Assembly (NCBI RefSeq): GCF_000233715.2
Contig: NC_021184.1
Coordinates: forward strand, 1,054,001 to 1,118,000
Reading direction: 5' to 3'
DNA from: Desulfoscipio gibsoniae DSM 7213
GTDB taxonomy: Bacteria > Bacillota > Desulfotomaculia > Desulfotomaculales > Desulfallaceae
DNA: 64,000 nucleotides
Under the pieces are notes generated by a model, which saw nothing but the letters and a program-made list of their open reading frames with translations, did not search any database and had not been told where the DNA came from. Position 1 is the first letter of the stretch. Every line of letters begins with the position of its first letter. Made by a program: the position numbers and the translations under genes. Shown here piece after piece: positions 1 through 64,000 of this stretch.

Positions 1-40
1 GCCTACCCGGATGTAGATATTTAATTCTGAGTTAGGATAA

Positions 41-139
41 TTAACGGCATTGGGCACAACCCTCTTGTTTATATTCCAAGGTTAATACTATCAGTTCACC
101 GGTGCAGTTGGAACAGGTGATTATTCCAATACTCGCCAT
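41..139 (-). CDS. 32-aa zinc-ribbon-like microprotein
   Basis: A very short frame with a strong AGGAGGG ribosome site six bases before its ATG. It encodes two CxxC pairs (CSNC near residue 9 and CAQC near the C-terminus), the spacing expected of a minimal zinc ribbon. No function is recognised. The N-terminus (MASIGIITCSN) resembles the start of CGGC-type cysteine proteins, so this could be a truncated 5' end of such a gene rather than a complete microprotein. It abuts the upstream 78-aa frame (TAA directly followed by ATG), which suggests coupling. Confidence 0.35.
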   Translation of the reverse strand: MASIGIITCSNCTGELIVLTLEYKQEGCAQCR

Positions 140-376
140 TTAATTCCCTCCTAAAAAAGTTTGTACATACCCAATGCATTCGTCGAAGTCAGTTAACACT
201 GACTTCCAGCGGCAACCTGGGCCGCTGGCGTACAACGCGCGCAGCGCGGCGTACATGACGGGGTTTACAGGGCACCTTGCCGGCTTTAGTTGCAGGAAGA
301 TGAATCTTACTGTTGCGTTCCACAAAGTGTTTTTCTGTGCCCATAATGGGAAACCCCTTTCGTTTTCAGGTAACAT
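140..376 (-). CDS. Hypothetical 78-aa protein
   Basis: An unrecognised frame immediately upstream of the zinc-ribbon-like microprotein, whose ribosome site lies in its last codons. The DNA contains a GC-rich hairpin (8-bp arms CCAGCGGC/GCCGCTGG around 205-228), which may distort codon statistics. There is no clear ribosome site for its own ATG. It could be chance coding; the main support is the tight junction with the next frame. Confidence 0.2.
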   Translation of the reverse strand: MLPENERGFPLWAQKNTLWNATVRFIFLQLKPARCPVNPVMYAALRALYASGPGCRWKSVLTDFDECIGYVQTFLGGN

Positions 377-586
377 TATTATACAATACTGATACTGATA
401 CTGCTTATAGGGACTTAATTAAGCCACTATCAACTGATAAGCCGGGTGGTTTTTGAATTCATATCTTTGAGAGGCGTTGTTAAGCTCGTTAATCCCCGGG
501 CCCCTTATGCTTTTAATCCGACTGGACCTGAATCCCATCATTTGAATATGATTTTAAGTAATACTAACCTTGTGCGAGGAACTTTT

Positions 587-1441
587 ATGAACTATATTGA
601 AATAGTTAATGATGCCATACAATATATTGAGTTTAATTTGCACCGAAAGCTGTGCTTGGAAGAACTGGCGTTTCGGTATTACATTTCTCCTATGCATTTT
701 TATCGAATCTTTCGGGCAGCGACCAATCAAACTGTTAAATCATATATTCTAGGAAGAAAGTTATCTGAAGCAGCCATTGCATTAAGGGCAACTGATCGTA
801 ACATCACAGACATTGCTTTTCAATATGGTTTTAATTCCCATGAACAGTTTACGCGGGATTTTAAAAAAATGTTTCGCGTTACCCCGAGCCGCTATAGAAA
901 GGACAATATTCAGGTTTCATTGATGGATAGGTTGGATATTGTTGAACGGGATTTTAAAAATGCAAATAGAGATATTATTATTAACTACTGCTGCCGGGAT
1001 ATAAAAGAAATAAAACTCCTGGGAAAGGAAATGCTTTTCCATCCGGAGATTACCTGTGAATTGGAAGAAGCAATCCGCAAGGGATATGAATTTGAAGAGG
1101 AATACTTTATCAAAGGTACTGCCGGAAGGCTGTTTAATGTTATGCGTATTTATATCAGCGATGATCCCCTCGTTTCTTGTTTTTCCGGTATACCCGCGGA
1201 AGAGTACATTGGAGACACTTCCAGCTTGGAAGACAGAATTATTCCAGGTTCGAAGTTCGCTGTATTTAGATATCCGGACATTACGGGATTAATCTTTCAT
1301 ACGATACGAGAAGATTTGTATAGATGGCTCTGTGTAACAAATTTAACGTTAAATAATGCAATCGATATTGATATGTTTACATTACGAACTAAAGATTATG
1401 AGCGAACTCGAAATCATTTTTTATATGTACCTATACTTTGA
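587..1441 (+). CDS. AraC-family regulator with GyrI-like effector domain
   Basis: A 284-aa cytoplasmic transcription factor. Residues about 5-105 form the double helix-turn-helix AraC domain (LCLEELAFRYYISPMHFYRIF and the second helix pair ending GFNSHEQFTRDFKK..F..TPSRYR), and residues about 140-284 look like a GyrI-like effector-binding domain of the Rob/BmrR class. The ATG at 587 is preferred over in-frame codons further upstream because it has a GAGGA ribosome site and the AraC domain starts directly after it. It sits 80 bp upstream of, and parallel to, a MATE exporter gene. By analogy with other regulator-exporter pairs it may sense a drug-like ligand and activate that exporter (inference). 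Confidence 0.9.
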   Translation: MNYIEIVNDAIQYIEFNLHRKLCLEELAFRYYISPMHFYRIFRAATNQTVKSYILGRKLSEAAIALRATDRNITDIAFQYGFNSHEQFTRDFKKMFRVTPSRYRKDNIQVSLMDRLDIVERDFKNANRDIIINYCCRDIKEIKLLGKEMLFHPEITCELEEAIRKGYEFEEEYFIKGTAGRLFNVMRIYISDDPLVSCFSGIPAEEYIGDTSSLEDRIIPGSKFAVFRYPDITGLIFHTIREDLYRWLCVTNLTLNNAIDIDMFTLRTKDYERTRNHFLYVPIL

Positions 1442-1522
1442 ATTGATTACTGTAAAAAACCTCAGGATTTTATCCTCCATCTCAGGTATCGTTTTAGATA
1501 TAACCAGAGAGGGGGTTTTTTT

Positions 1523-2890
1523 ATGAAAGAAAACAAAGAGGATAATATCGGGCAATTAGGCGAGGAAAAAATACCGGCGCTATTATTAAAATTCTCTTTA
1601 CCTGTGGTTATTGCCCTACTTGTCAACGCGCTATATAATTTTGTGGACAGAATTTTTATCGGAAACGGTGTCGGATCTCTTGGCATTGCCGGTATTACCA
1701 TAGTGTATCCAATTATGCTGGTGATGGGGGCATGTGCAACACTGGTTGGTACAGGGGCGGCTTCCCTAATTTCAATCAGACTTGGCGAGAAGAAAGCTAA
1801 TGTGGCTGAGCGAGTACTTGGAAATGCAATAGTGCTGTTGATTATGCTTTCGATAATAATAACAATATCAGGATTGCTTTTTATTAACCCGATTTTAAGA
1901 TCCTTCGGAGCAAGTAGCGAAGTGCTTCCCTATGCAAAAGATTATATGGGTATAATTATGTTGGGAACTATATTTCAAGTACTTGGGCTGGGTATGAACT
2001 ATTCTATCCGGGCTGATGGAAGTCCCCAAAAGGCAATGGTAACGATGTTAATCGGGGCTATTTTAAATACGATATTAACTCCCATATTTATTTTCGGTTT
2101 TAACCTGGGAATGAAAGGGGCGGCACTGGCAACTATTATTTCCCAGGCAGTATCGGCTGCCTGGGTTATGTACTATTTCATTGGCGGAAGTAGTTTTCTA
2201 AAAATCCATATACAAAACCTTAAGCTCATTTCTGACATTGTAAAACCAATCCTTGCCATTGGAGCAGCATCCTTTATGATGCAGCTAACGCTAAGCCTAT
2301 CTAATATGATTATGAACAAGAGCCTTGTTCATTACGGTGGGGATATAGCGGTATCAGCAATGGGAGTGATTTTTAGTATCATCTTCCTTATAGTATTGCC
2401 TATACTCGGAATTAGTCAAGGTATCCAACCAATCATTGGATTTAACTATGGAGCCCAAAAATTTGATAGGGTAAAAGAAGCGTTACAATCCGGTGTTATA
2501 GCTGCAACTGTTATTGCAACACTGGGATTTATCATTATTAGGGTGTTTCCTGAACAGCTTATGTCATTGTTTAATAGCCAGAATAAGGAATTTATTTCTA
2601 TAGGAAGCTATGCTATGGGAATTTCTATGATTTTTGTACCTATTATAGGTATCCAGATGATTGTTACGGGTTATTTTCAAGCTATCGGAAAACCAAAACA
2701 GGCTATGTTTTTGACTTTGTTAAGACAGGTGATTTTTTTAATACCGGCTCTTCTTATTTTACCGCAGTATTTCCAACTAATGGGTATATTAATTTCGATT
2801 CCGTTATCGGATTTTTTATCATTTATTATAACCGGAATATGGTTATCTGCCGAGCTAAAAACCCTTAATAAAAAACAACTAACTTATTAA
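1523..2890 (+). CDS. MATE-family multidrug exporter (MepA-like)
   Basis: A 455-aa integral membrane protein with about 12 hydrophobic segments in two homologous halves, the normal MATE length. The N-terminal segment (LPVVIALLVNALYNFVDRIFIGNGVG) carries the conserved family pattern, and the repeat half contains GISQGIQPIIGFNYGA. MATE proteins export cationic drugs using Na+ or H+ gradients. A GAGAGGGGG ribosome site precedes the ATG. A small inverted repeat (AGGATTTTATCCT) in the 80-bp leader could form a weak hairpin before the ribosome site. Probably co-regulated with the upstream AraC gene. Confidence 0.92.
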   Translation: MKENKEDNIGQLGEEKIPALLLKFSLPVVIALLVNALYNFVDRIFIGNGVGSLGIAGITIVYPIMLVMGACATLVGTGAASLISIRLGEKKANVAERVLGNAIVLLIMLSIIITISGLLFINPILRSFGASSEVLPYAKDYMGIIMLGTIFQVLGLGMNYSIRADGSPQKAMVTMLIGAILNTILTPIFIFGFNLGMKGAALATIISQAVSAAWVMYYFIGGSSFLKIHIQNLKLISDIVKPILAIGAASFMMQLTLSLSNMIMNKSLVHYGGDIAVSAMGVIFSIIFLIVLPILGISQGIQPIIGFNYGAQKFDRVKEALQSGVIAATVIATLGFIIIRVFPEQLMSLFNSQNKEFISIGSYAMGISMIFVPIIGIQMIVTGYFQAIGKPKQAMFLTLLRQVIFLIPALLILPQYFQLMGILISIPLSDFLSFIITGIWLSAELKTLNKKQLTY

Positions 2891-3000
2891 AGTCTACAAA
2901 TATTTACATTTAGGCTTGCGTTTTAGGCTTACGTGTCCATGAAAACTTGAGCTATTCAATTGCCAAGTAAGTACTCAGGCTTTATTAATAAGATCAAGTA

Positions 3001-3180
3001 GTGATTAATTCAATACATAAAATTGCAGGTGAATTTGAAATTGACATACAAAAATGGGGAATTGAAAATTCATAAAAGATTATTATTACCCCCCATGAAA
3101 GGGAAGGTATTAGAAGACGATTAATAAAGAAATTTGATGACAAGGACTTTATTGATGTGTCTGTAGGTGGTCTTATGTAA
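3001..3180 (+). pseudogene. Degraded reading frame in the 2891-3624 spacer
   Basis: The spacer between the MATE gene and dnaE holds no intact gene. One frame reads like former coding sequence, with charged segments KIAGEFEIDIQKWGIEN and EREGIRRRLIKKFDDKDFID on either side of an in-frame TAA at 3073-3075. There is no convincing start. I do not recognise the family. Nothing else supportable lies in this spacer apart from the dnaE ribosome site (AAAAAGGGGG) just before 3625. Confidence 0.25.
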
Positions 3181-3624
3181 ATTCTGAAATTCAAGCATCA
3201 CTAAGATATACTTCAAAGAATAAGCCAATGGGTTATTAGCGGTAATTCGTGAGCATTTATATCATTTTTATTCAATTGGGAACTCTCATGTGACTGAAAT
3301 TTAAGGACTATGAACTCCGATTTTTACCTGAAGTATCTTCTGAATTTAGTGATTATGGAGCAAATTTATTACTATGACTGTGAGGTCTACTGTTTACTAA
3401 TAAAATATTCAACATTCTAAATTAAATCCCGAGTACAATATCAACGAAGCTCATTTTTGCATTATATTAGATAGAAGGCAACATACGGGGTAGAGAGATT
3501 TCACGAAATTGATTAACAACATTCAAAAATGCGGGTACCTGCCATAATTTACTTCTGTTAACCAGCCCTGACCTCGAGGTATAATCAACAGGGAACTTGT
3601 GTTCCCTTTAAAAAGGGGGCTTTT

Positions 3625-6600
3625 ATGACTTTTGTGCACCTGCATACCCATTCTGAATACAGTTTCCTGGACGGCGCCTGCAGACTGGGGGAACTGGTCT
3701 CCCGGGCCGGGGAATTTTCCATGCCTGCACTTGCCCTCACAGACCATGGCGGTCTTCATGGGGCCATAGAGTTTTACCAATTGGCGCGTCAGGCCGGGAT
3801 TAAACCCATTATTGGCTGTGAGGTTTACCTCGCTCCAGACTTTCACTTAGTTCTGTTGGCCAAGAACCATGCCGGTTACGAGAATCTTGTTCAGTTGGTA
3901 AGCCGTTCTCATTTAAAAGGTCTTGAACATAAACCAAAGGTGGACAAGAATATGCTCGCTTGTCATGCAGGCGGGCTGATAGCCTTGAGTGGTTGTTTGG
4001 CGGGAGAGATTCCCCGGTTGCTTCTCCATGGTAAGTATGCCGAGGCCCGGGGAAAAGCCCTGGAATACCAGGCCATCTTCAGCCCCGGCAATTTTTATCT
4101 GGAGCTGCAAAACCACGGTTTATCCCGGGAAATCAGGTGCAACCGGTTACTGACGGAACTGGCCCGGGAAACGAAGATTCCTTTGGTGGCCACAAACAAT
4201 GTTCACTACCTTGACCATAAAGACGCATCAATCCATGAACTCCTGGTCTGCATCGGTAACTTGCAAACTGTCCCGGCCCCGAATCCCCTTAAACCCACTA
4301 ACGCAGAGTTCTATCTGAAATCTGCCCGGGAAATGAGGCGTCTTTTCCGGGAAACTCCGCAAGCCATTGAGAACACGATAAAAATCAGTGCCGAATGCAA
4401 CCTTGAGTTACCTCTTGGCTCTCTCTGTTTACCTTTCTTTCCCCTGCCTGAAGGGGTTACTTATGGAGACTATCTCGCTTTTCTTTGCCAACAAGGGTTG
4501 AACCGCCGCTATGCAAACCTGACTCGGGAAATCCGGCAGCGTCTGGAAAGGGAACTTAAAATCATTGGAGAAATGAAACTTGCTCCTTACTTCTTAATTG
4601 TTGCCGATCTGGTAGCCTTTGCCCGGGAAAAGAAGATCCCTGTAGGACCTGGCCGGGGCTCGGCCGGTGGAAGTTTGGTCGCCTATGCCCTTGGGATTAC
4701 CAGCATCGATCCCATTGAAAACCAGCTCTTTTTTGAACGTTTTCTGAACCCTGAAAGGCCCGACCTGCCGGATATTGATTTGGATTTGTGCCAGCGCCGC
4801 AGGGATGAAGTGTTTTCCTACATCCATCAAAAATATGGGGCCGGGCATGTGGCCCAGATAGGAATCTTCAGCACCCTGGGAGCCAGGGGGGCCGTCCGGG
4901 ATGTGGGGAAAGCCCTGGGCGTGCCTCAGCGAATGATTGATCTGGTGGTAACAAATTTACCTCACTTTTCCGGTAAGGGGGGACTGGAACATGCTCTTGC
5001 CACCCTACCCGAGTTCAAAACCATCCCTGTCCATGAAGAACCTTGGCAAACTTTAATTGAAAAGGCCGGGAGTATGGAAGGAAGGGTCAGACATCGCTCC
5101 GTTCACCCTGCGGGTGTCGTGATCAGCCGGGAGAGTCTTAACAAAACAGTCCCTCTGCAACTGGCCTCGGGAGGGGAAATCGTCACCCAATACGGTCCGG
5201 AAAGTCTCGAAGCTTTGGGCTTGCTTAAAATTGACCTTCTGGGCCTCAGAAACCTGACCATTATCGACGATACGCTGAAACTGGTGGCGCATACCAGGGG
5301 CGTTCAATTAACGCCGGAGCAAATACCTCCCGGCGATCCCGCTGCTTACCGTTTGCTGCAAAATGGCGAGACCCTGGGTTGTTTTCAATTGGAAAGTTCC
5401 GGTATGAGAAGCTTGTTGAAAAAATTAAAACCAACAAACATAAGGGATCTGATTGCCCTCCTGGCCTTGTACCGTCCCGGCCCCTGGGACAGCGGCATGG
5501 TGGAACGTTTTTTAAAAAGGCGGCGGGGAGAAGAACCTGTTGTTTACCCGCATTCAAGCCTGGAGCCCGTCTTAACAGATACGTACGGCATCGTTTTATT
5601 CCAGGAGCAGGTGATGCAAGTGGCCAATGTTGCGGCCGGGTACCGGATGGGGGAAGCGGATCTATTGCGCCGGGCTGTTGCGAAAAAGTCAACGGCTCTG
5701 AAAGGTCACGAGAGTAAGTTTATCCGGGGATGTCTGAACAATGGTTTCGGTGAGGGAGAAGCACGGAAAATCTTTGCGTTTTTAACCCGTTTTGCGGGGT
5801 ATAGTTTTAATAAAGCGCACAGTACCGCCTATGCGTGTATTTGTTATCAGACGGCTTTTCTGAAAGCCAACTATCCGGAAGAATATTTTGCTTCTCTTTT
5901 GAGCAGCCAGACGGGATACTACAATCTGTCCGTCTATGTTGAGGAGGCCAAAAGAAGGGGCATCAAGATTTTGCCCCCGGAGATCAACCGCAGTTCAGCC
6001 TGTTTTACGGTTGATCAGGGAGCCGTCCGGGTAGGGTTGGCCATCATTAAAGGGGTTGGTTATAAATCCGTACGTGAAATACTGAAAGCCAGAAAACAGG
6101 GAGGGGAGTTTACTTCTTTCTATGACTTTTGTTTCCGGGTGGATACAAGAGTGGTCAACAGGAGGGTTTTAAAAAACCTGATCAACTCAGGCTCCTTTGA
6201 TTCCCCGGGCTTAACCCGGCCTCAATTGCTGGCAAACACAGAAAGGGTCCTAAGAGCCGTAAGAGCGGCCCAAAAAACCAGGAAGGCCGGACAGCTAAGC
6301 CTTATGGATCTCGGCCTGATAGCTGAAGACTGCGGGATCGATTACGAATTAGACGTCCCGGACTACTCCCGGGAGGAAAAAAGGCGACTGGAACGGGAAC
6401 TGTTATCCATTTCGATCATGGAACATCCTTTTGCCAGGTATCAACGGCTGATGAACAGGGATAAGGTTACCAGGAGCGGACAACTAACAGGTCTCCGGAC
6501 GGGAAACAGAGTTACGGTCGCTGGGACGGTGGTCAGCTGCCGGCGGCAACCCACCAGAAATAAGGATTATATGTTGATTCTTTTGCTGGAAGACCCCTTT

Positions 6601-6786
6601 GGACAGGTGGAAGTCATTTTATTTCCCGGTACTTATCAAAAATACTTATATGAACTGAACCCCGAAGGCATACTAGTAAGGGGGAAAATTTGCTTTGAAG
6701 GCGAACAGCCCAAGGTCATAGCTGAAAGCATTCGCTCCCTGGCCAATCTTTCGAAACCGGGATTGGTTAATGATAGTTTAGTTTGA
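3625..6786 (+). CDS. dnaE: DNA polymerase III alpha subunit, short DnaE
   Basis: A 1053-aa C-family DNA polymerase. The PHP domain (residues 1 to about 200) starts with intact HLHTHSEYSFLDG and TDHGG metal-ligand motifs. The polymerase core has GPGRGSAGG near 341-349, the catalytic PDIDLDL acidic motif near 382-388 (Asp385, Asp387) and KIDLLGLRNL near 540. An HhH segment (IKGVGYKSV) lies near 810 and an OB fold (TVAGTVV..., EVILFP) near 965-1020. It is about 100-150 residues shorter than E. coli DnaE, with a shortened PHP loop and C-terminus. It is followed without a gap by DUF72 and a uracil-DNA glycosylase, so a repair or damage-tolerance role is possible. No imuA/imuB partner is present here. 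Confidence 0.95.
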   Translation: MTFVHLHTHSEYSFLDGACRLGELVSRAGEFSMPALALTDHGGLHGAIEFYQLARQAGIKPIIGCEVYLAPDFHLVLLAKNHAGYENLVQLVSRSHLKGLEHKPKVDKNMLACHAGGLIALSGCLAGEIPRLLLHGKYAEARGKALEYQAIFSPGNFYLELQNHGLSREIRCNRLLTELARETKIPLVATNNVHYLDHKDASIHELLVCIGNLQTVPAPNPLKPTNAEFYLKSAREMRRLFRETPQAIENTIKISAECNLELPLGSLCLPFFPLPEGVTYGDYLAFLCQQGLNRRYANLTREIRQRLERELKIIGEMKLAPYFLIVADLVAFAREKKIPVGPGRGSAGGSLVAYALGITSIDPIENQLFFERFLNPERPDLPDIDLDLCQRRRDEVFSYIHQKYGAGHVAQIGIFSTLGARGAVRDVGKALGVPQRMIDLVVTNLPHFSGKGGLEHALATLPEFKTIPVHEEPWQTLIEKAGSMEGRVRHRSVHPAGVVISRESLNKTVPLQLASGGEIVTQYGPESLEALGLLKIDLLGLRNLTIIDDTLKLVAHTRGVQLTPEQIPPGDPAAYRLLQNGETLGCFQLESSGMRSLLKKLKPTNIRDLIALLALYRPGPWDSGMVERFLKRRRGEEPVVYPHSSLEPVLTDTYGIVLFQEQVMQVANVAAGYRMGEADLLRRAVAKKSTALKGHESKFIRGCLNNGFGEGEARKIFAFLTRFAGYSFNKAHSTAYACICYQTAFLKANYPEEYFASLLSSQTGYYNLSVYVEEAKRRGIKILPPEINRSSACFTVDQGAVRVGLAIIKGVGYKSVREILKARKQGGEFTSFYDFCFRVDTRVVNRRVLKNLINSGSFDSPGLTRPQLLANTERVLRAVRAAQKTRKAGQLSLMDLGLIAEDCGIDYELDVPDYSREEKRRLERELLSISIMEHPFARYQRLMNRDKVTRSGQLTGLRTGNRVTVAGTVVSCRRQPTRNKDYMLILLLEDPFGQVEVILFPGTYQKYLYELNPEGILVRGKICFEGEQPKVIAESIRSLANLSKPGLVNDSLV

Positions 6787-6797
6787 GGGGGATGGAC

Positions 6798-7586
6798 ATG
6801 ATTTTGGTGGGCACGGCGGGATACAGTTACGACAGTTGGATAGGTCCGGTCTATCCCGAGGGGATTGATAAAAAGGAAATGCTGAACTTTTACGCCAAGG
6901 AATTTTCCTTTACCGAAATCAATTCCAGCTATTACCGCATGCCCAACCGGTTTATGTTTTATCACATGCAGGCCAAAACCCCGGAACATTTTCAATTTGT
7001 AATTAAAGCCCATAAAAGCTTGACCCACGTACGGGAGGACAACGAAAAGGAATTCACCGAGTTTAAGGAAGCCCTCAAGCCCCTGGTGGAGGCTCAAAAA
7101 TTCGGATGTGTCCTGGCCCAGTTTCCAACCAGTTTTCGCAACCGGGATGAAAACATTGATTACCTGAAGGAATTTCGGGCTCAAATGGGAGACATCCCGG
7201 TGGTTGTGGAGTTCCGCCACGAAGAATGGATGGATGAAAATGTTTTCGAGCTTTTGGAGGATGAGGACTTAGGTTATGTTTGCGTGGACGAGCCTCAATT
7301 CAAAACCTTGGTGCCGCCAGTGGTGAGGGCTACCAACAGGATCGGTTACGTTCGTTTCCACGGGCGGAACTACAAAAAATGGTGGCAGCATAAAGAAACC
7401 CACGAGCGTTACGATTATCTTTATTCCGGTGCAGAGTTGAAAGAGTGGGTGCCCTGGATCAAAAAGCTGGCCGCCAAAACGGAGAAAACCTTCGTCAGCA
7501 TGAATAATCACTACCGGGGCCAGGCGGCCATCAATGGCCGGATGCTGCGGGAAATGCTGGAACAAGAGTGGGGGGAAGTCCGCTGA
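6798..7586 (+). CDS. DUF72 (YecE-like) TIM-barrel protein
   Basis: A 262-aa protein of the DUF72 family, recognised from the N-terminal VGTAGYSYDSWIGPVYP, the central FAFVIKAHKSLTH-like strand (FQFVIKAHKSLTH) and the C-terminal MNNHYRGQAAING. The family adopts a TIM-barrel fold; its reaction is not established. The ATG at 6798 is chosen because GAGGGGG lies six bases upstream; an ATG at 6792 touches that ribosome site. The gene begins 11 bp after the dnaE stop and its end overlaps the possible start of the glycosylase, giving a dnaE-DUF72-UDG operon. Confidence 0.88.
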   Translation: MILVGTAGYSYDSWIGPVYPEGIDKKEMLNFYAKEFSFTEINSSYYRMPNRFMFYHMQAKTPEHFQFVIKAHKSLTHVREDNEKEFTEFKEALKPLVEAQKFGCVLAQFPTSFRNRDENIDYLKEFRAQMGDIPVVVEFRHEEWMDENVFELLEDEDLGYVCVDEPQFKTLVPPVVRATNRIGYVRFHGRNYKKWWQHKETHERYDYLYSGAELKEWVPWIKKLAAKTEKTFVSMNNHYRGQAAINGRMLREMLEQEWGEVR

Positions 7587-8167
7587 TTACAAACGAATCG
7601 ACTATGGAGGACTTGTCTGCCCGGGCGGCAGGTTGCAAGCGTTGTGCGTTGGGAGAAACCAGGCGTTCCGTGGTTTTCGGAGAGGGTAACCTCGGTGCCG
7701 GCCTGATGTTGGTGGGCGAATCCCCGGGAGAAAAAGAAGATGAGACCGGGAAACCTTTTGTCGGCCCTGCCGGGCGAATCCTGAACAAAATCCTTGCTGA
7801 AGTCGGTATCCGGCGGGAGGATATTTACATTACCGGGGTGGTAAAATGCAGGCCCCCAAAAAACAGGCTCCCTAACAAGGCGGAGGTAGGTGCGTGTGTG
7901 TCTTTTCTGAAACAGCAAATCGAGCTGATCAGGCCCAAGATCATTGTCTGCCTCGGCTCCCTGGCCACAAAAACCCTGCTTGATCCCAAAGCGAAAATTA
8001 CCGAGGTGCGTGGCAAGTGGTTTGATCAAGGTGGTATTAAGATAATGCCGACCTATCATCCTGCTTCTTTCTTTCATGATGAAGAAAAATTAAATGCTAT
8101 TAGAAAAGATTTCCACCAGGTCAAAGTAGCTTACGAGGCTTTACAAGAAGGATTTGAAAAATTTTAA
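7568..8167 (+). CDS. Family 4 uracil-DNA glycosylase, Fe-S type
   Basis: Removes uracil from DNA in base-excision repair. The protein (up to 199 aa) has the family 4 motif GESPGEKEDETGKPFVG with the active-site loop, the second motif TYHPASFF, and four cysteines placed as in Fe-S UDGs: CKRC near the N-terminus, C in VKCRPP and C in IIVCLGSLA. The start is uncertain: a GTG at 7568 gives the longest form and an ATG at 7604 a shorter one. Neither has a good ribosome site, while GGGGGGAAG at 7571-7579 lies just before a CTG at 7583 that overlaps the DUF72 stop. Last gene of the dnaE operon. Confidence 0.9.
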   Translation: MGGSPLITNESTMEDLSARAAGCKRCALGETRRSVVFGEGNLGAGLMLVGESPGEKEDETGKPFVGPAGRILNKILAEVGIRREDIYITGVVKCRPPKNRLPNKAEVGACVSFLKQQIELIRPKIIVCLGSLATKTLLDPKAKITEVRGKWFDQGGIKIMPTYHPASFFHDEEKLNAIRKDFHQVKVAYEALQEGFEKF

Positions 8168-8753
8168 GTTAAAAAGATAATGGTTTAAAATAACTTGCCT
8201 GCAAATAAAATGAAGGTTTACCCATAAAACCTTTCCATGCTGCTTTTTCTAACTTAAAATAAATTTTGCTTTCAAGTAGCTTGCGTTCATATGCTTAGAT
8301 GCTCATATTAGCTCCATTCTTTTACTAACCGCGCTCATCCAGCAGCTCCAGCACGCATATCCTTTAAAATCGATTAGCTTTATTTTAAAGGAAATTAATC
8401 AAAATGAACTGACTTTTTGTAGCATAAATTCAAAACAGCTTTAAAAACATTACGGGGACCACCGCGCCAGCGGTTTAGTGCAATGTCTATAATTGGAAAT
8501 TACAAAGAAGCTTAAACGGCAAAATATCAAAATAATAATCATATAGTTGTTAACTAGAGATATTTTCTTTCCTGTTGAAATTCTTAAAAGGGAGGGAGGA
8601 GTGAAGTCTCAATATTTTCTGGTTCATTGCGTTTATTTTTTAATGCCCGGGTCCTAAAATAAATCTTTAAACAAACTGTTCTGGTTAGCTATAAAACTTT
8701 TAACAGGCTCAAAATCTTTTCTGTGTATTGGACAAGGGCCATATCAATTAACC
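8168..8753. other. Gene-poor spacer with an 11-bp inverted repeat
   Basis: No convincing gene. TCCTTTAAAAT at 8360-8370 pairs perfectly with ATTTTAAAGGA at 8382-8392 across an 11-nt loop. Near 8590 a very strong ribosome site (GGGAGGGAGGA) precedes a GTG frame that stops after 18 codons and is probably the start of a lost gene. Confidence 0.4.
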
Positions 8754-8940
8754 ATCGGCACTTCCGCGGCACTGGCGGCCATCATGCGGGATAACATTTC
8801 CCGCCGGTTGATCATACAGGCGCCGCAGTGGACTATTAGCTTGTAGCTCTCCAGGTCGGAGGGCATCTTGATGCCGCTGGACCAGGGAAAATCAAGCTCA
8901 CCGCCCACTGACTGGCGCAGCCAGTTTAGTGAGGGACTGT
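8754..8940 (-). pseudogene. HydF C-terminal fragment (copy 1)
   Basis: The minus strand encodes the C-terminal end of the [FeFe]-hydrogenase maturation GTPase HydF: NWLRQSVGGELDF, then KMPSDLESYKLIVHCGACMI and NRREMLSRMM. HCGACM supplies cluster-binding cysteines in real HydF. The GTPase domain is missing and the frame ends early at a TGA (8754-8756). Its upstream edge is cut exactly where the 57-bp hairpin repeat begins at 8942. A second, more decayed copy of the same region lies at 24078-24226. Confidence 0.7.
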
Positions 8941-8941
8941 C

Positions 8942-8998
8942 CCTTTTTGGTAGCTGTTGGGAATGGCGTAAGCCAGGCCCAACAGCTACCCGAGCATT
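8942..8998. repeat. 57-bp hairpin repeat, copy 1
   Basis: Identical over 57 bp to 12301-12357. Each copy contains GTAGCTGTTGGG and CCCAACAGCTAC as perfect 12-bp arms around a 16-nt loop, followed by CCGAGCATT. A diverged half copy is at 18834-18859. It resembles a REP or MITE-like palindrome. Copy 1 borders a truncated hydF fragment. Confidence 0.7.
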
Positions 8999-9106
8999 GA
9001 TTTCAACCGCCCCGATTTTGGCGATCCGTGGGAAGAATTCAACCGAATTGTATGGAGTGCCACTATCAGTCTGAGCCCTCTAAGTTCCACATCAAACTTG
9101 GCAAAC

Positions 9107-9991
9107 CTAGTAAACCACATCCATTTCGATTACGATCTTGAAAAGCAGAGGTTTCTTGTCGGCTACCCAATCCTGATACCGCATAAGCAGGCCGTAGGAG
9201 TCGGCGGCATCCCGGTCAAGATCCATCTTGAAGGACACCCTGGCGGGGATTTTCGGCGGAACATTGCTTCCCGACACGGGTTGCCCGTCCTTCATTTTGA
9301 AATACAGGTACTCAGCGTGATTCTCGTAGGAGTTCAGGCTGGTGCCCTCGATCCGGGCGTATCCCACGCCCTCCGGCAGGTGAAACTGCAGTTCCAACGG
9401 CGTACTTCCCATCACTGCCTCCACATATGTCTTTTCTCCCAGGTAGACTTCGGCTTTGTGATCGTTGACCATTTCGACCCTCCCCTCGCGGGGAACGGGC
9501 GGCGGGGGCGATCCGAGCACCTTAATCTGTTTTTTCGGGGCGCTTATGATCAGATCATTCCCGCCAGGCGCCCAATCGATGTGCTGATAACTGGCCAGGA
9601 CAATGTACTGTCCCGGATCTGCCGTCTTGGGGATTTTCAGGGATACTGTTTTTGAATCGCCGGGAGAAATAGAAAACGCCTCTGACTCTGTTCGGGCGCG
9701 GAGAATATCAATCCGGAAATGAAACCCTCCCGGTTGGTGTTCCAGTTCGATTTTGGTATGGTTGGTAATAGTGAGCAGAACGGTGTCACCGGGTACATAT
9801 TCATTACGATCAGTGGAAAGCGCAATGCCGTTGCCGGCTAGATGGCGCTTGGTTACTTCCAGCTGTTTCGGGGACATTTCTTCCACATCCCTGATCAGCC
9901 AGGGCATAAAACTGTAAACAACCCAGTAAGAAAGGCCGACCAAACCAATGACCAAGAAGAACACGATAGTATACACTGCGTTTCGGCTCAA
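9107..9991 (-). CDS. Membrane-anchored extracytoplasmic protein
   Basis: A 294-aa protein of unknown function. The TTG at 9991 is chosen because GGGAGGGGAG lies five bases upstream; an ATG seven codons earlier has no ribosome site of its own. A single hydrophobic segment near residues 6-27 (VYTIVFFLVIGLVGLSYWVV) anchors it, with the rest outside. The external part contains two beta-rich regions: residues about 60-150 resemble an Ig-like or BsuPI-type fold (EYVPGDTVLLTITN, then GQYIVLASY), followed by a proline-rich hinge and a second beta domain. It is transcribed alone, facing the same way as the beta-propeller gene upstream of it. Confidence 0.7.
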   Translation of the reverse strand: MSRNAVYTIVFFLVIGLVGLSYWVVYSFMPWLIRDVEEMSPKQLEVTKRHLAGNGIALSTDRNEYVPGDTVLLTITNHTKIELEHQPGGFHFRIDILRARTESEAFSISPGDSKTVSLKIPKTADPGQYIVLASYQHIDWAPGGNDLIISAPKKQIKVLGSPPPPVPREGRVEMVNDHKAEVYLGEKTYVEAVMGSTPLELQFHLPEGVGYARIEGTSLNSYENHAEYLYFKMKDGQPVSGSNVPPKIPARVSFKMDLDRDAADSYGLLMRYQDWVADKKPLLFKIVIEMDVVY

Positions 9992-10267
9992 GTGACTCCC
10001 CTCCCAAACCATTGTAACGCATGTTGATACCTGTTTGCTATAAACTTTCTTTGTCGGGTATGACGGAATTAAAAAAATACCCTTCCGTGATCCATATTCC
10101 TAAATTAGTCATTAAATGTATTAAGAATACCCCTATGTTATCACTTAAAACTATTTCTGTGATACTTCATTTGTTTAATGAAGGCTCTATCAGGGATGAA
10201 ACTGGTTGGCGGCAGCCCAATTAGGAATCGTCCTACTAGTCAGTTTATTAATATCATGATAGCTCGG
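9992..10267. other. Spacer between two minus-strand genes
   Basis: A plus-strand frame at 10021-10224 (67 codons) lacks a ribosome site and a recognisable product. I see no terminator or repeat here. Confidence 0.3.
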
Positions 10268-11377
10268 CTAGTTGTACTTTAAATCTAGTTTGGACAGTAC
10301 AAAATGCGGTCCCTTCTCGTTGTTGTAATTTCTGGTGAATAGTAGTCCCTTGCTATCCGGTAACCAGGACGGGGTCCAATCATCATATAGTCCAGAGCAA
10401 ATAAGCTCATTATCAGTTTTCAGACCTTCCTTTTTCTGCATATCCTTCAATATGGTTTCCACTGCTTTCGTATCAATAGAAGAATGTGTTAGTTGAGTAA
10501 CTTTCTCGGTAATCAGGTTGGCCGCCCATATTTCTCTGGCGTCCCAGCGTATACTATAGCCGAGTTTGTTCTGAGAGTCATGTTCAAACATTGTCGTTCT
10601 TAAGGTATTACTCACATAGGCAATCCACCGGCCTTCAGGCGACCAGGCAGGCTCCGTACCCTCAGTGACTCTTTTTAGATTTGTTCCATTCAAGTCACAG
10701 GTCCAGATTACGCTATCAGCTGCCGTACTAGGATCTGGTCGCAATTCAAATGCCAATCTCTGCCCATCAGGAGACCAGGTGGGGTTGCTACCATTAGTTA
10801 CCATCCTCAAGTTAGTGCCGTCAGGCTTGATGATCCAGATAGTTAGACTGGCAGTATAATGTCCGTGAACAGGATAATCCTTAATAACCTCTTTTGTGAA
10901 GGCAATCCAACTACCATCAGGTGACCATTTAGGATTTTTGTAAAATATATGTAAGGGGTCATTGGATCCTGTAAGAAAGGTCTGTCCAGTACCATCCTGC
11001 TTGGCTATCCAGATGCCTGGAGTATTATTTCTTCTACAGCCAATGAAGGCAAGCTGCCTGCCATCAGGGGACCAGGTTAACTCAGAGGCGGAAAAACTGT
11101 CATCACCAATAAGCACTTTACGTCTGCCATTGGATTGAAGTATCCAGATCTTGCTGTCCTGGTCGAAAGTCATGTCTTTATCTCCGGGAACAACTTGAGG
11201 ATTGAGAATATTCTCAATCTGCATATTGATTAACTTACCGTTTATATTATCAGTTTCATGTGCTTTGATAATCGTTAATAATCCTGATCCTTTCCAGACC
11301 TCTAAGGCTATTAAAATCAGCATCGATACTACAGTTACAAGAATGGTACAACACGTTTTTTCATACCGACGACCCAC
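10268..11377 (-). CDS. Membrane-anchored TolB/WD40-like beta-propeller protein
   Basis: About 369 aa. An N-terminal membrane segment (ILVTVVSMLILIALEVW) is followed by at least five PD40-type blades marked by WSPDGRQLAFIG, WSPDGSWIAFT, WSPDGQRLAFE, WSPEGRWIAYV and WLPDSKGLLFT. Such propellers bind proteins or glycans outside the membrane; no catalytic motif is visible. The GTG at 11377 is preferred because AAGGGGG lies seven bases upstream; an ATG at 11443 would add 22 residues but has no ribosome site. It may be functionally linked with the anchored protein downstream on the same strand, but the gap of about 280 bp argues against a simple operon. Confidence 0.8.
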   Translation of the reverse strand: MGRRYEKTCCTILVTVVSMLILIALEVWKGSGLLTIIKAHETDNINGKLINMQIENILNPQVVPGDKDMTFDQDSKIWILQSNGRRKVLIGDDSFSASELTWSPDGRQLAFIGCRRNNTPGIWIAKQDGTGQTFLTGSNDPLHIFYKNPKWSPDGSWIAFTKEVIKDYPVHGHYTASLTIWIIKPDGTNLRMVTNGSNPTWSPDGQRLAFELRPDPSTAADSVIWTCDLNGTNLKRVTEGTEPAWSPEGRWIAYVSNTLRTTMFEHDSQNKLGYSIRWDAREIWAANLITEKVTQLTHSSIDTKAVETILKDMQKKEGLKTDNELICSGLYDDWTPSWLPDSKGLLFTRNYNNEKGPHFVLSKLDLKYN

Positions 11378-11443
11378 CTGCTCGCCCCCTTCGTCTTTCT
11401 CCCCCTTGAATCTACAGTTTACATCGAGGGGTATTACCAACAT

Positions 11444-11774
11444 TTTAACGAAAATATGCTAAGACAAATATTACCAGACTTTAGCTGGTTTTTTTACTCT
11501 ATGACAGTTATTACTATATAATTTTTATATACTCACGGAAAACATCAAGATCATTTTCACTGGAAGAAATTTTCACATAATATTAATCTATAAAAAGTAA
11601 TTTTGTAATTGTAGTATCTGTAAATACTAACAACCTATCGGATATGAATACAAAACAATAGCTATTAACACGATACATATCCAAAAACTTAATAACTTTA
11701 GACTTCATTTCCTACCCTCTCATCACTAAAAGCCCATCATTAACCTAGACGATAGAAATTGTATTTTTGTTTCT
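11444..11774. other. AT-rich spacer, nothing recognised
   Basis: No coding frame, terminator or repeat that I can support between the beta-propeller gene and the intron RT fragment. Confidence 0.4.
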
Positions 11775-12203
11775 ATGTGTGCAGCTATTTCTCCGCTTTT
11801 GGCAAATTTATACCTCAACGAGGTAGATAAAATGCTTGAAAAGGCAAAAGAAGTAACACGGCAAGGACAATACACATACATCGAATATACTCGTTTTGCC
11901 GATGACCTTGTGATCCTAGTTGATGCTTACCCTAAATGGAACTGGTTGGCAAAAGCCGCCTATCAACGCTTACTTGAAGAGCTAACCAAACTTGATGTAC
12001 AACTCAATGAAGAGAAAACCCGGTTAGTAAACCTAGCTAGCGGGGAAAGTTTGGGATTCTTAGGCTTTGACTTTCGAAGATTACGAACTCGCAAAGGTAA
12101 ATGGGGAGTACTATTTACACCAAAAATGAAGCACGCACCAAGGTCTAGAACTGCCACCGCGCCTGTCCTCGACCCTACCTGTGAGGGATACGTGGCCAAT
12201 TAA
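11775..12203 (+). pseudogene. Group II intron reverse transcriptase fragment
   Basis: The frame encodes an internal piece of an LtrA-type reverse transcriptase: ISPLLANLYLNEVDKML, then the catalytic RFADD (normally YADD) and LGFLGFDFRRLRTRKGKWG. The N-terminal RT blocks and the maturase/endonuclease domains are absent. The last 25 or so residues do not look like RT and must come from fused sequence. No intact intron RNA domains V/VI were recognised. It is therefore a dead remnant, followed about 100 bp later by copy 2 of the 57-bp hairpin repeat. Confidence 0.85.
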
Positions 12204-12300
12204 ATCATGGAGCAAATATTGTGACACTCCCAGAGGAAACAGGGAGGAAACCGGGAAAACAAAGCGTCTCCTAAAGTTTAAGAGGCCCGTATCTACTCGA

Positions 12301-12357
12301 CCTTTTTGGTAGCTGTTGGGAATGGCGTAAGCCAGGCCCAACAGCTACCCGAGCATT
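12301..12357. repeat. 57-bp hairpin repeat, copy 2
   Basis: Perfect copy of 8942-8998, located between the RT fragment and the promoter of the HTH/two-component operon. Confidence 0.7.
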
Positions 12358-12420
12358 ATTTGAACGAAATATATTTTCATGTTTGGTAGTATATATTTTC
12401 GTATCTCTATTGGGGTACAG

Positions 12421-12449
12421 TTGATATTATTCGGCTATCCGTATATAAT
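12421..12449 (+). promoter_or_regulatory. Sigma-A type promoter for HTH and two-component genes
   Basis: TTGATA (12421-12426), a 17-bp spacer and TATAAT (12444-12449), 35 bp upstream of the HTH gene start. Confidence 0.65.
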
Positions 12450-12484
12450 AATCTTGATATGTTATGTAGAAGGGGCGGGTAAAC

Positions 12485-12664
12485 ATGGACTTTATTTCTG
12501 TTGGAGAAGTTGCTGTAAAATGGGGCATTTCTGAACGACGCGTGCAAAAACTTTGTGAAGAACAACGTATCCCCGGCGTGAAACGGTTTAGCCGTATGTG
12601 GATGATTCCGAAAGATGCAGGAAAACCAATTGATGGAAGAAAGAAACGTGAATCAAATGAGTAA
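12485..12664 (+). CDS. Small excisionase/MerR-like HTH protein
   Basis: A 59-aa DNA-binding protein. The sequence FISVGEVAVKWGISERRVQKL is a helix-turn-helix of the HTH_17/excisionase type, followed by the wing (RIPGVKRFSRMWMIPKDA) seen in such small winged proteins. The start is the ATG at 12485 after AGAAGGGGCGGGTAAAC. Its last codons overlap the response-regulator start by eight bases (ATGAGTAA), so the two are translationally coupled. It probably binds DNA, perhaps near its own promoter; a partner element with an integrase was not seen. Confidence 0.75.
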   Translation: MDFISVGEVAVKWGISERRVQKLCEEQRIPGVKRFSRMWMIPKDAGKPIDGRKKRESNE

Positions 12665-13349
12665 GATTTTAATCATCGATGATGATAAAGAGCTATGTGT
12701 TTTGATAAGGCAAAGCGTGGCGGCTGAAAATATAGATGCGGATAGCTGTTATTCCGGTGTAGACGGGCTGGTCATGCTCGAAAAGAGCGATTATCAGCTT
12801 ATCCTTTTAGATGTGATGATGCCGGGAATGGACGGCTTCCAGACAATGGAGAAAATACGCAAACAAAGCAGTGTCCCTATCCTGATGCTGACTTCCAAAA
12901 ATGACAGCACATCGAAAGTCCGCGGGCTTCGCTCCGGCGCGGACGACTATCTGACGAAGCCCTTTGATATGGAGGAACTGATTGCCCGTGTAGTTTCCCT
13001 GATACGCCGGTATACCCGTTTCAATCTGGCGGGAGATCATTCACGCCCTCTGACTTACCAAGGGCTGACCATAGATTTAGACAGCCGAAGCGTAACCACT
13101 CAAAATGGTACGTTTGAACTACCGCCGAAAGAATTTGACCTTCTTTTGTTCTGTGCGAAAAACCAAGGGAAAATTTTGACGAAGCAACAGATTTATGAGG
13201 AAGTTTGGGGCGAGCCTTACGTTTATGATGACAGCAACATTATGGCAATCATTAGCAGGCTTCGCAAAAAGATTGAACCCGACTCCGGCAAACCATTTTA
13301 TATTCAAACGATAAAAGGGATCGGCTATCGCTTCAACAAGGAGGTGTAG
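12657..13349 (+). CDS. OmpR/PhoB-family response regulator
   Basis: A 230-aa regulator. The receiver domain (1-115) has the acidic pocket IIDDD, the phosphorylation site LLDVMMPG (Asp52) and the switch Lys in LTKPF. A winged-helix DNA-binding domain follows (about 130-228; LPPKEFDLLLF, YEEVWGEPY, IKGIGYRF). The ATG at 12657 matches family N-termini (MSKILIIDDDKEL); an upstream in-frame ATG at 12615 lies inside the HTH gene. It is followed after three bases by its histidine kinase. Likely binds the four 11-bp direct repeats at 14320-14363 upstream of the ABC genes. Confidence 0.93.
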   Translation: MSKILIIDDDKELCVLIRQSVAAENIDADSCYSGVDGLVMLEKSDYQLILLDVMMPGMDGFQTMEKIRKQSSVPILMLTSKNDSTSKVRGLRSGADDYLTKPFDMEELIARVVSLIRRYTRFNLAGDHSRPLTYQGLTIDLDSRSVTTQNGTFELPPKEFDLLLFCAKNQGKILTKQQIYEEVWGEPYVYDDSNIMAIISRLRKKIEPDSGKPFYIQTIKGIGYRFNKEV

Positions 13350-13352
13350 GCT

Positions 13353-14276
13353 GTGATTCTCGACGTGACATTAGGCATATTATTCTGCCTTGCCCTTTTG
13401 TTCGGCATAATTTGCATGGGAAAGCTCCTTGGAGTTAAGCGACAGCTTAAGGACATGACGGATGCCTTGAACGACATCGAGGCCGGAAACGGAAACCGAA
13501 AAATCCTCGCTGCAAACAATGATCTGACCGCCGACCTTTCCTACAAAATGAATGAAATTGTTTATCGTTACGAAGGACAGCTTTCTCAGCTCAGAGCAGC
13601 GGATGAAACCAATCGTCAGCTTATGACCAGTCTCTCCCATGATGTACGAACGCCGCTTACCACCCTGATCGGCTATTTGGATGCAGTTCACAGAGGGATT
13701 GTCGCCGGAAAAGAACGCGAGGATTATCTGGAAGTCGCAAGGCGGAAAGCGCATGACCTAAAAGACTATATTGATGTTCTATTTGATTGGTTCAAATTAA
13801 ACTCCAGCGAATTTGCCTTATCCATAGAGCGGGTGGAGCTTGCAGAGCTGACGAGAAATGTTTTGAAAGACTGGATTCCTATTTTTGAAGAAAACCATTT
13901 AGACTATGAAATTGAAATTCCGGAAAAGCCGCTATTTACAAAAGTAGATATGGACGGGTATGCCCGCATCATCAACAATTTGGTTCAAAACGTCATTACC
14001 CATAGCCAAACCACGCAAATTAAAATTGAAATGGCGAAAAAGGAAAAGGAAATTGAAATCCGTATCGCGGACAACGGGATCGGAATTGAGAAATCCGATT
14101 TGCCGCACATCTTTGAAAGGCTGTATAAATGTGATAGAGGCCGTTCCGATAAGGGAAGCGGATTGGGACTGTCCATTGTTCGGCAAATGGTAGAAAAAAT
14201 GGACGGCAAAATTACCGTTCAAAGCGAGCCAAACCAATATACTGTTTTTACCGTCTTTCTACCATTAAGGAATTGA
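13353..14276 (+). CDS. Sensor histidine kinase with minimal N-terminus
   Basis: A 307-aa kinase. GTG start with AAGGAGGTG eight bases upstream. One membrane helix (residues 4-24) is followed by a short coiled linker, the HisKA H-box SLSHDVRTPLTTLIGYL (His96) and the HATPase domain with N-box (INNLVQNVITHS), G1 (IRIADNGIGIE), F (HIFERLYKCDR) and G2 (GSGLGLSIV). There is no extracytoplasmic sensor domain, which is typical of kinases paired with lantibiotic/peptide-sensing ABC transporters, where the transporter or membrane stress provides the signal (inference). Cognate to the preceding regulator. Confidence 0.92.
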   Translation: MILDVTLGILFCLALLFGIICMGKLLGVKRQLKDMTDALNDIEAGNGNRKILAANNDLTADLSYKMNEIVYRYEGQLSQLRAADETNRQLMTSLSHDVRTPLTTLIGYLDAVHRGIVAGKEREDYLEVARRKAHDLKDYIDVLFDWFKLNSSEFALSIERVELAELTRNVLKDWIPIFEENHLDYEIEIPEKPLFTKVDMDGYARIINNLVQNVITHSQTTQIKIEMAKKEKEIEIRIADNGIGIEKSDLPHIFERLYKCDRGRSDKGSGLGLSIVRQMVEKMDGKITVQSEPNQYTVFTVFLPLRN

Positions 14277-14277
14277 G

Positions 14278-14310
14278 AAAATCCCTGTCCACGGGCAGGG
14301 ATTTCTTTTT
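14278..14310 (+). terminator. Rho-independent terminator after the kinase
   Basis: AAATCCCTG and CAGGGATTT arms around a short loop, followed by CTTTTT. It separates the regulatory genes from the ABC operon, which therefore has its own promoter. Confidence 0.8.
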
Positions 14311-14319
14311 GCTGAAATT

Positions 14320-14363
14320 GCAAGGTTAATGCAAGGTTCCGGCAAGGTTAATGCAAGGTTGGC
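14320..14363 (+). promoter_or_regulatory. Four 11-bp direct repeats (response-regulator operator)
   Basis: GCAAGGTTAAT, GCAAGGTTCCG, GCAAGGTTAAT and GCAAGGTTGGC begin at 14320, 14331, 14342 and 14353, one helical turn apart. The core GCAAGGTT is invariant. Such phased repeats are the classic binding pattern for OmpR-family regulators. A -10-like TGATAG follows directly and no -35 consensus is seen, so the repeats probably occupy the -35 region of an activated promoter for the ABC operon. Confidence 0.75.
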
Positions 14364-14402
14364 GTGATAGACTGATTTTAGCAAGAAAAGGAGGTTCTGA
14401 GT

Positions 14403-15326
14403 TTGAGTGATTTCATAATTGAAACAAAAAATCTTACAAAACAATATGGGACGCAGAAAAGCGTTGCCAACCTGAATATCCACGTGAAAAAGGGCCGCAT
14501 CTACGGTTTGCTTGGGCGAAATGGAGCCGGAAAAACCACGACCATGAAGATGCTGCTGGGCCTGACGCAGCCGACTTCGGGAGAGGTTCAAATTTTCGGG
14601 AAAAGCATTCGGGGTAATAAAAAGAAAATTTTGCCCCGCATCGGCAGCCTGATCGAAGCGCCGGGATTTTACCCCAATCTGACGGGCACGGAAAACCTGA
14701 AAATCTTCGCCCGGCTGAGAGGCGTTTCCCAGCGTAACGCTGTTCAAAGCGCATTGGAGGTTGTCGGACTGCCATATGGTGATAAGAAGCTATTTTCTCA
14801 ATACTCGCTTGGTATGAAGCAGCGTCTGGCCATCGCTCTTGCCATCATGCACGACCCGGAACTCCTGATTTTGGACGAGCCGATCAACGGACTTGACCCG
14901 ATCGGCATTGCCGAAGTCCGTTCGTTTATCCGGGAGTTGTCCAACGCAAGAGGGAAAACAATTTTGATTTCCAGCCATATTCTTTCGGAAATTTCTCTGT
15001 TGGCGGATGATATCGGCATCATCAACCACGGCGTCTTACTGGAAGAAGAAAGCCTTTCCGAGCTGGAAGAAAAGAACAGTAAATATATTCATTTTATCGT
15101 CTCCGACACGGCGCAGGCAGCCAGAATCATGGAGAGAAACTTTGGAGCAAAAAATTTTACGGTGGAAAACGACCGCAGCCTGCGCCTGTACGACGTCACT
15201 CTGCCGGTGACCGCGCTCACCCGCGCTTTCATTGAAAACGGATTGGAGGTAGCGGAAGTCCACACCTGCGAAGACACGCTGGAGGATTACTTCAAGCGCG
15301 TGACCGGGGGTGAGGGCATTGCATAA
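14403..15326 (+). CDS. LanF-like ABC transporter ATP-binding protein
   Basis: A 307-aa ATPase with Walker A GRNGAGKT (38-45), signature YSLGMKQRL, Walker B LLILDEPINGLDP and the switch His in ISSHILSE. The C-terminal 80 residues form the extension common in ABC-2 exporters for lantibiotic/bacitracin-type peptides. TTG start, with AAAGGAGGT eight bases upstream. It overlaps the first permease gene. Together with two ABC-2 permeases it matches the LanFEG immunity-exporter plan, in which peptides are expelled from the membrane. The operon is more GC-rich than the neighbouring toxin-antitoxin and defence regions, hinting at transfer. Confidence 0.9.
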   Translation: MSDFIIETKNLTKQYGTQKSVANLNIHVKKGRIYGLLGRNGAGKTTTMKMLLGLTQPTSGEVQIFGKSIRGNKKKILPRIGSLIEAPGFYPNLTGTENLKIFARLRGVSQRNAVQSALEVVGLPYGDKKLFSQYSLGMKQRLAIALAIMHDPELLILDEPINGLDPIGIAEVRSFIRELSNARGKTILISSHILSEISLLADDIGIINHGVLLEEESLSELEEKNSKYIHFIVSDTAQAARIMERNFGAKNFTVENDRSLRLYDVTLPVTALTRAFIENGLEVAEVHTCEDTLEDYFKRVTGGEGIA

Positions 15327-16113
15327 CCTGATCCTCTGCGAATTTCAAAAGTTCAAGCGGCGTCCCCTGTTTCTGTTGGCGACGTTGGCGGCATTCATTT
15401 TCCCTGTTCTGACGACACTGCTCTACTGGAATACCCCGGGGGGACAGGATTACGACAACCTGTTTTCAGGAGTTGTAGATCCGGGCAATTTTCTTCTTTT
15501 GCTGCCGGTTCTGGTTGTCATTTCAACGTCGCTGTTTTTTACGGAACAGGACAGCGACACGCTGAAAAACCTTGCGACGATTCCGGTTTCAAGGGGCCAA
15601 CTTGTGATGGCGAAAATCAGCGTCATGGCGGTTGTCGCCGTGGCCTATTCCCTTGTCGGATTCCTGGCCAGCGCGGTTTGCGCGAAGCTGCTCGGCATGG
15701 CGCTCATCAACATGGGACAGAAATTTGCTCTTAGCGTTTTGCTGGGATTCATGATGTTGGCCGCGGCTCTGCCCTGTGTGGTTTTGGTGGTGTGGTTTAA
15801 CAAAAGCAATCTGATTTCCATTGTGATCACGCTGTTCTACACCATCGTAAACTATGTGTTTCATCTTACCGATGTGGGAATGAAGACCCCTGTGGGGCTT
15901 AATGTCGGCACGATCCTGCCGATTCCTTTGATCGCAAAATGGTTTCTTCAATTTGACAAACCGGGAAGCGGCGAATCGGCGGCATATTATGAATTTTATG
16001 AGAGTATGCTTCCCTATTTTGTATCCACGCCGGTCTGCCTGGGAATCCTTGGAATTTTAGCGGCGATATGCATCGTACTGATGATACGTATTTACAACCG
16101 GCGCGAATTATAG
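15310..16113 (+). CDS. ABC-2 permease, LanE-like
   Basis: About 267 aa with six predicted membrane helices. The N-terminus (LILCEFQKFKRRPLFLLATLAAFIFPVLTTLL) has the basic motif followed by helix 1 typical of the ABC2_4 lantibiotic permeases. The region TEQDSDTLKNLATIPVSRGQLVMAKI is the conserved cytoplasmic loop of the family. The start is either the GTG at 15310 or a TTG at 15319; both overlap the ATPase gene. Partner of the next permease. Confidence 0.87.
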   Translation: MRALHNLILCEFQKFKRRPLFLLATLAAFIFPVLTTLLYWNTPGGQDYDNLFSGVVDPGNFLLLLPVLVVISTSLFFTEQDSDTLKNLATIPVSRGQLVMAKISVMAVVAVAYSLVGFLASAVCAKLLGMALINMGQKFALSVLLGFMMLAAALPCVVLVVWFNKSNLISIVITLFYTIVNYVFHLTDVGMKTPVGLNVGTILPIPLIAKWFLQFDKPGSGESAAYYEFYESMLPYFVSTPVCLGILGILAAICIVLMIRIYNRREL

Positions 16114-16128
16114 GAAGGAGACCTGACG

Positions 16129-16953
16129 ATGAATTTCATTCTGGCGGAATTTCAAAAACTGAAACGGTACAGCATTATCCTGGTCGGTGTCATCGGCGTG
16201 ACCTGCTCTCCCATCATTTCGATTGCCATGCAGAACATCATGTCGGATGATGCTAAAACCGTTTTGAACTATACCTTCCCAGACCTGCTGAACAGCACCA
16301 TCTGGAACAATACGACGATCTTTTTCCCGATGATCCTCGCCCTGATCGGCGGCTATATGATCAACCGGGAATACACGGACGACACACTAAAGAATATGCT
16401 GACGGTTCCCGTTAGTTTCCCGCGGCTCATGGCCGGCAAGCTGACCGCGCTCGGTATCATTGCGCTTCTGCTCGGCCTTTACAATGCGCTGGTGACCATA
16501 ATCGCCGGCCTGATCTGCTGCCCGGAAAATATGTCGTTGGGCATCGTTTTATCGGGAAGCGTCCGGATCATCGGGATGGCCCTGTTTACCTGTATCGGGG
16601 AATTGCCTTTGATCGCTTTTTGCGGGCGCAGGCGGGACGCTTTTCGGGGCGGGGCCGTGGCTGCGTTCCTGCTCGGATATCTCACCATTTTTATAAAGAG
16701 TCCCATGATCCGCAACCTGTATCCTTTTTCAGCCGGCCTCAGCATCGTGCGGTTCGGCGGTGAGGGCTTTGTATCCGATACCGCCGGCAGCTATTCCTCA
16801 ACGCAAGACGCGTTCACCGGTATCTGCGTGATCTTGGCCATGATCGTGCTGACCGGAATCATCATCCATATTCCAAGGAAAGAGGCGGTTGCAGCCGCCC
16901 CTTCAAAGAAAGGCGGCCGTACGAAGCAAAAGGAACAGGAGACTTTGAAGTGA
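16129..16953 (+). CDS. ABC-2 permease, LanG-like
   Basis: A 274-aa paralogue of the preceding permease (ILAEFQKLKRYSIILVGVIG; later EYTDDTLKNMLTVPVSFPRLMAGKL). About six membrane helices and a Lys/Arg-rich C-terminal tail. GGAAGGAGA lies upstream of the ATG. The stop overlaps the start of the lipoprotein gene (GTGA). The ATPase and the two permeases should form one exporter complex. Confidence 0.87.
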   Translation: MNFILAEFQKLKRYSIILVGVIGVTCSPIISIAMQNIMSDDAKTVLNYTFPDLLNSTIWNNTTIFFPMILALIGGYMINREYTDDTLKNMLTVPVSFPRLMAGKLTALGIIALLLGLYNALVTIIAGLICCPENMSLGIVLSGSVRIIGMALFTCIGELPLIAFCGRRRDAFRGGAVAAFLLGYLTIFIKSPMIRNLYPFSAGLSIVRFGGEGFVSDTAGSYSSTQDAFTGICVILAMIVLTGIIIHIPRKEAVAAAPSKKGGRTKQKEQETLK

Positions 16954-17411
16954 AAAAACCATTACTTTTTTTGATGGTCGCGTGTTGCTTTGTCTTCGCG
17001 CTGACAGGCTGCACAAAAGATGAAATTCTCGGTACATACAATCATGCCATCCAAGCGGCCGGTGACGCCCAATTGACCGGCAACCGGTCTTTGGAAGGCA
17101 AGAGAAAATATGGAGTCGATCACTATACCGGCACCTATGCTGCCGATTATGAGGATTTTTCAGGAACAGAGTGTCTTTTCGGGGGGACTTCGATTGACCG
17201 TGATGCGGGAAATGAAATCGAAATTACCTGTAAGCTGAGCATCACGGAGGGGACTGCAAAGGTGGTTTTTCAGTCCGGGACGGACGAGCCTCAAGTGCTG
17301 ATTGAGAGCACAGGCGATTATTCTGATACAATCGAACTGCCGCCTGCCGGCAACTATATCGTCGTGGAAGGCGACGGCTTTACCGGCTCCATTGAGCTGG
17401 AAATTAAATAA
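16950..17411 (+). CDS. Lipoprotein of the ABC operon
   Basis: A 153-aa secreted lipoprotein. A signal peptide (KKPLLFLMVACCFVFALTG) ends in the lipobox ALTGC, so Cys21 would be lipidated. The mature part is beta-rich and acidic, with Cys residues near 75 and 94 that could pair. GTG start coupled to the permease stop. LanI-type immunity lipoproteins occupy the same position in lantibiotic loci, but no sequence match is claimed; an accessory binding protein is the reasonable inference. Confidence 0.75.
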   Translation: MKKPLLFLMVACCFVFALTGCTKDEILGTYNHAIQAAGDAQLTGNRSLEGKRKYGVDHYTGTYAADYEDFSGTECLFGGTSIDRDAGNEIEITCKLSITEGTAKVVFQSGTDEPQVLIESTGDYSDTIELPPAGNYIVVEGDGFTGSIELEIK

Positions 17412-17426
17412 AAGCAGTACATAACC

Positions 17427-17690
17427 ATGAAAGATAAAATTCTCAGCATCATTTCCTTTATAACCGTTTTTGTCCCCATTACGATCTTCTTTGTCTGGAA
17501 TCCTACCAACCCGAACGCAACCGGAATCGTGATCGGTTATTTCATCTTCATCGCGCTCAGCTTTTGTTTTGCGCTGTTTCTGTTTGCCAAAAAGCATTTA
17601 AGAGATATTTATACAAAAATTGCGCTCGGCCTGAACGGCCTGTACCTTGTGGGTATTCTGGCTCTCGTGGTAATTCCGCGCCTGATCTGA
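17427..17690 (+). CDS. Small membrane protein, three helices
   Basis: An 87-aa hydrophobic protein with three segments (IISFITVFVPITIFFVW, IVIGYFIFIALSFCFALFLF, IALGLNGLYLVGILALVVI). It lies 15 bp behind the lipoprotein gene and is probably the last gene of the ABC operon. No family recognised. It could be a transporter accessory subunit. Confidence 0.6.
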   Translation: MKDKILSIISFITVFVPITIFFVWNPTNPNATGIVIGYFIFIALSFCFALFLFAKKHLRDIYTKIALGLNGLYLVGILALVVIPRLI

Positions 17691-17880
17691 GCATGCCAGA
17701 AAAAACAACATGGGTCTTTCACGATGCGGAGCCGCATGGTATCAATTGAAATTCATGATTTATGCCGATATCGACATATGTTAATTAATATTAAGTCTAG
17801 AAAGTTGTAATAATAGCTTTTGTAATAACATACAATATGTACAAATGTAAATTTGTATGTTATCATAGGGGTGAAATATT

Positions 17881-18339
17881 TTGGAAAACATCACCGGGGG
17901 GCTGCCTATGACCACCGCCGTTACCATTGCCGAATTCAGAAAAGACTTGCGCAGATTGATTGACAGTGCATTAACCGGCAGGGAAATTATATGCATGGAC
18001 GCTAAAAGCAGGGATAGACAAACGTGTTCCCTAATTAAAACCAATTTATTACTGGAAATGTTACAAGCCTATATCTTCAAGCCCAAGGTTTTTTATGACC
18101 AAGAAACCAAGACCCATAATATCCATCTGGATGAACTCAAGTTATATGCCTACGCTGATACATTGGAGGAAGCAACAGAACAGATAATTGATTTAGCCAT
18201 TGATTATGCCCGGGATTATATTAATCGCCTTGAATTGTTTTTAAATGTCCCGGACAGGAAATCTCATTATCCGTACGTCATAAGACTGACTCATTGCCAG
18301 AATACGAACGAAGTTAAAAAACTAATCTTCGGGAGTTAA
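17881..18339 (+). CDS. Putative antitoxin with Phd-like N-terminus
   Basis: A 152-aa protein. Residues 10-40 (MTTAVTIAEFRKDLRRLIDSA) look like a Phd/YefM-type dimerisation-DNA-binding segment; the longer C-terminal part is alpha-rich and includes ADTLEEATEQIIDLAIDYARDYI. TTG start seven bases after GGGGTG. The stop overlaps the next ATG (TAATG), coupling it to a HicA-type toxin gene, hence the antitoxin call. The C-terminal domain is unlike classical HicB. Confidence 0.6.
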   Translation: MENITGGLPMTTAVTIAEFRKDLRRLIDSALTGREIICMDAKSRDRQTCSLIKTNLLLEMLQAYIFKPKVFYDQETKTHNIHLDELKLYAYADTLEEATEQIIDLAIDYARDYINRLELFLNVPDRKSHYPYVIRLTHCQNTNEVKKLIFGS

Positions 18340-18584
18340 TGATGGGCACATGTAGTTTCAGGGTATTTATCAAGGTTTGCAAAAAACTGGGCCTCCAAAA
18401 AAGAAAGATGGGCAATCGTTTTGTTTGGGAAGGCATAGACCACAAAGGCCAATATCGTCAAGTATCCATCCATATTCACGCCGAAGGAAGGGACATTCCC
18501 AGCGGAACATTCAATAAAATGGTTAAGGATCTAGGTTTTGAGAGCGAGGAAGAGTTTTTCATGTACAACAAGTTCAATAAATAA
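18339..18584 (+). CDS. HicA-like mRNA interferase toxin
   Basis: An 81-aa protein with the HicA/YcfA layout: an N-terminal helix (FRVFIKVCKKLGLQKRK), a central strand region ending VSIHIHAEGRDIPSGTFNKM with the His and IPSGT motif, and KDLGFESEEEF at the end. HicA proteins are dsRBD-fold ribonucleases that cleave mRNA. The catalytic His is at SIHIHAEG. Co-translated with the upstream antitoxin candidate. Confidence 0.75.
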   Translation: MMGTCSFRVFIKVCKKLGLQKRKMGNRFVWEGIDHKGQYRQVSIHIHAEGRDIPSGTFNKMVKDLGFESEEEFFMYNKFNK

Positions 18585-18833
18585 TAGTGGCCAGTTAATA
18601 GTAACCCGGACATCAATACTTTCCAGTTCACATGTATCCCCCTCTTAACTCCATTTTTTGACTGACTTTCCGGTACCAGAAGCTATCTTAAGTATAAATC
18701 TCTTGGAGAAAAAAAGGGTTATAGAAGGGTTAAAAATGGTTAATAAAAGATTACACACAGGGACCAATCCCGGAGGTAGAATTACTTCTTAACAATAAAA
18801 AGACTAGTTGCTCCCACACTTCGATAGCTTTTT

Positions 18834-18859
18834 TAGGTCCAACAACTATCCGAGTGTTT
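18834..18859. repeat. Diverged half copy of the 57-bp hairpin repeat
   Basis: AGGTCCAACAACTATCCGAG here matches AGGCCCAACAGCTACCCGAG in the full copies at 8942 and 12301 with four changes. It lies in the 412-bp spacer 18585-18996, which otherwise holds no gene and ends with the vapBC promoter. Confidence 0.4.
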
Positions 18860-18932
18860 GGGGAATTTCGGAAGGTCGATTGGGCCTTTCGGAATTTCCT
18901 GGAGCATTAGAAAGGGAAATCTTAAAGATTAG

Positions 18933-18960
18933 TTTTACCTTTGCATATAAAGTGGTAAAA
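18933..18960 (+). promoter_or_regulatory. vapB operator/promoter, copy 1
   Basis: TTTTACC and GGTAAAA form a 7-bp inverted repeat spaced by 14 bp. It also contains a TTTACC -35-like and TAAAAT -10-like pair, so the VapBC complex could repress its own promoter here. Confidence 0.5.
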
Positions 18961-18996
18961 TATTATTACTTAATGCAAAAGCAAGGTGGTGTTTAT

Positions 18997-19248
18997 ATGA
19001 AAACTGCAAAGGTAAGCAATAAGGGACAAATTGTCATACCTTCTGATCTTCGCAAGAAATATGGCATAGAATCTAATTCAACTATCAAAATTACTGAAAT
19101 AGATGGATACATAGCAATTATACCTATACCCGGAGACCCGATTAAGGCCGCAAGAGGCATGCTTCGTGGTGATATGACGGCTGCCCAACATATGTCCGAA
19201 ATTCGAAAAGAAGAGTGGGAGATTGAAAGAAATAAAGAGAGGAAGTAA
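18997..19248 (+). CDS. AbrB-family antitoxin VapB, copy 1
   Basis: An 83-aa SpoVT/AbrB-fold protein: KVSNKGQIVIPSDLRKKYGI and the second strand set TIKITEIDGYIAIIPIP form the swapped-hairpin barrel that binds DNA; the C-terminal tail (MTAAQHMSEIRKEEWEIER) is the toxin-binding helix. ATG with AAGGTGGT upstream. The vapC ATG comes one base after its stop. A 97 percent-like copy is at 62868-63119, differing at only a few residues. Confidence 0.9.
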   Translation: MKTAKVSNKGQIVIPSDLRKKYGIESNSTIKITEIDGYIAIIPIPGDPIKAARGMLRGDMTAAQHMSEIRKEEWEIERNKERK

Positions 19249-19249
19249 A

Positions 19250-19663
19250 ATGGAACGCTATGTTCTGGATAGTTATGCAGTTTTAGCATATGTAAACGAT
19301 GAACCCGGCGCACAGGTTATACAAGACATATTACAATTAGCGCAACAAGAGCAGGTAGTTGTTTATATGAGTTGGATTAATCTGGGTGAAGTGTATTGCC
19401 GCTTGCAACGTTTTTATGACAGGCAGTTAGCCAGAAAATCTATAGAGATTATTAAATCATGGCCTGTCAGCTTTTTAGAAATTGATGAACAGGCCACTTT
19501 GTTGGCAGGTGATATTAAAGCTCGATTCCGCTTGGCTTACGCTGATGCTTTTGCAGCAGCAACAGCAATAAAGAATCAAGGCATGCTGTTAACTGGTGAT
19601 CCGGAATTTAAACGATTAGAAAATGAAGTTATTAAAATCAAATGGTTGCCACCTAATCATTAA
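19250..19663 (+). CDS. PIN-domain toxin VapC, copy 1
   Basis: A 137-aa ribonuclease of the VapC type. Acidic metal ligands are visible: Asp6 in YVLDSYAVLAY, Glu in NLGEVYC, Asp in LAYADAFAAATA and Asp in LLTGDPEFKRLE. ATG preceded by AGAGAGGAAG. Pairs with the preceding VapB. Nearly identical to the copy at 63121-63534. Confidence 0.9.
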   Translation: MERYVLDSYAVLAYVNDEPGAQVIQDILQLAQQEQVVVYMSWINLGEVYCRLQRFYDRQLARKSIEIIKSWPVSFLEIDEQATLLAGDIKARFRLAYADAFAAATAIKNQGMLLTGDPEFKRLENEVIKIKWLPPNH

Positions 19664-19835
19664 AGTCTTGAGCTAACGTTAAAAAATACAAAACGTTTCT
19701 TTTCTACCCTTCCCCCATATCTTGCTGATCTTGGCTCTAAAGTCTAGCTGGTGGGGGAAATTGTTGCAAAACTGTACTATCCCTCCTTTGGGGAAGATCA
19801 ATCTCTTAATTTCTACACTTGATCAGCCCTTGTTC

Positions 19836-20117
19836 CTATTCGAAATTTCGTTTGCCGTGCGTTACCTGGGTAATATAGATGGCTTCCTGCCGTATCTGGT
19901 ACATTATTCTATATGAGCCGTAAATAATCTCACGGGTGTTTTCCTCACCGATTTCCGGCACCATCCGTCCACTTCGGGGAAATTGGGACAGCCTCTCTGT
20001 TGCCATAATTATATCGGCGGTAAATTTGTCGGAATAGTAAACCGAATCCCTGGCAATATAGTCCTTAATTGACTGTAAATCCTGAAAGGCCGGTTTTGTC
20101 CAAAGTACCTTTGTCAT
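19836..20117 (-). CDS. RelE/ParE-family toxin
   Basis: A 93-aa protein with the ParE/RelE pattern: KVLWTKPAFQDLQSIKDYIA, then RLSQFPRSGRMVPEI, REIIYGSYRIMYQI and a final VTHGKRNFE. RelE members cleave mRNA on the ribosome while ParE members poison gyrase; sequence alone does not decide. It overlaps the antitoxin stop by four bases. Confidence 0.88.
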   Translation of the reverse strand: MTKVLWTKPAFQDLQSIKDYIARDSVYYSDKFTADIIMATERLSQFPRSGRMVPEIGEENTREIIYGSYRIMYQIRQEAIYITQVTHGKRNFE

Positions 20118-20290
20118 TGCTGCCTGAGAAGTAAGCCTTTCACTCGATCCACCGTGAGAACATCTCCTTTTTCAATGGCAGCCATGGCATTTTTATGTTT
20201 CTGTAGGATATACAATTCATACATAATATCTTCCAGCGTGGCAGTTTCCGGTAATCTGTTGATAAGATTGATAACCTCTTGTTTTATCAT
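20114..20290 (-). CDS. Antitoxin partner of the ParE/RelE toxin
   Basis: A 58-aa protein, mostly helical (KQEVINLINRLPETATLEDI and YELYILQKHKNAMAAIEKGD), matching small antitoxins found upstream of ParE genes. The ATG at 20290 has GAGGTGG upstream and is preferred over a start 15 codons earlier. A TACAAT -10 element lies just before. Confidence 0.8.
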   Translation of the reverse strand: MIKQEVINLINRLPETATLEDIMYELYILQKHKNAMAAIEKGDVLTVDRVKGLLLRQQ

Positions 20291-20335
20291 AAATTTCACC
20301 ACCTCAAAAATATTGTACCACAAATTTACACTCAT

Positions 20336-20690
20336 AAACTTAAAACCATGGAGAAGTCGGAACCCCCCGGGAATTTTTTTTCTGCGAGGGGAAAGCAGAA
20401 GTGGCTAAGAGAAAAGGTCATCTTCGCCCTTAAACAATAGATGGGGGATCATAGAATGAAAGTACATGTGCCGTTGTCTATTGGGCAGGATATCCGGATA
20501 AGCAGAACATCATAAGAGGAACTGTGGCTGATATAGGACAAAAAATTTCAGAAGATGGAGAAAAAAAATGGGGCTTCTGTTCATCGGTCGTTTTCTTAAT
20601 GGAAAACCTTACAGGGCAGCTATGAAATTGCAGTAGTAGCTTTGATTTATGGAAAATGGTTTACATTTATGATAATATAAAAGCGCCGTA
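20336..20690. other. Spacer upstream of the biotin operon
   Basis: No intact gene. One frame around 20478-20620 encodes a protein-like stretch (AGYPDKQNIIRGTVADIG) without a start, probably a remnant. Confidence 0.3.
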
Positions 20691-20743
20691 TTGTTAACCA
20701 TGATTTTTTAAAAAGTTTACAATCTGCTTTTTTTGTGTAATAA
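20691..20743 (+). promoter_or_regulatory. BirA operator and bio promoter
   Basis: TTGTTAACC (20691-20699) and AGTTTACAA (20714-20722) form the two half-sites of a biotin-repressor box with exactly 14 bp between them. TTTACA (20716-20721) and TAATAA (20738-20743) form an overlapping promoter. Biotinyl-AMP-loaded BirA bound here would block transcription of bioBDA. The bioB ATG is 117 bp downstream. Confidence 0.8.
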
Positions 20744-20859
20744 TTGTTTTTGCAAATTTGCATGATAGGGCTTGCAAGCAATAGATGATGGGTGCAGGCT
20801 GAAGTAAAACGTTTGATTACCATGATAAAACAAATAAATTGAAAAGAGAGATCTGAACC

Positions 20860-21831
20860 ATGTTAAGGTTGGAAGAAATCAAAAATAAGATACTTGCCGG
20901 TACATTAATTTCAAAGGACGAAGCTTTGGCAATATGCGAAGCGCCACTTCATGAACTCTGCACAGCAGCAAACGCAATTCGGGAGCATTTTTGCGGAAAT
21001 ACTTTTGACATATGCACCATTATCAACGGCAAAAGCGGAAAATGCTTTGAAAACTGTAAGTATTGCGCGCAGTCCTCTTTTTACCAAACTGCGACGGAGG
21101 AATATACGTTGCTTGGCACGGACGTTATCGTGGAGCGGGCAAAATACAACCAGGACCGTGGTGTTCTGCGGTATTCTATCGTAACGTCCGGCAAAAGATT
21201 GTCAGATACTGAGGTAGATCAGATGTGTGACAGCATCCGTGCCATTCGCAAAATATCTAACATTGCTATTTGTGCCTCTTTTGGGCTTTTGGATGAAACG
21301 CAGTTTGCAAAGTTAAAAGCAGCGGGTGTTGCAAGAATCCACAACAACCTTGAAACATCACGCAGAAACTTTCCCAATGTTTGCACAACCCATACTTACG
21401 ACGATAAAGTTGCTGCAATATGTGCAGCACAGCGGGTAGGGTTAAATGTTTGCAGCGGTGGGATTATGGGGATTGGTGAGACTATGGAAGATAGAATCGA
21501 CATGGCGTTGAATCTTCGTGAACTGGCTGTCCGGTCCATCCCTGTCAACATGCTTAACCCCATTCCGGGTACGCCCTATGAAAACAACAGACTATTAACT
21601 AACGAAGAAATGTGCCGCATTGTTGCGGTGTTCCGTTTCTTAATACCCAATGCATCTATTCGACTTGCAGGCGGAAGAGGACTTCTTTCTGATAAAGGGA
21701 GGCAGTGCTTTTTATCTGGCGCCAATGCAGCGATTTCCGGCGATATGCTGACGACGGCAGGTATTACCATTGAGCAAGACATGAAGATGTTAGATGAATT
21801 GGGATATAAGGCTGTGTTGTGGAATGAGTAA
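20860..21831 (+). CDS. bioB: Biotin synthase
   Basis: A 323-aa radical SAM enzyme that inserts sulfur into dethiobiotin. The SAM cluster motif is Cys62-x3-Cys66-x2-Cys69 (GKCFENCKYCAQS), and the auxiliary [2Fe-2S] ligands are expected at later cysteines such as NIAICASFG and NVCSGGIMGIGE. Other conserved motifs are YNHNLETS-like (RIHNNLETS) and RLAGGRG. Full length for the family. GAGAG ribosome site. Its stop overlaps the bioD start (ATGAGTAA). Confidence 0.97.
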   Translation: MLRLEEIKNKILAGTLISKDEALAICEAPLHELCTAANAIREHFCGNTFDICTIINGKSGKCFENCKYCAQSSFYQTATEEYTLLGTDVIVERAKYNQDRGVLRYSIVTSGKRLSDTEVDQMCDSIRAIRKISNIAICASFGLLDETQFAKLKAAGVARIHNNLETSRRNFPNVCTTHTYDDKVAAICAAQRVGLNVCSGGIMGIGETMEDRIDMALNLRELAVRSIPVNMLNPIPGTPYENNRLLTNEEMCRIVAVFRFLIPNASIRLAGGRGLLSDKGRQCFLSGANAAISGDMLTTAGITIEQDMKMLDELGYKAVLWNE

Positions 21832-22507
21832 AGGTCTTTTTGTCACAGCAACCGGTACGGATGTAGGCAAGACATTTGTGACTGCACTTATCGTTAAAAA
21901 ACTGCGTGATGCAGGATACAACGCGGGTTATTATAAGGCTGTACTAAGTGGGGCGGAGAAAAAGGAAAATGGACTTCATGCCGGTGATGCCGATTACGTA
22001 AGCCGGGTCGCGCGCATTGACGAGAACATGAAAAACCTTGTTACTTATGTCTACGAAAATGCCGTTTCCCCGCACTTGGCAGCACAAATTGAGGGAAATC
22101 CTGTGGAGATGCATGTTGTAAAAGCAGCATATGAAAAAGCAGCATCCCGGTACGACTATTTGACAATGGAAGGCAGCGGGGGTATTATGTGCCCTATTCG
22201 CTCCGACAGTACGTCACAAATTTTTCTTGAAGATATTATCAAAGAGTTAAACCTAACCACTATCCTTGTTGCCGATGCAGGACTTGGCACGATCAATTCT
22301 GTTGTACTTTCAGTGGAATATATGAACCACCGCAATATTCCAGTGAAAGGGATTATCTTCAATCATTTCCACGAAGGTAACGTGATGGAATTAGACAACA
22401 AGAAAATGGTTGAGGAGATTACAGGGATCCCTGTGATTGCCTTGGTGAAAGAAAACGATACAGAAATAAATATTGATGCGGACATTCTTGCCGCATTATA
22501 TGAATAG
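21824..22507 (+). CDS. bioD: Dethiobiotin synthetase
   Basis: A 227-aa ATP-dependent carboxylase that closes the ureido ring from diaminopelargonate. The P-loop is GTDVGKT (11-17); Lys in YYKAVLSG and the EGSGGIMCPI loop are the active-site elements. The ATG at 21824 gives the family N-terminus SKGLFVTATGTDVG; an ATG ten codons earlier lies inside bioB. Translationally coupled to bioB and followed after 10 bp by bioA. Confidence 0.95.
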   Translation: MSKGLFVTATGTDVGKTFVTALIVKKLRDAGYNAGYYKAVLSGAEKKENGLHAGDADYVSRVARIDENMKNLVTYVYENAVSPHLAAQIEGNPVEMHVVKAAYEKAASRYDYLTMEGSGGIMCPIRSDSTSQIFLEDIIKELNLTTILVADAGLGTINSVVLSVEYMNHRNIPVKGIIFNHFHEGNVMELDNKKMVEEITGIPVIALVKENDTEINIDADILAALYE

Positions 22508-22517
22508 GTGGTTGGAA

Positions 22518-23860
22518 ATGAATTTAGTTGAAAAGGACTTGCAATATATCTGGCATCCTTGTTCTCAGATGAAAGATTATGAGGAACTAAAGCCAATTAT
22601 CATCGACCACGGTAAGGGTGTTTATTTGTATGATAAAAACGGCAAAGAATACATTGACATTGTTAGTTCATGGTGGTGTAATCTGCTGGGACACTGTAAC
22701 CCAAAGATCAATGAATTTATCAAAATTCAGTTAGATAAGCTGGAACACGTGATTTTTGCAAACTTTTCCCACGAGCCGGCAATCACTCTGTGCGAACAGC
22801 TTATGGGCATTATTCCAAAGGGACTTCCCAAGTTCAACTTTTCAGACAATGGCTCTGCGGCCGTGGAATGTGCACTGAAGATGAGTTTTCAGTATCAATA
22901 CCAAACAGGTCATATGCAAAAGACAAAATTTATGTGTTTGTCTGAGGGCTATCACGGCGAAACCATTGGTGCTTTGTCGGTAGGCAGCATGGATTTGTAT
23001 GCAAAAATATATAAACCTATGCTGATGGATACTATCCGCATAGAGGCTCCGGACTGTTATCGCTGCTCTTATGATAAATCCCGAGACAATTGCAATTGTG
23101 AATGCTTTGAACACGCTGAAAAGGCATTTGCTGAATATGGAGAAGAAACTTATGCTATGATTGTTGAGCCGCTTTTGCAAGGTAGTGCCGGTATGCGAAT
23201 TTATCCGGCGCTGTATCTTAAAAAGCTTCGGGCACTTTGCAATCAATATGGTGTTTTGCTGATAGCGGATGAAATTGCGACGGGATTTGGCAGAACAGGT
23301 AAGATGTTTGCTTTTGACCATGCTGGTATCAGTCCTGATATTATGTGTATTTCGAAAGGGCTTACCGGTGGCTATATGCCAATGGCGATTACAATCACAA
23401 CTGATGAAATATACGATGCGTTTTATGCAGATTACTCTGAAGGTAAAGCTTTTATGCACAGCCATACATATAGTGGCAATCCCCTTGGTTGTTCAGCCGC
23501 GCTCGCTGTCCAGAAAATTCTTCGTGAAGATAATATTATTGAAACGGCAGTAACTCGTGCCAAGCATTTAACTAATCAGCTAAATCAAACACTGCTTGAC
23601 CACCCGAACGTGGTGAAATTCGCCACATAGGCCTCATTAATGCTATAGAATTGGTTGCCGATAAGCATACCAAAACAGGCTTTGATAACAACCTTAGAAT
23701 GGGATATCAAATTTACAAAAAGGCACTTGCAAACGGTTTGATTTTAAGACCGCTTGGTAACGTGTTGTATTTTAACCCTCCACTTATCATAAACGAAGAG
23801 GAAATTGATAAAGCAGTGGATATTTGTGCAAGCTCTATTTCAGTGATTATTGATAGATAG
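22518..23860 (+). pseudogene. bioA: DAPA aminotransferase BioA, single frameshift
   Basis: The sequence is full length for adenosylmethionine-8-amino-7-oxononanoate aminotransferase. It has IWHPCSQMKDYE, the substrate motif SWWCNLLGH, the PLP-binding region IADEIATGFGRTG and the Schiff-base Lys in CISKGLTGGY. After the codons for DHPNV a G is missing from what should read GTG-GGT-GAA (around 23612), ending frame 1 at a TAG at 23628-23630. The correct continuation (EIRHIGLINAIELVADKHTKTG ... IDRstop) is intact in the next frame to 23860. It is either a recent inactivating mutation or a base missed in sequencing. Confidence 0.9.
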
Positions 23861-23889
23861 TGCAATTTCACTATATAATGCGAACGTTT

Positions 23890-24075
23890 GATCAGAGCAC
23901 CGGTATGGGCATCGGAAAGTTTGGTGCCAATAAATTGAAAAGAGATAGAGACAAAATAACCGATAAAGCCAATCCAGCTCAAGAGCAGCCAATCTTTTTT
24001 TTCTAGTTTGGCAGCTATTTTAGTTTTACGCTGTGCTATTTTTAAAATTGCGTATAATAAAGCAAACGCATACAT
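23890..24075 (-). pseudogene. EamA/DMT transporter N-terminal fragment
   Basis: The minus strand encodes the first helices of a drug/metabolite transporter: YAFALLYAILKIAQRKTK, then KDWLLLSWIGFIGYFVSIS and GTKLSDAHTGALI. The remaining eight or so helices are absent, cut off near the 3' end of bioA. EamA genes often neighbour biotin genes as uptake candidates, so it may be a relic of the same locus (inference). Confidence 0.65.
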
Positions 24076-24077
24076 AG

Positions 24078-24226
24078 GCTACTCCGTAATTGACCATTGG
24101 TACTGGCGGCCATCATGCGGAATAATATTTCCGCTGGTTAATCATGCAGGCGCTGCAGTGGACTATCAGCTTGTAGCTCTCCAGGTCGGAGGGCATCTCG
24201 ATGCCACTGGACCAGTGGAAATCAGT
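24078..24226 (-). pseudogene. HydF C-terminal fragment (copy 2)
   Basis: Same segment of HydF as 8754-8940, more decayed. It encodes EMPSDLESYKLIVHCSACMI, with one cluster Gly-Ala-Cys changed to Ser-Ala-Cys. After a frame change, the true family end VPMVNYGV is still readable at 24078-24101, which copy 1 has lost. The copies align at the nucleotide level, so they come from one gene. Confidence 0.65.
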
Positions 24227-24279
24227 CCAACAACCAATTTTTCAAAAAACTATATTCTTAAAGTGTATTTTTTATTTTA

Positions 24280-24412
24280 TTGAAGGAAATTAGGATTATT
24301 TGGCGAATTAACGAATTAGTAACTAGTGCCAGCATCCTCGTGAATGCTGGCATTTTTTTTTATCGACAAAAGATAAAATTTCCTTCAGGTAGTTTATATA
24401 TTCAATTAATGT
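24280..24412. repeat. Dispersed repeat with hairpin, copy 1
   Basis: About 130 bp similar to 61203-61332: GGAAATTAG, GCGAATTA, AACTAGTGCCAGCAT, TATCG..AAAGA and ATTTCCTTCAGGT in the same order and spacing. It includes a terminator-like stem. The spacer 24227-24607 contains nothing else recognisable. Confidence 0.6.
24328..24360 (+). terminator. Terminator hairpin
   Basis: GCCAGCAT and ATGCTGGC arms around an 8-nt loop, followed by nine T residues. It would end transcripts coming from the bio region. Confidence 0.75.
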
Positions 24413-24607
24413 CTATAATTGGAATTTGATGGTATAATTGATAAGATGCTTGCTGTAAAAGCACAAGAATTTTATTAATATACTCATAAAGGCACTAATA
24501 ATTTGATGGTTATAAGAATAAACAGGAGAGAAATGTAGTGTTTATGGGCAATTATCAAGATTGAACTATTTAAAACTAAGCAAAACTATATTGAAAGGGT
24601 ATAAATA

Positions 24608-24808
24608 ATGGAGAAATCAAAATATAGTGGTATTATACCTCAAAAATTATTAACAGATATAAAAAACGGAAAATGTATTTTGTTTGTAGGGTCAGGATTA
24701 TCTTCTCAAGTCAAGAGAAGTAATGATAAGAATTTAATAAAGGCGGCTTTTAATCCCAAAAGGATGTATATCGGCCCCATCCATTGGGCATCCCTCACAG
24801 CCAGGTAA
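24608..24808 (+). pseudogene. Truncated SIR2-like gene
   Basis: The first 45 residues (KLLTDIKNGKCILFVGSGLS) match the N-terminus of SIR2-domain proteins, where GSGLS is part of the NAD-binding loop. After SNDKN the sequence diverges to an unrelated tail and stops at 66 aa, so the NADase core is absent. SIR2 proteins are common in anti-phage systems, and the position next to Kiwa genes supports a defence relic. Confidence 0.55.
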
Positions 24809-25012
24809 TCATTAAAAGTTTAGATGTTAACGCCTTTCCCCCACGCGTTATTAAATACGCAGGAAAATTACGGGAGCTGCATAAACATGGTCACTTTTGT
24901 TTACGCTGTTTTTTATTTTTTTAATAGCAGAGGAGGAAAATTTTAGTTTTAATAGAATAATCGCTTTATGTTTGTATATGGGGGGTATTTTAAGTTTATT
25001 GGAGGTTAAACA

Positions 25013-25837
25013 ATGACCATTGAAAAATATCGTCACCCCATTCTTTTTTACAGCTTAGCTACAATAATTCCATGGTTATTTTGGTTTGCGGCGGGATATT
25101 TAAGCCATATTACGCCAAGTAGTAACTTCTATGTAACGGTATCTAGCATACTTGCTTTCCTTGGCTTGTTAAGCCCAATGATAATCGCTTTTTCCTTGAT
25201 GCTTCCGGATCAAGAACTGCGTCGTGACCTTTTTAATCGGTTTTTTAGTACTAGGAAGATAAAACCAATTTATCTTTTCTTAACACTTTTTCTGATGCTT
25301 ATAAGTATTCTTCTTGCTCAAGCTATCTCTTTACTTTTTGGCTATAGTGTAGATCAATTTAAGTTGTCCAGTGGCTCATTTACAGCCGGTATATTTTCTG
25401 TATGGTTTATTCTAATAATCGCCCCCATTTTAGAGGAGTTAGCATGGCATACTTATGGTACGGATTGTTTGCGTCAACGCTTTAGTCTTTTCAAGACATC
25501 TTTAATTTTTGCAATCTTTTGGGCTTTTTGGCATTTCCCACTTAGCGGAATAAAAGGGTATTACCATGCTAATTTAGTAGAGTCCTGGATTTATTCCTTG
25601 AATTTTGCTGTCAGTCTAATCCCTTATGTTTTATTGATGAACTGGCTTTATTACAAAACAGACCGAAACATCCTTGTAGCCATTGTGTTTCATATATCAG
25701 CAGGATTTTTCAATGAGATTTTCTTAACACATCCGGATAGCAAAATCATACAAACCATACTTCTCCTAGTTTTTACAGTTTTCATAGTTATTAAGGAACG
25801 TGACTTCTTTTTTAAACGTGATATTCTTTTGGATTAA
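25013..25837 (+). CDS. CPBP-family intramembrane metalloprotease
   Basis: A 274-aa membrane protein with about eight helices. The Abi/CAAX-like catalytic motifs are present: EELAW (Glu141-Glu142), FWAFWHFPL (His174) and a late FHISAGFFNE. ATG with TTGGAGG upstream. CPBP proteases act on prenylated or membrane proteins and also occur in bacteriocin immunity and phage defence. It lies 122 bp upstream of the KwaA gene, on the same strand and in the same AT-rich block. Confidence 0.85.
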   Translation: MTIEKYRHPILFYSLATIIPWLFWFAAGYLSHITPSSNFYVTVSSILAFLGLLSPMIIAFSLMLPDQELRRDLFNRFFSTRKIKPIYLFLTLFLMLISILLAQAISLLFGYSVDQFKLSSGSFTAGIFSVWFILIIAPILEELAWHTYGTDCLRQRFSLFKTSLIFAIFWAFWHFPLSGIKGYYHANLVESWIYSLNFAVSLIPYVLLMNWLYYKTDRNILVAIVFHISAGFFNEIFLTHPDSKIIQTILLLVFTVFIVIKERDFFFKRDILLD

Positions 25838-25959
25838 TCATATTAGAATAAATTCGAATTATTTAAGTAAATTCCAATATGGCTAATAATGCGTCGTTCA
25901 GTAATGTGCTGCCTCGCTGACAGCGACTAATGCAAAATATTGTAAGAAAGGAAAAATCT

Positions 25960-26607
25960 ATGAACGGCAACAGGAAACTTCGTAAATTATTGATTTTACA
26001 ATCCTTTGTGCCGCTAATGTTTCTTCTTTTATTAAAGAATTGTGAATTTAACTTGTTCAATCTTGTTTGTAAATTTTTCATTAGAATTTGGAAACATGAT
26101 TTTTCGGCAATTACAATCGCTATTACTCATGAAAAATTTTTACTTTTAATTGTAGTTGTGGGGTGTTTATTCTGGATATTAAAAGGCATATTAGCCATGT
26201 TTCAATTTCGAAATGTACAGAACTCAAACTTTATTGAGGGAGATAAAATTGTAATCAAAAACTACTCATCTGATGCTGGCTTAATTTTTTTTACTACCTT
26301 TATTGTGCCTCTTGTTTTAGATGATATCGGCGAACTTCGCAATTCCCTTGTATTTATTGGATTGTTAACGATGATTATTGCACTAATGCATAAAACGAAT
26401 CTATACTACCAAAACCCGGTGCTCACAATACTTGGATATAAAACATTTCAATTTTATTTTATTGAAGATAATAATTCAGCTGGAATGAATAATGAGTTAA
26501 TTGGTATTACATACGGAAAAATTGACGAAAGCAAAATTATTAAATATCAATTAGTTGCAGATGATGTCTACCTGATTTATAACAAAACGCAACATCCAAT
26601 ACATTAA
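25960..26607 (+). CDS. kwaA: Kiwa anti-phage membrane protein KwaA
   Basis: A 215-aa protein with four predicted membrane helices (LILQSFVPLMFLLLL, FLLLIVVVGCLFWIL, LIFFTTFIVPLVLDDIG, SLVFIGLLTMIIALM). A cytoplasmic tail contains ILGYKTFQFYFIEDNN and ADDVYLIYNKT. Topology, size and motifs fit KwaA, the membrane sensor of the Kiwa system. The ATG at 25960 has AGAAAGG upstream and is preferred over one ten codons earlier. KwaB follows after 15 bp. Identified by memory of the family and by the partner gene, not by a search. Confidence 0.8.
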   Translation: MNGNRKLRKLLILQSFVPLMFLLLLKNCEFNLFNLVCKFFIRIWKHDFSAITIAITHEKFLLLIVVVGCLFWILKGILAMFQFRNVQNSNFIEGDKIVIKNYSSDAGLIFFTTFIVPLVLDDIGELRNSLVFIGLLTMIIALMHKTNLYYQNPVLTILGYKTFQFYFIEDNNSAGMNNELIGITYGKIDESKIIKYQLVADDVYLIYNKTQHPIH

Positions 26608-26622
26608 AGGAAGATTAGTGAT

Positions 26623-27597
26623 ATGCTAAAAGATAGAATTTTGCACGTAATAAATAATATGTTTCAAAATACTGAATATGGATTCGAAGCATTTGTTATT
26701 ATGAAAAATGATAATACTTTAAAACGTCTAGTATTGTTTGAGGGAAACCCATCAAACTTGTCAGGTCAAGCTTCTGAAAATTTTAAAGAAAAGGTAAATA
26801 CCACTATAGCGGAATTTATTAAAGAAAAATATTTAGCGGATGATGCCGAATACGAACCGGTAGAAAACATAGCCGATAATCAAAATAAATTTTACGTAAT
26901 AGAGCAAACCGACCAGTATAGGCCTTTTGACATACTAAATACGCCTATTAATAATTTACAAACATTTAATATGACAGACCGAGATAATGCCCTGGGACTC
27001 TTGTTTATGTTTAGACGTGGTGATAACAAGATTTGGGGATATCAGCACATATATACAGTAACAATTCCTAATAAGTTAAGAAAAAATTGGCTATCTATTC
27101 AACAAGCTGAAACGTTTAAAGAAATGATTCTACCACTATTTCCGATTGCTAAGAAAGTGAATTTAATAATTATTGGACAAGAAATTACCACCAAAGATAT
27201 TTCATTAATGCAACGTCAATTTGGATTTGAAACATATATTAGGAATTCAGCTCAGACCGTTATCGGGGATGTTAGTGAAATAGGATTGTTTGAAAATATT
27301 GAAAAACTGTCATCGTATGTGGAAAGAAGCAAACTAACATATGCTAAAAAGATGATGAGGATTAGGCACTCTGCAGTACTTAGAATGTCCTCTGAACAGT
27401 TGCTAAATAAAGTTCAAACATTACCTCGATGGTCAGGCAAATTCGTAATTGAAAACAATAGAATTGTTTTAAAGACATATAATCATGTGGAAAATCTAAT
27501 TGATTTGCTTGATGAAAGATATACTCGTTCTGATGTTACGGGTGAAGAATATAGTACAGACGTCAAAAGACTGGCGCCACCGATAGAACAAAATTAA
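26623..27597 (+). CDS. kwaB: Kiwa anti-phage protein KwaB (DUF4868)
   Basis: A 324-aa soluble protein with the DUF4868 signature: EQTDQYRPFDILNTPINNLQ, ALGLLFMFRRGDNKIWGYQH, LMQRQFGFETYIRN, KLTYAKKMMRIRHSAVLRMS and a C-terminal block running from LPRWSGKFVIENN to LIDLLDERYTRSDVTGEEY. KwaB is the DNA-binding effector that forms a membrane assembly with KwaA and blocks phage functions. ATG with AAGGAAG upstream. Full length, no disruptions, so the system looks intact. Confidence 0.88.
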   Translation: MLKDRILHVINNMFQNTEYGFEAFVIMKNDNTLKRLVLFEGNPSNLSGQASENFKEKVNTTIAEFIKEKYLADDAEYEPVENIADNQNKFYVIEQTDQYRPFDILNTPINNLQTFNMTDRDNALGLLFMFRRGDNKIWGYQHIYTVTIPNKLRKNWLSIQQAETFKEMILPLFPIAKKVNLIIIGQEITTKDISLMQRQFGFETYIRNSAQTVIGDVSEIGLFENIEKLSSYVERSKLTYAKKMMRIRHSAVLRMSSEQLLNKVQTLPRWSGKFVIENNRIVLKTYNHVENLIDLLDERYTRSDVTGEEYSTDVKRLAPPIEQN

Positions 27598-27878
27598 GAA
27601 AAATACAATGTTTTTAACCTAGCTAAACTAAAATGGAGCTTTTAATTCCCATTATCCATAGAACTGATACAATGTATATATAATGATTATGGCTATTTAA
27701 ATTATTGTATTGAAGAGCCAATTCAATCTCCAGTAAATTAACCACGTTGTTGCAAATAATCTGTAGAATACATAACATTGAATTATCGTTCCTAAACCAT
27801 ACTGTTGCCTCCCCCCTTACATGGATTATTTTTGACAGTAAGTTATCATCATTGAATAATTGAAAAGGAGATTTTGCT
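27598..27878. other. AT-rich spacer after Kiwa
   Basis: No terminator or gene recognised between kwaB and the NTF2-like gene. Confidence 0.4.
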
Positions 27879-28244
27879 GTGAATCAAGCCCAAATTATTG
27901 CTTGTGAGGAACGCCTTCGAAAAGCAATGCTGTCCAGTAATGTGGAAGTGCTGAATGAACTGATTGCTGACGATCTTCTCTTCGTTAATCAATCTGGACA
28001 GATTATTTCAAAAGAAGCAGATATTGAAGTTCATCGTTCTGGTAACTTGAAAATAACCAAAATTGATATATTGGAACAAAAAATAAGACAGATGGAAAAG
28101 TCGGCCGTAACCGTTACAAGAGTGTCTATATCCGGTACTTTCGGAACAGAATCATTCGTGGGAGAGCTCTGTTATACACGTGTCTGGGAGTATCGTATGG
28201 GGAATTGGAAAGTTGTCTCCGCCCATTGCAGTACGGTTACGTAG
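27879..28244 (+). CDS. NTF2-like (DUF4440) protein
   Basis: A 121-aa protein of the SnoaL/NTF2-like alpha-beta barrel superfamily: an N-terminal helix (EERLRKAMLSSNVEVLNELI), ADDLLFVNQSGQIISKEADI and the closing strands YTRVWEYRMGNWKVVSAHCS. GTG start with AAAAGGAGA upstream. Members bind small hydrophobic molecules or act as accessory enzymes; no specific role can be assigned. Confidence 0.82.
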   Translation: MNQAQIIACEERLRKAMLSSNVEVLNELIADDLLFVNQSGQIISKEADIEVHRSGNLKITKIDILEQKIRQMEKSAVTVTRVSISGTFGTESFVGELCYTRVWEYRMGNWKVVSAHCSTVT

Positions 28245-28349
28245 AACTATGTCATATGTCGAGGAATCCTTTAGCCAGTAAAATGCGATAATTTCTTCGC
28301 GTCACGGATGGTCACTATGCGTATCATTGAGACTGAGTTAATCCTAATA

Positions 28350-30015
28350 AGGACTTGCTGAACCGACCTTAATTTTTAATTAAAACAGTATAATGACGGT
28401 TCCTGACAACCCAGATTATACCGAAACAGACGCCGCATAAAAAAGAACAAAAGAACACGGAGTTTATGCTCCAAGTTCATCACTAGGAACTGCAAGCAGA
28501 TCACGCTTTCAGCGGTCTCTTTTAGACGTGCCATAATACGTGCCAAACCATAGCGACGCTTGCCTTCTCCAAATTTGGCTTCTACAGCATTGCGTTCGCT
28601 GGCATCTTGCCGTTCTATGCGTCTCTGCTCTTTCTGTAGCACTTTATCAATCAGTGGTCTTCCTAGCCGTGGTCCACTGAGCCGTATGTTATATCTATCG
28701 CAGAAGCGCAGGTTTTCCCTATTCCGGTATATTTTGTCGGCTTGAACGGCTTCAGGGTAGTACCCGTACTTTTGGCGGTAATATTCCACCGATTCTTGCA
28801 AGGTTACTCCTTCATTGAAGGCATCCCAACTCAGCGTTTCCACGAAGGCGTAGCCATCTACCATACTGATAGCGACTTTCGCGCCGAACTCGACATCAGC
28901 CGTGGCCTTACCTCGGACAATGGGACGCACATGCGGCTGGCTGATGCTTACAATGCGATCATTTATCTTGTGTTTGCGGTAGGTATACATATGGAGTTGT
29001 TGTTCATAGACCATACGTATGGTGCGCAATGTATCCTGTTGTTTCTGACTCAGACCATGACTATCACCGGCCATAGCTAGTAGGCGGTCTACAGCACTTA
29101 GGTTGCGCCTCACATAGCGCAGCTGCTTGCCGATGGCTTTTCGGATAGCTTTTTTACCAGGCTTTCTGTTGTGAACAATGTTAAGGTAGGCTTTACGAGC
29201 TATTTGACGATAAGTACGTGGTCTTCTACCTGGCTTACCAAGAGTCTTGTGCACGAGATCGATAATGTTATCCAACTTCTCCCTAGCTTCGTTAAGCAAG
29301 GATAAGTCAGTGGGGTAGCGTATGTCTGCCGGGGCGCAGGTGGCATCCAAGATGAGTTTGCCTTTGTTTGCTGGATATACCTCAAAAGAAGATGCTTTGC
29401 TTTCTGGGCTATTTGGTTCTTTCGCGTGCGTTTTTTTGCCACCTGAAGGCGGTTTAGGCTTGTTGTCATCGTCCTTCTTTTGCTCTTCCGCTTTCTTGGC
29501 GGCACGACAGATTTCTTCGTTGATATCTTTTAGGGTTTCAGAGCCAAAACGCTTACGAAAGTGGACCATTAGTGAAGAATCAAATGGCGGCCGATCCTGG
29601 TATTCCCTTAGACCGATGAAGTATTGTAAGTACGGATTCTCAGTGATCTGCTCCACTGTTTCACGGTCACTATAGCCACATTTCTCTTTAATGATTAAGG
29701 CACCAAGGGCCATTCTGACGGGTTTAGCCAACTGTCCACGGTTGCTGGGAAAAAGATTGGCATAGCGTTCTTCGATGCTTTCCCAGGGGATAATTTTAGC
29801 TAGTTTTACCCAGCGGTTATCAGCTCTTAATTTGCCTTCAAAAGGCAATATAAATTCTTCAAGATAATATTGGTTTTCCACTTTACGGAACATATTTTTT
29901 GCCTCCAGGTGCACGGTTTTTGCAATCTTTACCGCATTTTCCATGCATCTTATTTCGACAAATATGCTCCTAAATCCTTGATTTTATTGGGTTTTTGTTT
30001 GGTTCAGCAAGCCCT
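28350..30015 (-). mobile_element. Insertion sequence, IS1182/IS5-superfamily type
   Basis: One transposase gene bounded by 15-bp inverted ends, AGGACTTGCTGAACC (28350-28364) and the complement of AGGGCTTGCTGAACC (30001-30015), 14 of 15 matching. CTAATAA occurs at both edges (28344-28350 and 30014-30020), partly overlapping the ends, and may include the target duplication. Length about 1.67 kb. Intact, so possibly active. Confidence 0.8.
28376..29893 (-). CDS. DDE transposase (IS1182-like)
   Basis: A 505-aa transposase. The N-terminal domain (GALIIKEKCGYSDRETVEQI, PPFDSSLMVHFRKRFG) is the InsH/DUF772 type, and the DDE catalytic core includes LDATCAPADIRYPTDLSLL (first Asp), a second Asp near VQADKIYRNREN and the final Glu in NAVEAKFGEGKRRYG. 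A Lys/Pro-rich insert (KKDDDNKPKPPSGGKK) lies between the domains. The ATG at 29893 has a GGAGG ribosome site and is preferred over one 17 codons upstream. Confidence 0.92.
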   Translation of the reverse strand: MFRKVENQYYLEEFILPFEGKLRADNRWVKLAKIIPWESIEERYANLFPSNRGQLAKPVRMALGALIIKEKCGYSDRETVEQITENPYLQYFIGLREYQDRPPFDSSLMVHFRKRFGSETLKDINEEICRAAKKAEEQKKDDDNKPKPPSGGKKTHAKEPNSPESKASSFEVYPANKGKLILDATCAPADIRYPTDLSLLNEAREKLDNIIDLVHKTLGKPGRRPRTYRQIARKAYLNIVHNRKPGKKAIRKAIGKQLRYVRRNLSAVDRLLAMAGDSHGLSQKQQDTLRTIRMVYEQQLHMYTYRKHKINDRIVSISQPHVRPIVRGKATADVEFGAKVAISMVDGYAFVETLSWDAFNEGVTLQESVEYYRQKYGYYPEAVQADKIYRNRENLRFCDRYNIRLSGPRLGRPLIDKVLQKEQRRIERQDASERNAVEAKFGEGKRRYGLARIMARLKETAESVICLQFLVMNLEHKLRVLLFFFMRRLFRYNLGCQEPSLYCFN

Positions 30016-30254
30016 AATAACCTAACTAGCCAACTTTTTTTACATAAAACTAGAGATAATCCAGCATACTAAAGAATTTCACATTATCCATATAATGTAA
30101 TATTGCAATTAAGTGACTAAAAGTGGATATTTTATTGCAAAATACCCCTAATCTGGCAGTAACTATAAATACACCACTAAAAAAGCCATTGATAATTAAT
30201 ACTATAATCAAAGGAAATTGCTAACTTTAACCTCTGAAAAGGCATGATTTATTA

Positions 30255-31045
30255 ATGGAAAGAACGTTGCTGGAACTATTACTCCTGACATTTGTCATTC
30301 ATTTGATAGATACTCTGGCTTATTCGGTTAGATTGAATTCAGTTAAAAGTAGCCAAATAGCCTTGTCGTTTTCTCTTTTTAACTATTCGTTCTTATTTCC
30401 CGAACTGCCAATACATTTCAGGCCCCACTCATCGGGGGTATCATTGGAACAAGTATTTTACATGGCATAGATCCCCTTGCCGATATGCGTAAAGTAATTT
30501 TTGCCTCAACAATAGGTACGTTAGTTGGGACATTACTTATCCCAACTTTTCTTAGGGTATTTGAAGTGGCTGTTAGACGGTTAGAGGTAAATGGTTCTGT
30601 TCCATCCCTAGTCGTGGAGGCATTGCAGGTAAATAATATAAGGCAAATTGTGAGGAGTGCAACCAGACCTTCAAAGAAAATGCTGGAAAGGCTGAGATAT
30701 CGGGAAATCCCCAAAAGATTACTTATTTTAAACGCCCTGGTCACTGGAATTTATACCATAGGTGTTCTTGCTGCCAATTATTCAGCGTTATTGGTTGCCG
30801 AGCAGCATCGTTTAGCGGCTGCGGGGTCATCGGGTATGATTAACGGAGTTGCTGCGATTTTGTTGACCTTATTCATTGACCCAAAGTCCGCAATTATTAC
30901 GGATCAGGCGCTAAGGGAAAAAAGACCGTACGGGGATGTAAAAGCCCTGGTAGTCTTACTTATCACAACTAAAATCATAGGAACATTATTAGGACAGGTG
31001 ATATTTTTGCCGGCTGCAAAAATTATAGCAAGTTTTTATAACTAA
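30255..31045 (+). pseudogene. amj: Lipid II flippase Amj, frameshifted
   Basis: The two frames 30255-30383 and about 30383-31045 together encode an Amj-type flippase (alternate MurJ), which moves lipid II across the membrane. The first part has FVIHLIDTLAYSVRLNSVKS; after ALSFSLFN one base is missing (around 30381), and the continuation LFVLISRTANTFQAPLIGG and GTSILHGIDPLADMRKVIF is in the next frame. The rest (QALREKRPYGDVKALVVLL) is intact to the family end. Either inactivated or a sequencing error in the run of T and A. Confidence 0.8.
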
Positions 31046-31094
31046 TCACTTTCATTTATACACACCGCACTTGTCGAAAGAAAGGCTGTCTGCA

Positions 31095-31964
31095 ATGAAA
31101 AAGAATTGGATATCTGTGTTTTTGGCGGCGGTTGTACTGTTTGCAAGTATATTAGTATTGCTGCAGGAAGCGGGTATTCTGGGCGAACTGGCCAGGCAAA
31201 GTCGGTATTATTATTTCTGGGCCATGCTCAGTCTGCTGGTTGGTGTACTTTACGCTGCAGCATCCGTCCTGGCCTGGATATGCTGGAGAAGGGTCGGCAC
31301 AGTATTCTTCAAGTGGTTGACAATGGCTCTGGTTTTAATAACAGGTCTGTGGCTCGAGAGCTTGCTGTTTGGTCATATGGCTCCCAGACCGCTGGCTTCA
31401 CCGGGCGCTGATTTGTTAGACATTATTAAGCGGCAGGTACTAATCAACCAATTGCATAATATATTGTTACAGCAGCCCGGGGCTATCCTATCCGCTATTT
31501 TTCTCGTTTATGCTTTAATTCTTTGGGATGGGCAGGTCCGCTTGGTAGAAGTGTTTAAACCGGTTTGGATTATGCTTCTTTGTTTGGTATTTGCGCTGGG
31601 GGCCGCTATGCTTATTATGTCTATGGCAAATATTGGCGGTAATCATGAGCTATTTTGGGCTAACTCCGGCCATGTGTTAATGGGCAGTCTGGTGCCGGCT
31701 ATTTACGTTTACGGCATCGTTGCGGCACAGCGAAAGCCACCGGCTTCCAGGCATCGATTCCTGAAATGGCTGGTGGCTTATTTTGCACTGGGGGTTTTAA
31801 CCTGGCTGCTGACCTTCCTATTTAGCTTGGTATCTTCAGCTATACATTTAATGTGGTTAACGCAGTTCTTTATTTATACAAGCCAATTGTTTTCTTTGGC
31901 CATGTCCGTTTTAATTGTTATTGGTCTGGCAAATTTCCTGGCGGCAGCGAAGTTTGAAGAATAA
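31095..31964 (+). CDS. Polytopic membrane protein of unknown function
   Basis: A 289-aa protein with about seven helices (ISVFLAAVVLFASILVLL, YFWAMLSLLVGVLYAAASVL, WLTMALVLITGLWLESLLF, ILSAIFLVYALIL, VWIMLLCLVFALGAAMLIM, VLMGSLVPAIYVYGIVA, LVAYFALGVLTWLLTFLFSL). Conserved His residues at FGHMAPR, GNHELFW and SGHVL suggest haem or metal binding, reminiscent of cytochrome oxidase subunit I-like proteins (inference). The ATG at 31095 is chosen over an in-frame TTG at 31071. The C-terminal third and 39 bp of downstream DNA are duplicated at 63653-63933. Confidence 0.65.
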   Translation: MKKNWISVFLAAVVLFASILVLLQEAGILGELARQSRYYYFWAMLSLLVGVLYAAASVLAWICWRRVGTVFFKWLTMALVLITGLWLESLLFGHMAPRPLASPGADLLDIIKRQVLINQLHNILLQQPGAILSAIFLVYALILWDGQVRLVEVFKPVWIMLLCLVFALGAAMLIMSMANIGGNHELFWANSGHVLMGSLVPAIYVYGIVAAQRKPPASRHRFLKWLVAYFALGVLTWLLTFLFSLVSSAIHLMWLTQFFIYTSQLFSLAMSVLIVIGLANFLAAAKFEE

Positions 31965-32023
31965 TACCGCTTATGATTAGAGTATGGCTAATTATCCAGC
32001 AGCTATACTCAGGAGGAGTAAAT

Positions 32024-32593
32024 ATGCGTATCTTAGTTTTAAACGGTAGTCCACGTAAAAACGGAACAGTTGCTAATCTCCTAAAAAGCGTTGTTGAAGG
32101 TATTTCTAATAGACATGAGGTGGAATGGATTAATGTATATGAGCTAAAAATTAAGCCTTGTATTGCATGCATGAAGTGCCGGTCAAACCAAGAATGTACC
32201 TTACCACAAGACGATGCCCATATAGTTGGGCGTAAAATAAGGGATGCTGATGGTTTAATAGTGGGCACACCAACGCACTGGGGAAATATGAGTGCTCAAC
32301 TCAAACTTTTATTTGATAGGAATGTGCCAGTGTTTATGGGGGAAAAACCAAACGGAATGCCTTACCCACGCCAAAAGGGAAAGCCAGCGGTTATATTAAC
32401 TGCTTGTAGTACTCCTTGGCCATTCAATTATATTGCAGCCGAAAGCAGAGGAGCAATTAGAGCTGTAAATGAAGTATTACATTATGGAGGATACAGGCTT
32501 ATTGGTAAGATCGTAAAATCAGGAACTAAAACAAGGCCGCTAATTTCCAAGAGACTATTAAAAAAATCTAAAATCATTGGAAACAGGTTTTAG
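32024..32593 (+). CDS. Iron-sulfur flavoprotein / NADPH-dependent FMN reductase family
   Basis: A 189-aa flavodoxin-like protein. ILVLNGSPRKNGTVANLL is the FMN phosphate loop; IKPCIACMKCRSNQEC is a Cys motif as in Isf-type Fe-S flavoproteins; GTPTHWGNMSAQLKLLFDR is the second FMN-contact segment. ATG with AGGAGGAG upstream. Likely an electron carrier or quinone/oxygen-detoxifying reductase. Confidence 0.85.
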   Translation: MRILVLNGSPRKNGTVANLLKSVVEGISNRHEVEWINVYELKIKPCIACMKCRSNQECTLPQDDAHIVGRKIRDADGLIVGTPTHWGNMSAQLKLLFDRNVPVFMGEKPNGMPYPRQKGKPAVILTACSTPWPFNYIAAESRGAIRAVNEVLHYGGYRLIGKIVKSGTKTRPLISKRLLKKSKIIGNRF

Positions 32594-32925
32594 GCTTAGC
32601 ACCGGTGAATCAGGATTTAAATAACAAAAGCATTGTTTGTTGCACATGATTAATATAAAACGAGATAACTCAGGATCTGTTTTTAACTGATGAATAGAAA
32701 GCCACTTGTGAACATGTGTATTACCGATCAGCGATTTACTGTGTATTACAAAAAGTTTGCCCCCGGACTTGCGGTATATTACAACGATGCAATTTAGCAT
32801 TGTTGCCTTGCGAATGCATGAGCATTCAGGAATTGAACAGAGTGGATTTACCCTCCTGCCGAATAAGGACAGGCGGGTAGGAGGAAAACTATAAGAAAGA
32901 ATGTAGAAAAGCGAAAGGGGAACCT
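32594..32925. other. Spacer with a doubtful minus-strand frame
   Basis: A minus-strand frame (32558-32800, 80 codons) has protein-like character but no ribosome site and overlaps the flavoprotein gene end. Nothing else is seen before the DUF3231 ribosome site (AAAGGGGAA). Confidence 0.25.
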
Positions 32926-33912
32926 GTGTTGATTCTACCGTTCATGAACAAAAAGATCAAGAATAAGCATTACGATGTGGGAGTAGCAGAGGTGCACTAC
33001 CTGTGGCACATGGTGAAAGCAAAATATGATTTCCTTCAACTCCTTGATATCTGGTTAAACCAGGTCCATGACAGGGAATTGCACGCATTGATCAAGATGT
33101 ACGCCGCGGAAATCCGGGGCGATATCAAGACATGGGAGGACCAACTGAGAAAGTTCAGCGTTCGCGGGCCGGACAGCTACATCCCGGGTGTCGATACAGT
33201 ATGCAACCCTCAGTTGGTTCACGATCAGCTCATTGCCACCGAGTTATTTACTTTTGCCCAGGAACACATTGAAATGCTTATCAAGGCCTTTCGGTCTTCG
33301 ACTACAAACGACGATATCAATACTCTCTTTATGAATGGAACGAAGAAAGCAGTTGACAGGTTTAGTCTCTTTTGCAAATACGTCAAAGCCAAAGGATGGA
33401 TCGGCAAACAGCCTCTTTTTCAGAATCGCCCCGGGGATGCCGGAGAGGAATTGTGCGCGGGAGAAGCTCATCACCTGTGGGACCACCTGACCTACCGGAA
33501 CGATAATATTGAGATGACGCAAACCTTCATCACCTTTGCTAAAGACGGTGATTTTAAGCTGTTCCTGGAAAGAGGTATGCAGGTACTTTTGAAACAAGCG
33601 AGGATGCTTGAAAAGGAGCTTGTCCACTTCAGAGTTCCCCTGCCAAACAGGCCCCCCAATGTGATGCCGTGGACAGCCACCACCATGTTGATGGATGATG
33701 ACAACATGTTTAGATGGGTTTTCCAGGGAATCCAAGGCGCACTGTCGATGCACGCCCAGGCGCTCATAGAGTGCACGCACAATGACCGGATCAGAAACAT
33801 TTTTGAGGAATTGCTCTTTAGCGAATTAGAGATACTGGCGTCAGCGATTAAATACGGTAAGTTGAAAGGGTGGCTGAACCCGAGTCTCCACTACGGAGCA
33901 CTGCGGACTTAA
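32926..33912 (+). CDS. DUF3231 protein (two ferritin-like repeats)
   Basis: A 328-aa all-helical protein built of two similar halves. Each begins with a conserved opening (VGVAEVHYLWHMVKAKYDFLQ near residue 18; LCAGEAHHLWDHLTYRNDNIE near 185). This is the DUF3231 pattern found in spore-forming Firmicutes, with a ferritin-like four-helix fold per repeat. GTG start six bases after AAAGGGGA; an ATG at 32944 is an alternative. Function unproven; members have been linked to spores. Confidence 0.83.
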   Translation: MLILPFMNKKIKNKHYDVGVAEVHYLWHMVKAKYDFLQLLDIWLNQVHDRELHALIKMYAAEIRGDIKTWEDQLRKFSVRGPDSYIPGVDTVCNPQLVHDQLIATELFTFAQEHIEMLIKAFRSSTTNDDINTLFMNGTKKAVDRFSLFCKYVKAKGWIGKQPLFQNRPGDAGEELCAGEAHHLWDHLTYRNDNIEMTQTFITFAKDGDFKLFLERGMQVLLKQARMLEKELVHFRVPLPNRPPNVMPWTATTMLMDDDNMFRWVFQGIQGALSMHAQALIECTHNDRIRNIFEELLFSELEILASAIKYGKLKGWLNPSLHYGALRT

Positions 33913-33937
33913 ACATAGAGATATCACAGCAGATGGA

Positions 33938-34360
33938 TCAATCAAGAGTCAAGGATGATTGAACCACCCAGAGATCTATTTGAGACATTAAGCCAAAACG
34001 TTCGGCAACAGGTATAAACCTGCCGGGAGAGATTGTCTGCCCGTTCTTATCTTGGAGTCGAATCAGGGCTTCGTGATGAATAATTTTTCCGTCACCTACT
34101 CTAACCACTGATTGAAAATAAAGCACAAACCGGTCTTCTTTTAAGGTACTCTTAACCAACCCAACCAACTGGTTGGTTTCAGTAAGCCTGTTTATCGGAT
34201 CTTTTTCGGACCCGGCAAAGGCAAACCTGTTCCGGCCCCATTCCTTAGCTGCATAAAGGGCAGTATCCGCGAGAGAGAGAAGTTTTTGATTATCTAAAGA
34301 ACCGTCAACCATGACAATACCAATACTGATCCGTTTGATCAAGCGGACGGAGGCAGGCCC
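33938..34360 (-). pseudogene. GGDEF-EAL protein, internal fragment
   Basis: The minus strand encodes the end of a GGDEF domain (SIGIVMVDGSLDNQKLLSLAD, TALYAAKEWGRNRF; the GGDEF loop itself is missing) joined to the start of an EAL domain (FVLYFQSVVRVG, HHEALIRLQDKNG, FIPVAERFGLMSQID). The rest of the EAL domain and all N-terminal sequence are gone. In the intact protein these domains make and break cyclic di-GMP. The 5' side is cut where the leader of the first rph-like gene begins. Confidence 0.75.
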
Positions 34361-34390
34361 ATAGCGGCCCACCTTAAGGAGGGAGCCCGT

Positions 34391-37096
34391 ATGAATGCAT
34401 ATGTACTTGGTTTCCAAGATATCGACAGAACAAAGCTCATGGTCGTCGGGGGCAAAGGCTTAAACCTGGGGGAGCTATCAAGGATTGAAGGGATACGGGT
34501 ACCGGAGGGGTTTTGCGTCACCACCAAGGCGTACAAAAGAATGATCGGGCCGAACCAGGAGTTCAATATCTTGCTCGATCAACTATCAGCATTAAAGGTA
34601 GACGACAGGGAAAGCACCGGTGCCATCAGCGGCAAGATCCGTAAGGTCATCGAAGGGATAGAAATCCCCAGGGACATCGAGGAAGAAATCATTTGCCATC
34701 TCGCAAAGCTTGGCGAGGAGCATGCCTATGCCGTGCGTTCCAGCGCCACCGCCGAGGATCTGCCGCTGGCCTCCTTTGCGGGCCAGCAGGATACGTATTT
34801 GAACATCAAAGGAAAGGATGCCATCCTGCGGCATATCAGCAAGTGCTGGGCGTCGCTGTTTACGGACCGGGCGGTGATCTACCGCATGCAAAACGGCTTT
34901 GACCACCGCAAGGTCTACCTGTCTGTCGTTGTCCAGCGGATGGTTTTCCCGCAGGTATCAGGGATTATGTTTACCGCCGATCCCGTCACCTCCAACCGGA
35001 AGGTGCTGTCCATCGATGCCGGCTTCGGGCTGGGCGAGGCGCTGGTCTCCGGCCTGGTGAATCCTGATATCTACAAGTTACGGGAGGGTAGGATCGTCGA
35101 TAAGAAGATATCCACCAAGAAACTGGCCGTCTACGCATTGGAAAAAGGCGGCACGGAGGAACGGGAGATCGAGCTCGTCCGGCAACATGAGCGGGCGCTG
35201 ACCGACGAGCAGGTTTTGCGGCTTGAAGGCATGGGCCGCAAGATCGAGGCGTATTTTGGCTGCCCACAGGATATCGAATGGTGCCTTGCTGATGATGCAT
35301 CAGTTGGGGACATTCATACGTTGGGGACATTCCTCCGCAGGAGGTGTGTCCACTTTCCGCTGAAGGAGGTGTGTCCCCTTTCATTTTTCATCGTGCAGAG
35401 CCGCCCCATCACTACCTTATTCCCAGTACCGGAAAACGATGGGCGAATGCGGGTCTACGTATCGCTAGGCCACCAGCAGATGATGACGGATGCCATTAAA
35501 CCGTTGGGGATGTCCTTCTTCCAGTTGTTAGCTGGTGATTTTCCAATGCACAAAGCCGGTGGGAGGTTGTTTTGGGAGGTAACGCACGACCTGGCCTCAC
35601 CCGTTGGCCGCAAGATCGTGCTCAGTACGATGGGCAAGAGCGACCCGCTGACAGTGAACGCGATCAATAGTTTAATGCAGCGGAAGGATTTTTTGGCATC
35701 ATTACCGTGCGGAAAGAGATCCATCAGCATGCGGACCGAGGGAATGTCCTGGGCAATGCCCGTTGAGGCCTTAAGGATCTACCGTAAAAACGACGCAGCG
35801 GTCGTTCAAGATCTCATTGCCCGCAGCGAGGCGTCGATCAGAGACCTGCGGCAAAGGATCGCCAACATCTCCGGGGATGAACTGTTTGCCTTTATTGTCC
35901 AGGACCGTAAGCGGCTAAAAGAAATCATGTATGATCCACGCGGCTATGGAGCGATCGCCGTCGCGGTGTTAGTCTCGGGTTGGATCAATAACAAAATGGA
36001 AAAATGGCTGGGCGAAAAGAGTGTCGCCGACACGCTTACCCAATCGGTACCCAATAACGTCACCTCCGAAATGGGGCTGGCGCTGCTGGACGTAGCGGAC
36101 GTCGTCCGGCAATACCCGGCGGTGATGGAGTATTTTCAGCATGCCTGTGATGAGACCTTCTTCGAGGACCTGGTGAAACTGGAAGGCGGCGATGCCGTCA
36201 GTCGTTCCATGCGGGCGTACCTTGAGAAATACGGTATGCGTTGTCCCGGCGAGATTGATATCACCAGGACGCGTTGGAACGAACAGCCGACCGCCCTCAT
36301 TCCCGCGATCCTTAGCAACATCAAGAACTTTGCGCCCAATGCGAGCAGCGTTAAGTTTGAGCAGGGACGGCTGGAAGCAGAGGAGAAGGAACAGGAACTC
36401 TTGAGCCGCCTGGAGCAATTGCCCGGCGGCAAGCAAAAGGCCAAGAAGACAAAGAGGATGATCAGCGTTTTGCGCAACTTTATCGGCTACCGGGAATATC
36501 CCAAATATGGCTTCATCCAGCGTTTCTGGATCTACAAGCAGGCCCTGCTGAAGGAGGCCGCCAGGCTCGTGCAAAAGGGGGTCATCCGGGAGAAGGAGGA
36601 CATTTACTACCTGTCCTTCGAGGAACTCCGTGAGGTTGTGCGCACAAATCGGCTGGATTACAGCATTATCACCAGGAGAAAAGAGGAGTACGAGGTCTAT
36701 GAGAAGCTGACGCCGCCGCGGGTGATGACTTCCGAGGGCGAGGTCATCTCCGGTGAGTTCAACACCGGCAACATCCCCCGGGGCGCTTTGCCGGGCATAC
36801 CCGTTTCAGCCGGCACCATCGAGGGTAGGGCGCGGGTCGTTTTAAAAATGGCGGACGCCGACATAGAGGAGGGCGATATCTTGGTTACCGCCTTCACTGA
36901 CCCCAGCTGGACGCCGGTATTTGTGTCCGTTAAAGGGCTGGTGACGGAAGTTGGCGGGCTGATGACCCATGGCGCCGTCATTGCGCGGGAATACGGCCTT
37001 CCGGCAGTGGTAAGCGTGGAAAACGCCACCAAGCTGATCAGAGATGGACAGAGGATTCGGGTGAACGGAACGGAAGGGTATGTGGAAGTGCTGTGA
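34391..37096 (+). CDS. Rifamycin phosphotransferase-like / PEP-synthase-like enzyme 1
   Basis: A 901-aa three-domain protein. The ATP-binding PPDK_N domain (1 to about 345) has VVGGKGLNLGELSRI and AYAVRSSATAEDLPLASFAGQQDTY. A long helical middle domain contains GNVTSEMGLAL-like sequence (NNVTSEMGLALLDVADVV) and EKYGMRCPGEIDITRTRW. The C-terminal swivelling domain carries GGLMTHGAVIAREYGLPAVV with the phosphorylated His860. The architecture and motifs fit Rph, which phosphorylates rifamycins using ATP, better than true PEP synthase, whose PEP/pyruvate domain is absent. Residues 304-330 are an insertion derived from a palindromic repeat. ATG with AAGGAGGG upstream. Confidence 0.82.
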   Translation: MNAYVLGFQDIDRTKLMVVGGKGLNLGELSRIEGIRVPEGFCVTTKAYKRMIGPNQEFNILLDQLSALKVDDRESTGAISGKIRKVIEGIEIPRDIEEEIICHLAKLGEEHAYAVRSSATAEDLPLASFAGQQDTYLNIKGKDAILRHISKCWASLFTDRAVIYRMQNGFDHRKVYLSVVVQRMVFPQVSGIMFTADPVTSNRKVLSIDAGFGLGEALVSGLVNPDIYKLREGRIVDKKISTKKLAVYALEKGGTEEREIELVRQHERALTDEQVLRLEGMGRKIEAYFGCPQDIEWCLADDASVGDIHTLGTFLRRRCVHFPLKEVCPLSFFIVQSRPITTLFPVPENDGRMRVYVSLGHQQMMTDAIKPLGMSFFQLLAGDFPMHKAGGRLFWEVTHDLASPVGRKIVLSTMGKSDPLTVNAINSLMQRKDFLASLPCGKRSISMRTEGMSWAMPVEALRIYRKNDAAVVQDLIARSEASIRDLRQRIANISGDELFAFIVQDRKRLKEIMYDPRGYGAIAVAVLVSGWINNKMEKWLGEKSVADTLTQSVPNNVTSEMGLALLDVADVVRQYPAVMEYFQHACDETFFEDLVKLEGGDAVSRSMRAYLEKYGMRCPGEIDITRTRWNEQPTALIPAILSNIKNFAPNASSVKFEQGRLEAEEKEQELLSRLEQLPGGKQKAKKTKRMISVLRNFIGYREYPKYGFIQRFWIYKQALLKEAARLVQKGVIREKEDIYYLSFEELREVVRTNRLDYSIITRRKEEYEVYEKLTPPRVMTSEGEVISGEFNTGNIPRGALPGIPVSAGTIEGRARVVLKMADADIEEGDILVTAFTDPSWTPVFVSVKGLVTEVGGLMTHGAVIAREYGLPAVVSVENATKLIRDGQRIRVNGTEGYVEVL
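35303..35380. repeat. 77-78-bp palindromic repeat inside a coding sequence
   Basis: Nearly identical to 53899-53975 (GTTGGGGACATTC, then CCTCCG.AGGAGGTGTGTCC and a second GGAGGTGTGTCCCCT). It is flanked by TCA on both sides (35300-35302 and 35381-35383), compatible with a 3-bp target duplication. Net gain is 81 bp, exactly 27 codons, so the rph-like frame stays open. Confidence 0.85.
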
Positions 37097-37198
37097 CAGT
37101 CCCAGGAGTACAACTCCCGGGAGTTATCTTACTTTCATTGGTTTAGAATAGTAATGGATTTTTAGACCCTATTATCCTTTAGGAAAGGGGCAACCAGT

Positions 37199-39844
37199 AT
37201 GAATCGGTACGTTTTCTACTTCAATGAAATAGACAAATCCAGTCTGGCCAGCGTGGGGGGTAAAGGAGCAAACCTGGGCGAACTGTGCCGTATTCCCGGG
37301 ATTGTGGTGCCGGCAGGTTTTTGTGTGGCTACAAGCGCTTACAGGGATTTCGTGAATACGAGCAGGGAGTTTGCCGCCTTGCTGAAAACCCTGGAATCAA
37401 TTAATGCTGAATCAATGGAGGAACTCAAGGCCGCGGGAGAACGCATGCGCACTCACTTGGAAAATCTGGACATTCCCGCCCCTATCCAACAGGAGATCAT
37501 CCAGGCCTGGCGAAAGACCGGCAGTCATCATGCCTATGCCGTACGCTCCAGTGCCACGGCGGAAGACCTGCCGGGAGCGTCTTTTGCCGGACAGCAGGAT
37601 ACTTTCTTGAATATCGAGGGTGAGAAGAACATCCTTGACAGTGTCCGAAAGTGCTGGGCTTCTCTGTTCACCGACCGGGCCATCGCTTACCGGCAGAAGA
37701 ATGGTTTCCGGCATGATCAAGTATTGCTGGCCGTGGTGGTACAGCGGATGGTCTTCCCCGAAGTGTCGGGGATCATGTTTACGGCCGATCCGGTGACCGG
37801 CAACCGGAAAATCGTATCCATCGATGCCAGTTTCGGCCTGGGCGAGGCACTTGTGTCAGGCGTTGTCTCCGCCGATTTGTACCAGGTAAGAGCGGATAAA
37901 TTGATCAAGAAACAAATAGCAAAGAAAGAGATCGTCATCTATGCCCGGCCTGAGGGCGGGACAGCAAAAGTGGAACTTGAGGGAGAGAGGCAGACCGCCC
38001 CGGCTTTATCGGAAGAACAAGCGGTCAGGCTGGCCCGGATGGGACGAAGTATCGAAAATCACTTTGGTTCTCCCCAGGACATCGAGTGGTGTCTCGCTGA
38101 CAATAAAATATTTGTTGTGCAGAGCCGGCCGATTACGACTCTCTATCCCGTTCCCAAAGCCGACGATGATAAACTTCACCTTTTCCTGTCTATCGGCCAT
38201 CCGCAAATGATGACTGAGGCTATAAAGCCCCTGGGGATATCGGTATTCAGGACTGTTTTTCCTTTCGGCAAAAGATCGCCTCAGGCAGAGAGCGATCTGC
38301 TGCGAGAAGCCGGCAGCAGATTGTATCTCGATTTGACCCCGATGCTTGAGTATCGGGAGGCAAGGAAACGATTGCCCGAAATGCTGCTCAATCTTGATGA
38401 ATCAATGAGCCGGGCGGTGCAGGAATTCGTTGAGCGAGAGGAATTCCAGGCTGCGGCGCAGCCCGGCAAAAGAGTGGAGTTTGGGCTGGTAAAAAAGGCC
38501 TTTCCGACGGGCTTTGCCGTCCTCAGAAATATCCTGTACCGTGATAATTACCAGGCCATTGATGAGATGAACCGGTTTATTGCCGAGCAAGTCAAGGAAA
38601 ACAGGGCTAAGCTGCAAGAGGTGTCGGGTGCGGATAGAATCGCGCAGATTCAGGAAATGCTGTCTACTTTAATACCAAGGGTTGTTCCGATGGTAGCCCA
38701 GTACTTGCCGACCGCGATCATTACTTTCAAGCTCATTGAGAGTCTGTCCAAGAAGTGGCTTGGTGACGCAGCCGAATTGGGCAACATCAGTAAATCCCCG
38801 CCGGGGAACGTAACCACGGAAATGGGATTGGCGCTGGGAGATGTGGCCGATGCCGTGCGTAATTATCCGGCGGTGATCGAATACCTGAAGCGGGCAGCCG
38901 ACGGAACATTTTGGGATGGCCTTAAGACTGTTCCCGGCGGAGAAGAGGTGCTGCCTGTTTTCTTAAGTTTTTTCGAAAAGTATGGTATGCGGGGGACGGG
39001 TGAAATCGACATTACCCGGTCGCGGTGGCGTGAGGCTCCGACCCAGTTGGTTCCCGCCATTCTGAGCCACATTAAGAGTGTCAGACCCGGGCAGCATCGC
39101 TGTGATTTCCTGGCCGGGAAAGAGGATGCTGAACTTGCCGCCGAAAGGCTGCTTGAGCGCCTGCGGCAAACGCCCCGTGGATCCTTCAAGGCCAGACGCA
39201 TGCAGCGGCTGATCAGGGTGCACCGCTCATTGATTGGGATCAGGGAACATCCCAAATACTATGTTATGCAAAACTTCGATCTGATCAAGCAGGCCATTTT
39301 GCAGGAGGCCGATGAACTGGTGGCGGCCGGAGTTCTGGATCGCCCGGAAGAGGTGTTTTGGTTTTCGCTGCAGGAGATCAAGGAAATGATCGAAACACAG
39401 TGGGTGGATCGCAAAGTTGTTGCTCAGCGCAAAGAAAAATATGAACATGATGCCAAGCTGACTCCGCCCCGGGCTATAACCAGCGAGGGAGAGATCATCA
39501 CCGTTAAACCGGGAGCCGAGGTCCCACCGGGCGCGCTGACCGGGAGCCCGGTGTCGGCCGGCACCATCGAGGGCCGCGCCCGGGTCATCCTCAGGCTGGA
39601 AGAGGCTAAAATGGATAAGGGGGATATCCTGGTGGCGCCGTACACCGATCCGGGCTGGACGCCGTTGTTCCCCCTAGCGGCCGGTCTGGTAACGGAAGTC
39701 GGAGGCTTAATGACCCATGGCGCCGTGGTGGCCCGGGAATATGGCATGCCGGCGGTGGTGGGGGTCGATAACGCCACGAAGCTGATCAGAGACGGACAGA
39801 GGATCCGGGTGAACGGAACGGAGGGGTATGTAGAAGTGATATGA
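37199..39844 (+). CDS. Rifamycin phosphotransferase-like / PEP-synthase-like enzyme 2
   Basis: An 881-aa tandem paralogue of the preceding gene with the same domain order. ATP-binding domain VGGKGANLGELCRI and AVRSSATAEDLPGASFAGQQ; IEWCLADNKIFVVQSRPIT marks the end of that domain without the insertion found in paralogue 1. The middle domain has NVTTEMGLALGDVADAV. The swivelling domain has GGLMTHGAVVAREYGMPAVV with His840. GGAAAGGGG ribosome site. A 14-bp perfect palindrome AACTCCCGGGAGTT at 37112-37125 lies in the gap between the two genes. Substrate unknown; phosphorylation of a rifamycin-like polyketide is the family precedent. Confidence 0.83.
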   Translation: MNRYVFYFNEIDKSSLASVGGKGANLGELCRIPGIVVPAGFCVATSAYRDFVNTSREFAALLKTLESINAESMEELKAAGERMRTHLENLDIPAPIQQEIIQAWRKTGSHHAYAVRSSATAEDLPGASFAGQQDTFLNIEGEKNILDSVRKCWASLFTDRAIAYRQKNGFRHDQVLLAVVVQRMVFPEVSGIMFTADPVTGNRKIVSIDASFGLGEALVSGVVSADLYQVRADKLIKKQIAKKEIVIYARPEGGTAKVELEGERQTAPALSEEQAVRLARMGRSIENHFGSPQDIEWCLADNKIFVVQSRPITTLYPVPKADDDKLHLFLSIGHPQMMTEAIKPLGISVFRTVFPFGKRSPQAESDLLREAGSRLYLDLTPMLEYREARKRLPEMLLNLDESMSRAVQEFVEREEFQAAAQPGKRVEFGLVKKAFPTGFAVLRNILYRDNYQAIDEMNRFIAEQVKENRAKLQEVSGADRIAQIQEMLSTLIPRVVPMVAQYLPTAIITFKLIESLSKKWLGDAAELGNISKSPPGNVTTEMGLALGDVADAVRNYPAVIEYLKRAADGTFWDGLKTVPGGEEVLPVFLSFFEKYGMRGTGEIDITRSRWREAPTQLVPAILSHIKSVRPGQHRCDFLAGKEDAELAAERLLERLRQTPRGSFKARRMQRLIRVHRSLIGIREHPKYYVMQNFDLIKQAILQEADELVAAGVLDRPEEVFWFSLQEIKEMIETQWVDRKVVAQRKEKYEHDAKLTPPRAITSEGEIITVKPGAEVPPGALTGSPVSAGTIEGRARVILRLEEAKMDKGDILVAPYTDPGWTPLFPLAAGLVTEVGGLMTHGAVVAREYGMPAVVGVDNATKLIRDGQRIRVNGTEGYVEVI

Positions 39845-39869
39845 ATGCTTAATTCTTCGGAGATAAAAT

Positions 39870-39902
39870 TTAGCCCGGTAAATCCATGAATTTACCGGGC
39901 TA
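39870..39902 (+). terminator. Strong hairpin terminator after the rph pair
   Basis: TTAGCCCGGTAAAT and ATTTACCGGGCTAA arms with a short loop, then a T-run after eight bases. It separates the convergent coat-protein genes. Confidence 0.8.
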
Positions 39903-39962
39903 ACCCAACTTTTTTCCCACCAGGATGGTAAAGTCAACGGTGAGCCGTATAAAAATTTCGGT

Positions 39963-40160
39963 TTAAACAGGATTTCGTTGCCCGGCTTTTTGAGCCATTA
40001 AATCTGCGAACTGGCGTTGATGTTGTTGAATAGTGTTCTGATGTTGCAGCAATTTCTGTCTTAAATCTTCGCTGCCGGCGTCCGCAGCAAGACGGGCAAA
40101 AGTGGCGGCTGTCATTTTTTCAAATTCCGCTGCGTCAAAAAGCATATCAGCTTCATTCAT
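39963..40160 (-). CDS. Small helical protein, coat-associated
   Basis: A 65-aa soluble protein, nearly all helix and Gln-rich (LQHQNTIQQHQRQFADLMA). ATG with AATAGGAGTG upstream. It follows the CotF-like gene by 15 bp on the same strand and resembles the short companion proteins of coat clusters. No specific function known. Confidence 0.65.
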   Translation of the reverse strand: MNEADMLFDAAEFEKMTAATFARLAADAGSEDLRQKLLQHQNTIQQHQRQFADLMAQKAGQRNPV

Positions 40161-40175
40161 TTTATGCTATCACTC

Positions 40176-40418
40176 CTATTGAGGGAATTTATTCATCATC
40201 TGCTGAAATTCTTGGGCAGTTTTTTGTTGAACTTGGCTGATTTGATTGAATAAGTTCTTTACCTGTGGGTCAACTGCCTGCTGACTATAAAATTGATATT
40301 TTTTAGCGGCTAAATCTTCTAATTTGTAAGCATCCCGTGCAACGTAATAATCCTTTGCCAAGATATCACCCCCCTTCCCGCCTATAATATTTTGCACATC
40401 TTCATAAGATATATTCAT
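40176..40418 (-). CDS. CotF-like spore coat protein
   Basis: An 80-aa protein in the Coat F family style: a short N-terminal segment with ILAKDYYVARDAYKLEDLA and helices rich in Gln and Lys (FNQISQVQQKTAQEFQQMMN). Such proteins are assembled on the spore coat; the ferritin-like helices are seen in many Clostridia. First gene of a two-gene minus-strand unit. Confidence 0.65.
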   Translation of the reverse strand: MNISYEDVQNIIGGKGGDILAKDYYVARDAYKLEDLAAKKYQFYSQQAVDPQVKNLFNQISQVQQKTAQEFQQMMNKFPQ

Positions 40419-40680
40419 TTCTGCTCCGCTTTTGGTTTAAAAAGTAAACGGCTGCATATTACACAAAAAAAGAGGGCCGGAAATGCTTAAAGATAAAAAA
40501 CCTCACAATTGGGGTGTTTTTATTATGCACTAACAGGAACATTTTGGGTAATCATAGAGTCTTTAATATAAATGATCCGAAAATCAAGATTTAACAAAGG
40601 GATTACAGGCTTGATATAAGCCTTGAAATGTTGTTGGCATAACAGGCCAGTGGTCAATGATTGGGGATAGGAGGGTATAA

Positions 40681-40887
40681 ATGCGAAAGATTGTTTATTT
40701 GCTTCTGACTGTGCTTTGGGGTTTATCCCTGGTGGGGTGCGCCACAGGTGGGCAGAACCCGCCTGCGCCGGGTTCCGATATGAATGGACGGCTTACCTGG
40801 CTGGAAGAGCTTAATATTTCAGAAGATAAATTCAAAGACCCGGGAGAGATTGATCAGGCCTGGGAGATAGGAGTTTCAAATGGATAA
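40681..40887 (+). CDS. Short lipoprotein
   Basis: A 68-aa secreted lipoprotein: signal peptide (RKIVYLLLTVLWGLSLVG) with lipobox LVGC (Cys20) and an acidic 48-residue mature chain. GGAGGG ribosome site. Its stop overlaps the following gene by eight bases. No family recognised. Confidence 0.7.
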   Translation: MRKIVYLLLTVLWGLSLVGCATGGQNPPAPGSDMNGRLTWLEELNISEDKFKDPGEIDQAWEIGVSNG

Positions 40888-41332
40888 ATTTTTTCCTATT
40901 GCCCCGATGGATAGAACTTCTAAAATAATGTCAAATCCATTCACAACTATCATTGCTATTTGCAGTATCGGTTTAATTTGGCTAATACCATACATATTCT
41001 CACCGCGCGGTTATAAAGTAACGCCCAAAGGTATAATCATACAGCTTAAGTTATCCTCTCATTTTATAAGCAAAGATAAAATAAAATCCATTAAGTTGGT
41101 TGGTTCAATAGAACCTGGTAACGGAATTACTTGGTTATCCGGACAATTCGGATACGCAGGGTTATTTGCATTAAAAAGTGGCTCAATGGCTCGTGTATAT
41201 GCAACATGCTGGGATAATATGGTCCAGATACAAACGGATAACATTGATCCGTATTTACTATCGCCTCAAGACCCAGTGAATTTTGTTAAAAGCGTTAAAG
41301 AATTGGACAGGTTGAAATCAGGATCCAGGTGA
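40880..41332 (+). CDS. Bacterial PH-domain-like membrane protein
   Basis: A 150-aa protein with one hydrophobic helix (FTTIIAICSIGLIWLIPYIF) followed by a beta-rich domain: YKVTPKGIIIQLKLSSHFIS, KIKSIKLVGSI, then ARVYATCWDNMVQIQTDN. This is the layout of bPH-type membrane-associated domains. Coupled to the lipoprotein gene. Function unknown. Confidence 0.65.
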   Translation: MDKFFPIAPMDRTSKIMSNPFTTIIAICSIGLIWLIPYIFSPRGYKVTPKGIIIQLKLSSHFISKDKIKSIKLVGSIEPGNGITWLSGQFGYAGLFALKSGSMARVYATCWDNMVQIQTDNIDPYLLSPQDPVNFVKSVKELDRLKSGSR

Positions 41333-41356
41333 ACGGACTCATGGGTTAGCATGACA

Positions 41357-41385
41357 TTGACAAATCGGTCTTAATTTAGTACCAT
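41357..41385 (+). promoter_or_regulatory. Promoter of the phd-relE module
   Basis: TTGACA (41357-41362), 17 bp, TACCAT (41380-41385). The -10 region lies within GTACC-ATAT-TTGTAC, an imperfect palindrome that could be the antitoxin operator. Confidence 0.55.
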
Positions 41386-41408
41386 ATTTGTACCGAGGTG
41401 ATAACGCA

Positions 41409-41690
41409 ATGAATATTAAAGAAGATATTAGGCCTATTTCTTATATTAAAGCCAATGCGGCTGAGATTTTGGCGCAAGTAAACGAGAGCCACAGGCCTGT
41501 CTATGTTACTCAAAACGGAGAAGCTAAGGCGGTTCTGTTGGATACTGAATCCTATGAAAAAATGAAGAAGGCTCTCGGTTTATTAAAATTACTGGCCCAA
41601 GGGGAACGTGATATAATCGATGGAAAAGTCTTATCGCAGGAAGATTTTTTTTCGGTTATGGATCGCGGCTTTGATAATATAAGACCATGA
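41409..41690 (+). CDS. Phd/YefM-family antitoxin
   Basis: A 93-aa antitoxin: IRPISYIKANAAEILAQVNE and VYVTQNGEAKAVLLDTESYE give the Phd DNA-binding fold; the C-terminal part binds the toxin. ATG at 41409 with GAGGTG upstream. Overlaps the toxin gene by four bases. Confidence 0.9.
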   Translation: MNIKEDIRPISYIKANAAEILAQVNESHRPVYVTQNGEAKAVLLDTESYEKMKKALGLLKLLAQGERDIIDGKVLSQEDFFSVMDRGFDNIRP

Positions 41691-42013
41691 CTAAAGAGCC
41701 ATATCAGGTATTCTGGACACAAACTGCCCAGCAGGATTTAAAAAAAATAATTGAATACATTGCCGCTGATAGTGAAATTCAAGCGAAAAGAATTTATTTT
41801 GCAATTAAACAAAAAGTCGATGACCTACAGTATATGCCCCTTCAGGGAAGAATTGTTCCGGAATTAAGATATTATGGTGTATTAACCTACAGGGAATTAA
41901 TTAGACCGCCTTGGCGAATTATTTATAAAACTGAAGAAAACAAAGTATGGGTGCTTGCAGTAATTGATGGAAGAAGAAATGTGGAGGATATATTGCTTGA
42001 TAGATTCATTTAG
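41687..42013 (+). CDS. RelE/ParE-family toxin
   Basis: A 108-aa toxin: QVFWTQTAQQDLKKIIEYIA, MPLQGRIVPELRYYGV, YRELIRPPWRIIYKTEE and a final VIDGRRNVEDILLDR. The basic Arg and the RIIY segment are typical of RelE ribonucleases. Co-translated with the preceding antitoxin. Confidence 0.9.
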   Translation: MTKEPYQVFWTQTAQQDLKKIIEYIAADSEIQAKRIYFAIKQKVDDLQYMPLQGRIVPELRYYGVLTYRELIRPPWRIIYKTEENKVWVLAVIDGRRNVEDILLDRFI

Positions 42014-42049
42014 TTAGCGGAGTATTTGAAATTGTCGTCATTTAAAAAG

Positions 42050-42090
42050 AAAACGCACGCTAAGGGAACTGATTTAGCGTGCGTTTTTTA
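42050..42090 (+). terminator. Terminator after the phd-relE module
   Basis: AAACGCACGCTAA and TTAGCGTGCGTTT arms around a 10-nt loop, followed by T residues; the arms are bordered by A and T runs, so it could work in both directions. Confidence 0.85.
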
Positions 42091-42132
42091 GTGGCTCGCT
42101 ACAGAGGACCCAGCCTTTTTAAATAATTTTAA

Positions 42133-42348
42133 TTAGCAAAAGTTCAACAAATTTGCTCAGACGTTGCTTATGGATTCGAGTATTCCGATAAAGTACTAGC
42201 TGATACAAAAAGTCTCTTGAATGGTCCAGATTTAACAGATAAAGAAAAAGAATTTGTGAATGAGTTAATAAAGGCTTTCAATTTATTTAAAAAATTGAAA
42301 GGGGCAGGTGTGTACATACTGTACAGATTATTATATTCGGAGAGCTAA
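42133..42348 (+). pseudogene. Start-less coding remnant
   Basis: An open frame of about 71 codons without a start codon, with protein-like sequence (ICSDVAYGFEYSDKVLADTK, then DLTDKEKEFVNELIKAFNLF). Family not recognised. Probably the 3' part of a gene lost at its 5' side, next to the terminator at 42050. Confidence 0.35.
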
Positions 42349-42466
42349 AAAAAATACATTTTCCTGAACAAACTTGATCTTCAATCAAGTGTCTACGGTT
42401 GAACCACAAACTTTGGGAACTTTTGGCTGAAAAGTTCGTCTAAATAGGTGAATGGTATAACAGGGA

Positions 42467-42937
42467 GTGGATAAATTGAAGCTAGCCGAAGCATTGCTAG
42501 AAAGAAAGAGTATCAAGGAACAGCTTGATACCCTTCGGGAACGTTTAATACACAATGTTAGGATCCAGGAAGGGGACGAGCCCACGGAAAAACCGCAAGA
42601 ACTTATGGAAAAGATTAACGAGTCGGTTGATCGGCTGGAAAAGATGATTATCAACATCAACCGGATTAACGTGCGGACAAAACTATCGGACGGCGCCACA
42701 ATAATGGAGGCTATTGCGCGAAGGGACATGCTCAAACTGCGTCATGATACTCTTACTGCGGCACTTCAAACTGCCACCGAGCCGATTATCAGGTTGAGCC
42801 GTTCGGAGGTGAAATTCCAGGTTACGGTGGATGTTAAGGAGATGCACCGGGAGTTGGACAGGATGGCTAAGGAATACAGGGAACTTGACGCATCCATTCA
42901 GGCTGTGAATTGGCTGACCGATTACACTGAAGGTTAA
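42467..42937 (+). CDS. DIP1984-family protein
   Basis: A 156-aa, strongly helical (coiled-coil) cytoplasmic protein with the DIP1984 opening LAEALLERKSIKEQLDTLRERL and the conserved central INRINVRTKLSDGATIMEAI. Also called septicolysin-like in databases, but without evidence of toxicity. GTG start. It is followed by a possible structured RNA with a terminator. Function unknown. Confidence 0.8.
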   Translation: MDKLKLAEALLERKSIKEQLDTLRERLIHNVRIQEGDEPTEKPQELMEKINESVDRLEKMIININRINVRTKLSDGATIMEAIARRDMLKLRHDTLTAALQTATEPIIRLSRSEVKFQVTVDVKEMHRELDRMAKEYRELDASIQAVNWLTDYTEG

Positions 42938-42954
42938 CATTATTCATTTTGGTG

Positions 42955-43206
42955 TAGCGTGGGGTCCTTGGCTGCTGAGGGCACTTCCCCGCCGGAGGTA
43001 CCATATCCGGCCGTAGTCTCCGGTAACGGGGGTTTCGTCAACTACTGAGGTTAATCAACCAAGATGGGAAGGTAAAAGCGTAAGAGTTAATGCTTACATG
43101 TTTACCGCTAAGCTTTGCCAAAGGGTATTACCAGTGCCGGCAATCAGGGAATCCGCACGAGGGTGGGAAGTGGGTAACCCGGACGTTTATATGCGTCCGG
43201 GTTTTA
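42955..43206 (+). ncRNA. Candidate structured RNA downstream of DIP1984 gene
   Basis: A 250-nt non-coding stretch, more GC-rich than other spacers, containing GCCGGA/TCCGGC and GGGG/CCCC hairpins and ending at a clear terminator. No known RNA family is recognised. It might be the 3' untranslated part of the DIP1984 transcript or an independent RNA. Confidence 0.3.
43176..43206 (+). terminator. Terminator of the DIP1984 transcript
   Basis: AACCCGGACG and CGTCCGGGTT arms with an 8-nt loop, then a short T-run. Confidence 0.75.
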
Positions 43207-43333
43207 AATTCGATATTATAATTTCAGGGTGATTACCTGACACTTTTTAGCATTTCTTCTGTTGAAGCAACGTTAAGAAAGTGTTGCTATTATTTTTCTC
43301 AGGACCCGCTAAATACCAGGCGCCCGAACGGTT

Positions 43334-45076
43334 TTATCGGGCTTGCTGCACGGCGCCGGGCTTGAAGGATGGCTCTATATGTATTGTCATTTGGTCATAA
43401 TATTCTTTTTCATCTCGAGGGTAAGAAATAATAAAGGTATTGGTTGAGCCCTGGCCCACAAAGGTTTTTGAATAATAAACATAGTCATCTTTGATCCACG
43501 AAAGCACAAACCAGCTGCTGCCTACCTGTTGGTAGGCTATTTTTGTTTGGGCATATTTTTGGGATGCCTGGTATAAGTCCTGTAAAGAGTCGCCCTCCCT
43601 GACGTAGGAGCCAAAGGCCTTTAATTTAGCCTGTCCGTCCGGCGAGGTAAACACCATGCCGTTACCGTTGGCCAGTGTTTCTTTCATTTTAAATTCTCGG
43701 GGGTAGTCAATAGTAAAACCAAACCGCTCATTGGTGTATTTTTCGTAAGTTATATTTTTTTTTACCTTGCCATCCTTCTTATCATTATTATCCTTCACAT
43801 CCTTCTCATTATCCTTCTCATCCTTATCAACCTTTTCATTATAATCCTCGGATTCTTCTTGCTCCAAGTTTGCTTGTTCTTCCGTACTATCAACCGGCAG
43901 TGGTGCTCCCTTATTTACCAATTGAATGCCTGATTGGTTGTCGACTATAGCCTGGCTGTCTTGTTTTACCCTTTGGGGCGTAAATAGGGCACTTTTAGCA
44001 AAGCCGAACCCGGCAGCAAATAAAATAAGCACTATAGCTAAAGCGCCGGTGGCCCATTTGTAATTTGGTTTTTCCCTGTAAGGGAGCGCCTGGGTGGGGT
44101 TGCTGCCTGCACCGGAAGGAGGTAGCTTCATTGTCAATCCCTGGTCCGGGTTTAAAATTACCGTAGGGGAATCATCCGTATGGCTTTGATCCGTTACGTT
44201 AAGCAGGTACATTACTTCCAGCACGTTTGACGGGCGGTCGTCCGGTTTCAGCTGCAAAGTTTTGTGGATGGCTTTTTCCAGCTGCGGCGAAACCTCCGCT
44301 ATACTGCTGATGGGCTCAAAATGAAAAGGCGTTTTGCTGGGGTCTTGCGCCGTCAACAGGTAATAAAGGGTCGCGCCCAGGGAATATATATCCGACCGGG
44401 CATCGGTTTGGCCTTCCCCGTATTGTTCAGGCGCGGAAAAACCGATGGAGCCGTAAGTTACCGTATCCGTTGTTTTTCCCGGCTTAAAGTGCCTGGCTAT
44501 GCCGAAATCGATAAGTTTTATCCGACCCTGGGGGGTAAGCATAATGTTGGCCGGCTTAAGGTCACGAAAAATTATTGGCGGTTTATGGCTGTGCAGGTAA
44601 TACAGCACATCGCCAAGCTGCTGCGCCCAGTTTAATACCTCGGCTTCCGGTATGGGGCCGCGCCGTTTGAGCACAGCTTCCAGGGTTTCCCCTTCAATAA
44701 AATCCATCACCAGGTAAAGCCGGTTGTCCGGACCCTGAAAATAGTCCCAAACCCGCGGCAAAGCAGGGTTGTCCAGGCAGATTAACAGGCCGGCCTCGCG
44801 CTCAAATGCTTCTATAGCCGCATTCACATTGTCTGGCCCGACGGCATGGATGCTCATTTCCTTAATGGCCACCACCCGGTCTTTCAGTCGCCGGTCCAGC
44901 GCTTTATAAACCGCCCCCATCCCGCCGCGGCCGGCCAGCTTTACCACTTGATAACGGTCTTCCAGCAGGGTATTGTTTGCAATTAAACGGGTTGAGCTGC
45001 CTAACCGGCACCCGCAGTGGCTACAAAATGCGTTTTCAGCTGCGTTATCGTTGCCGCACAAAGGACATTTAACCAT
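43334..45076 (-). CDS. Membrane Ser/Thr protein kinase with zinc ribbon
   Basis: A 580-aa Hanks-type kinase. An N-terminal zinc ribbon (Cys4, Cys7, Cys18, Cys21) precedes the kinase domain (about 40-300): Gly loop AGRGGMGAVYKA, catalytic Lys72 (VVAIKEM), IIFRDLKPANIMLT (Asp172; the usual His of HRD is Phe) and DFG at 190-192, then GFSAPEQYGEG. A membrane helix lies near 345-365 (ALAIVLILFAAGFGFA), then an acidic/Lys-rich low-complexity linker and an extracellular beta domain (ERFGFTIDYPREFKM). It phosphorylates proteins in response to a signal read outside. Transcribed alone. Confidence 0.9.
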   Translation of the reverse strand: MVKCPLCGNDNAAENAFCSHCGCRLGSSTRLIANNTLLEDRYQVVKLAGRGGMGAVYKALDRRLKDRVVAIKEMSIHAVGPDNVNAAIEAFEREAGLLICLDNPALPRVWDYFQGPDNRLYLVMDFIEGETLEAVLKRRGPIPEAEVLNWAQQLGDVLYYLHSHKPPIIFRDLKPANIMLTPQGRIKLIDFGIARHFKPGKTTDTVTYGSIGFSAPEQYGEGQTDARSDIYSLGATLYYLLTAQDPSKTPFHFEPISSIAEVSPQLEKAIHKTLQLKPDDRPSNVLEVMYLLNVTDQSHTDDSPTVILNPDQGLTMKLPPSGAGSNPTQALPYREKPNYKWATGALAIVLILFAAGFGFAKSALFTPQRVKQDSQAIVDNQSGIQLVNKGAPLPVDSTEEQANLEQEESEDYNEKVDKDEKDNEKDVKDNNDKKDGKVKKNITYEKYTNERFGFTIDYPREFKMKETLANGNGMVFTSPDGQAKLKAFGSYVREGDSLQDLYQASQKYAQTKIAYQQVGSSWFVLSWIKDDYVYYSKTFVGQGSTNTFIISYPRDEKEYYDQMTIHIEPSFKPGAVQQAR

Positions 45077-45268
45077 TGTAAACCCCCAAGTACGTATAAT
45101 ATTAATACAAAATTACCCATGATTTTATATACGCAGGAGCCTGGCTTTTTCCAGTGTCCTCTAATTAAATTTTATGTTTTTTTTGATAATGGCCATCTGA
45201 AGGGGCTATTCAACTGGTTTGTAAATGGTCTGACCCTCATGGCGTAAGATTATCCTATTAGATATAGC

Positions 45269-45320
45269 TTGACAAAATATTAAAACTTGGTAATATTAAA
45301 TTTAGTGAGTATTTACTAAC
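45269..45320 (+). promoter_or_regulatory. RND operon promoter with TetR-type operator (site 1)
   Basis: TTGACA (45269-45274), 16 bp, TAATAT (45291-45296), then AGTGAGTATTTACTAAC at 45304-45320. Same arrangement as the tetR promoter at 49803-49854. The leader that follows includes an ATGAAATACC resembling the tetR start but stops after 24 codons, so this promoter looks copied from the tetR gene. The rest of the spacer 45077-45441 holds nothing else. Confidence 0.7.
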
Positions 45321-45441
45321 CTAAAATGGTAATAAAATGAAATACCTTAGAACTAACGCTGCTTGCTACAGTGAAATCAGACATATCATGCAAGAGCCGG
45401 TTACAAAATAGTATTTCCGGGACTGAAAGGGGATATTTTAC

Positions 45442-46590
45442 GTGGAGGTAAGTAAACATTTACTAACTAAATGGACAATTGTTAAAAAGCTGTTTATATT
45501 TCTATTAATTATTGGGCTCTTGGCCCTTACCGGTGTGGTAGGTATGACGCGCATACGACAAATGTATAATATGCCACCAAAAGAACAGCATGTGGGGATT
45601 CCGGTAGAAACTGTTACCGCCGGCCGCGGGGCGGTGACCAGGAGCATGGAGTATACGGGTACAGTTGAATCGTATTCCGTCTCCTCTCCGGCGGCCAAAA
45701 TTAGCGAGCGGGTGGAAAAAGTGGCTGTGCGGGAGGGTGATCGGGTAAATCCCGGCGATGTGCTGATAACTCTAAGCGCTGCTGAATTACAAAGCAAAGT
45801 AGATACACTGTCCCGCCGGGTGGAGACGGCCAAACTTAATTTAGCGCACCGGGAAAGCGAAGTCCAAGTTTATAAGGTGCTGGCTGAAGAAGGGGCCATA
45901 CCGGAACATGATTATAACAATATAATTTACAACCGGGATACCGCCGCTGCCTCTTTGCGCGAAGCGGAAGCCCTGTTGGCTGAGGCCCAATTGGCTCTGA
46001 ATAATACAATTATTCGTTCGGAAATTGCCGGTGTTGTTGCCGCCGTAGATATAGAAGCAGGTGACCAGGCGACACCGGGTAAACCTCTAATAAGCGTGGT
46101 GGATGCAGATAATTTAAAAGTGCTTATACAGGTTATTGAAAATGACCTGCCTCTGATCCAGCCGGGTATGCCGGCAAAGATACATTTTCCGGGTGGTCGC
46201 CATATTGAAGCATCAGTGGGGCAAACTTATCCCATTTTGGATAGTAAAACTCGCAGTGCTACCGTGGAAATCCCGCTGCCGGTCAAACAAGTGCGGGAGC
46301 AAAAAGTATTGTCCGGTATGAGTGCCAATGTAGTGTTGGTTCTGGCCCAAAAAAAAGATGCGCTGCTGCTGCCGGTAGATTCGGTGGTTCAGCGGCAGAG
46401 TAAATCATATGTATTCCTGGTTGAAAACGGCAAAGCTGTACAGACCGAAGTAAAAACCGGTATTTCTGACTGGAACAACGTAGAAATTATCAGCGGCATT
46501 GATGCCAAAAACCAAGTTGTTTTACGCCCGCCATCCGACTTGCGCGACGGAAAAGATGTATATCTCTTGGATGGGGGTAGTAAATCATGA
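45442..46590 (+). CDS. RND efflux periplasmic adaptor (MFP) subunit
   Basis: A 382-aa membrane-fusion protein. An N-terminal anchor (LFIFLLIIGLLALTGVVGM) is followed by the barrel-sandwich hybrid (VEKVAVREGDRVNPGDVLI), a coiled-coil hairpin (VDTLSRRVETAKLNLAHRES) and beta-barrel (IIRSEIAGVVAAVDIEAGDQ). GTG start behind GAAAGGGGA. Codons 4-9 include a third-party operator-like site (45451-45467). Its end overlaps the pump gene by four bases. In a monoderm host it would link the pump to the cell wall side. Confidence 0.9.
   Translation: MEVSKHLLTKWTIVKKLFIFLLIIGLLALTGVVGMTRIRQMYNMPPKEQHVGIPVETVTAGRGAVTRSMEYTGTVESYSVSSPAAKISERVEKVAVREGDRVNPGDVLITLSAAELQSKVDTLSRRVETAKLNLAHRESEVQVYKVLAEEGAIPEHDYNNIIYNRDTAAASLREAEALLAEAQLALNNTIIRSEIAGVVAAVDIEAGDQATPGKPLISVVDADNLKVLIQVIENDLPLIQPGMPAKIHFPGGRHIEASVGQTYPILDSKTRSATVEIPLPVKQVREQKVLSGMSANVVLVLAQKKDALLLPVDSVVQRQSKSYVFLVENGKAVQTEVKTGISDWNNVEIISGIDAKNQVVLRPPSDLRDGKDVYLLDGGSKS
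45451..45467. promoter_or_regulatory. TetR-type operator-like site 2
   Basis: AGTAAACATTTACTAAC, inside the first codons of the adaptor gene; matches sites 1 and 3 at the pattern AGTRARYRTTTACTAAC. Confidence 0.55.
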
Positions 46591-49500
46591 GGCTCTCCGA
46601 ATTTTCCCTGCGCCATCGCTATACTGTTTTCGCCCTGATCCTGGCTATTATATTTTTTGGTGTCAATGCCAAAGGTAGTATGAATGTTGAACTGTTTCCC
46701 GATACTGCGCCGCCTCTGGTCAACGTGGTTACTTCTTATCCCGGCGTGGGGGCTGAAGATGTGGCATCCGAGGTTAGCGAAACGCTGGAGGATGAATTTG
46801 CCACCCTGGACGGGGTTCGGGCGGTTAAATCAACCTCTCAGGATGCTCTTTCCCTGGTCAAAGTAGAATTTAATTACGGGGTAGATGTTAACCTGGCCGC
46901 GGTAGATGTCCAAAATGCCGTATCCCGTGTGGGCCGGGATTTGCCGGTGGGGGCCCTGGAACCAAGGGTGCTCAAATTCAGCACCTCCGACCGCCCGGTT
47001 ATTACATATGCTATTAGTGGTCGCGGGCTTGATCTTACCGCGGTACGTGATCTGGTGGAAAATGAGATTAAGGACAAGTTGCAGTTGGTTGAGGGTGTGG
47101 CTGCCGTGGATATTTTCGGCGGTTACGAAAACCAGGTTAACGTGCTGCTGGACCGGCACCGGATGGATGCCCTGGGACTTTCCCCTGCCCAGGTAGCGGA
47201 GGCATTGCGCAAACAGAACATTACCGGTCCGGGGGGGAGCATAGTCCAGGAGGATAAGGAGATAATTATCCGAGTGGTGGAGAGTTACTCCCATCCGCGC
47301 CAGGTGGAGCAAACCATAGTTGCCGACCGGAACGGTGGAGTTGTGCGGATAAAGGACGTGGCCCGGGTGGAAAGTGCCACCTCCCGTCCCACTGCGGCAT
47401 ATAGTAAGGACAGCACCGATGCCATAGCTTTATTTATTCTCAAAAAGAGTGGAACCAATACCGTGGAGGTGGTTGATAACGTCACCAAAGCGGTGGCCGG
47501 CCTGCGCAACGCTTATCCAATGCTGGAATTTACGGTGGCGGACGACGATTCGGACTTTACCCGGCAGGTAGTGAGCGGCATGACGGGCAGTATTATGTAC
47601 GCCCTGGTTTTTACCGCCCTGATTATATTGCTATTTATTGCCAGTATCAGGGAGTCGCTGGTGGTGAACATTTCCATGCCCATGACTTTTCTCTGCACAC
47701 TGGCTTTGATGCGGGCCTTTGATTTAGAGCTTAATATGGTGACTTTGTCGGCATTGATTCTCAGCGTTGGTGTTGTAGTGGACAATTCCATTGTGGTGGT
47801 GGAAAATATCAGCCGGCACCGTGAGGAGTTTGGCAAAGATTACATGCAGGCGGCGCTTGATGGCGCGGGTGAAATCACCCTCCCGGTGCTGGCCGGGTCT
47901 GCCACAACGGTAGTGGTGCTGCTGCCGCTGTTGTTTATCGAGGGATTTGTGGGACGGGTTTTCGCTCCCTTGGCATCAACTCTAATACTGGCCATCTTGG
48001 CATCGCTGTTTATCTCCCTGGCCATTATCCCTCTATTTACAGTATTGTTGCCGGCCAAGCTGCTGCACAGGGGGGATCGTGCGGTGGCGGCGGCAGCCGG
48101 CCCGTTCAACCGCATGATGGAGTTGCTAAAAGGTATTTACCTGAGGTTGCTGGATACGGCCTTATCTCAACGGGCGGCTACTCTGTTGCTGGCGCTGTTT
48201 CTTTTGGTAATGGGTGCCAGATTAATGGCCGGTCTGGGGATGGAAGTATTGCCCCGGATGGACGCCGGAACGTTCTTTATTGACCTGCGGACACCGCCGG
48301 GATATTCACTGGCACAAACCAGGCAGGTGGTGGAGCGAGTGGAAAAAATACTGGATGGCCAGACAGAAGTGGTATCATATAGCACAAAAATTGGTTACGA
48401 GGGCGGTGCCAGGTACCTGGGGGAATCCGGTGCCATGAGTGTTAACAGTGCCTACATTACGGCTCAGTTGACCTCGCGAAAAGCAAGACAGCAAACCATT
48501 ATAGATATACTGGAGGAAATCAGACAGCAAATTAGGCAGGTGCCCGGAATAGAAACATTTGTGGTCAAGGAAAGCGGCAGCACCGCTGTCGCCACTACCA
48601 GTGCTCCCATTGATGTTAGAATCAGCGGACGTGACCCGGCGGTGCTGGAAAGGCTAGCCGGTGAGGTGGCCGGTAAAATAGCTAATGTGCAGGGGGTAGT
48701 TAATATTTACAACAGTTGGAGTATGAACAGCCCGGAATTGCACGTGGAGGTTGACGAGGAGCGGGCCGGTGCGCTGGGGCTTGATGCCGAAGCGGTAACC
48801 CGCCAGCTGTTTGGCAGTCTGGAAGGAATAAACGCCACTGAATTAGAGGTGCCGCAGAGGGACAATGTGAAAATCCAGGTGCGTTACGATGATAAATATG
48901 CCGGTACGGAAGGCGATCTGGAAGACGTACTATTAAACGGCGGCCCGGGTATCAGTGTGCCCTTGCGACAGGTAGCCCGTGTGGAAAGTTTACTGGGTCC
49001 CGACCTGGTTACCCGGGAAAACGGGGAACGTACCATTGATGTATTGGGCTATGTTATGACTCGACCCCTTAGCCAGGTGACTGCAGATATTCAAAAAGAA
49101 CTGAAAACAATAAACCTGCCCGATGGTTATCAAATTGCACTGGTGGGGGAACGTTCCGACTTGCTGGACTCCAAAAGTGACCTGCAGCGTGCTTTGCTGG
49201 TGGCCGTGCTGGGGGTATATCTGGTATTGGTGATGCAGTTCCGGTCTTTTTTACACCCGCTGACCATTATGTCCGCCATTCCTCTGGTGCTGACGGGGGT
49301 GGCCCTAGCTTTGATTTTGGCCGGAAAACCGGTTTCCATGCCGGTACTTCTGGGCTTGATCCTGCTGGCCGGTACCGTGGTGAATAATTCCATCCTGTTG
49401 GTGGATCATATCAACGCGGCCAGGCTAAGGGGCGCGGACCGGCGGGCTGCCTTATTGGAAGCGGTGGCGACCCGTTACCGGCCCATTATGATGACGGCAC

Positions 49501-49685
49501 TGTCCGATGTGGCCGGCATGTTACCCCTGGCCCTGGAATTATCGGTGGGGTCGGAGCGTTTTTCGCCGCTGGCCACTGCGGTTGTAGGGGGTATTCTTTC
49601 GGCGACGCTGCTGACCATGGTGGTAATTCCGGTGATCTACTCGGTTCTTGATGATTTGGCTCGCAAAGTTGTTTACCATGAATAA
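46587..49685 (+). CDS. RND multidrug efflux pump, HAE1 type
   Basis: A 1032-aa proton-driven exporter with 12 helices and two large extracytoplasmic loops. N-terminus LSEFSLRHRYTVFALILAII; helix 4 GVVVDNSIVVVENI contains the proton-relay Asp; porter-domain marker PGVGAEDVASEVSETLEDE; the second half repeats with LLAGTVVNNSILLVDHIN. ATG coupled to the adaptor gene. Closest in style to SwrC/AcrB family pumps of Firmicutes. A terminator follows. Confidence 0.93.
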   Translation: MRLSEFSLRHRYTVFALILAIIFFGVNAKGSMNVELFPDTAPPLVNVVTSYPGVGAEDVASEVSETLEDEFATLDGVRAVKSTSQDALSLVKVEFNYGVDVNLAAVDVQNAVSRVGRDLPVGALEPRVLKFSTSDRPVITYAISGRGLDLTAVRDLVENEIKDKLQLVEGVAAVDIFGGYENQVNVLLDRHRMDALGLSPAQVAEALRKQNITGPGGSIVQEDKEIIIRVVESYSHPRQVEQTIVADRNGGVVRIKDVARVESATSRPTAAYSKDSTDAIALFILKKSGTNTVEVVDNVTKAVAGLRNAYPMLEFTVADDDSDFTRQVVSGMTGSIMYALVFTALIILLFIASIRESLVVNISMPMTFLCTLALMRAFDLELNMVTLSALILSVGVVVDNSIVVVENISRHREEFGKDYMQAALDGAGEITLPVLAGSATTVVVLLPLLFIEGFVGRVFAPLASTLILAILASLFISLAIIPLFTVLLPAKLLHRGDRAVAAAAGPFNRMMELLKGIYLRLLDTALSQRAATLLLALFLLVMGARLMAGLGMEVLPRMDAGTFFIDLRTPPGYSLAQTRQVVERVEKILDGQTEVVSYSTKIGYEGGARYLGESGAMSVNSAYITAQLTSRKARQQTIIDILEEIRQQIRQVPGIETFVVKESGSTAVATTSAPIDVRISGRDPAVLERLAGEVAGKIANVQGVVNIYNSWSMNSPELHVEVDEERAGALGLDAEAVTRQLFGSLEGINATELEVPQRDNVKIQVRYDDKYAGTEGDLEDVLLNGGPGISVPLRQVARVESLLGPDLVTRENGERTIDVLGYVMTRPLSQVTADIQKELKTINLPDGYQIALVGERSDLLDSKSDLQRALLVAVLGVYLVLVMQFRSFLHPLTIMSAIPLVLTGVALALILAGKPVSMPVLLGLILLAGTVVNNSILLVDHINAARLRGADRRAALLEAVATRYRPIMMTALSDVAGMLPLALELSVGSERFSPLATAVVGGILSATLLTMVVIPVIYSVLDDLARKVVYHE

Positions 49686-49688
49686 ACC

Positions 49689-49733
49689 AAAAAACTCGTC
49701 ATAACCGCCGGTATGGATTATGGCGAGTTTTTT
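49689..49733 (+). terminator. Terminator of the RND operon
   Basis: AAAAACTCG.CATAA and TTATG.CGAGTTTTT arms (one mismatch), then a T-run. Confidence 0.85.
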
Positions 49734-49802
49734 ATGTTCAAGCAATATATGAAAGATTATTCTGTAAAAGGACTGTGCCTAAGAGGGAACCGGAAAATGG
49801 CC

Positions 49803-49854
49803 TTGACAAAAAATAATAACCTTATAATATTAAATTCAGTAAGTGTTTACTAAC
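49803..49854 (+). promoter_or_regulatory. tetR promoter with operator site 3
   Basis: TTGACA (49803-49808), 16 bp, TAATAT (49825-49830), then AGTAAGTGTTTACTAAC at 49838-49854. The core AGTAA-N4-TTACT is an inverted repeat. The TetR protein probably binds here and at sites 1 and 2, repressing itself and the RND genes. Confidence 0.7.
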
Positions 49855-49871
49855 CCAAAGGAGTACTTATA

Positions 49872-50477
49872 ATGAAATACCATAGAGTGAATACCGGCGA
49901 TCGCCGTTTACAAATTGCCCGGGCAGCATTGCAAATTATTGCCCAACAGGGGGTGGGTAGACTTACCACAGCCCGTTTGGCCAGGGAAGTGGGGCTGTCG
50001 GAGGCCGCCATATATAAGTATTTTGATAGCAAGGACGATGTGTTATACTTTGCTTTGAAATTTGTTCACGATACGCTAACTTCCAAAATGGAGCAGATTA
50101 TCTCAGGCAAGGGAGATCCTGTTGAAAAATTAATTAAGTTGATTCAATTTCAATTTGCTTTTCTGGGGGAAAATCAGGGTGTTCCTCGGGTTATCTTTTC
50201 TGAACAATTATATCTTGGCAACAACGAGCTCAGGCAAATGTACTTGCAAACCATTGATAAGTATTTTTTATTCCTACAAAGATTGGTGAAAGAAGGTATC
50301 CATGAAGGTATATTTAGAAAGGAATTAGACCCTGAAATGGCGGCCACGGCTTGTATGGGGTTGGTCCAAACCACCGTATTTCGCTGGTCCTTGACGGAAA
50401 ACAAAACCGATCTAAACAGCAAGGTAAATCAAATAATTTCTTTTTTAAAAGATTGCTGGGGATATAGTAATACGTGA
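49872..50477 (+). CDS. TetR/AcrR-family regulator
   Basis: A 201-aa repressor. HTH at residues 15-50 (IARAALQIIAQQGVGRLTTA, REVGLSEAAIYKYFDSKDDV) and a helical ligand domain (EKLIKLIQFQFAFLGENQG). ATG with AAAGGAG upstream. The gene lies directly downstream of the RND pump but has its own promoter, and shares operator-like sites with the RND promoter, so it is the likely local repressor. Confidence 0.92.
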   Translation: MKYHRVNTGDRRLQIARAALQIIAQQGVGRLTTARLAREVGLSEAAIYKYFDSKDDVLYFALKFVHDTLTSKMEQIISGKGDPVEKLIKLIQFQFAFLGENQGVPRVIFSEQLYLGNNELRQMYLQTIDKYFLFLQRLVKEGIHEGIFRKELDPEMAATACMGLVQTTVFRWSLTENKTDLNSKVNQIISFLKDCWGYSNT

Positions 50478-50569
50478 ACAATCGCAACTGTTGCAATTCC
50501 CAAGTCACATGAACCAGTGTTGACAGAACCGGGAAGTTGGGTTATATTCTTTACAAAATGCATATTTAG

Positions 50570-50807
50570 TTTTACAGGTGCCAGCAATTTGTTGGAGAAT
50601 AGGGAACCGGGTGAAATTCCCGGACGGACCCGCCACTGTATTGGGGAGCAATTGTCATTACCACTCCTTTGGGGGGAAGGGACAAAGTTGCAATGAGCCT
50701 GAGTCAGGAGACCTGCCTGTAAACATACGTTGTCGGCTTCGCGAAGATAAGCCGGCAGTTGTGAGGATGATGGTAAAATCCGCACCCATTTGGGATGCGG
50801 ATTTTTT
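50570..50807 (+). promoter_or_regulatory. Cobalamin riboswitch 1 with terminator
   Basis: The aptamer core runs from ACAGGTGCC through GGGAACCGGGTGAAATTCCC, CCCGCCACTGT and the B12 box GAGTCAGGAGACCTGCCTGT (50701-50720). The expression platform ends in AATCCGCA/TGCGGATT plus a T-run (50777-50807), a terminator that cobalamin binding should favour. A promoter TTGACA-17-TATATT lies at 50520-50548. It is nearly identical to riboswitch 2 at 58070-58297. Downstream genes: cobS fragment and two B12-binding radical SAM genes. Confidence 0.95.
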
Positions 50808-50843
50808 GCATTTATTATGAAGATAGAGGCGGGTGTGATATAT

Positions 50844-51053
50844 ATGGAATCTCTACTGGCATTACAGTTTTTAACCAGGATTCCCGTTACCATTGCCCGT
50901 ATAGGGGATGATCGGATTATGGCGCGTTCCATGTCCTATTTCTCCGCCGGCATTGATGTTTTTGAAACTCTTAGAAGAAATGGGCTTTCTTTGAAGACAC
51001 TACCGGAAAAAGATGATTATGTAAAATATTACGCTATATTGTTATTGGAGTGA
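50844..51053 (+). pseudogene. CobS N-terminal fragment joined to unknown tail
   Basis: The first 35 residues ([20 protein letters not shown]) match the start of adenosylcobinamide-GDP ribazoletransferase CobS, which attaches the lower-ligand nucleotide. After [11 protein letters not shown] the sequence is unrelated and stops at 69 aa. ATG with GAGGCGGGTG upstream. The tail could derive from the 3' end of another lost gene of the operon. Position directly behind a cobalamin riboswitch fits a former cobamide gene. Confidence 0.6.
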
Positions 51054-51058
51054 CGCAG

Positions 51059-52384
51059 GTGAAAGTACTTTTGGTCCAAACGCCATCCGTTGAAAGTATA
51101 AATTCCGAGCGCGTATATCCCATAGGCATTGTAACCTTGGGAACCCATCTCATCCAGGCAGGGCACCGGGTGGTGTTGCTGGACATGAACCTGGAAGCCG
51201 ATGCATACGGGGCTTTAAAGAATAAGCTGCTGACAGAGCAACCGGACGTCGTAGGATTGTCTTTAAGAAATATTGACCCTTTGGCAAATAAGACCAGCTC
51301 CCTGATACCGCCTTTTATTATTACCGTGCGCATGGTGCATACGATTTTACCCAATACGCTCATTATAGTGGGTGGAACCGGTTTTTCGCTGTTTCCCAAG
51401 CGCATTATGCAGGAATTGCCGGAAATCCGGTATGGCATAAAAGGGGAAGCAGAATATGGTTTCCCAAAGCTATTAAAGGATTTGGAACAGCCGGGAGAAA
51501 TTCCGGGCTTATGTTACCGGGAAAAAGGTCAAGTAGTGGTTAGTCCGGTAGTCTCAGATTTTACCTTTGAAGACTATCTTGTACCCAACCGGGATTTACT
51601 GCCTCCGGACTTGTATCGGGGTATCAATGACTATGTACCGGCTTTTGGCATTGAAACCAAAAGAGGCTGTCCTTTAAACTGTGCTTACTGCGTTTACCCC
51701 CAGCTTCAAGGTAAAAGCATGCGTTGCCGCAAGCCTGCGGAAGTGGTCGACGAGATGGAAATGCTTCAAGCCAGATACGGCCTTCGGGATTTTCATTTCA
51801 ATGATCCTGTGGTCAATCTGCCCGTCGGACATCTGGAGGAAATCTGTGAGGAAATCCTAAGGAGGAAATTACAGGTTACCTGGACCGGTTTTTTTCGGGA
51901 GAATGTGCTGGATCTGGAAAAGGTGAAACTCTATGAAAAATCCGGCTGCAGCTGTTTTTCCTTTTCACCGGACGGCTTTTGCCAAGCCTCCCTGAATGTA
52001 TTGCAAAAGAACCTGAAGGTATCCGATATCATTAAGGCCGCGGAGCTGACAGCAAAAACCGAGGTGGTAGTCATATATCATTTCATGACCAATGTACCAG
52101 GTGAAAATACCGAAACGATTGAACGGAGCAAAGCCTTAATTGATCAACTGTATGCGATTCACACACCGAAGAGAAATCTGGGTGCCATCGTATTGAATAA
52201 TATCAGAATTATGCCGGGGACACCTATTGAAGCCATCGCCAGAAGCCAAGGAGAGATTGATGCGGATACGGATCTGCTGTACCCAGTTTATTATAACCCT
52301 AAAAAGTATGCGACCTTAAGGTATGCATTAGAGACCTATCATATGACGAAGAATGTCTTCATGTGGCAAAAAATGGAGGTTTGA
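51059..52384 (+). CDS. B12-binding radical SAM protein, BzaD/BzaE-like
   Basis: A 441-aa class B radical SAM enzyme. An N-terminal cobalamin-binding Rossmann domain (VLLVQTPS, GTHLIQAGHRVVLLDMN; the DxHxxG base motif is absent) is followed by the radical SAM cluster motif CPLNCAYC (Cys204, Cys208, Cys211). Such enzymes transfer methyl groups from methylcobalamin to unactivated carbons. In anaerobic dimethylbenzimidazole synthesis two of these (BzaD, BzaE) methylate the ring. The GTG at 51059 has GGAGTGA upstream. Placement behind a cobalamin riboswitch and near bzaAB supports the role; D versus E is not decided. Confidence 0.75.
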   Translation: MKVLLVQTPSVESINSERVYPIGIVTLGTHLIQAGHRVVLLDMNLEADAYGALKNKLLTEQPDVVGLSLRNIDPLANKTSSLIPPFIITVRMVHTILPNTLIIVGGTGFSLFPKRIMQELPEIRYGIKGEAEYGFPKLLKDLEQPGEIPGLCYREKGQVVVSPVVSDFTFEDYLVPNRDLLPPDLYRGINDYVPAFGIETKRGCPLNCAYCVYPQLQGKSMRCRKPAEVVDEMEMLQARYGLRDFHFNDPVVNLPVGHLEEICEEILRRKLQVTWTGFFRENVLDLEKVKLYEKSGCSCFSFSPDGFCQASLNVLQKNLKVSDIIKAAELTAKTEVVVIYHFMTNVPGENTETIERSKALIDQLYAIHTPKRNLGAIVLNNIRIMPGTPIEAIARSQGEIDADTDLLYPVYYNPKKYATLRYALETYHMTKNVFMWQKMEV

Positions 52385-52385
52385 T

Positions 52386-53891
52386 ATGAAGGTTTTTCTG
52401 TTGGAACATCCCCGGCAGATTGCGCCGGACAGATGCAATGACATAGCCAATACGCCTTTGGCTTCCAGCTTGATTACAGGCTGTATCGCCGGCCTGCTGA
52501 ACAGCATGGGGCACGACATCAGAATTGAAGAAGGATTTTTAGACAAGCTGACCTACGAGGATATTTATCAACAAGTTATTACCTTTGCCCCGCCGGTGCT
52601 GGGTGTTCATTTAATCTATAACTGGGAAAGTAACCGGCAACTGTTTGCTTTTCTCAAACAGCTGAAGGCAGAGGGCTTAGTCGGGAAGATTGTGGGCTAT
52701 GGCTATTATCCCACCTTTGCTTATCAGGAGATTCTTAAGTTCTGCCCGGAATTTGACGGACTGATCATCGGCGAGCCGGAGCAAACCTTTGCCGAATGGT
52801 TGGCAACAGGGGTGCCGGTGCGGGGTATGGCCTGGGTGGATGCAGCCGGGCAAATACAGATGCAGCGCCGTGAGGTAAACCGCAATCTGGATGCGCTGCC
52901 GGATCCCATCCGCTCCGAGGCTATGATGCGTATGGGAGAGGTCAATATTGAAGGTAGCCGGGGTTGCTACGGAAGCTGCACCTTTTGCTATATCAACCCT
53001 TATTACGGAGCAGGTTCCTGCTGGCGGGCGAAGAGTCCGGAGCGTGTGATACAGGAAATTGACCGGATCATTGTCCGGCATGGATCTATGAGATTCTATT
53101 TTACAGATCCCAATTTCTTTGGCCCCGGCAAGCAGGGGCAGGAGCGTGCGTTAAAGCTGGCGGCTATGCTCAAAGAGAGAAAAATCCGCTTTGGCATTGA
53201 AGCCCGGGTTAACGATATTCATCATGATACCATTGCAGCCCTTGTGGATGCAGGCCTGGATAGTTTGCTGATCGGTCTTGAAAGCGGTCGTGATGATTCT
53301 TTGAAGCGGCTGAATAAAATGACTACGGTGGAGCAGAACGAAAAGGCCTTGAGTATTCTGCGCACCAACGGTATTGAGCCTAATGTGGGTTTTATCATGT
53401 TCGAGCCGGATTCTTCCCTGGCGGATATTCGCACCAATTTTGAATTCCTCAAACGAAATGCTTTGCTAAAAAATATATTTATCACGGCCAATGTACTGTA
53501 TCATCCACAGATTATCCTTCAGGGAAGCAAGGCATACCGAGATTTACAGCAAGAAGGACGGCTTATCCTGAAAGGTAATAGCTATGAAGGCATGGCGGCT
53601 TTTATGGCTCCGGAGGTGGCGCGTCTGGCAGAAATAATCGGACAGATTACCAATTACTTTTTCGTCAGCATGGATGAGGTCTGGAAGGGAAAGCTTCGGG
53701 AGCCATTGAATGCTCTAAGCCTTTATGAGACTGTCAATCGGCTGTTGGTCAACTGCTTTGAGGAAAACTTAAGCCGACTGGAAGCGGGAGAATCCATTGA
53801 TGAAGCGGCAGCTAAAGTACTTATTGATGAAGTTAAAATGAAAATCAAGTCGGTTTTTAATAAAGAAGACTTGGTTCAGGTGGGGTTTTGA
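52386..53891 (+). CDS. B12-binding radical SAM protein, BzaE/BzaD-like
   Basis: A 501-aa enzyme of the same class as the preceding gene, which it follows after one base. N-terminal Rossmann-type B12 domain (1 to about 140; IIGEPEQTFAEWL) and radical SAM motif CYGSCTFC (Cys194, Cys198, Cys201), then LIGLESGRDDSLKRLNK typical of this superfamily. ATG with GGAGG upstream. Likely the second ring methyltransferase for the cobamide lower ligand. The gene ends directly before a cluster of palindromic repeats. Confidence 0.75.
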   Translation: MKVFLLEHPRQIAPDRCNDIANTPLASSLITGCIAGLLNSMGHDIRIEEGFLDKLTYEDIYQQVITFAPPVLGVHLIYNWESNRQLFAFLKQLKAEGLVGKIVGYGYYPTFAYQEILKFCPEFDGLIIGEPEQTFAEWLATGVPVRGMAWVDAAGQIQMQRREVNRNLDALPDPIRSEAMMRMGEVNIEGSRGCYGSCTFCYINPYYGAGSCWRAKSPERVIQEIDRIIVRHGSMRFYFTDPNFFGPGKQGQERALKLAAMLKERKIRFGIEARVNDIHHDTIAALVDAGLDSLLIGLESGRDDSLKRLNKMTTVEQNEKALSILRTNGIEPNVGFIMFEPDSSLADIRTNFEFLKRNALLKNIFITANVLYHPQIILQGSKAYRDLQQEGRLILKGNSYEGMAAFMAPEVARLAEIIGQITNYFFVSMDEVWKGKLREPLNALSLYETVNRLLVNCFEENLSRLEAGESIDEAAAKVLIDEVKMKIKSVFNKEDLVQVGF

Positions 53892-53898
53892 CCCATAC

Positions 53899-53975
53899 GT
53901 TGGGGACATTCATACGTTGGGGACATTCCTCCGTAGGAGGTGTGTCCCCTTACCGCTAACGGAGGTGTGTCCCCT
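53899..53975. repeat. 77-bp palindromic repeat, intergenic copy
   Basis: Partner of the copy inside the first rph-like gene (35303-35380); the two differ at only about five positions. GTTGGGGACATTC appears twice, opposed by two AGGTGTGTCCCC segments, so the element can fold on itself. It begins eight bases after the radical SAM stop. Confidence 0.85.
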
Positions 53976-54031
53976 GACCTCTAAACCTTAGTCGCACTTA
54001 TTTCGAGCTTACAGCCTGTTAATCCCCATTA

Positions 54032-54091
54032 GTTGGGGACATTCCTGTCCCCAGAGAAATACCCAAGCTTCAGCAGGTGTGTCCCCTTTCC
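54032..54091. repeat. Related GGGGACATTCC...GTGTCCCC palindrome
   Basis: AGTTGGGGACATTCCTGTCCCC and AGGTGTGTCCCC surround an unrelated 25-bp centre. Same family as 53899-53975 but rearranged. A chance frame (54033-54215) across it is not a gene. Confidence 0.6.
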
Positions 54092-54153
54092 TTATGCGAG
54101 GGCGGGGTTTACAGGCTGTGCGAAGATCAATTTCCTGAAACACTGGGAAATAA

Positions 54154-54330
54154 ATGCAAATTATCTGTCAATAAAGACAAAGGCTGCACGTGAAATATTG
54201 ATAAGAATTTTTTAAATAATAGGAGGGGAAACATGTCACTTTTGGAAGATGCGCAAAAAAAGCATCACAACAGAGCAAATAGAATCCGCTGCAGCCGCTG
54301 AAGGGGGTGTAGCAGCAATGATCTCCGATG
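54154..54330 (+). pseudogene. Broken 5' end of bzaA
   Basis: Leader, ribosome site and first 30 codons match intact bzaA (58403): AGGAGGGGAAACATGTCA, TTGGAAGATGCGCAAAAA and AACAGAGCAAATAGAA. An extra base in codon 9-10 shifts the frame and homology ends near 54322. It is a truncated copy of the riboswitch-2-side gene located after the radical SAM genes. Confidence 0.85.
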
Positions 54331-54423
54331 CACTATATCTTTGAATTACGACAGTATCTCTCTTGATAGGTAATCCTTTTGCTGTTAAAATTTATGAAAA
54401 TCATTAACACGAGGAGGGTTTCT

Positions 54424-55008
54424 GTGAAAATTCATTACCGGGATGCCCAAAAAAATGATTGTCCGCTGTTGGCTGAGTACATCAATTATGCCTCTGAGGG
54501 TGTACTTGAGTATCTATTTAAAGACATTATGCCCGGTATTACGGTCACGCAACTGTTAGCCCATGGTTTGCAGGATGAGAAAAGGTATAACTCATACAAA
54601 GATATTACCGTTGCAGAGTATAATCAGAAAATTGTTGGGATGATACAATCGTACTCTTCCATACATCACAGAATAGATGATGAAATGAAATCCTTTCTCC
54701 CCGGGGAAAGGTTGGAACAATTCAAAGAGTTTTATAATTCCAAGGTTGATAACAGCCTCTTAATCAACACAATGTTTGTTGATGAAAAATTCCGCCGTAA
54801 AGGTATCGGCACCGCATTTATCGCGCTGGCCAGGAAAAAAGCTAAATTACTTGATTTTGATAAACTTAGCCTGTTTGTTTTATCAGATAACGTAACTGCC
54901 CAAAAAGTATATCATTCCAACGGCTTTAAAATGATAAAAGAAATAGACTATAAAGATGCAGAGAAAATTAATCATAAAGGTGTATATTTAATGGCTTGTG
55001 ATATTTAA
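54424..55008 (+). CDS. GNAT-family N-acetyltransferase
   Basis: A 194-aa acetyl-CoA-dependent transferase. The acetyl-CoA loop is RRKGIGTAFIALARKKAK near residue 135-150, preceded by the strand LINTMFVDEKF and followed by LFVLSDNVTAQKVYHSNGFK. GTG start with GAGGAGGG upstream. Acceptor unknown. One of the genes lying between the two halves of the bza locus. Confidence 0.87.
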   Translation: MKIHYRDAQKNDCPLLAEYINYASEGVLEYLFKDIMPGITVTQLLAHGLQDEKRYNSYKDITVAEYNQKIVGMIQSYSSIHHRIDDEMKSFLPGERLEQFKEFYNSKVDNSLLINTMFVDEKFRRKGIGTAFIALARKKAKLLDFDKLSLFVLSDNVTAQKVYHSNGFKMIKEIDYKDAEKINHKGVYLMACDI

Positions 55009-55087
55009 AAAGAGGCGTTATTTTCCCTTGCCAACATGCCTTTGTTGCACATTATTAACAGAATGTGCATTAAGGGATACCATCTGC

Positions 55088-55543
55088 ATAACCGAATAAT
55101 TCACTTTCGATAAGAGTGCTAGGAATGCCCGCACAGTTTATGGCAATGAAGGGCTTATCCCGGCGGGCACTCTGATTATGGATAATACGAGCGATATTTT
55201 CTTTGCCGGTGCCACTTTCTCCTTGAATAAATATTGTTGAATCGGTTCTGGAAGCCTTGATTGCTAATTTTAATATTGCACGGGTTTACGGACTACGGCC
55301 AATCCAATCGCTTTCGTGCATCCATTTTTTAGTCCCGCTATTATTAGAATCAATTTTTTTGAGGATCGGCGTAATCCTGCCGGCAATAACTTCTGAAAAA
55401 TGTTTACCAATCATATCCTTACTATCATATCCTAGTTTTAAAGCTTCGGCCTTGTTTATGTCCGCCCCCATGTAGGTAATGCTGCCGGCGGTTGTAAGCC
55501 ATTGGCCACATTGCCTGAATAATCTCCGCTCATGGTGGGACAA
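55088..55543 (-). pseudogene. Sigma-54 activator fragment (PAS plus part of AAA+)
   Basis: The minus strand first encodes a PAS-like segment (AEALKLGYDSKDMIGKHFSE, VIAGRITPILKKI) and then, after a frame change, the start of a sigma-54 AAA+ domain: [20 protein letters not shown] (Walker A), [20 protein letters not shown]. The GAFTGA loop and everything after are lost. Remnant of a PrdR/enhancer-binding regulator; the target is unknown. Confidence 0.75.
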
Positions 55544-55566
55544 GGTACCTGTCCCCCTGTCCCACC
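55534..55566. repeat. Inverted repeat GGTGGGACA...TGTCCCACC
   Basis: Perfect 9-bp arms (55534-55542, 55558-55566) around 15 bp. It may be a further small palindromic repeat or a terminator core without a T-run. Confidence 0.4.
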
Positions 55567-55581
55567 AGAGTTACCCAAGGG

Positions 55582-55618
55582 TTAAAAGAAAAAAACCGAG
55601 GCTTGTTATACCTCGGGT
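55582..55618 (-). terminator. Terminator of the minus-strand vapBC
   Basis: Read on the minus strand: ACCCGAGG and CCTCGGT arms around a 9-nt loop, then seven T residues. Confidence 0.8.
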
Positions 55619-55626
55619 TGCTCGGC

Positions 55627-56043
55627 TTAAATTCGGGTAATATCTTGAGGCCGATAATACTTGCAGTTTAATTTTTTGAAATCCTTATGATTCCAAGTGA
55701 GTATCGGCAATCCCAATACTTTTGATTTCTCTGCTAAATAAACATCTACCAAATCTACGTTTACCTTATGAAAAGAGTATAAAGTTTGTTGAATAATTAT
55801 TTCTTCTTCGAGTTCAACACCTTCAGACGCTATTAATTCTAGAAATGCATGTATAATGGAATCTTTTTCATATTTATATATTTTATTTAATACCCAATAT
55901 GCTTCTATTAATACAATAGATGGAACATATAATTGTGCTATATTTTGATCCATCATAATTGTCAATTCATTAACTTGAGTATCATCATCCTTTATAAAAA
56001 AGCGAATTAATATATTGGTATCAGCTATAAATGATTGTTTCAC
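55627..56043 (-). CDS. PIN-domain toxin (VapC type)
   Basis: A 138-aa PIN protein: FIADTNILIRFFIKDD (first Asp), SIVLIEAYWVLNK (Glu), VNVDLVDVYLAEKSK (Asp) and LPILTWNHKDFKKL at the end. Unrelated in sequence to the two duplicated VapC copies. Overlaps its antitoxin gene by four bases. Confidence 0.88.
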   Translation of the reverse strand: MKQSFIADTNILIRFFIKDDDTQVNELTIMMDQNIAQLYVPSIVLIEAYWVLNKIYKYEKDSIIHAFLELIASEGVELEEEIIIQQTLYSFHKVNVDLVDVYLAEKSKVLGLPILTWNHKDFKKLNCKYYRPQDITRI

Positions 56044-56321
56044 TCTAAATTCCTCATTTTGGAATCAATGTCTTTGGCACGTTCTATATGAGCTTGCTCC
56101 CTTGCTTCATTAAAATTGTGAGGCGATTGTGCTTTTAATATTCCAATCACATTTCTAATTGACTTTTTCTTTTTTGGCTGAACTTCGATTATTTTATTAT
56201 TTTCGCGCAAAACAAATGCTAACCGATCCCCTTCTTGTAAATTCAAAAGTGTTCTTAGTTCAACAGGTATAGTGAGTTGCCCCTTACTTGTCATTCTACC
56301 TGATATAAGTTGCTTCTCCAT
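56040..56321 (-). CDS. AbrB-family antitoxin
   Basis: A 93-aa protein with the SpoVT-AbrB barrel SGRMTSKGQLTIPVELRTLL and LAFVLRENNKIIEVQPKKK, plus a C-terminal toxin-binding tail (NFNEAREQAHIERAKDID). The ATG at 56321 has GGAAGGG upstream. Pairs with the following PIN toxin. Confidence 0.87.
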   Translation of the reverse strand: MEKQLISGRMTSKGQLTIPVELRTLLNLQEGDRLAFVLRENNKIIEVQPKKKKSIRNVIGILKAQSPHNFNEAREQAHIERAKDIDSKMRNLE

Positions 56322-56499
56322 CAATATACCCTTCCTTCTTAATCCAGTATTACTTTAATTATAGGTAATACTATAAAAAAAGTCAATGTATTTGGTAAGT
56401 GTAGGAAATGTTGTATTTAAGTTACGGGAACTTGTTCCATGAACGTCGTTTACAATATCCAGAAAGACTGGGACTACTTAGTTTCATGAGATTTCTTGG

Positions 56500-57762
56500 C
56501 TATACTTGAGCAGCTTTAACTTTAATTGTTTCCTTGCCAAATATTCCAAATAAAGCCACTGTCATAAGGAGCATGCCGGCAGTAAGATAAAAGGGCAGAA
56601 TCAATCCGGAGATATCTTTTAAGTAACCGCATAAAAGCGGCCCAATTACCCAACCTAAATCACTGATAGCTCTGAAAGTTGCCAAGGTGCCTTCGTAATC
56701 ATCTTTTAATGCAATATCGGATACATAAGCAGTGGGAATAGGTGCGCCAATTCCCCTGCCTAAACCGAGAATCAGGGCGCAAAACAAAAAAAACCAATAG
56801 GTACTGCTGTAAACGAACATAATCAGTCCCAGAACGGTAATAACACCACCTGGGATTATTAATTTTTTTCGTCCTAACTTGTCGGAAAGATTACCTGCTA
56901 TAGGAGAAAAGAGAACTTGCATAATAGCTATTACCGTTAGACCTAAACCTACTTGCCCCTCGCTTAAGGATAAGTTTTCATAACCTACCAGTGGTATTAG
57001 CGTGGCTTGGGTTCCGCCGATTGTAACAAGGGTGAATAAAGCTACCAAAGAGATAAGTATAAAGTTGTAGTTAAACAAATAACCAGTGCTTTTTTTAGTT
57101 TCAGCCAAGACGGTGGCTCCCCGGGTTAAACCAACCCCCTGGTGTCTGGTTGAAGTTTCGGGGACACGCAAATACACCCATATTGCTGACAATAACGCCA
57201 GCGCAGCATAGCAAAAAAATACAAACCTGTACCCAAAATATTCACCCATAAAACCGCCAAAAGTTGGGCCTATACTTGCCCCAAGTAAAGCTGCTGTCCA
57301 GAAATAACTAATGTATAACCCCCGGTTGGTAGTATTGCTTATTTCTGCCAGAGCGATAAGCGCAGTTACACTATAGCCGGCAGCTGCTGCTCCCTGCAAT
57401 AATCGCCATACAATCAACTGCCAATATGCCGTAGTAAAACCACAACCCAATGCACTGATGAATACAATCGCTGGTGCTCCCACCAGTAATAAACGCCGAC
57501 CAAAACGTTTGGTTATCTTCCCTGACGGTATATTCATAGCAACTCTGGCAATCCCGAACGCGGTTATCGTTAAACCTACGGAAATTCCTAATTTACTTGC
57601 CTCTACACCAAGGGATTGGATGAACTTGGGTAAGATGGGAGCTATAAAGCTTAACCCCATCATTAAAAATATCTCCCCTATACAGAGGAGAAACACAATT
57701 TCGTTTGTTCGCAAACTTTTTTTATCGGTATCTAATTTTACTTTGTCAACTGCGTTTAGCAA
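56500..57762 (-). CDS. MFS transporter (drug:H+ antiporter type)
   Basis: A 420-aa, 12-helix major facilitator protein. The A-like motif NIPSGKITKRFGRR follows helix 2, GNLSDKLGRKKLIIPGG occurs in the second half, and helix 5 has GAAAAGYSVTALIALAEI. TTG start with AAGGTGATA upstream. Possibly an efflux pump; no local regulator is evident. It lies just before riboswitch 2, in the opposite direction. Confidence 0.88.
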   Translation of the reverse strand: MLNAVDKVKLDTDKKSLRTNEIVFLLCIGEIFLMMGLSFIAPILPKFIQSLGVEASKLGISVGLTITAFGIARVAMNIPSGKITKRFGRRLLLVGAPAIVFISALGCGFTTAYWQLIVWRLLQGAAAAGYSVTALIALAEISNTTNRGLYISYFWTAALLGASIGPTFGGFMGEYFGYRFVFFCYAALALLSAIWVYLRVPETSTRHQGVGLTRGATVLAETKKSTGYLFNYNFILISLVALFTLVTIGGTQATLIPLVGYENLSLSEGQVGLGLTVIAIMQVLFSPIAGNLSDKLGRKKLIIPGGVITVLGLIMFVYSSTYWFFLFCALILGLGRGIGAPIPTAYVSDIALKDDYEGTLATFRAISDLGWVIGPLLCGYLKDISGLILPFYLTAGMLLMTVALFGIFGKETIKVKAAQV

Positions 57763-58069
57763 ACAATATCACCTTACTTAATAAAATGATAGATAATTAT
57801 TGATTAATTATATCACATAACATAAACCGCGTTTGCCAATCACCTTTTCCATGATTATGTTAGTATTATACACCCAAAAAATAAACAAAATATGCAACGT
57901 ACATAGAATTACGGGATATACGATATAATCCAATTAATCAATTGTATGCCATTTCTGTACAATTATCTAATTGTATTAGCTTAAACTCAAATTATAATGG
58001 CATATAACCAGGTTGACAGAACCGGTAAGTTAGGTTATATTTTTTACAAAATATATAGTTTTACAGGTG

Positions 58070-58297
58070 CCAACAATTTGTTGGAGAATAGGGAACCGGG
58101 TGAAATTCCCGGACGGACCCGCCACTGTATTGGGGAGCAATTGTCATTACCACTCCTATGGGGGGAAGGGACAAATTTGCAATGAGCCTGAGTCAGGAGA
58201 CCTGCCTGTAGAAGAATACGTTGCCGGCTTTGCGAAGATAAGCCGGCAGATGTGAGGATGATGGTAAAATCCGCACCCATTTGGGATGCGGATTTTT
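58070..58297 (+). promoter_or_regulatory. Cobalamin riboswitch 2 with terminator
   Basis: Same aptamer and platform as riboswitch 1: ACAGGTGCC, GGGAACCGGGTGAAATTCCC, CCCGCCACTGT and GAGTCAGGAGACCTGCCTGT, then the AATCCGCA/TGCGGATT terminator at 58267-58297. Promoter TTGACA-17-TATATT at 58013-58041. It controls bzaA-bzaB: with cobalamin bound, the transcript should stop before bzaA. The rest of the 57763-58402 spacer has no gene. Confidence 0.95.
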
Positions 58298-58402
58298 TGC
58301 ATTTATTTACAGATTATGCCGGACTGATGCAGATAATCTATCAATCAAGGCAAAGGCTGTCAGGTGAAATGTTTTATAAAATAAATTATCAGGAGGGAAA
58401 AC

Positions 58403-59701
58403 ATGTCATTTTTGGAAGATGCGCAAAAAGGACTTACAACAGAGCAAATAGAAGCCGCTGCAGTCGCTGAAGGGGTTGCTGCAGCAGTGATCAGGCAAGG
58501 AGTGGCTGATGGCACTATCGTAGTACCCTGCAACCCTGCTCACAAAGGGCTGAAGCCTATAGCTATCGGTAAGGGACTCCGGACAAAAGTAAGCGCCAGC
58601 ATCGGGTTGGACAACAAGGACAGCACTGTGGCTAATGAACTGGAAAAGTTACAGACTGCTCTGGTTGCGGGAACCCATGCAATCATGGATCTCAGCATTA
58701 CTGGAGATATGGATGGCGCTCGCAGGGCTATTTTGTCAGCAGCGCCGGTGCCTGTAGGTACCTTGCCTCTGTACCAGACGATCGTCGAAGCGAGTCAAAA
58801 ATACGGCTCCGCATTAAAAATGACGCCGGAGCAGATGCTTGAGGTCATGGAACGTCAAGCATCTGATGGCGTGGATTTTATGGCACTGCATTGCGCAACT
58901 ACCTTTGAAACCATTGAGCGTGCCAAAAACGAAGGCCGCATAGACCCTTTGGTCAGCTATGGCGGTTCGCATATCATTGGCTGGATGGTCCATCATAAAA
59001 AGGAAAACCCTCTCTATGAGAATTACGACCGCATTCTGGAGATTGCGAAGAAATATAGTGTGACTCTTAGCCTGGCGGATGGCATGCGTCCGGGCTGTCT
59101 GGCGGATTCTCTGGATGGAGGCCAGGTGCAGGAGCTGATCACGCTGGGTGAGCTGGTGGATCGGGCTCGTAAAGCCGGTGTGCAGATTATGATCAAAGGG
59201 CCTGGTCATATGCCGCTGAATCATATCAAGAATACCATGACCTTACAGAAAAGCCTTTGCAAGGGAGCACCCTACTTTGTTTTTGGTCCCTTATTGACTG
59301 ACCTTGCTGTCGGCTATGATCACATCAATGCAGCTGTCGGTGGTGCTATCAGCAGCTGGTATGGCGCGGAATTTCTGTGTTATGTTACGCCTGCCGAGCA
59401 TATCGGTAATCCCGATGTCGCACAGGTACGCCAGGGCGTTATTGCCGCCCGTATTGCTGCTCAAGCCGGGGACCTGGCCAAGGGCATGCCGGAGGCCATC
59501 CAGTGGGATCTGGATATGTCCAATGCCCGCAGAGATTTGAAATGGAAGGAACAGATCAGGCTGGCCCTCGATCCCGAACATGCCGCATATATTCGGAAGA
59601 CTAGAAATGAAGGCAAGATTTCAACCTGTGCCATGTGCGGTAAGTTCTGCGCTATGAAAATCATTGCCGAACACCTGCATTTTGACAAGCACAGCTGTTA
59701 A
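58403..59701 (+). CDS. bzaA: ThiC paralogue, 5-hydroxybenzimidazole synthase subunit BzaA
   Basis: A 432-aa radical SAM enzyme related to ThiC. ThiC-like motifs: GIGKGLRTKVSASIG-type strand (AIGKGLRTKVSASIG), MDLSITGDMDGARRAIL, APVPVGTLPLYQ, LHCATTFE, GPGHMPLNHI and YVTPAEHIG. ThiC itself makes HMP-phosphate for thiamin, but a cobalamin riboswitch plus the tandem paralogue identify BzaA, which with BzaB converts the purine intermediate AIR to 5-hydroxybenzimidazole in anaerobes. The C-terminal cluster motif is CAMCGKFC (C-x2-C-x3-C), one residue shorter than in ThiC. ATG with AGGAGGG upstream. Confidence 0.9.
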   Translation: MSFLEDAQKGLTTEQIEAAAVAEGVAAAVIRQGVADGTIVVPCNPAHKGLKPIAIGKGLRTKVSASIGLDNKDSTVANELEKLQTALVAGTHAIMDLSITGDMDGARRAILSAAPVPVGTLPLYQTIVEASQKYGSALKMTPEQMLEVMERQASDGVDFMALHCATTFETIERAKNEGRIDPLVSYGGSHIIGWMVHHKKENPLYENYDRILEIAKKYSVTLSLADGMRPGCLADSLDGGQVQELITLGELVDRARKAGVQIMIKGPGHMPLNHIKNTMTLQKSLCKGAPYFVFGPLLTDLAVGYDHINAAVGGAISSWYGAEFLCYVTPAEHIGNPDVAQVRQGVIAARIAAQAGDLAKGMPEAIQWDLDMSNARRDLKWKEQIRLALDPEHAAYIRKTRNEGKISTCAMCGKFCAMKIIAEHLHFDKHSC

Positions 59702-59728
59702 TGATTTTGAAAAAGGAAGGATGACATT

Positions 59729-61009
59729 ATGACACAAGTATTAAAGGCCCGTGCCGGAAAAATAACGGAAGAAATGGAAGCCGTTGCGCTATATGAACAA
59801 GTCGATGTGGAATTTGTTAGAAAAGGGGTGGCGGAGGGACGTATTGTCATTCCCAGAAACATTAACCGTAAGTCCTTTAGATATTGTGGTATCGGGGAAG
59901 GTATGAGGGTTAAAGTCAACGCTCTGATCGGCACCTCCAGCAACCGTGACGATATGGCCCTGGAAGCCAGAAAACTGCAAGCCGCACAGGATGCCGGCTG
60001 TGACACCTTCATGGATCTAAGTACCGGCTCGGGCATTGATGCCATGCGCAAGCAAACTTTGGAATTGGCCAATGTAGCCGTAGGCTGTACCACAATTTAT
60101 CAAGCGGGACAGGAAGCTATTGAAAAATATGGCAGCGTGGTGGAAATGCGTACCAAGGATATTCTGGACAATATCGAAAAACAGGCCGCGGAAGGCATAG
60201 ATTTTATGGCTATCCACTGTGCATTTAATAATTCTGTGTTGAATGTAATGCAAAAAACAGGTCGTGTTACCTGGGTAGTCAGCCGTGGCGGTGCATTCAT
60301 CACCGGTTGGATGCTGCACAACAAAAAGGAAAATCCCCTGTTTGAACACTATGATCGTATTCTGGAGATTTTAAAAGCCTATGACGTCACTCTGAGCTTG
60401 GGCGATGCCATCCGCCCCGGTGCAACGGCGGACTCCCTGGACGGCGCCCAGATACAGGGACTGCTGGTGCAGGGTGATCTGGCCAAACGCGCTCAGGCCG
60501 CCGGTGTTCAGGTTATGGTAGAAGGCCCGGGACATGTGCCTCTTAATCATGTAGAAGCTACCATGAAACTGCAAAAAAGACTGTGCAACAACGCACCTTA
60601 CTTTATCCTGGGCACATTGGCGACGGATGTTGCTCCGGGCTACGACAATATTACCGGTGCCATCGGAGGCGCCTTCGCCGGTGCCTGCGGTGCGGACTTC
60701 CTCTGCTACCTGACTCCGGCAGAACATTTGGGACTGCCTTTGGAGGAAGATGTGCGCACCGGTGTCATCACCACCAGAATAGCGGCCCAGATTGCCGATG
60801 TAGCCAGAGGTCACAAACAAGCCATGGCCAGAGAAAATGAAATGGCCCGTGCTCGTGTAGCCATGGATATTGACCGCCAGATCAAAGCGGCTCTGGCGCC
60901 GGATAAATTGATCGCCGCCAAGGAAAAGGGCTGTGGGCAGCACCTGTGTGCGGCCTGTGGTAAAGACTGCGCTGTTCAGGAAGCCGCCAGGTATTTCGGT
61001 ATCGCGTAG
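59729..61009 (+). CDS. bzaB: ThiC paralogue, 5-hydroxybenzimidazole synthase subunit BzaB
   Basis: A 426-aa partner of BzaA, 27 bp downstream. It keeps MDLSTGSGIDAMRKQTLELA, GCTTIYQAGQEAIEKYG, IHCAFNNSVL, GPGHVPLNHVEATMKLQKRL and YLTPAEHLGLP. The C-terminal motif is CAACGKDC (C-x2-C-x3-C), as in BzaA. AAAAAGGAAGG ribosome site. Both proteins are needed for the lower-ligand precursor in two-protein systems; single-protein BzaF replaces them elsewhere. No cobT or bzaC follows. Confidence 0.9.
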   Translation: MTQVLKARAGKITEEMEAVALYEQVDVEFVRKGVAEGRIVIPRNINRKSFRYCGIGEGMRVKVNALIGTSSNRDDMALEARKLQAAQDAGCDTFMDLSTGSGIDAMRKQTLELANVAVGCTTIYQAGQEAIEKYGSVVEMRTKDILDNIEKQAAEGIDFMAIHCAFNNSVLNVMQKTGRVTWVVSRGGAFITGWMLHNKKENPLFEHYDRILEILKAYDVTLSLGDAIRPGATADSLDGAQIQGLLVQGDLAKRAQAAGVQVMVEGPGHVPLNHVEATMKLQKRLCNNAPYFILGTLATDVAPGYDNITGAIGGAFAGACGADFLCYLTPAEHLGLPLEEDVRTGVITTRIAAQIADVARGHKQAMARENEMARARVAMDIDRQIKAALAPDKLIAAKEKGCGQHLCAACGKDCAVQEAARYFGIA

Positions 61010-61202
61010 TTACCTGAATAGGTGATAAGATAAAAGCCTTGAACGTATTGCTGTCATAAGGCTTTAAGCAGCAATTCCGTACCGTCATTAAATCTTTCGC
61101 GTGTTTTTCCTCCACTTGGATAAAAACTTGTGTAGTTATCTAATAAAGTACCATCCTTAATGCTTAGGTAGTGTGCAAAACTAGAATAGGTGGGGCGGTA
61201 GG

Positions 61203-61332
61203 GAGGAAATTAGAACCATTTAGCGAATTACGTATTAGCAACTAGTGCCAGCATACTCGTTAATGCTGGCTATTTATCTTTTATCGGCGAAAGACAATAT
61301 TTCCTTCAGGTTGTTCATATATTTAAATAATG
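61203..61332. repeat. Dispersed repeat with hairpin, copy 2
   Basis: Related to 24280-24412. Its stem GCCAGCAT/ATGCTGGC is kept but the following T-run is broken (CTATTTATCTTTT). The spacer 61010-61413 contains no other feature apart from the hydrolase ribosome site. Confidence 0.6.
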
Positions 61333-61413
61333 CTATCCTGAAAAAGATAACCGGGCTTGCTAAAACAAAAAAAGACCAGCTATACTCAATCGAATGTTGG
61401 GAAGGGAACTGAT

Positions 61414-62481
61414 TTGAAAAAGTTGTTTATAATAGTTATTAGTTTAGCCATATTAGTAATTATTACAATTGTATATTTAGGGATAACACCTTCAACTGAG
61501 CAATTTAAAGATAAAGAAGGAAATGTGCTTCCTAACAGTATCGCAACCCTTGAAGAGATAGAATTGGGCAAAATGAAACAATGGATTTCTATTAGAGGGA
61601 AGGATAAGTCTAATCCTGTGCTTTTGTGGCTGCATGGTGGACCCGGGTCTGCTCAGATGTCTCTGGCGCATCATTTAGATAAAGAGTTGGAGGAAGAATT
61701 TATAGTAGTCCACTGGGATCAACGACGTGGGGCGGGGAAGTCGAACCATGATGGCTTTAATGAAAAAGACATGACATTTGAGCAGTATAAAAGCGATGCA
61801 CATGAATTAGTTGGATACTTACAAACATACCTCAAGAAGGAAAAAATTTATCTACTTGGCCATTCATGGGGGACCCAATTGGGAATAGAACTAGTAAATG
61901 ATTATCCTGAAGATTTCTATGCCTATATTGGAGTGAGCCAGGTGGTCGATAATCGTAGAGGGGTCGAACTAGCCTATGATTGGCTTATTGAAGAGATTAA
62001 GAAAAATAACGATCAAGCGAGCTTAACCAAGTTGGAACAAATTGGAAAACCGCCGTATAGCCATAGTCAATATAGGGAATTTGCCCAGCTTGTAATTTTG
62101 TATGGAGGTAACCTTGATACACAAATGTGGAGGTTGGCTCTTATTGCAGCAGGGGCGCCTGAATATACATTTATGGATTACTACCGCCTACTTAATGGCA
62201 TGAACAGAGGTGGAGGCCCAATGCACCAGGACGGAGAAATGTTACATTTCAATTTTATCGAAGAGATACCCTCCGTTAAGGTTCCTACATTCTTTTTAAA
62301 CGGTAAGAACGATTATAATACTCCTTTGCAGTTGGTAGAGGAATATTATAATAAAATTGAAGCCCCCCAAAAGGACCTAATTGTGTTCGAAAACTCTGCC
62401 CATACCCCATTTTTAAAGGAAACCGAAAGATTTAACCGAAATATAATTCAGATAAAAGATATGACGCTCAGAAAGAACTGA
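61414..62481 (+). CDS. Membrane-anchored alpha/beta hydrolase (proline iminopeptidase-like)
   Basis: A 355-aa hydrolase. An N-terminal helix (LFIIVISLAILVIITIVYLG) anchors it outside; the fold shows the oxyanion loop WLHGGPGSAQMSLAHH, VVHWDQRRGAGKSN, the nucleophile elbow GHSWGTQLG and late Asp/His (FLNGKNDYNTP, FENSAHTPF), giving the Ser-Asp-His triad. HGGPG is typical of prolyl aminopeptidases. The TTG at 61414 has GGAAGGGA upstream; an earlier in-frame start lacks one. Confidence 0.87.
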   Translation: MKKLFIIVISLAILVIITIVYLGITPSTEQFKDKEGNVLPNSIATLEEIELGKMKQWISIRGKDKSNPVLLWLHGGPGSAQMSLAHHLDKELEEEFIVVHWDQRRGAGKSNHDGFNEKDMTFEQYKSDAHELVGYLQTYLKKEKIYLLGHSWGTQLGIELVNDYPEDFYAYIGVSQVVDNRRGVELAYDWLIEEIKKNNDQASLTKLEQIGKPPYSHSQYREFAQLVILYGGNLDTQMWRLALIAAGAPEYTFMDYYRLLNGMNRGGGPMHQDGEMLHFNFIEEIPSVKVPTFFLNGKNDYNTPLQLVEEYYNKIEAPQKDLIVFENSAHTPFLKETERFNRNIIQIKDMTLRKN

Positions 62482-62617
62482 CGGGTCTGTTGGAAGGTGG
62501 GAGATGACTTCGCTGTTATGGTTAAATAAACATTCATCTAAGGCAGCCGCGATAACAGTGACCATCATTTGGTTACCCAAAAGGCTTTTTTTGTTTTTAT
62601 AATTTTACCAAGGCAAG

Positions 62618-62669
62618 GAAGCCTTACCGGGATTTAAGATAATTGAGATCTCAGTAAGGCTTCTTTTTT
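62618..62669 (+). terminator. Long-loop terminator after the hydrolase
   Basis: GAAGCCTTAC and GTAAGGCTTC arms separated by about 26 nt, then six T residues. Confidence 0.65.
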
Positions 62670-62803
62670 GTTATAGATACTGTTATACTGCCCGGTTAAA
62701 TTCAAGGAGTGGTTCAAGCTTTATTTTCTGGGTTAAGGCAGCAAGCTTTCAGGGTCTTTCGGAATTTCCTGGAGCATTAAAAAGGGGAAATCTTAAAGAT
62801 TAG

Positions 62804-62831
62804 TTTTACCTTTGCATATAAAGTGGTAAAA
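62804..62831 (+). promoter_or_regulatory. vapB operator/promoter, copy 2
   Basis: TTTTACC and GGTAAAA arms, identical to those at 18933-18960. Confidence 0.5.
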
Positions 62832-62867
62832 TATTATTACAAAATGCAAAAACAAGGTGGTGTTTAT

Positions 62868-63119
62868 ATGAAAACTACAAAGGTAAGCAATAAGGGGCAA
62901 ATTGTCATACCTTCTGATCTTCGCAAGAAATATGGCATAGAATCTAATTCAACTATCAAAATTACTGAAATAGATGGATATATAGCAATTATACCTATAC
63001 CCAGGGACCCGATTAAGGCCGCGAGAGGCATGCTTCGTGGTGATATGACGGCTGCCCAACATATGTCCGAAATTCGAAAAGAAGAGTGGGAGATTGAAAG
63101 AAATAAAGAGAGGAAGTAA
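62868..63119 (+). CDS. AbrB-family antitoxin VapB, copy 2
   Basis: 83 aa, differing from copy 1 at only two residues (Ala to Thr at position 3, Gly to Arg in the IPIPGDP segment). Same ribosome site and same one-base gap to vapC. Cross-talk between the two antitoxins is very likely. Confidence 0.9.
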   Translation: MKTTKVSNKGQIVIPSDLRKKYGIESNSTIKITEIDGYIAIIPIPRDPIKAARGMLRGDMTAAQHMSEIRKEEWEIERNKERK

Positions 63120-63120
63120 A

Positions 63121-63534
63121 ATGGAACGGTATGTTTTGGATAGTTATGCAGTTTTAGCATATTTAAACGATGAACCCGGCGCACAGGTTATACAAGACAT
63201 ATTACAATTGGCGCAACAAGAACAGGTAGTTGTTTATATGAGTTGGAATAATCTGGGTGAAGTGTATTACCGCTTGCAGCGTCTTTATGACAGGCAGTTA
63301 GCCAGAAAATCTATAGAGATTATTAAATCATGGCCTGTCAACTTTTTAGAAATTGATGAACAGGCCACTTTGTTGGCAGGTGATGTTAAAGCTCGATTCC
63401 GCTTGGCTTACGCTGATGCTTTTGCCGCAGCAACAGCAATAAAGAATCAAGGCATACTGTTAACTGGTGATCCGGAATTTAAACAATTAGAAAATGAAGT
63501 TATTAAAATCAAATGGTTGCTACCCAATCATTAA
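63121..63534 (+). CDS. PIN-domain toxin VapC, copy 2
   Basis: 137 aa with the same catalytic acids as copy 1 (YVLDSYAVLAY, NLGEVYY, AYADAFAAATA, LLTGDPEFKQLE). About ten residues differ. Both copies are intact. Confidence 0.9.
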   Translation: MERYVLDSYAVLAYLNDEPGAQVIQDILQLAQQEQVVVYMSWNNLGEVYYRLQRLYDRQLARKSIEIIKSWPVNFLEIDEQATLLAGDVKARFRLAYADAFAAATAIKNQGILLTGDPEFKQLENEVIKIKWLLPNH

Positions 63535-63548
63535 AGTCTTGAGCTAAC

Positions 63549-63641
63549 TTATTTTTTAAGAATAACAGGGAGTTGTTCTGCAATTGCTAAAAGCATCGTA
63601 GTATCATCACGAATCAGGGACATAGTAATTGCGCCTTCCAT
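63549..63641 (-). pseudogene. Short 3' gene remnant
   Basis: A 30-codon minus-strand frame (ITMSLIRDDTTMLLAIAEQL) without ribosome site, squeezed between the vapBC copy and the membrane-gene copy. Reads like the end of a lost gene; family unknown. Confidence 0.25.
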
Positions 63642-63652
63642 AAAATTTCGCC

Positions 63653-63933
63653 GCGGCACAGCGAAAGCCACCGGCTTCCAGGCATCGATTCCTGAAATGG
63701 CTGGTGGCTTATTTTGCACTGGGAGTTTAACCTGGCTGCTGACCTTTTTATTTAGCTTGGTATCTTCAGCTATACATTTACTGTGGTTAATGCAGTTCTT
63801 TATTTATACAAGCCAATTGTTTTCTTTGGCCATGCCTGCTTTAATTGTTATTGGTCTGGCAAATTATCTGGCGGCAGCGAAGTCTGAAGAATAATACCGC
63901 TTATGATTAGAGTATGGCTAATTATCCAGCAGC
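63653..63933 (+). pseudogene. Partial copy of the 31-kb membrane protein gene
   Basis: Matches 31725-32003, i.e. the last about 80 codons and 39 bp downstream of the polytopic membrane gene. One base is missing (CTGGGAGTTTAACC against CTGGGGGTTTTAACC), which shifts the frame. No start or upstream helices. The copy ends at CCAGCAGC, where the sequence switches to the next gene. Confidence 0.85.
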
Positions 63934-64000
63934 GCCAGCACATCGGGAAAAGGTTCCAGCGCTCTGCGCAAAATGCACAGCACATAGGCAATCAGTACTC
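63918..64000 (-). CDS. 3' end of a minus-strand gene, cut by the window edge
   Basis: The minus strand is open from the window end to a TAG at 63918-63920 and encodes VLIAYVLCILRRALEPFPDV followed by LALLDN. Too little remains to name it. The same TAG-containing DNA follows the 31-kb membrane gene, so that copy carries the tail of this gene too. Confidence 0.4.
   Translation of the reverse strand, partial: VLIAYVLCILRRALEPFPDVLALLDN

Follow-up and report, generated by a model that had tools for sequence, protein, structure and literature searches.

How a genomic palindromic repeat comes to lie in frame inside an otherwise intact enzyme gene, and whether this happened once or many times, is the question raised by an rph-like gene of Desulfoscipio gibsoniae. 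The gene lies in the window analyzed here, a stretch of 64,000 nucleotides that covers positions 1,054,001-1,118,000 of a genome assembled as a single contig of 4,855,529 bp. The original prediction, made from the letters alone, was that an intergenic repeat had been inserted into the ATP-binding domain of this enzyme as a rare, isolated event. The features involved are listed below in window coordinates.

34391-37096, + strand: rph-like/PEP-synthase-like gene bearing the insert, 901 aa, with a PPDK_N ATP-binding domain and a PEP-utilizers mobile domain
35300-35383, + strand: the 84 bp (28 codons, residues 304-331) added to this gene and missing from the 18-residue family loop, as delimited by family loop comparison
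35303-35384, + strand: composite repeat with outer arms and an inner hairpin (35323-35353), used as an 82-nt search query
37199-39844, + strand: tandem rph-like paralogue, 881 aa, with the native 18-residue loop (DIEWCLADNKIFVVQSRP), from its ORF and the loop alignment
53899-53975, + strand: intergenic copy of the composite repeat, immediately beyond the stop of the preceding ORF; at 94% identity, the best match besides the query
54035-54085, + strand: a further intergenic member of the repeat family, belonging to the other subtype (GTCCCC...CTTCAGCAGG interior), next to the 53899 copy

The 901-aa protein scores 1351 bits against the NCBIfam rph (rifamycin phosphotransferase) model NF041857, above its curated cut-off of 999, and two PEP-synthase subfamily models score higher still (NF004877, 1493 bits). 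Lys22, Glu296, Gln336, Arg338 and His860 are kept, and K22, R116, E296 and H860 are invariant across 30 sequences. The top PDB matches, by sequence and by structure, are to the rifampin phosphotransferase (RPH) of Listeria, the best being 5fbs. The Listeria monocytogenes enzyme (5FBS, 5HV1) has the same domain order, taken for this comparison from PMC4844700, and in the alignment it has a plain hairpin without an insert. With a score above the cut-off, the three-domain architecture, and the catalytic histidine and ATP residues, the 901-aa protein has the features expected of a rifampin phosphotransferase. Judged from its sequence, it is an rph-like enzyme for which rifampin is a putative substrate.

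Exactly where predicted, between IEWCLADD and FFIVQSRP, the 901-aa ORF contains the repeat in frame, and the tandem paralogue reads through the same position with a plain loop. The predicted intergenic counterpart at 53899 is also present, with 94% identity across 77 nt (E 2.4e-27). Two details of the prediction were revised. The loop from DIEW to Q(S/T)RP is 46 residues long against 18 in the family, so that 28 codons (residues 304-331) were added rather than 27 (304-330). In addition, the TCA triplets that had been taken for a target duplication recur at the edges of other copies of the repeat: TCAGTT also stands before GGGG in three other rows of our repeat catalogue (L013, and L380 twice), and four non-rph rows have TTTCA after CCCC (L004 twice, nested; L345; L376). 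Because these edges recur, the TCAs are better read as parts of the element. No target-site duplication of the kind expected of a MITE was found for the window insert, and a duplicated TCA could not be accommodated given the loop length of the family. The structure itself is nested, with outer arms GGGGACA (35306-35312) and TGTCCCC (35372-35378) around an inner hairpin (35323-35353) that folds with z scores of -2.77 as DNA and -2.58 as RNA. A repeat finder at default settings listed no inverted pair for the insert, and Rfam gave no match within 34300-40200.

The insert belongs to a repeat family, GGGGACATTCC..GGTGTGTCCCC, that is present in tens of copies in D. gibsoniae, nearly all of them intergenic. 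A search of the genome for further copies, proposed with the original prediction, gave 21 places with a match to the 82-nt query at E<=1e-3, one of them the query itself. Within the window, TTGGGGACA occurs five times against 0.82 expected and GGTGTGTCC five times against 0.18. A strict core pattern, GGGGACATTC..GTGTCCC, was found 23 times in D. gibsoniae (G000), 72 times in G044, 53 in G060, 35 in G012 and eight in G036, with five in G006, three in G002, two in G004 and none in G038, G048 or G061; these counts include nested matches, and the reversed-pattern control gave zero in all 11 genomes. A looser pattern gave 65 matches in G060, 31 in G107, 20 in G489, 11 in G036, one in G479 and none in G038 or G061, its reversed control matching once each in G489, G038 and G060. 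The family is multicopy in several genomes of the class of D. gibsoniae and also beyond this class, at least in G107, the only one of the four genomes of its own class to give a match. Subtype pairs like that at 53899 and 54035 occur elsewhere too (L008, L020), and Desulfocucumis has head-to-tail arrays of the repeat with a spacing of 60-61 bp (L384, L394, L398).

The repeat catalogue comprises 185 rows, some nested, drawn from stretches of eight genomes and partial for G060 and G107. Only 16 of these rows lie inside an ORF that extends 60 aa or more to both sides, and they amount to eight accepted genes, five of them rph: seven rows fall in the five rph genes, three in other Pfam-supported genes, five in ORFs without Pfam support and the last one ahead of a likely start. 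The ORFs spanning L244, L245, L249, L251 and L265 were not counted as genes (a Pfam match in none of the five), nor was L383, where by our reading the repeat lies upstream of the start of a recombinase-like gene. The three other Pfam-supported genes with an in-frame repeat are a second PPDK_N protein of D. gibsoniae and a hypF and a radical SAM gene of G044. The first of these, PEP-synthase-like, carries its repeat (L279, chromosome positions 1043929-1043979, outside the window) in a different loop and in the opposite orientation; in G044, the repeat in hypF is apparently double, and the other gene is of the B12-binding radical SAM type (L257, L241). In our reading, the repeats in all three non-rph genes are oriented oppositely to the inserts of the rph loop. 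Viral contigs gave 34 matches to the repeat pattern, none with the rph loop.

To what extent the insertion is particular to D. gibsoniae was addressed with a survey of 113 distinct rph-family loci, each at least 55% identical to an insert-free relative and deduplicated by upstream sequence. The loop is 18 residues long in 97 loci (including L070, which has QTRP in place of the QSRP pattern and was read separately), 19 in one, 21 in one and 28-58 in 14. Each of the 14 long loops contains the repeat or what is left of it, always in the same orientation. Even the four inserts that have decayed most (two of Desulfocucumis, that of G038 and that of a Desulfosporosinus MAG) have matches among genomic repeats at 72-77%, a level reached in 0 of 200 shuffles for each. 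The carriers are as follows.

Desulfoscipio group: D. gibsoniae (G000), a D. geothermicus MAG (G002) and Desulfoscipio sp. L (G006)
Other genomes: G036, G038, G044, G107, G479, Syntrophomonas sp. DTU019 and a Desulfosporosinus MAG
Paralogue pairs: two of G488/G489, one with a double repeat, and two of Desulfocucumis palustris (Desulfocucumis bearing the handles G060 and G449)

Much as predicted, then, a hairpin of an otherwise intact and conserved enzyme contains an in-frame insertion of a genomic palindromic repeat. The expectation of an isolated event gives way to a picture in which other genera, and paralogues too, have other versions of the repeat in this loop. A 5' anchored pattern matched nine of the 113 genomes of the class, one of which (G008) has a match without an rph loop, in what looks like dapF, as we assume, and two of 398 genomes in a phylum sample; both counts are lower bounds since decayed inserts escape this pattern. 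Of the 113 class genomes, 34 have an rph-family match at E<=1e-100, and four carriers were among the 80 named loci kept from 565 confirmed relatives. In 190 rph HSPs, many of them redundant, pairs of repeat motifs, one mismatch being allowed, occurred solely at query positions 301-338, with lone motifs at positions 53, 56, 297 and 770; decayed repeats elsewhere would escape this detection.

The presence of extra loop residues in several genera could be taken to mean that the segment is a native subdomain of the rph enzyme family and no repeat at all. We regard this as highly improbable and rejected it, as the insert DNA is up to 94% identical to intergenic repeats, the lengths and sequences differ between genes, and orthologues do not all share a conserved segment here, most of the surveyed loci having the plain loop. 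The inserts add 10-40 residues, with neither sequence nor length conserved, and they have cores of two subtypes, of 31 bp and 50-52 bp. They also differ in the native residues that they leave in place: SED is kept after the insert in G006 and in copy A of G489, ADDx is kept before it in G000 and G479, and neither is kept in G044, G038 or Desulfocucumis. Exactly 16 residues are added in five loci (G044, G107, G038 and the two Desulfocucumis paralogues), which may share an origin.

In gene trees computed without the loop, carriers are scattered among insert-free sisters, with nine changes for nine carriers, eight of them forced by well-supported branches, in sets of 33 and of 96 rows. A 41-row tree, from which five wanted rows are absent, required 13 changes for 13 carriers, nine of them forced. 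On all three trees the carriers were no more clustered than shuffled labels, with 500 of 500 shuffles as low. A tree that joins nine carriers in one clade was rejected on the 33 rows (p-AU 4.5e-44), a set that leaves out G107, G479, G489 A and B, L030, L034, L121 and the paralogue, and in a test that assumes one tree per gene, an assumption broken by recombination. A single ancestral insertion followed by vertical descent was rejected on the strength of the two insertion positions, the two subtypes and this test.

An alternative that has to be weighed is that one to three ancient insertions were spread by homologous recombination and horizontal transfer, most of the scattered cases being copies or losses. 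Several observations favor it. One insert (98% over the core) is common to G044 and G107, in a gene that is otherwise mosaic: over the approximately 400 nt just upstream, G107 (L284) is only 63-76% identical to G044 (L026/L136) and matches Desulfosporosinus nitroreducens at 87-95%. The rph genes are multicopy, with five rph-like loci at 64-80% identity in one genome. Desulfoscipio sp. L (G006, L132) has two rph copies in tandem, of which one carries the insert and the other the 21-residue loop, with signs of gene conversion just upstream of the loop; the 21-residue loop is possibly an excision scar, which would suit this alternative, or else a small duplication. The equal length of the five inserts of 16 residues also points this way, and a single orientation of all inserts is expected from common descent as well. 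Flank comparisons strengthen the alternative a little. In the 90 nt from the FF codons, 3' of the insert, seven of 12 carriers have another carrier as their best match (sole or carrier-only), two of the seven being the G044/G107 pair. Carrier-to-carrier best matches number 3/12 in the 5' 90 nt, 5/12 in the 90 nt after QSRP and 6/12 in the 150 nt after it, and at a distance 3/12 far 5' and 3/11 far 3', against a background in which 11 of 27 possible partners are carriers. As the near-3' flanks favor carriers, short shared tracts are possible. On the other side, in the 5' 90 nt and at both distant positions carriers are best partners no more often than their share would give, one event could not account for two insertion points and two subtypes, and the one-clade tree is rejected, within the assumption stated above. 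We consider a spread from so few insertions possible, but on balance doubtful.

Most likely, therefore, several separate insertions were made at one hairpin, some of them spread by recombination; we estimate at least three events and probably five to ten. The inserts are not clearly closer to repeats of their own genomes than to those of other genera. The rph genes of G038 and G061 (Syntrophomonas), genomes without a copy by either pattern, may have arrived with the insert already in place.

The reading that we prefer, with a probability of roughly 0.65, is that a REP-like repeat entered one rph hairpin several times, that some copies then recombined or decayed, and that the result is tolerated as a loop. 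In this reading the segment is a copy of a non-autonomous REP-like palindromic repeat of the GGGGACATTCC..GGTGTGTCCCC type, which inserted in frame at the tip of a beta-hairpin, between the IEW strand and the QSRP strand of the ATP-grasp domain in rph-like enzymes. The same tip would have been entered in different lineages and in paralogues, at slightly different codons, with some copies later moved between genes by recombination and others decaying while the frame stayed open. In-frame copies would survive because the tip is a loop, in which the added residues form a disordered bulge within a gene under purifying selection.

The condition of most carrier genes is in keeping with this. They are intact with an open frame, and Ka/Ks is 0.14-0.28 in five carrier/sister pairs, indicating purifying selection. 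In G000, G002 and G006 the lineage-specific N/S of the carrier does not exceed that of its sister. In G038 (0.51 vs 0.26) and G044 (1.16 vs 0.89) it is higher, which counts against the reading, as do the two insert-bearing paralogues of G488/G489: both are interrupted, by internal loss or frame change, and these lesions are common to the two related genomes (L282, L283, L287, L288). In a predicted model of the 901-aa protein (mean pLDDT 72, pTM 0.60, from 30 sequences, with residues 792-901 poor), residues 304-328 have pLDDT below 50 and the strands at 293-301 and 330-339 are kept, so that the insert is predicted to be a disordered bulge between intact strands. Enzyme activity is presumably retained in the carriers.

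Given its location, the added loop might instead tune ATP turnover from beside a Mg-coordinating glutamate, with selection keeping or regaining insertions. In our alignment, Glu296, just before the insert, appears to be the counterpart of Glu297 of Listeria RPH. According to PMC4844700, Glu297 appears to coordinate Mg, and its Ala mutant keeps rifampin resistance with a kcat approximately 10-fold or more higher and a higher Km. As this mutant stays functional, the hairpin can tolerate change, and a kinetic effect of the insert is possible. Recurrence in one loop and the open frame of even the decayed inserts (Desulfocucumis, G038) would fit a useful loop. Such a role is nonetheless improbable, given that the inserts are unconserved in sequence and length and are predicted to be disordered, that they are absent from the large majority of loci, that the G488/G489 carriers are broken, and that N/S follows no common direction, being equal or lower in three carriers and higher in two.

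Which enzyme mobilizes the repeat was approached through Y1 transposases, for which a search had been proposed together with the original prediction. Y1 genes do occur, with 15 matches in the D. gibsoniae genome and genes in 13 of 14 genomes searched. The expected association with the repeat did not appear: none of 50 Y1-gene stretches from 13 genomes (10 from D. gibsoniae, some overlapping, and a subset of all Y1 genes) carries an end of the type GGGGACATTC or GGGGACACAC, and a transposase as neighbor of the repeat was accordingly rejected for these stretches. Several RAYT-type Y1 genes are flanked instead by GGGGACGGTTC palindromes. At L299, L308, L312, L319, L320, L323, L325, L326 and L332, Y1 genes have ACACAAGGGGACGGTTCTTTTGTGT-like flanking palindromes, a different family that shares the GGGGAC core. 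As no Y1 stretch carries the ends of the rph-loop repeat, we infer a helper only indirectly: insertion would require a transposase of the Y1/HUH (IS200/RAYT) type, and the lack of a target-duplication sign, the hairpin, the single orientation in the rph loop and the widespread Y1 genes would fit IS200/RAYT-like single-strand transposition. The loop DNA may likewise be a preferred target, beyond being the sole place that selection tolerates. That the hairpin-tip DNA is a true landing site, entered in one orientation by strand-specific ssDNA-type transposition some ten times in several Bacillota families and each time adding 10-40 residues, is a tentative proposal that we think rather unlikely. 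If it were true, the rph gene family would be a standing host for the GGGGACATTCC-type repeat.

Among known systems, in-frame palindromic insertions have been described in Rickettsia and some proteobacteria (PMC3733652). The Rickettsia palindromic elements (RPE) resemble the rph-loop repeat in being genomic palindromes found in frame in genes, where they encode short peptides, and the rph repeat shares with them insertion in intact ORFs, acting in this respect as an RPE does. They differ in belonging to another phylum and in being listed, in PMC3733652, in different genes, whereas the rph repeat occupies one loop of one enzyme family in 14 loci. REPs of the GTAG and CGTC superfamilies are likewise short and mostly intergenic, with some in ORFs, single or double, and often 20-30 residues long (Di Nocera et al. 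2013; PMC3733652); the same paper reports REPs at about the same recB site in two Xanthomonas species. The rph repeat differs from these in starting with GGGGAC and in recurring over several genera and paralogues, compared to two species for recB. It is a short foldable palindrome with many, mainly intergenic copies, as REPs are, and no GTAG/CGTC tag was found among its 15 commonest left tetranucleotides (commonest GATC, CGTT, AATC and AGTT); for lack of this tag it is called only REP-like. TIRtrons and RAYT-associated repeats are reported to have a GGGGWSAS motif common to the terminal repeats of some transposase units, and the rph repeat differs from them in its ends being absent from the Y1 stretches.

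Literature searches returned no report linking rifampin phosphotransferase with palindromic insertion and none on independent in-frame insertions of miniature inverted repeats in orthologous bacterial proteins. The GGGGAC repeat family was not seen among the matches listed, most of which were judged by their listing. As far as these searches show, what is new is the presence of this repeat family in these anaerobes together with its strong recurrence in one enzyme loop. One 18-residue hairpin, entered by one repeat family in many lineages and accompanied by plain sister genes as controls, makes it testable whether REP-like elements have target specificity, and whether repeat peptides alter enzyme function or are merely tolerated. 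Finally, the inserts range in age from near-perfect palindromes to decayed sequences with the frame kept, and provide a time series of parasite sequence becoming protein.
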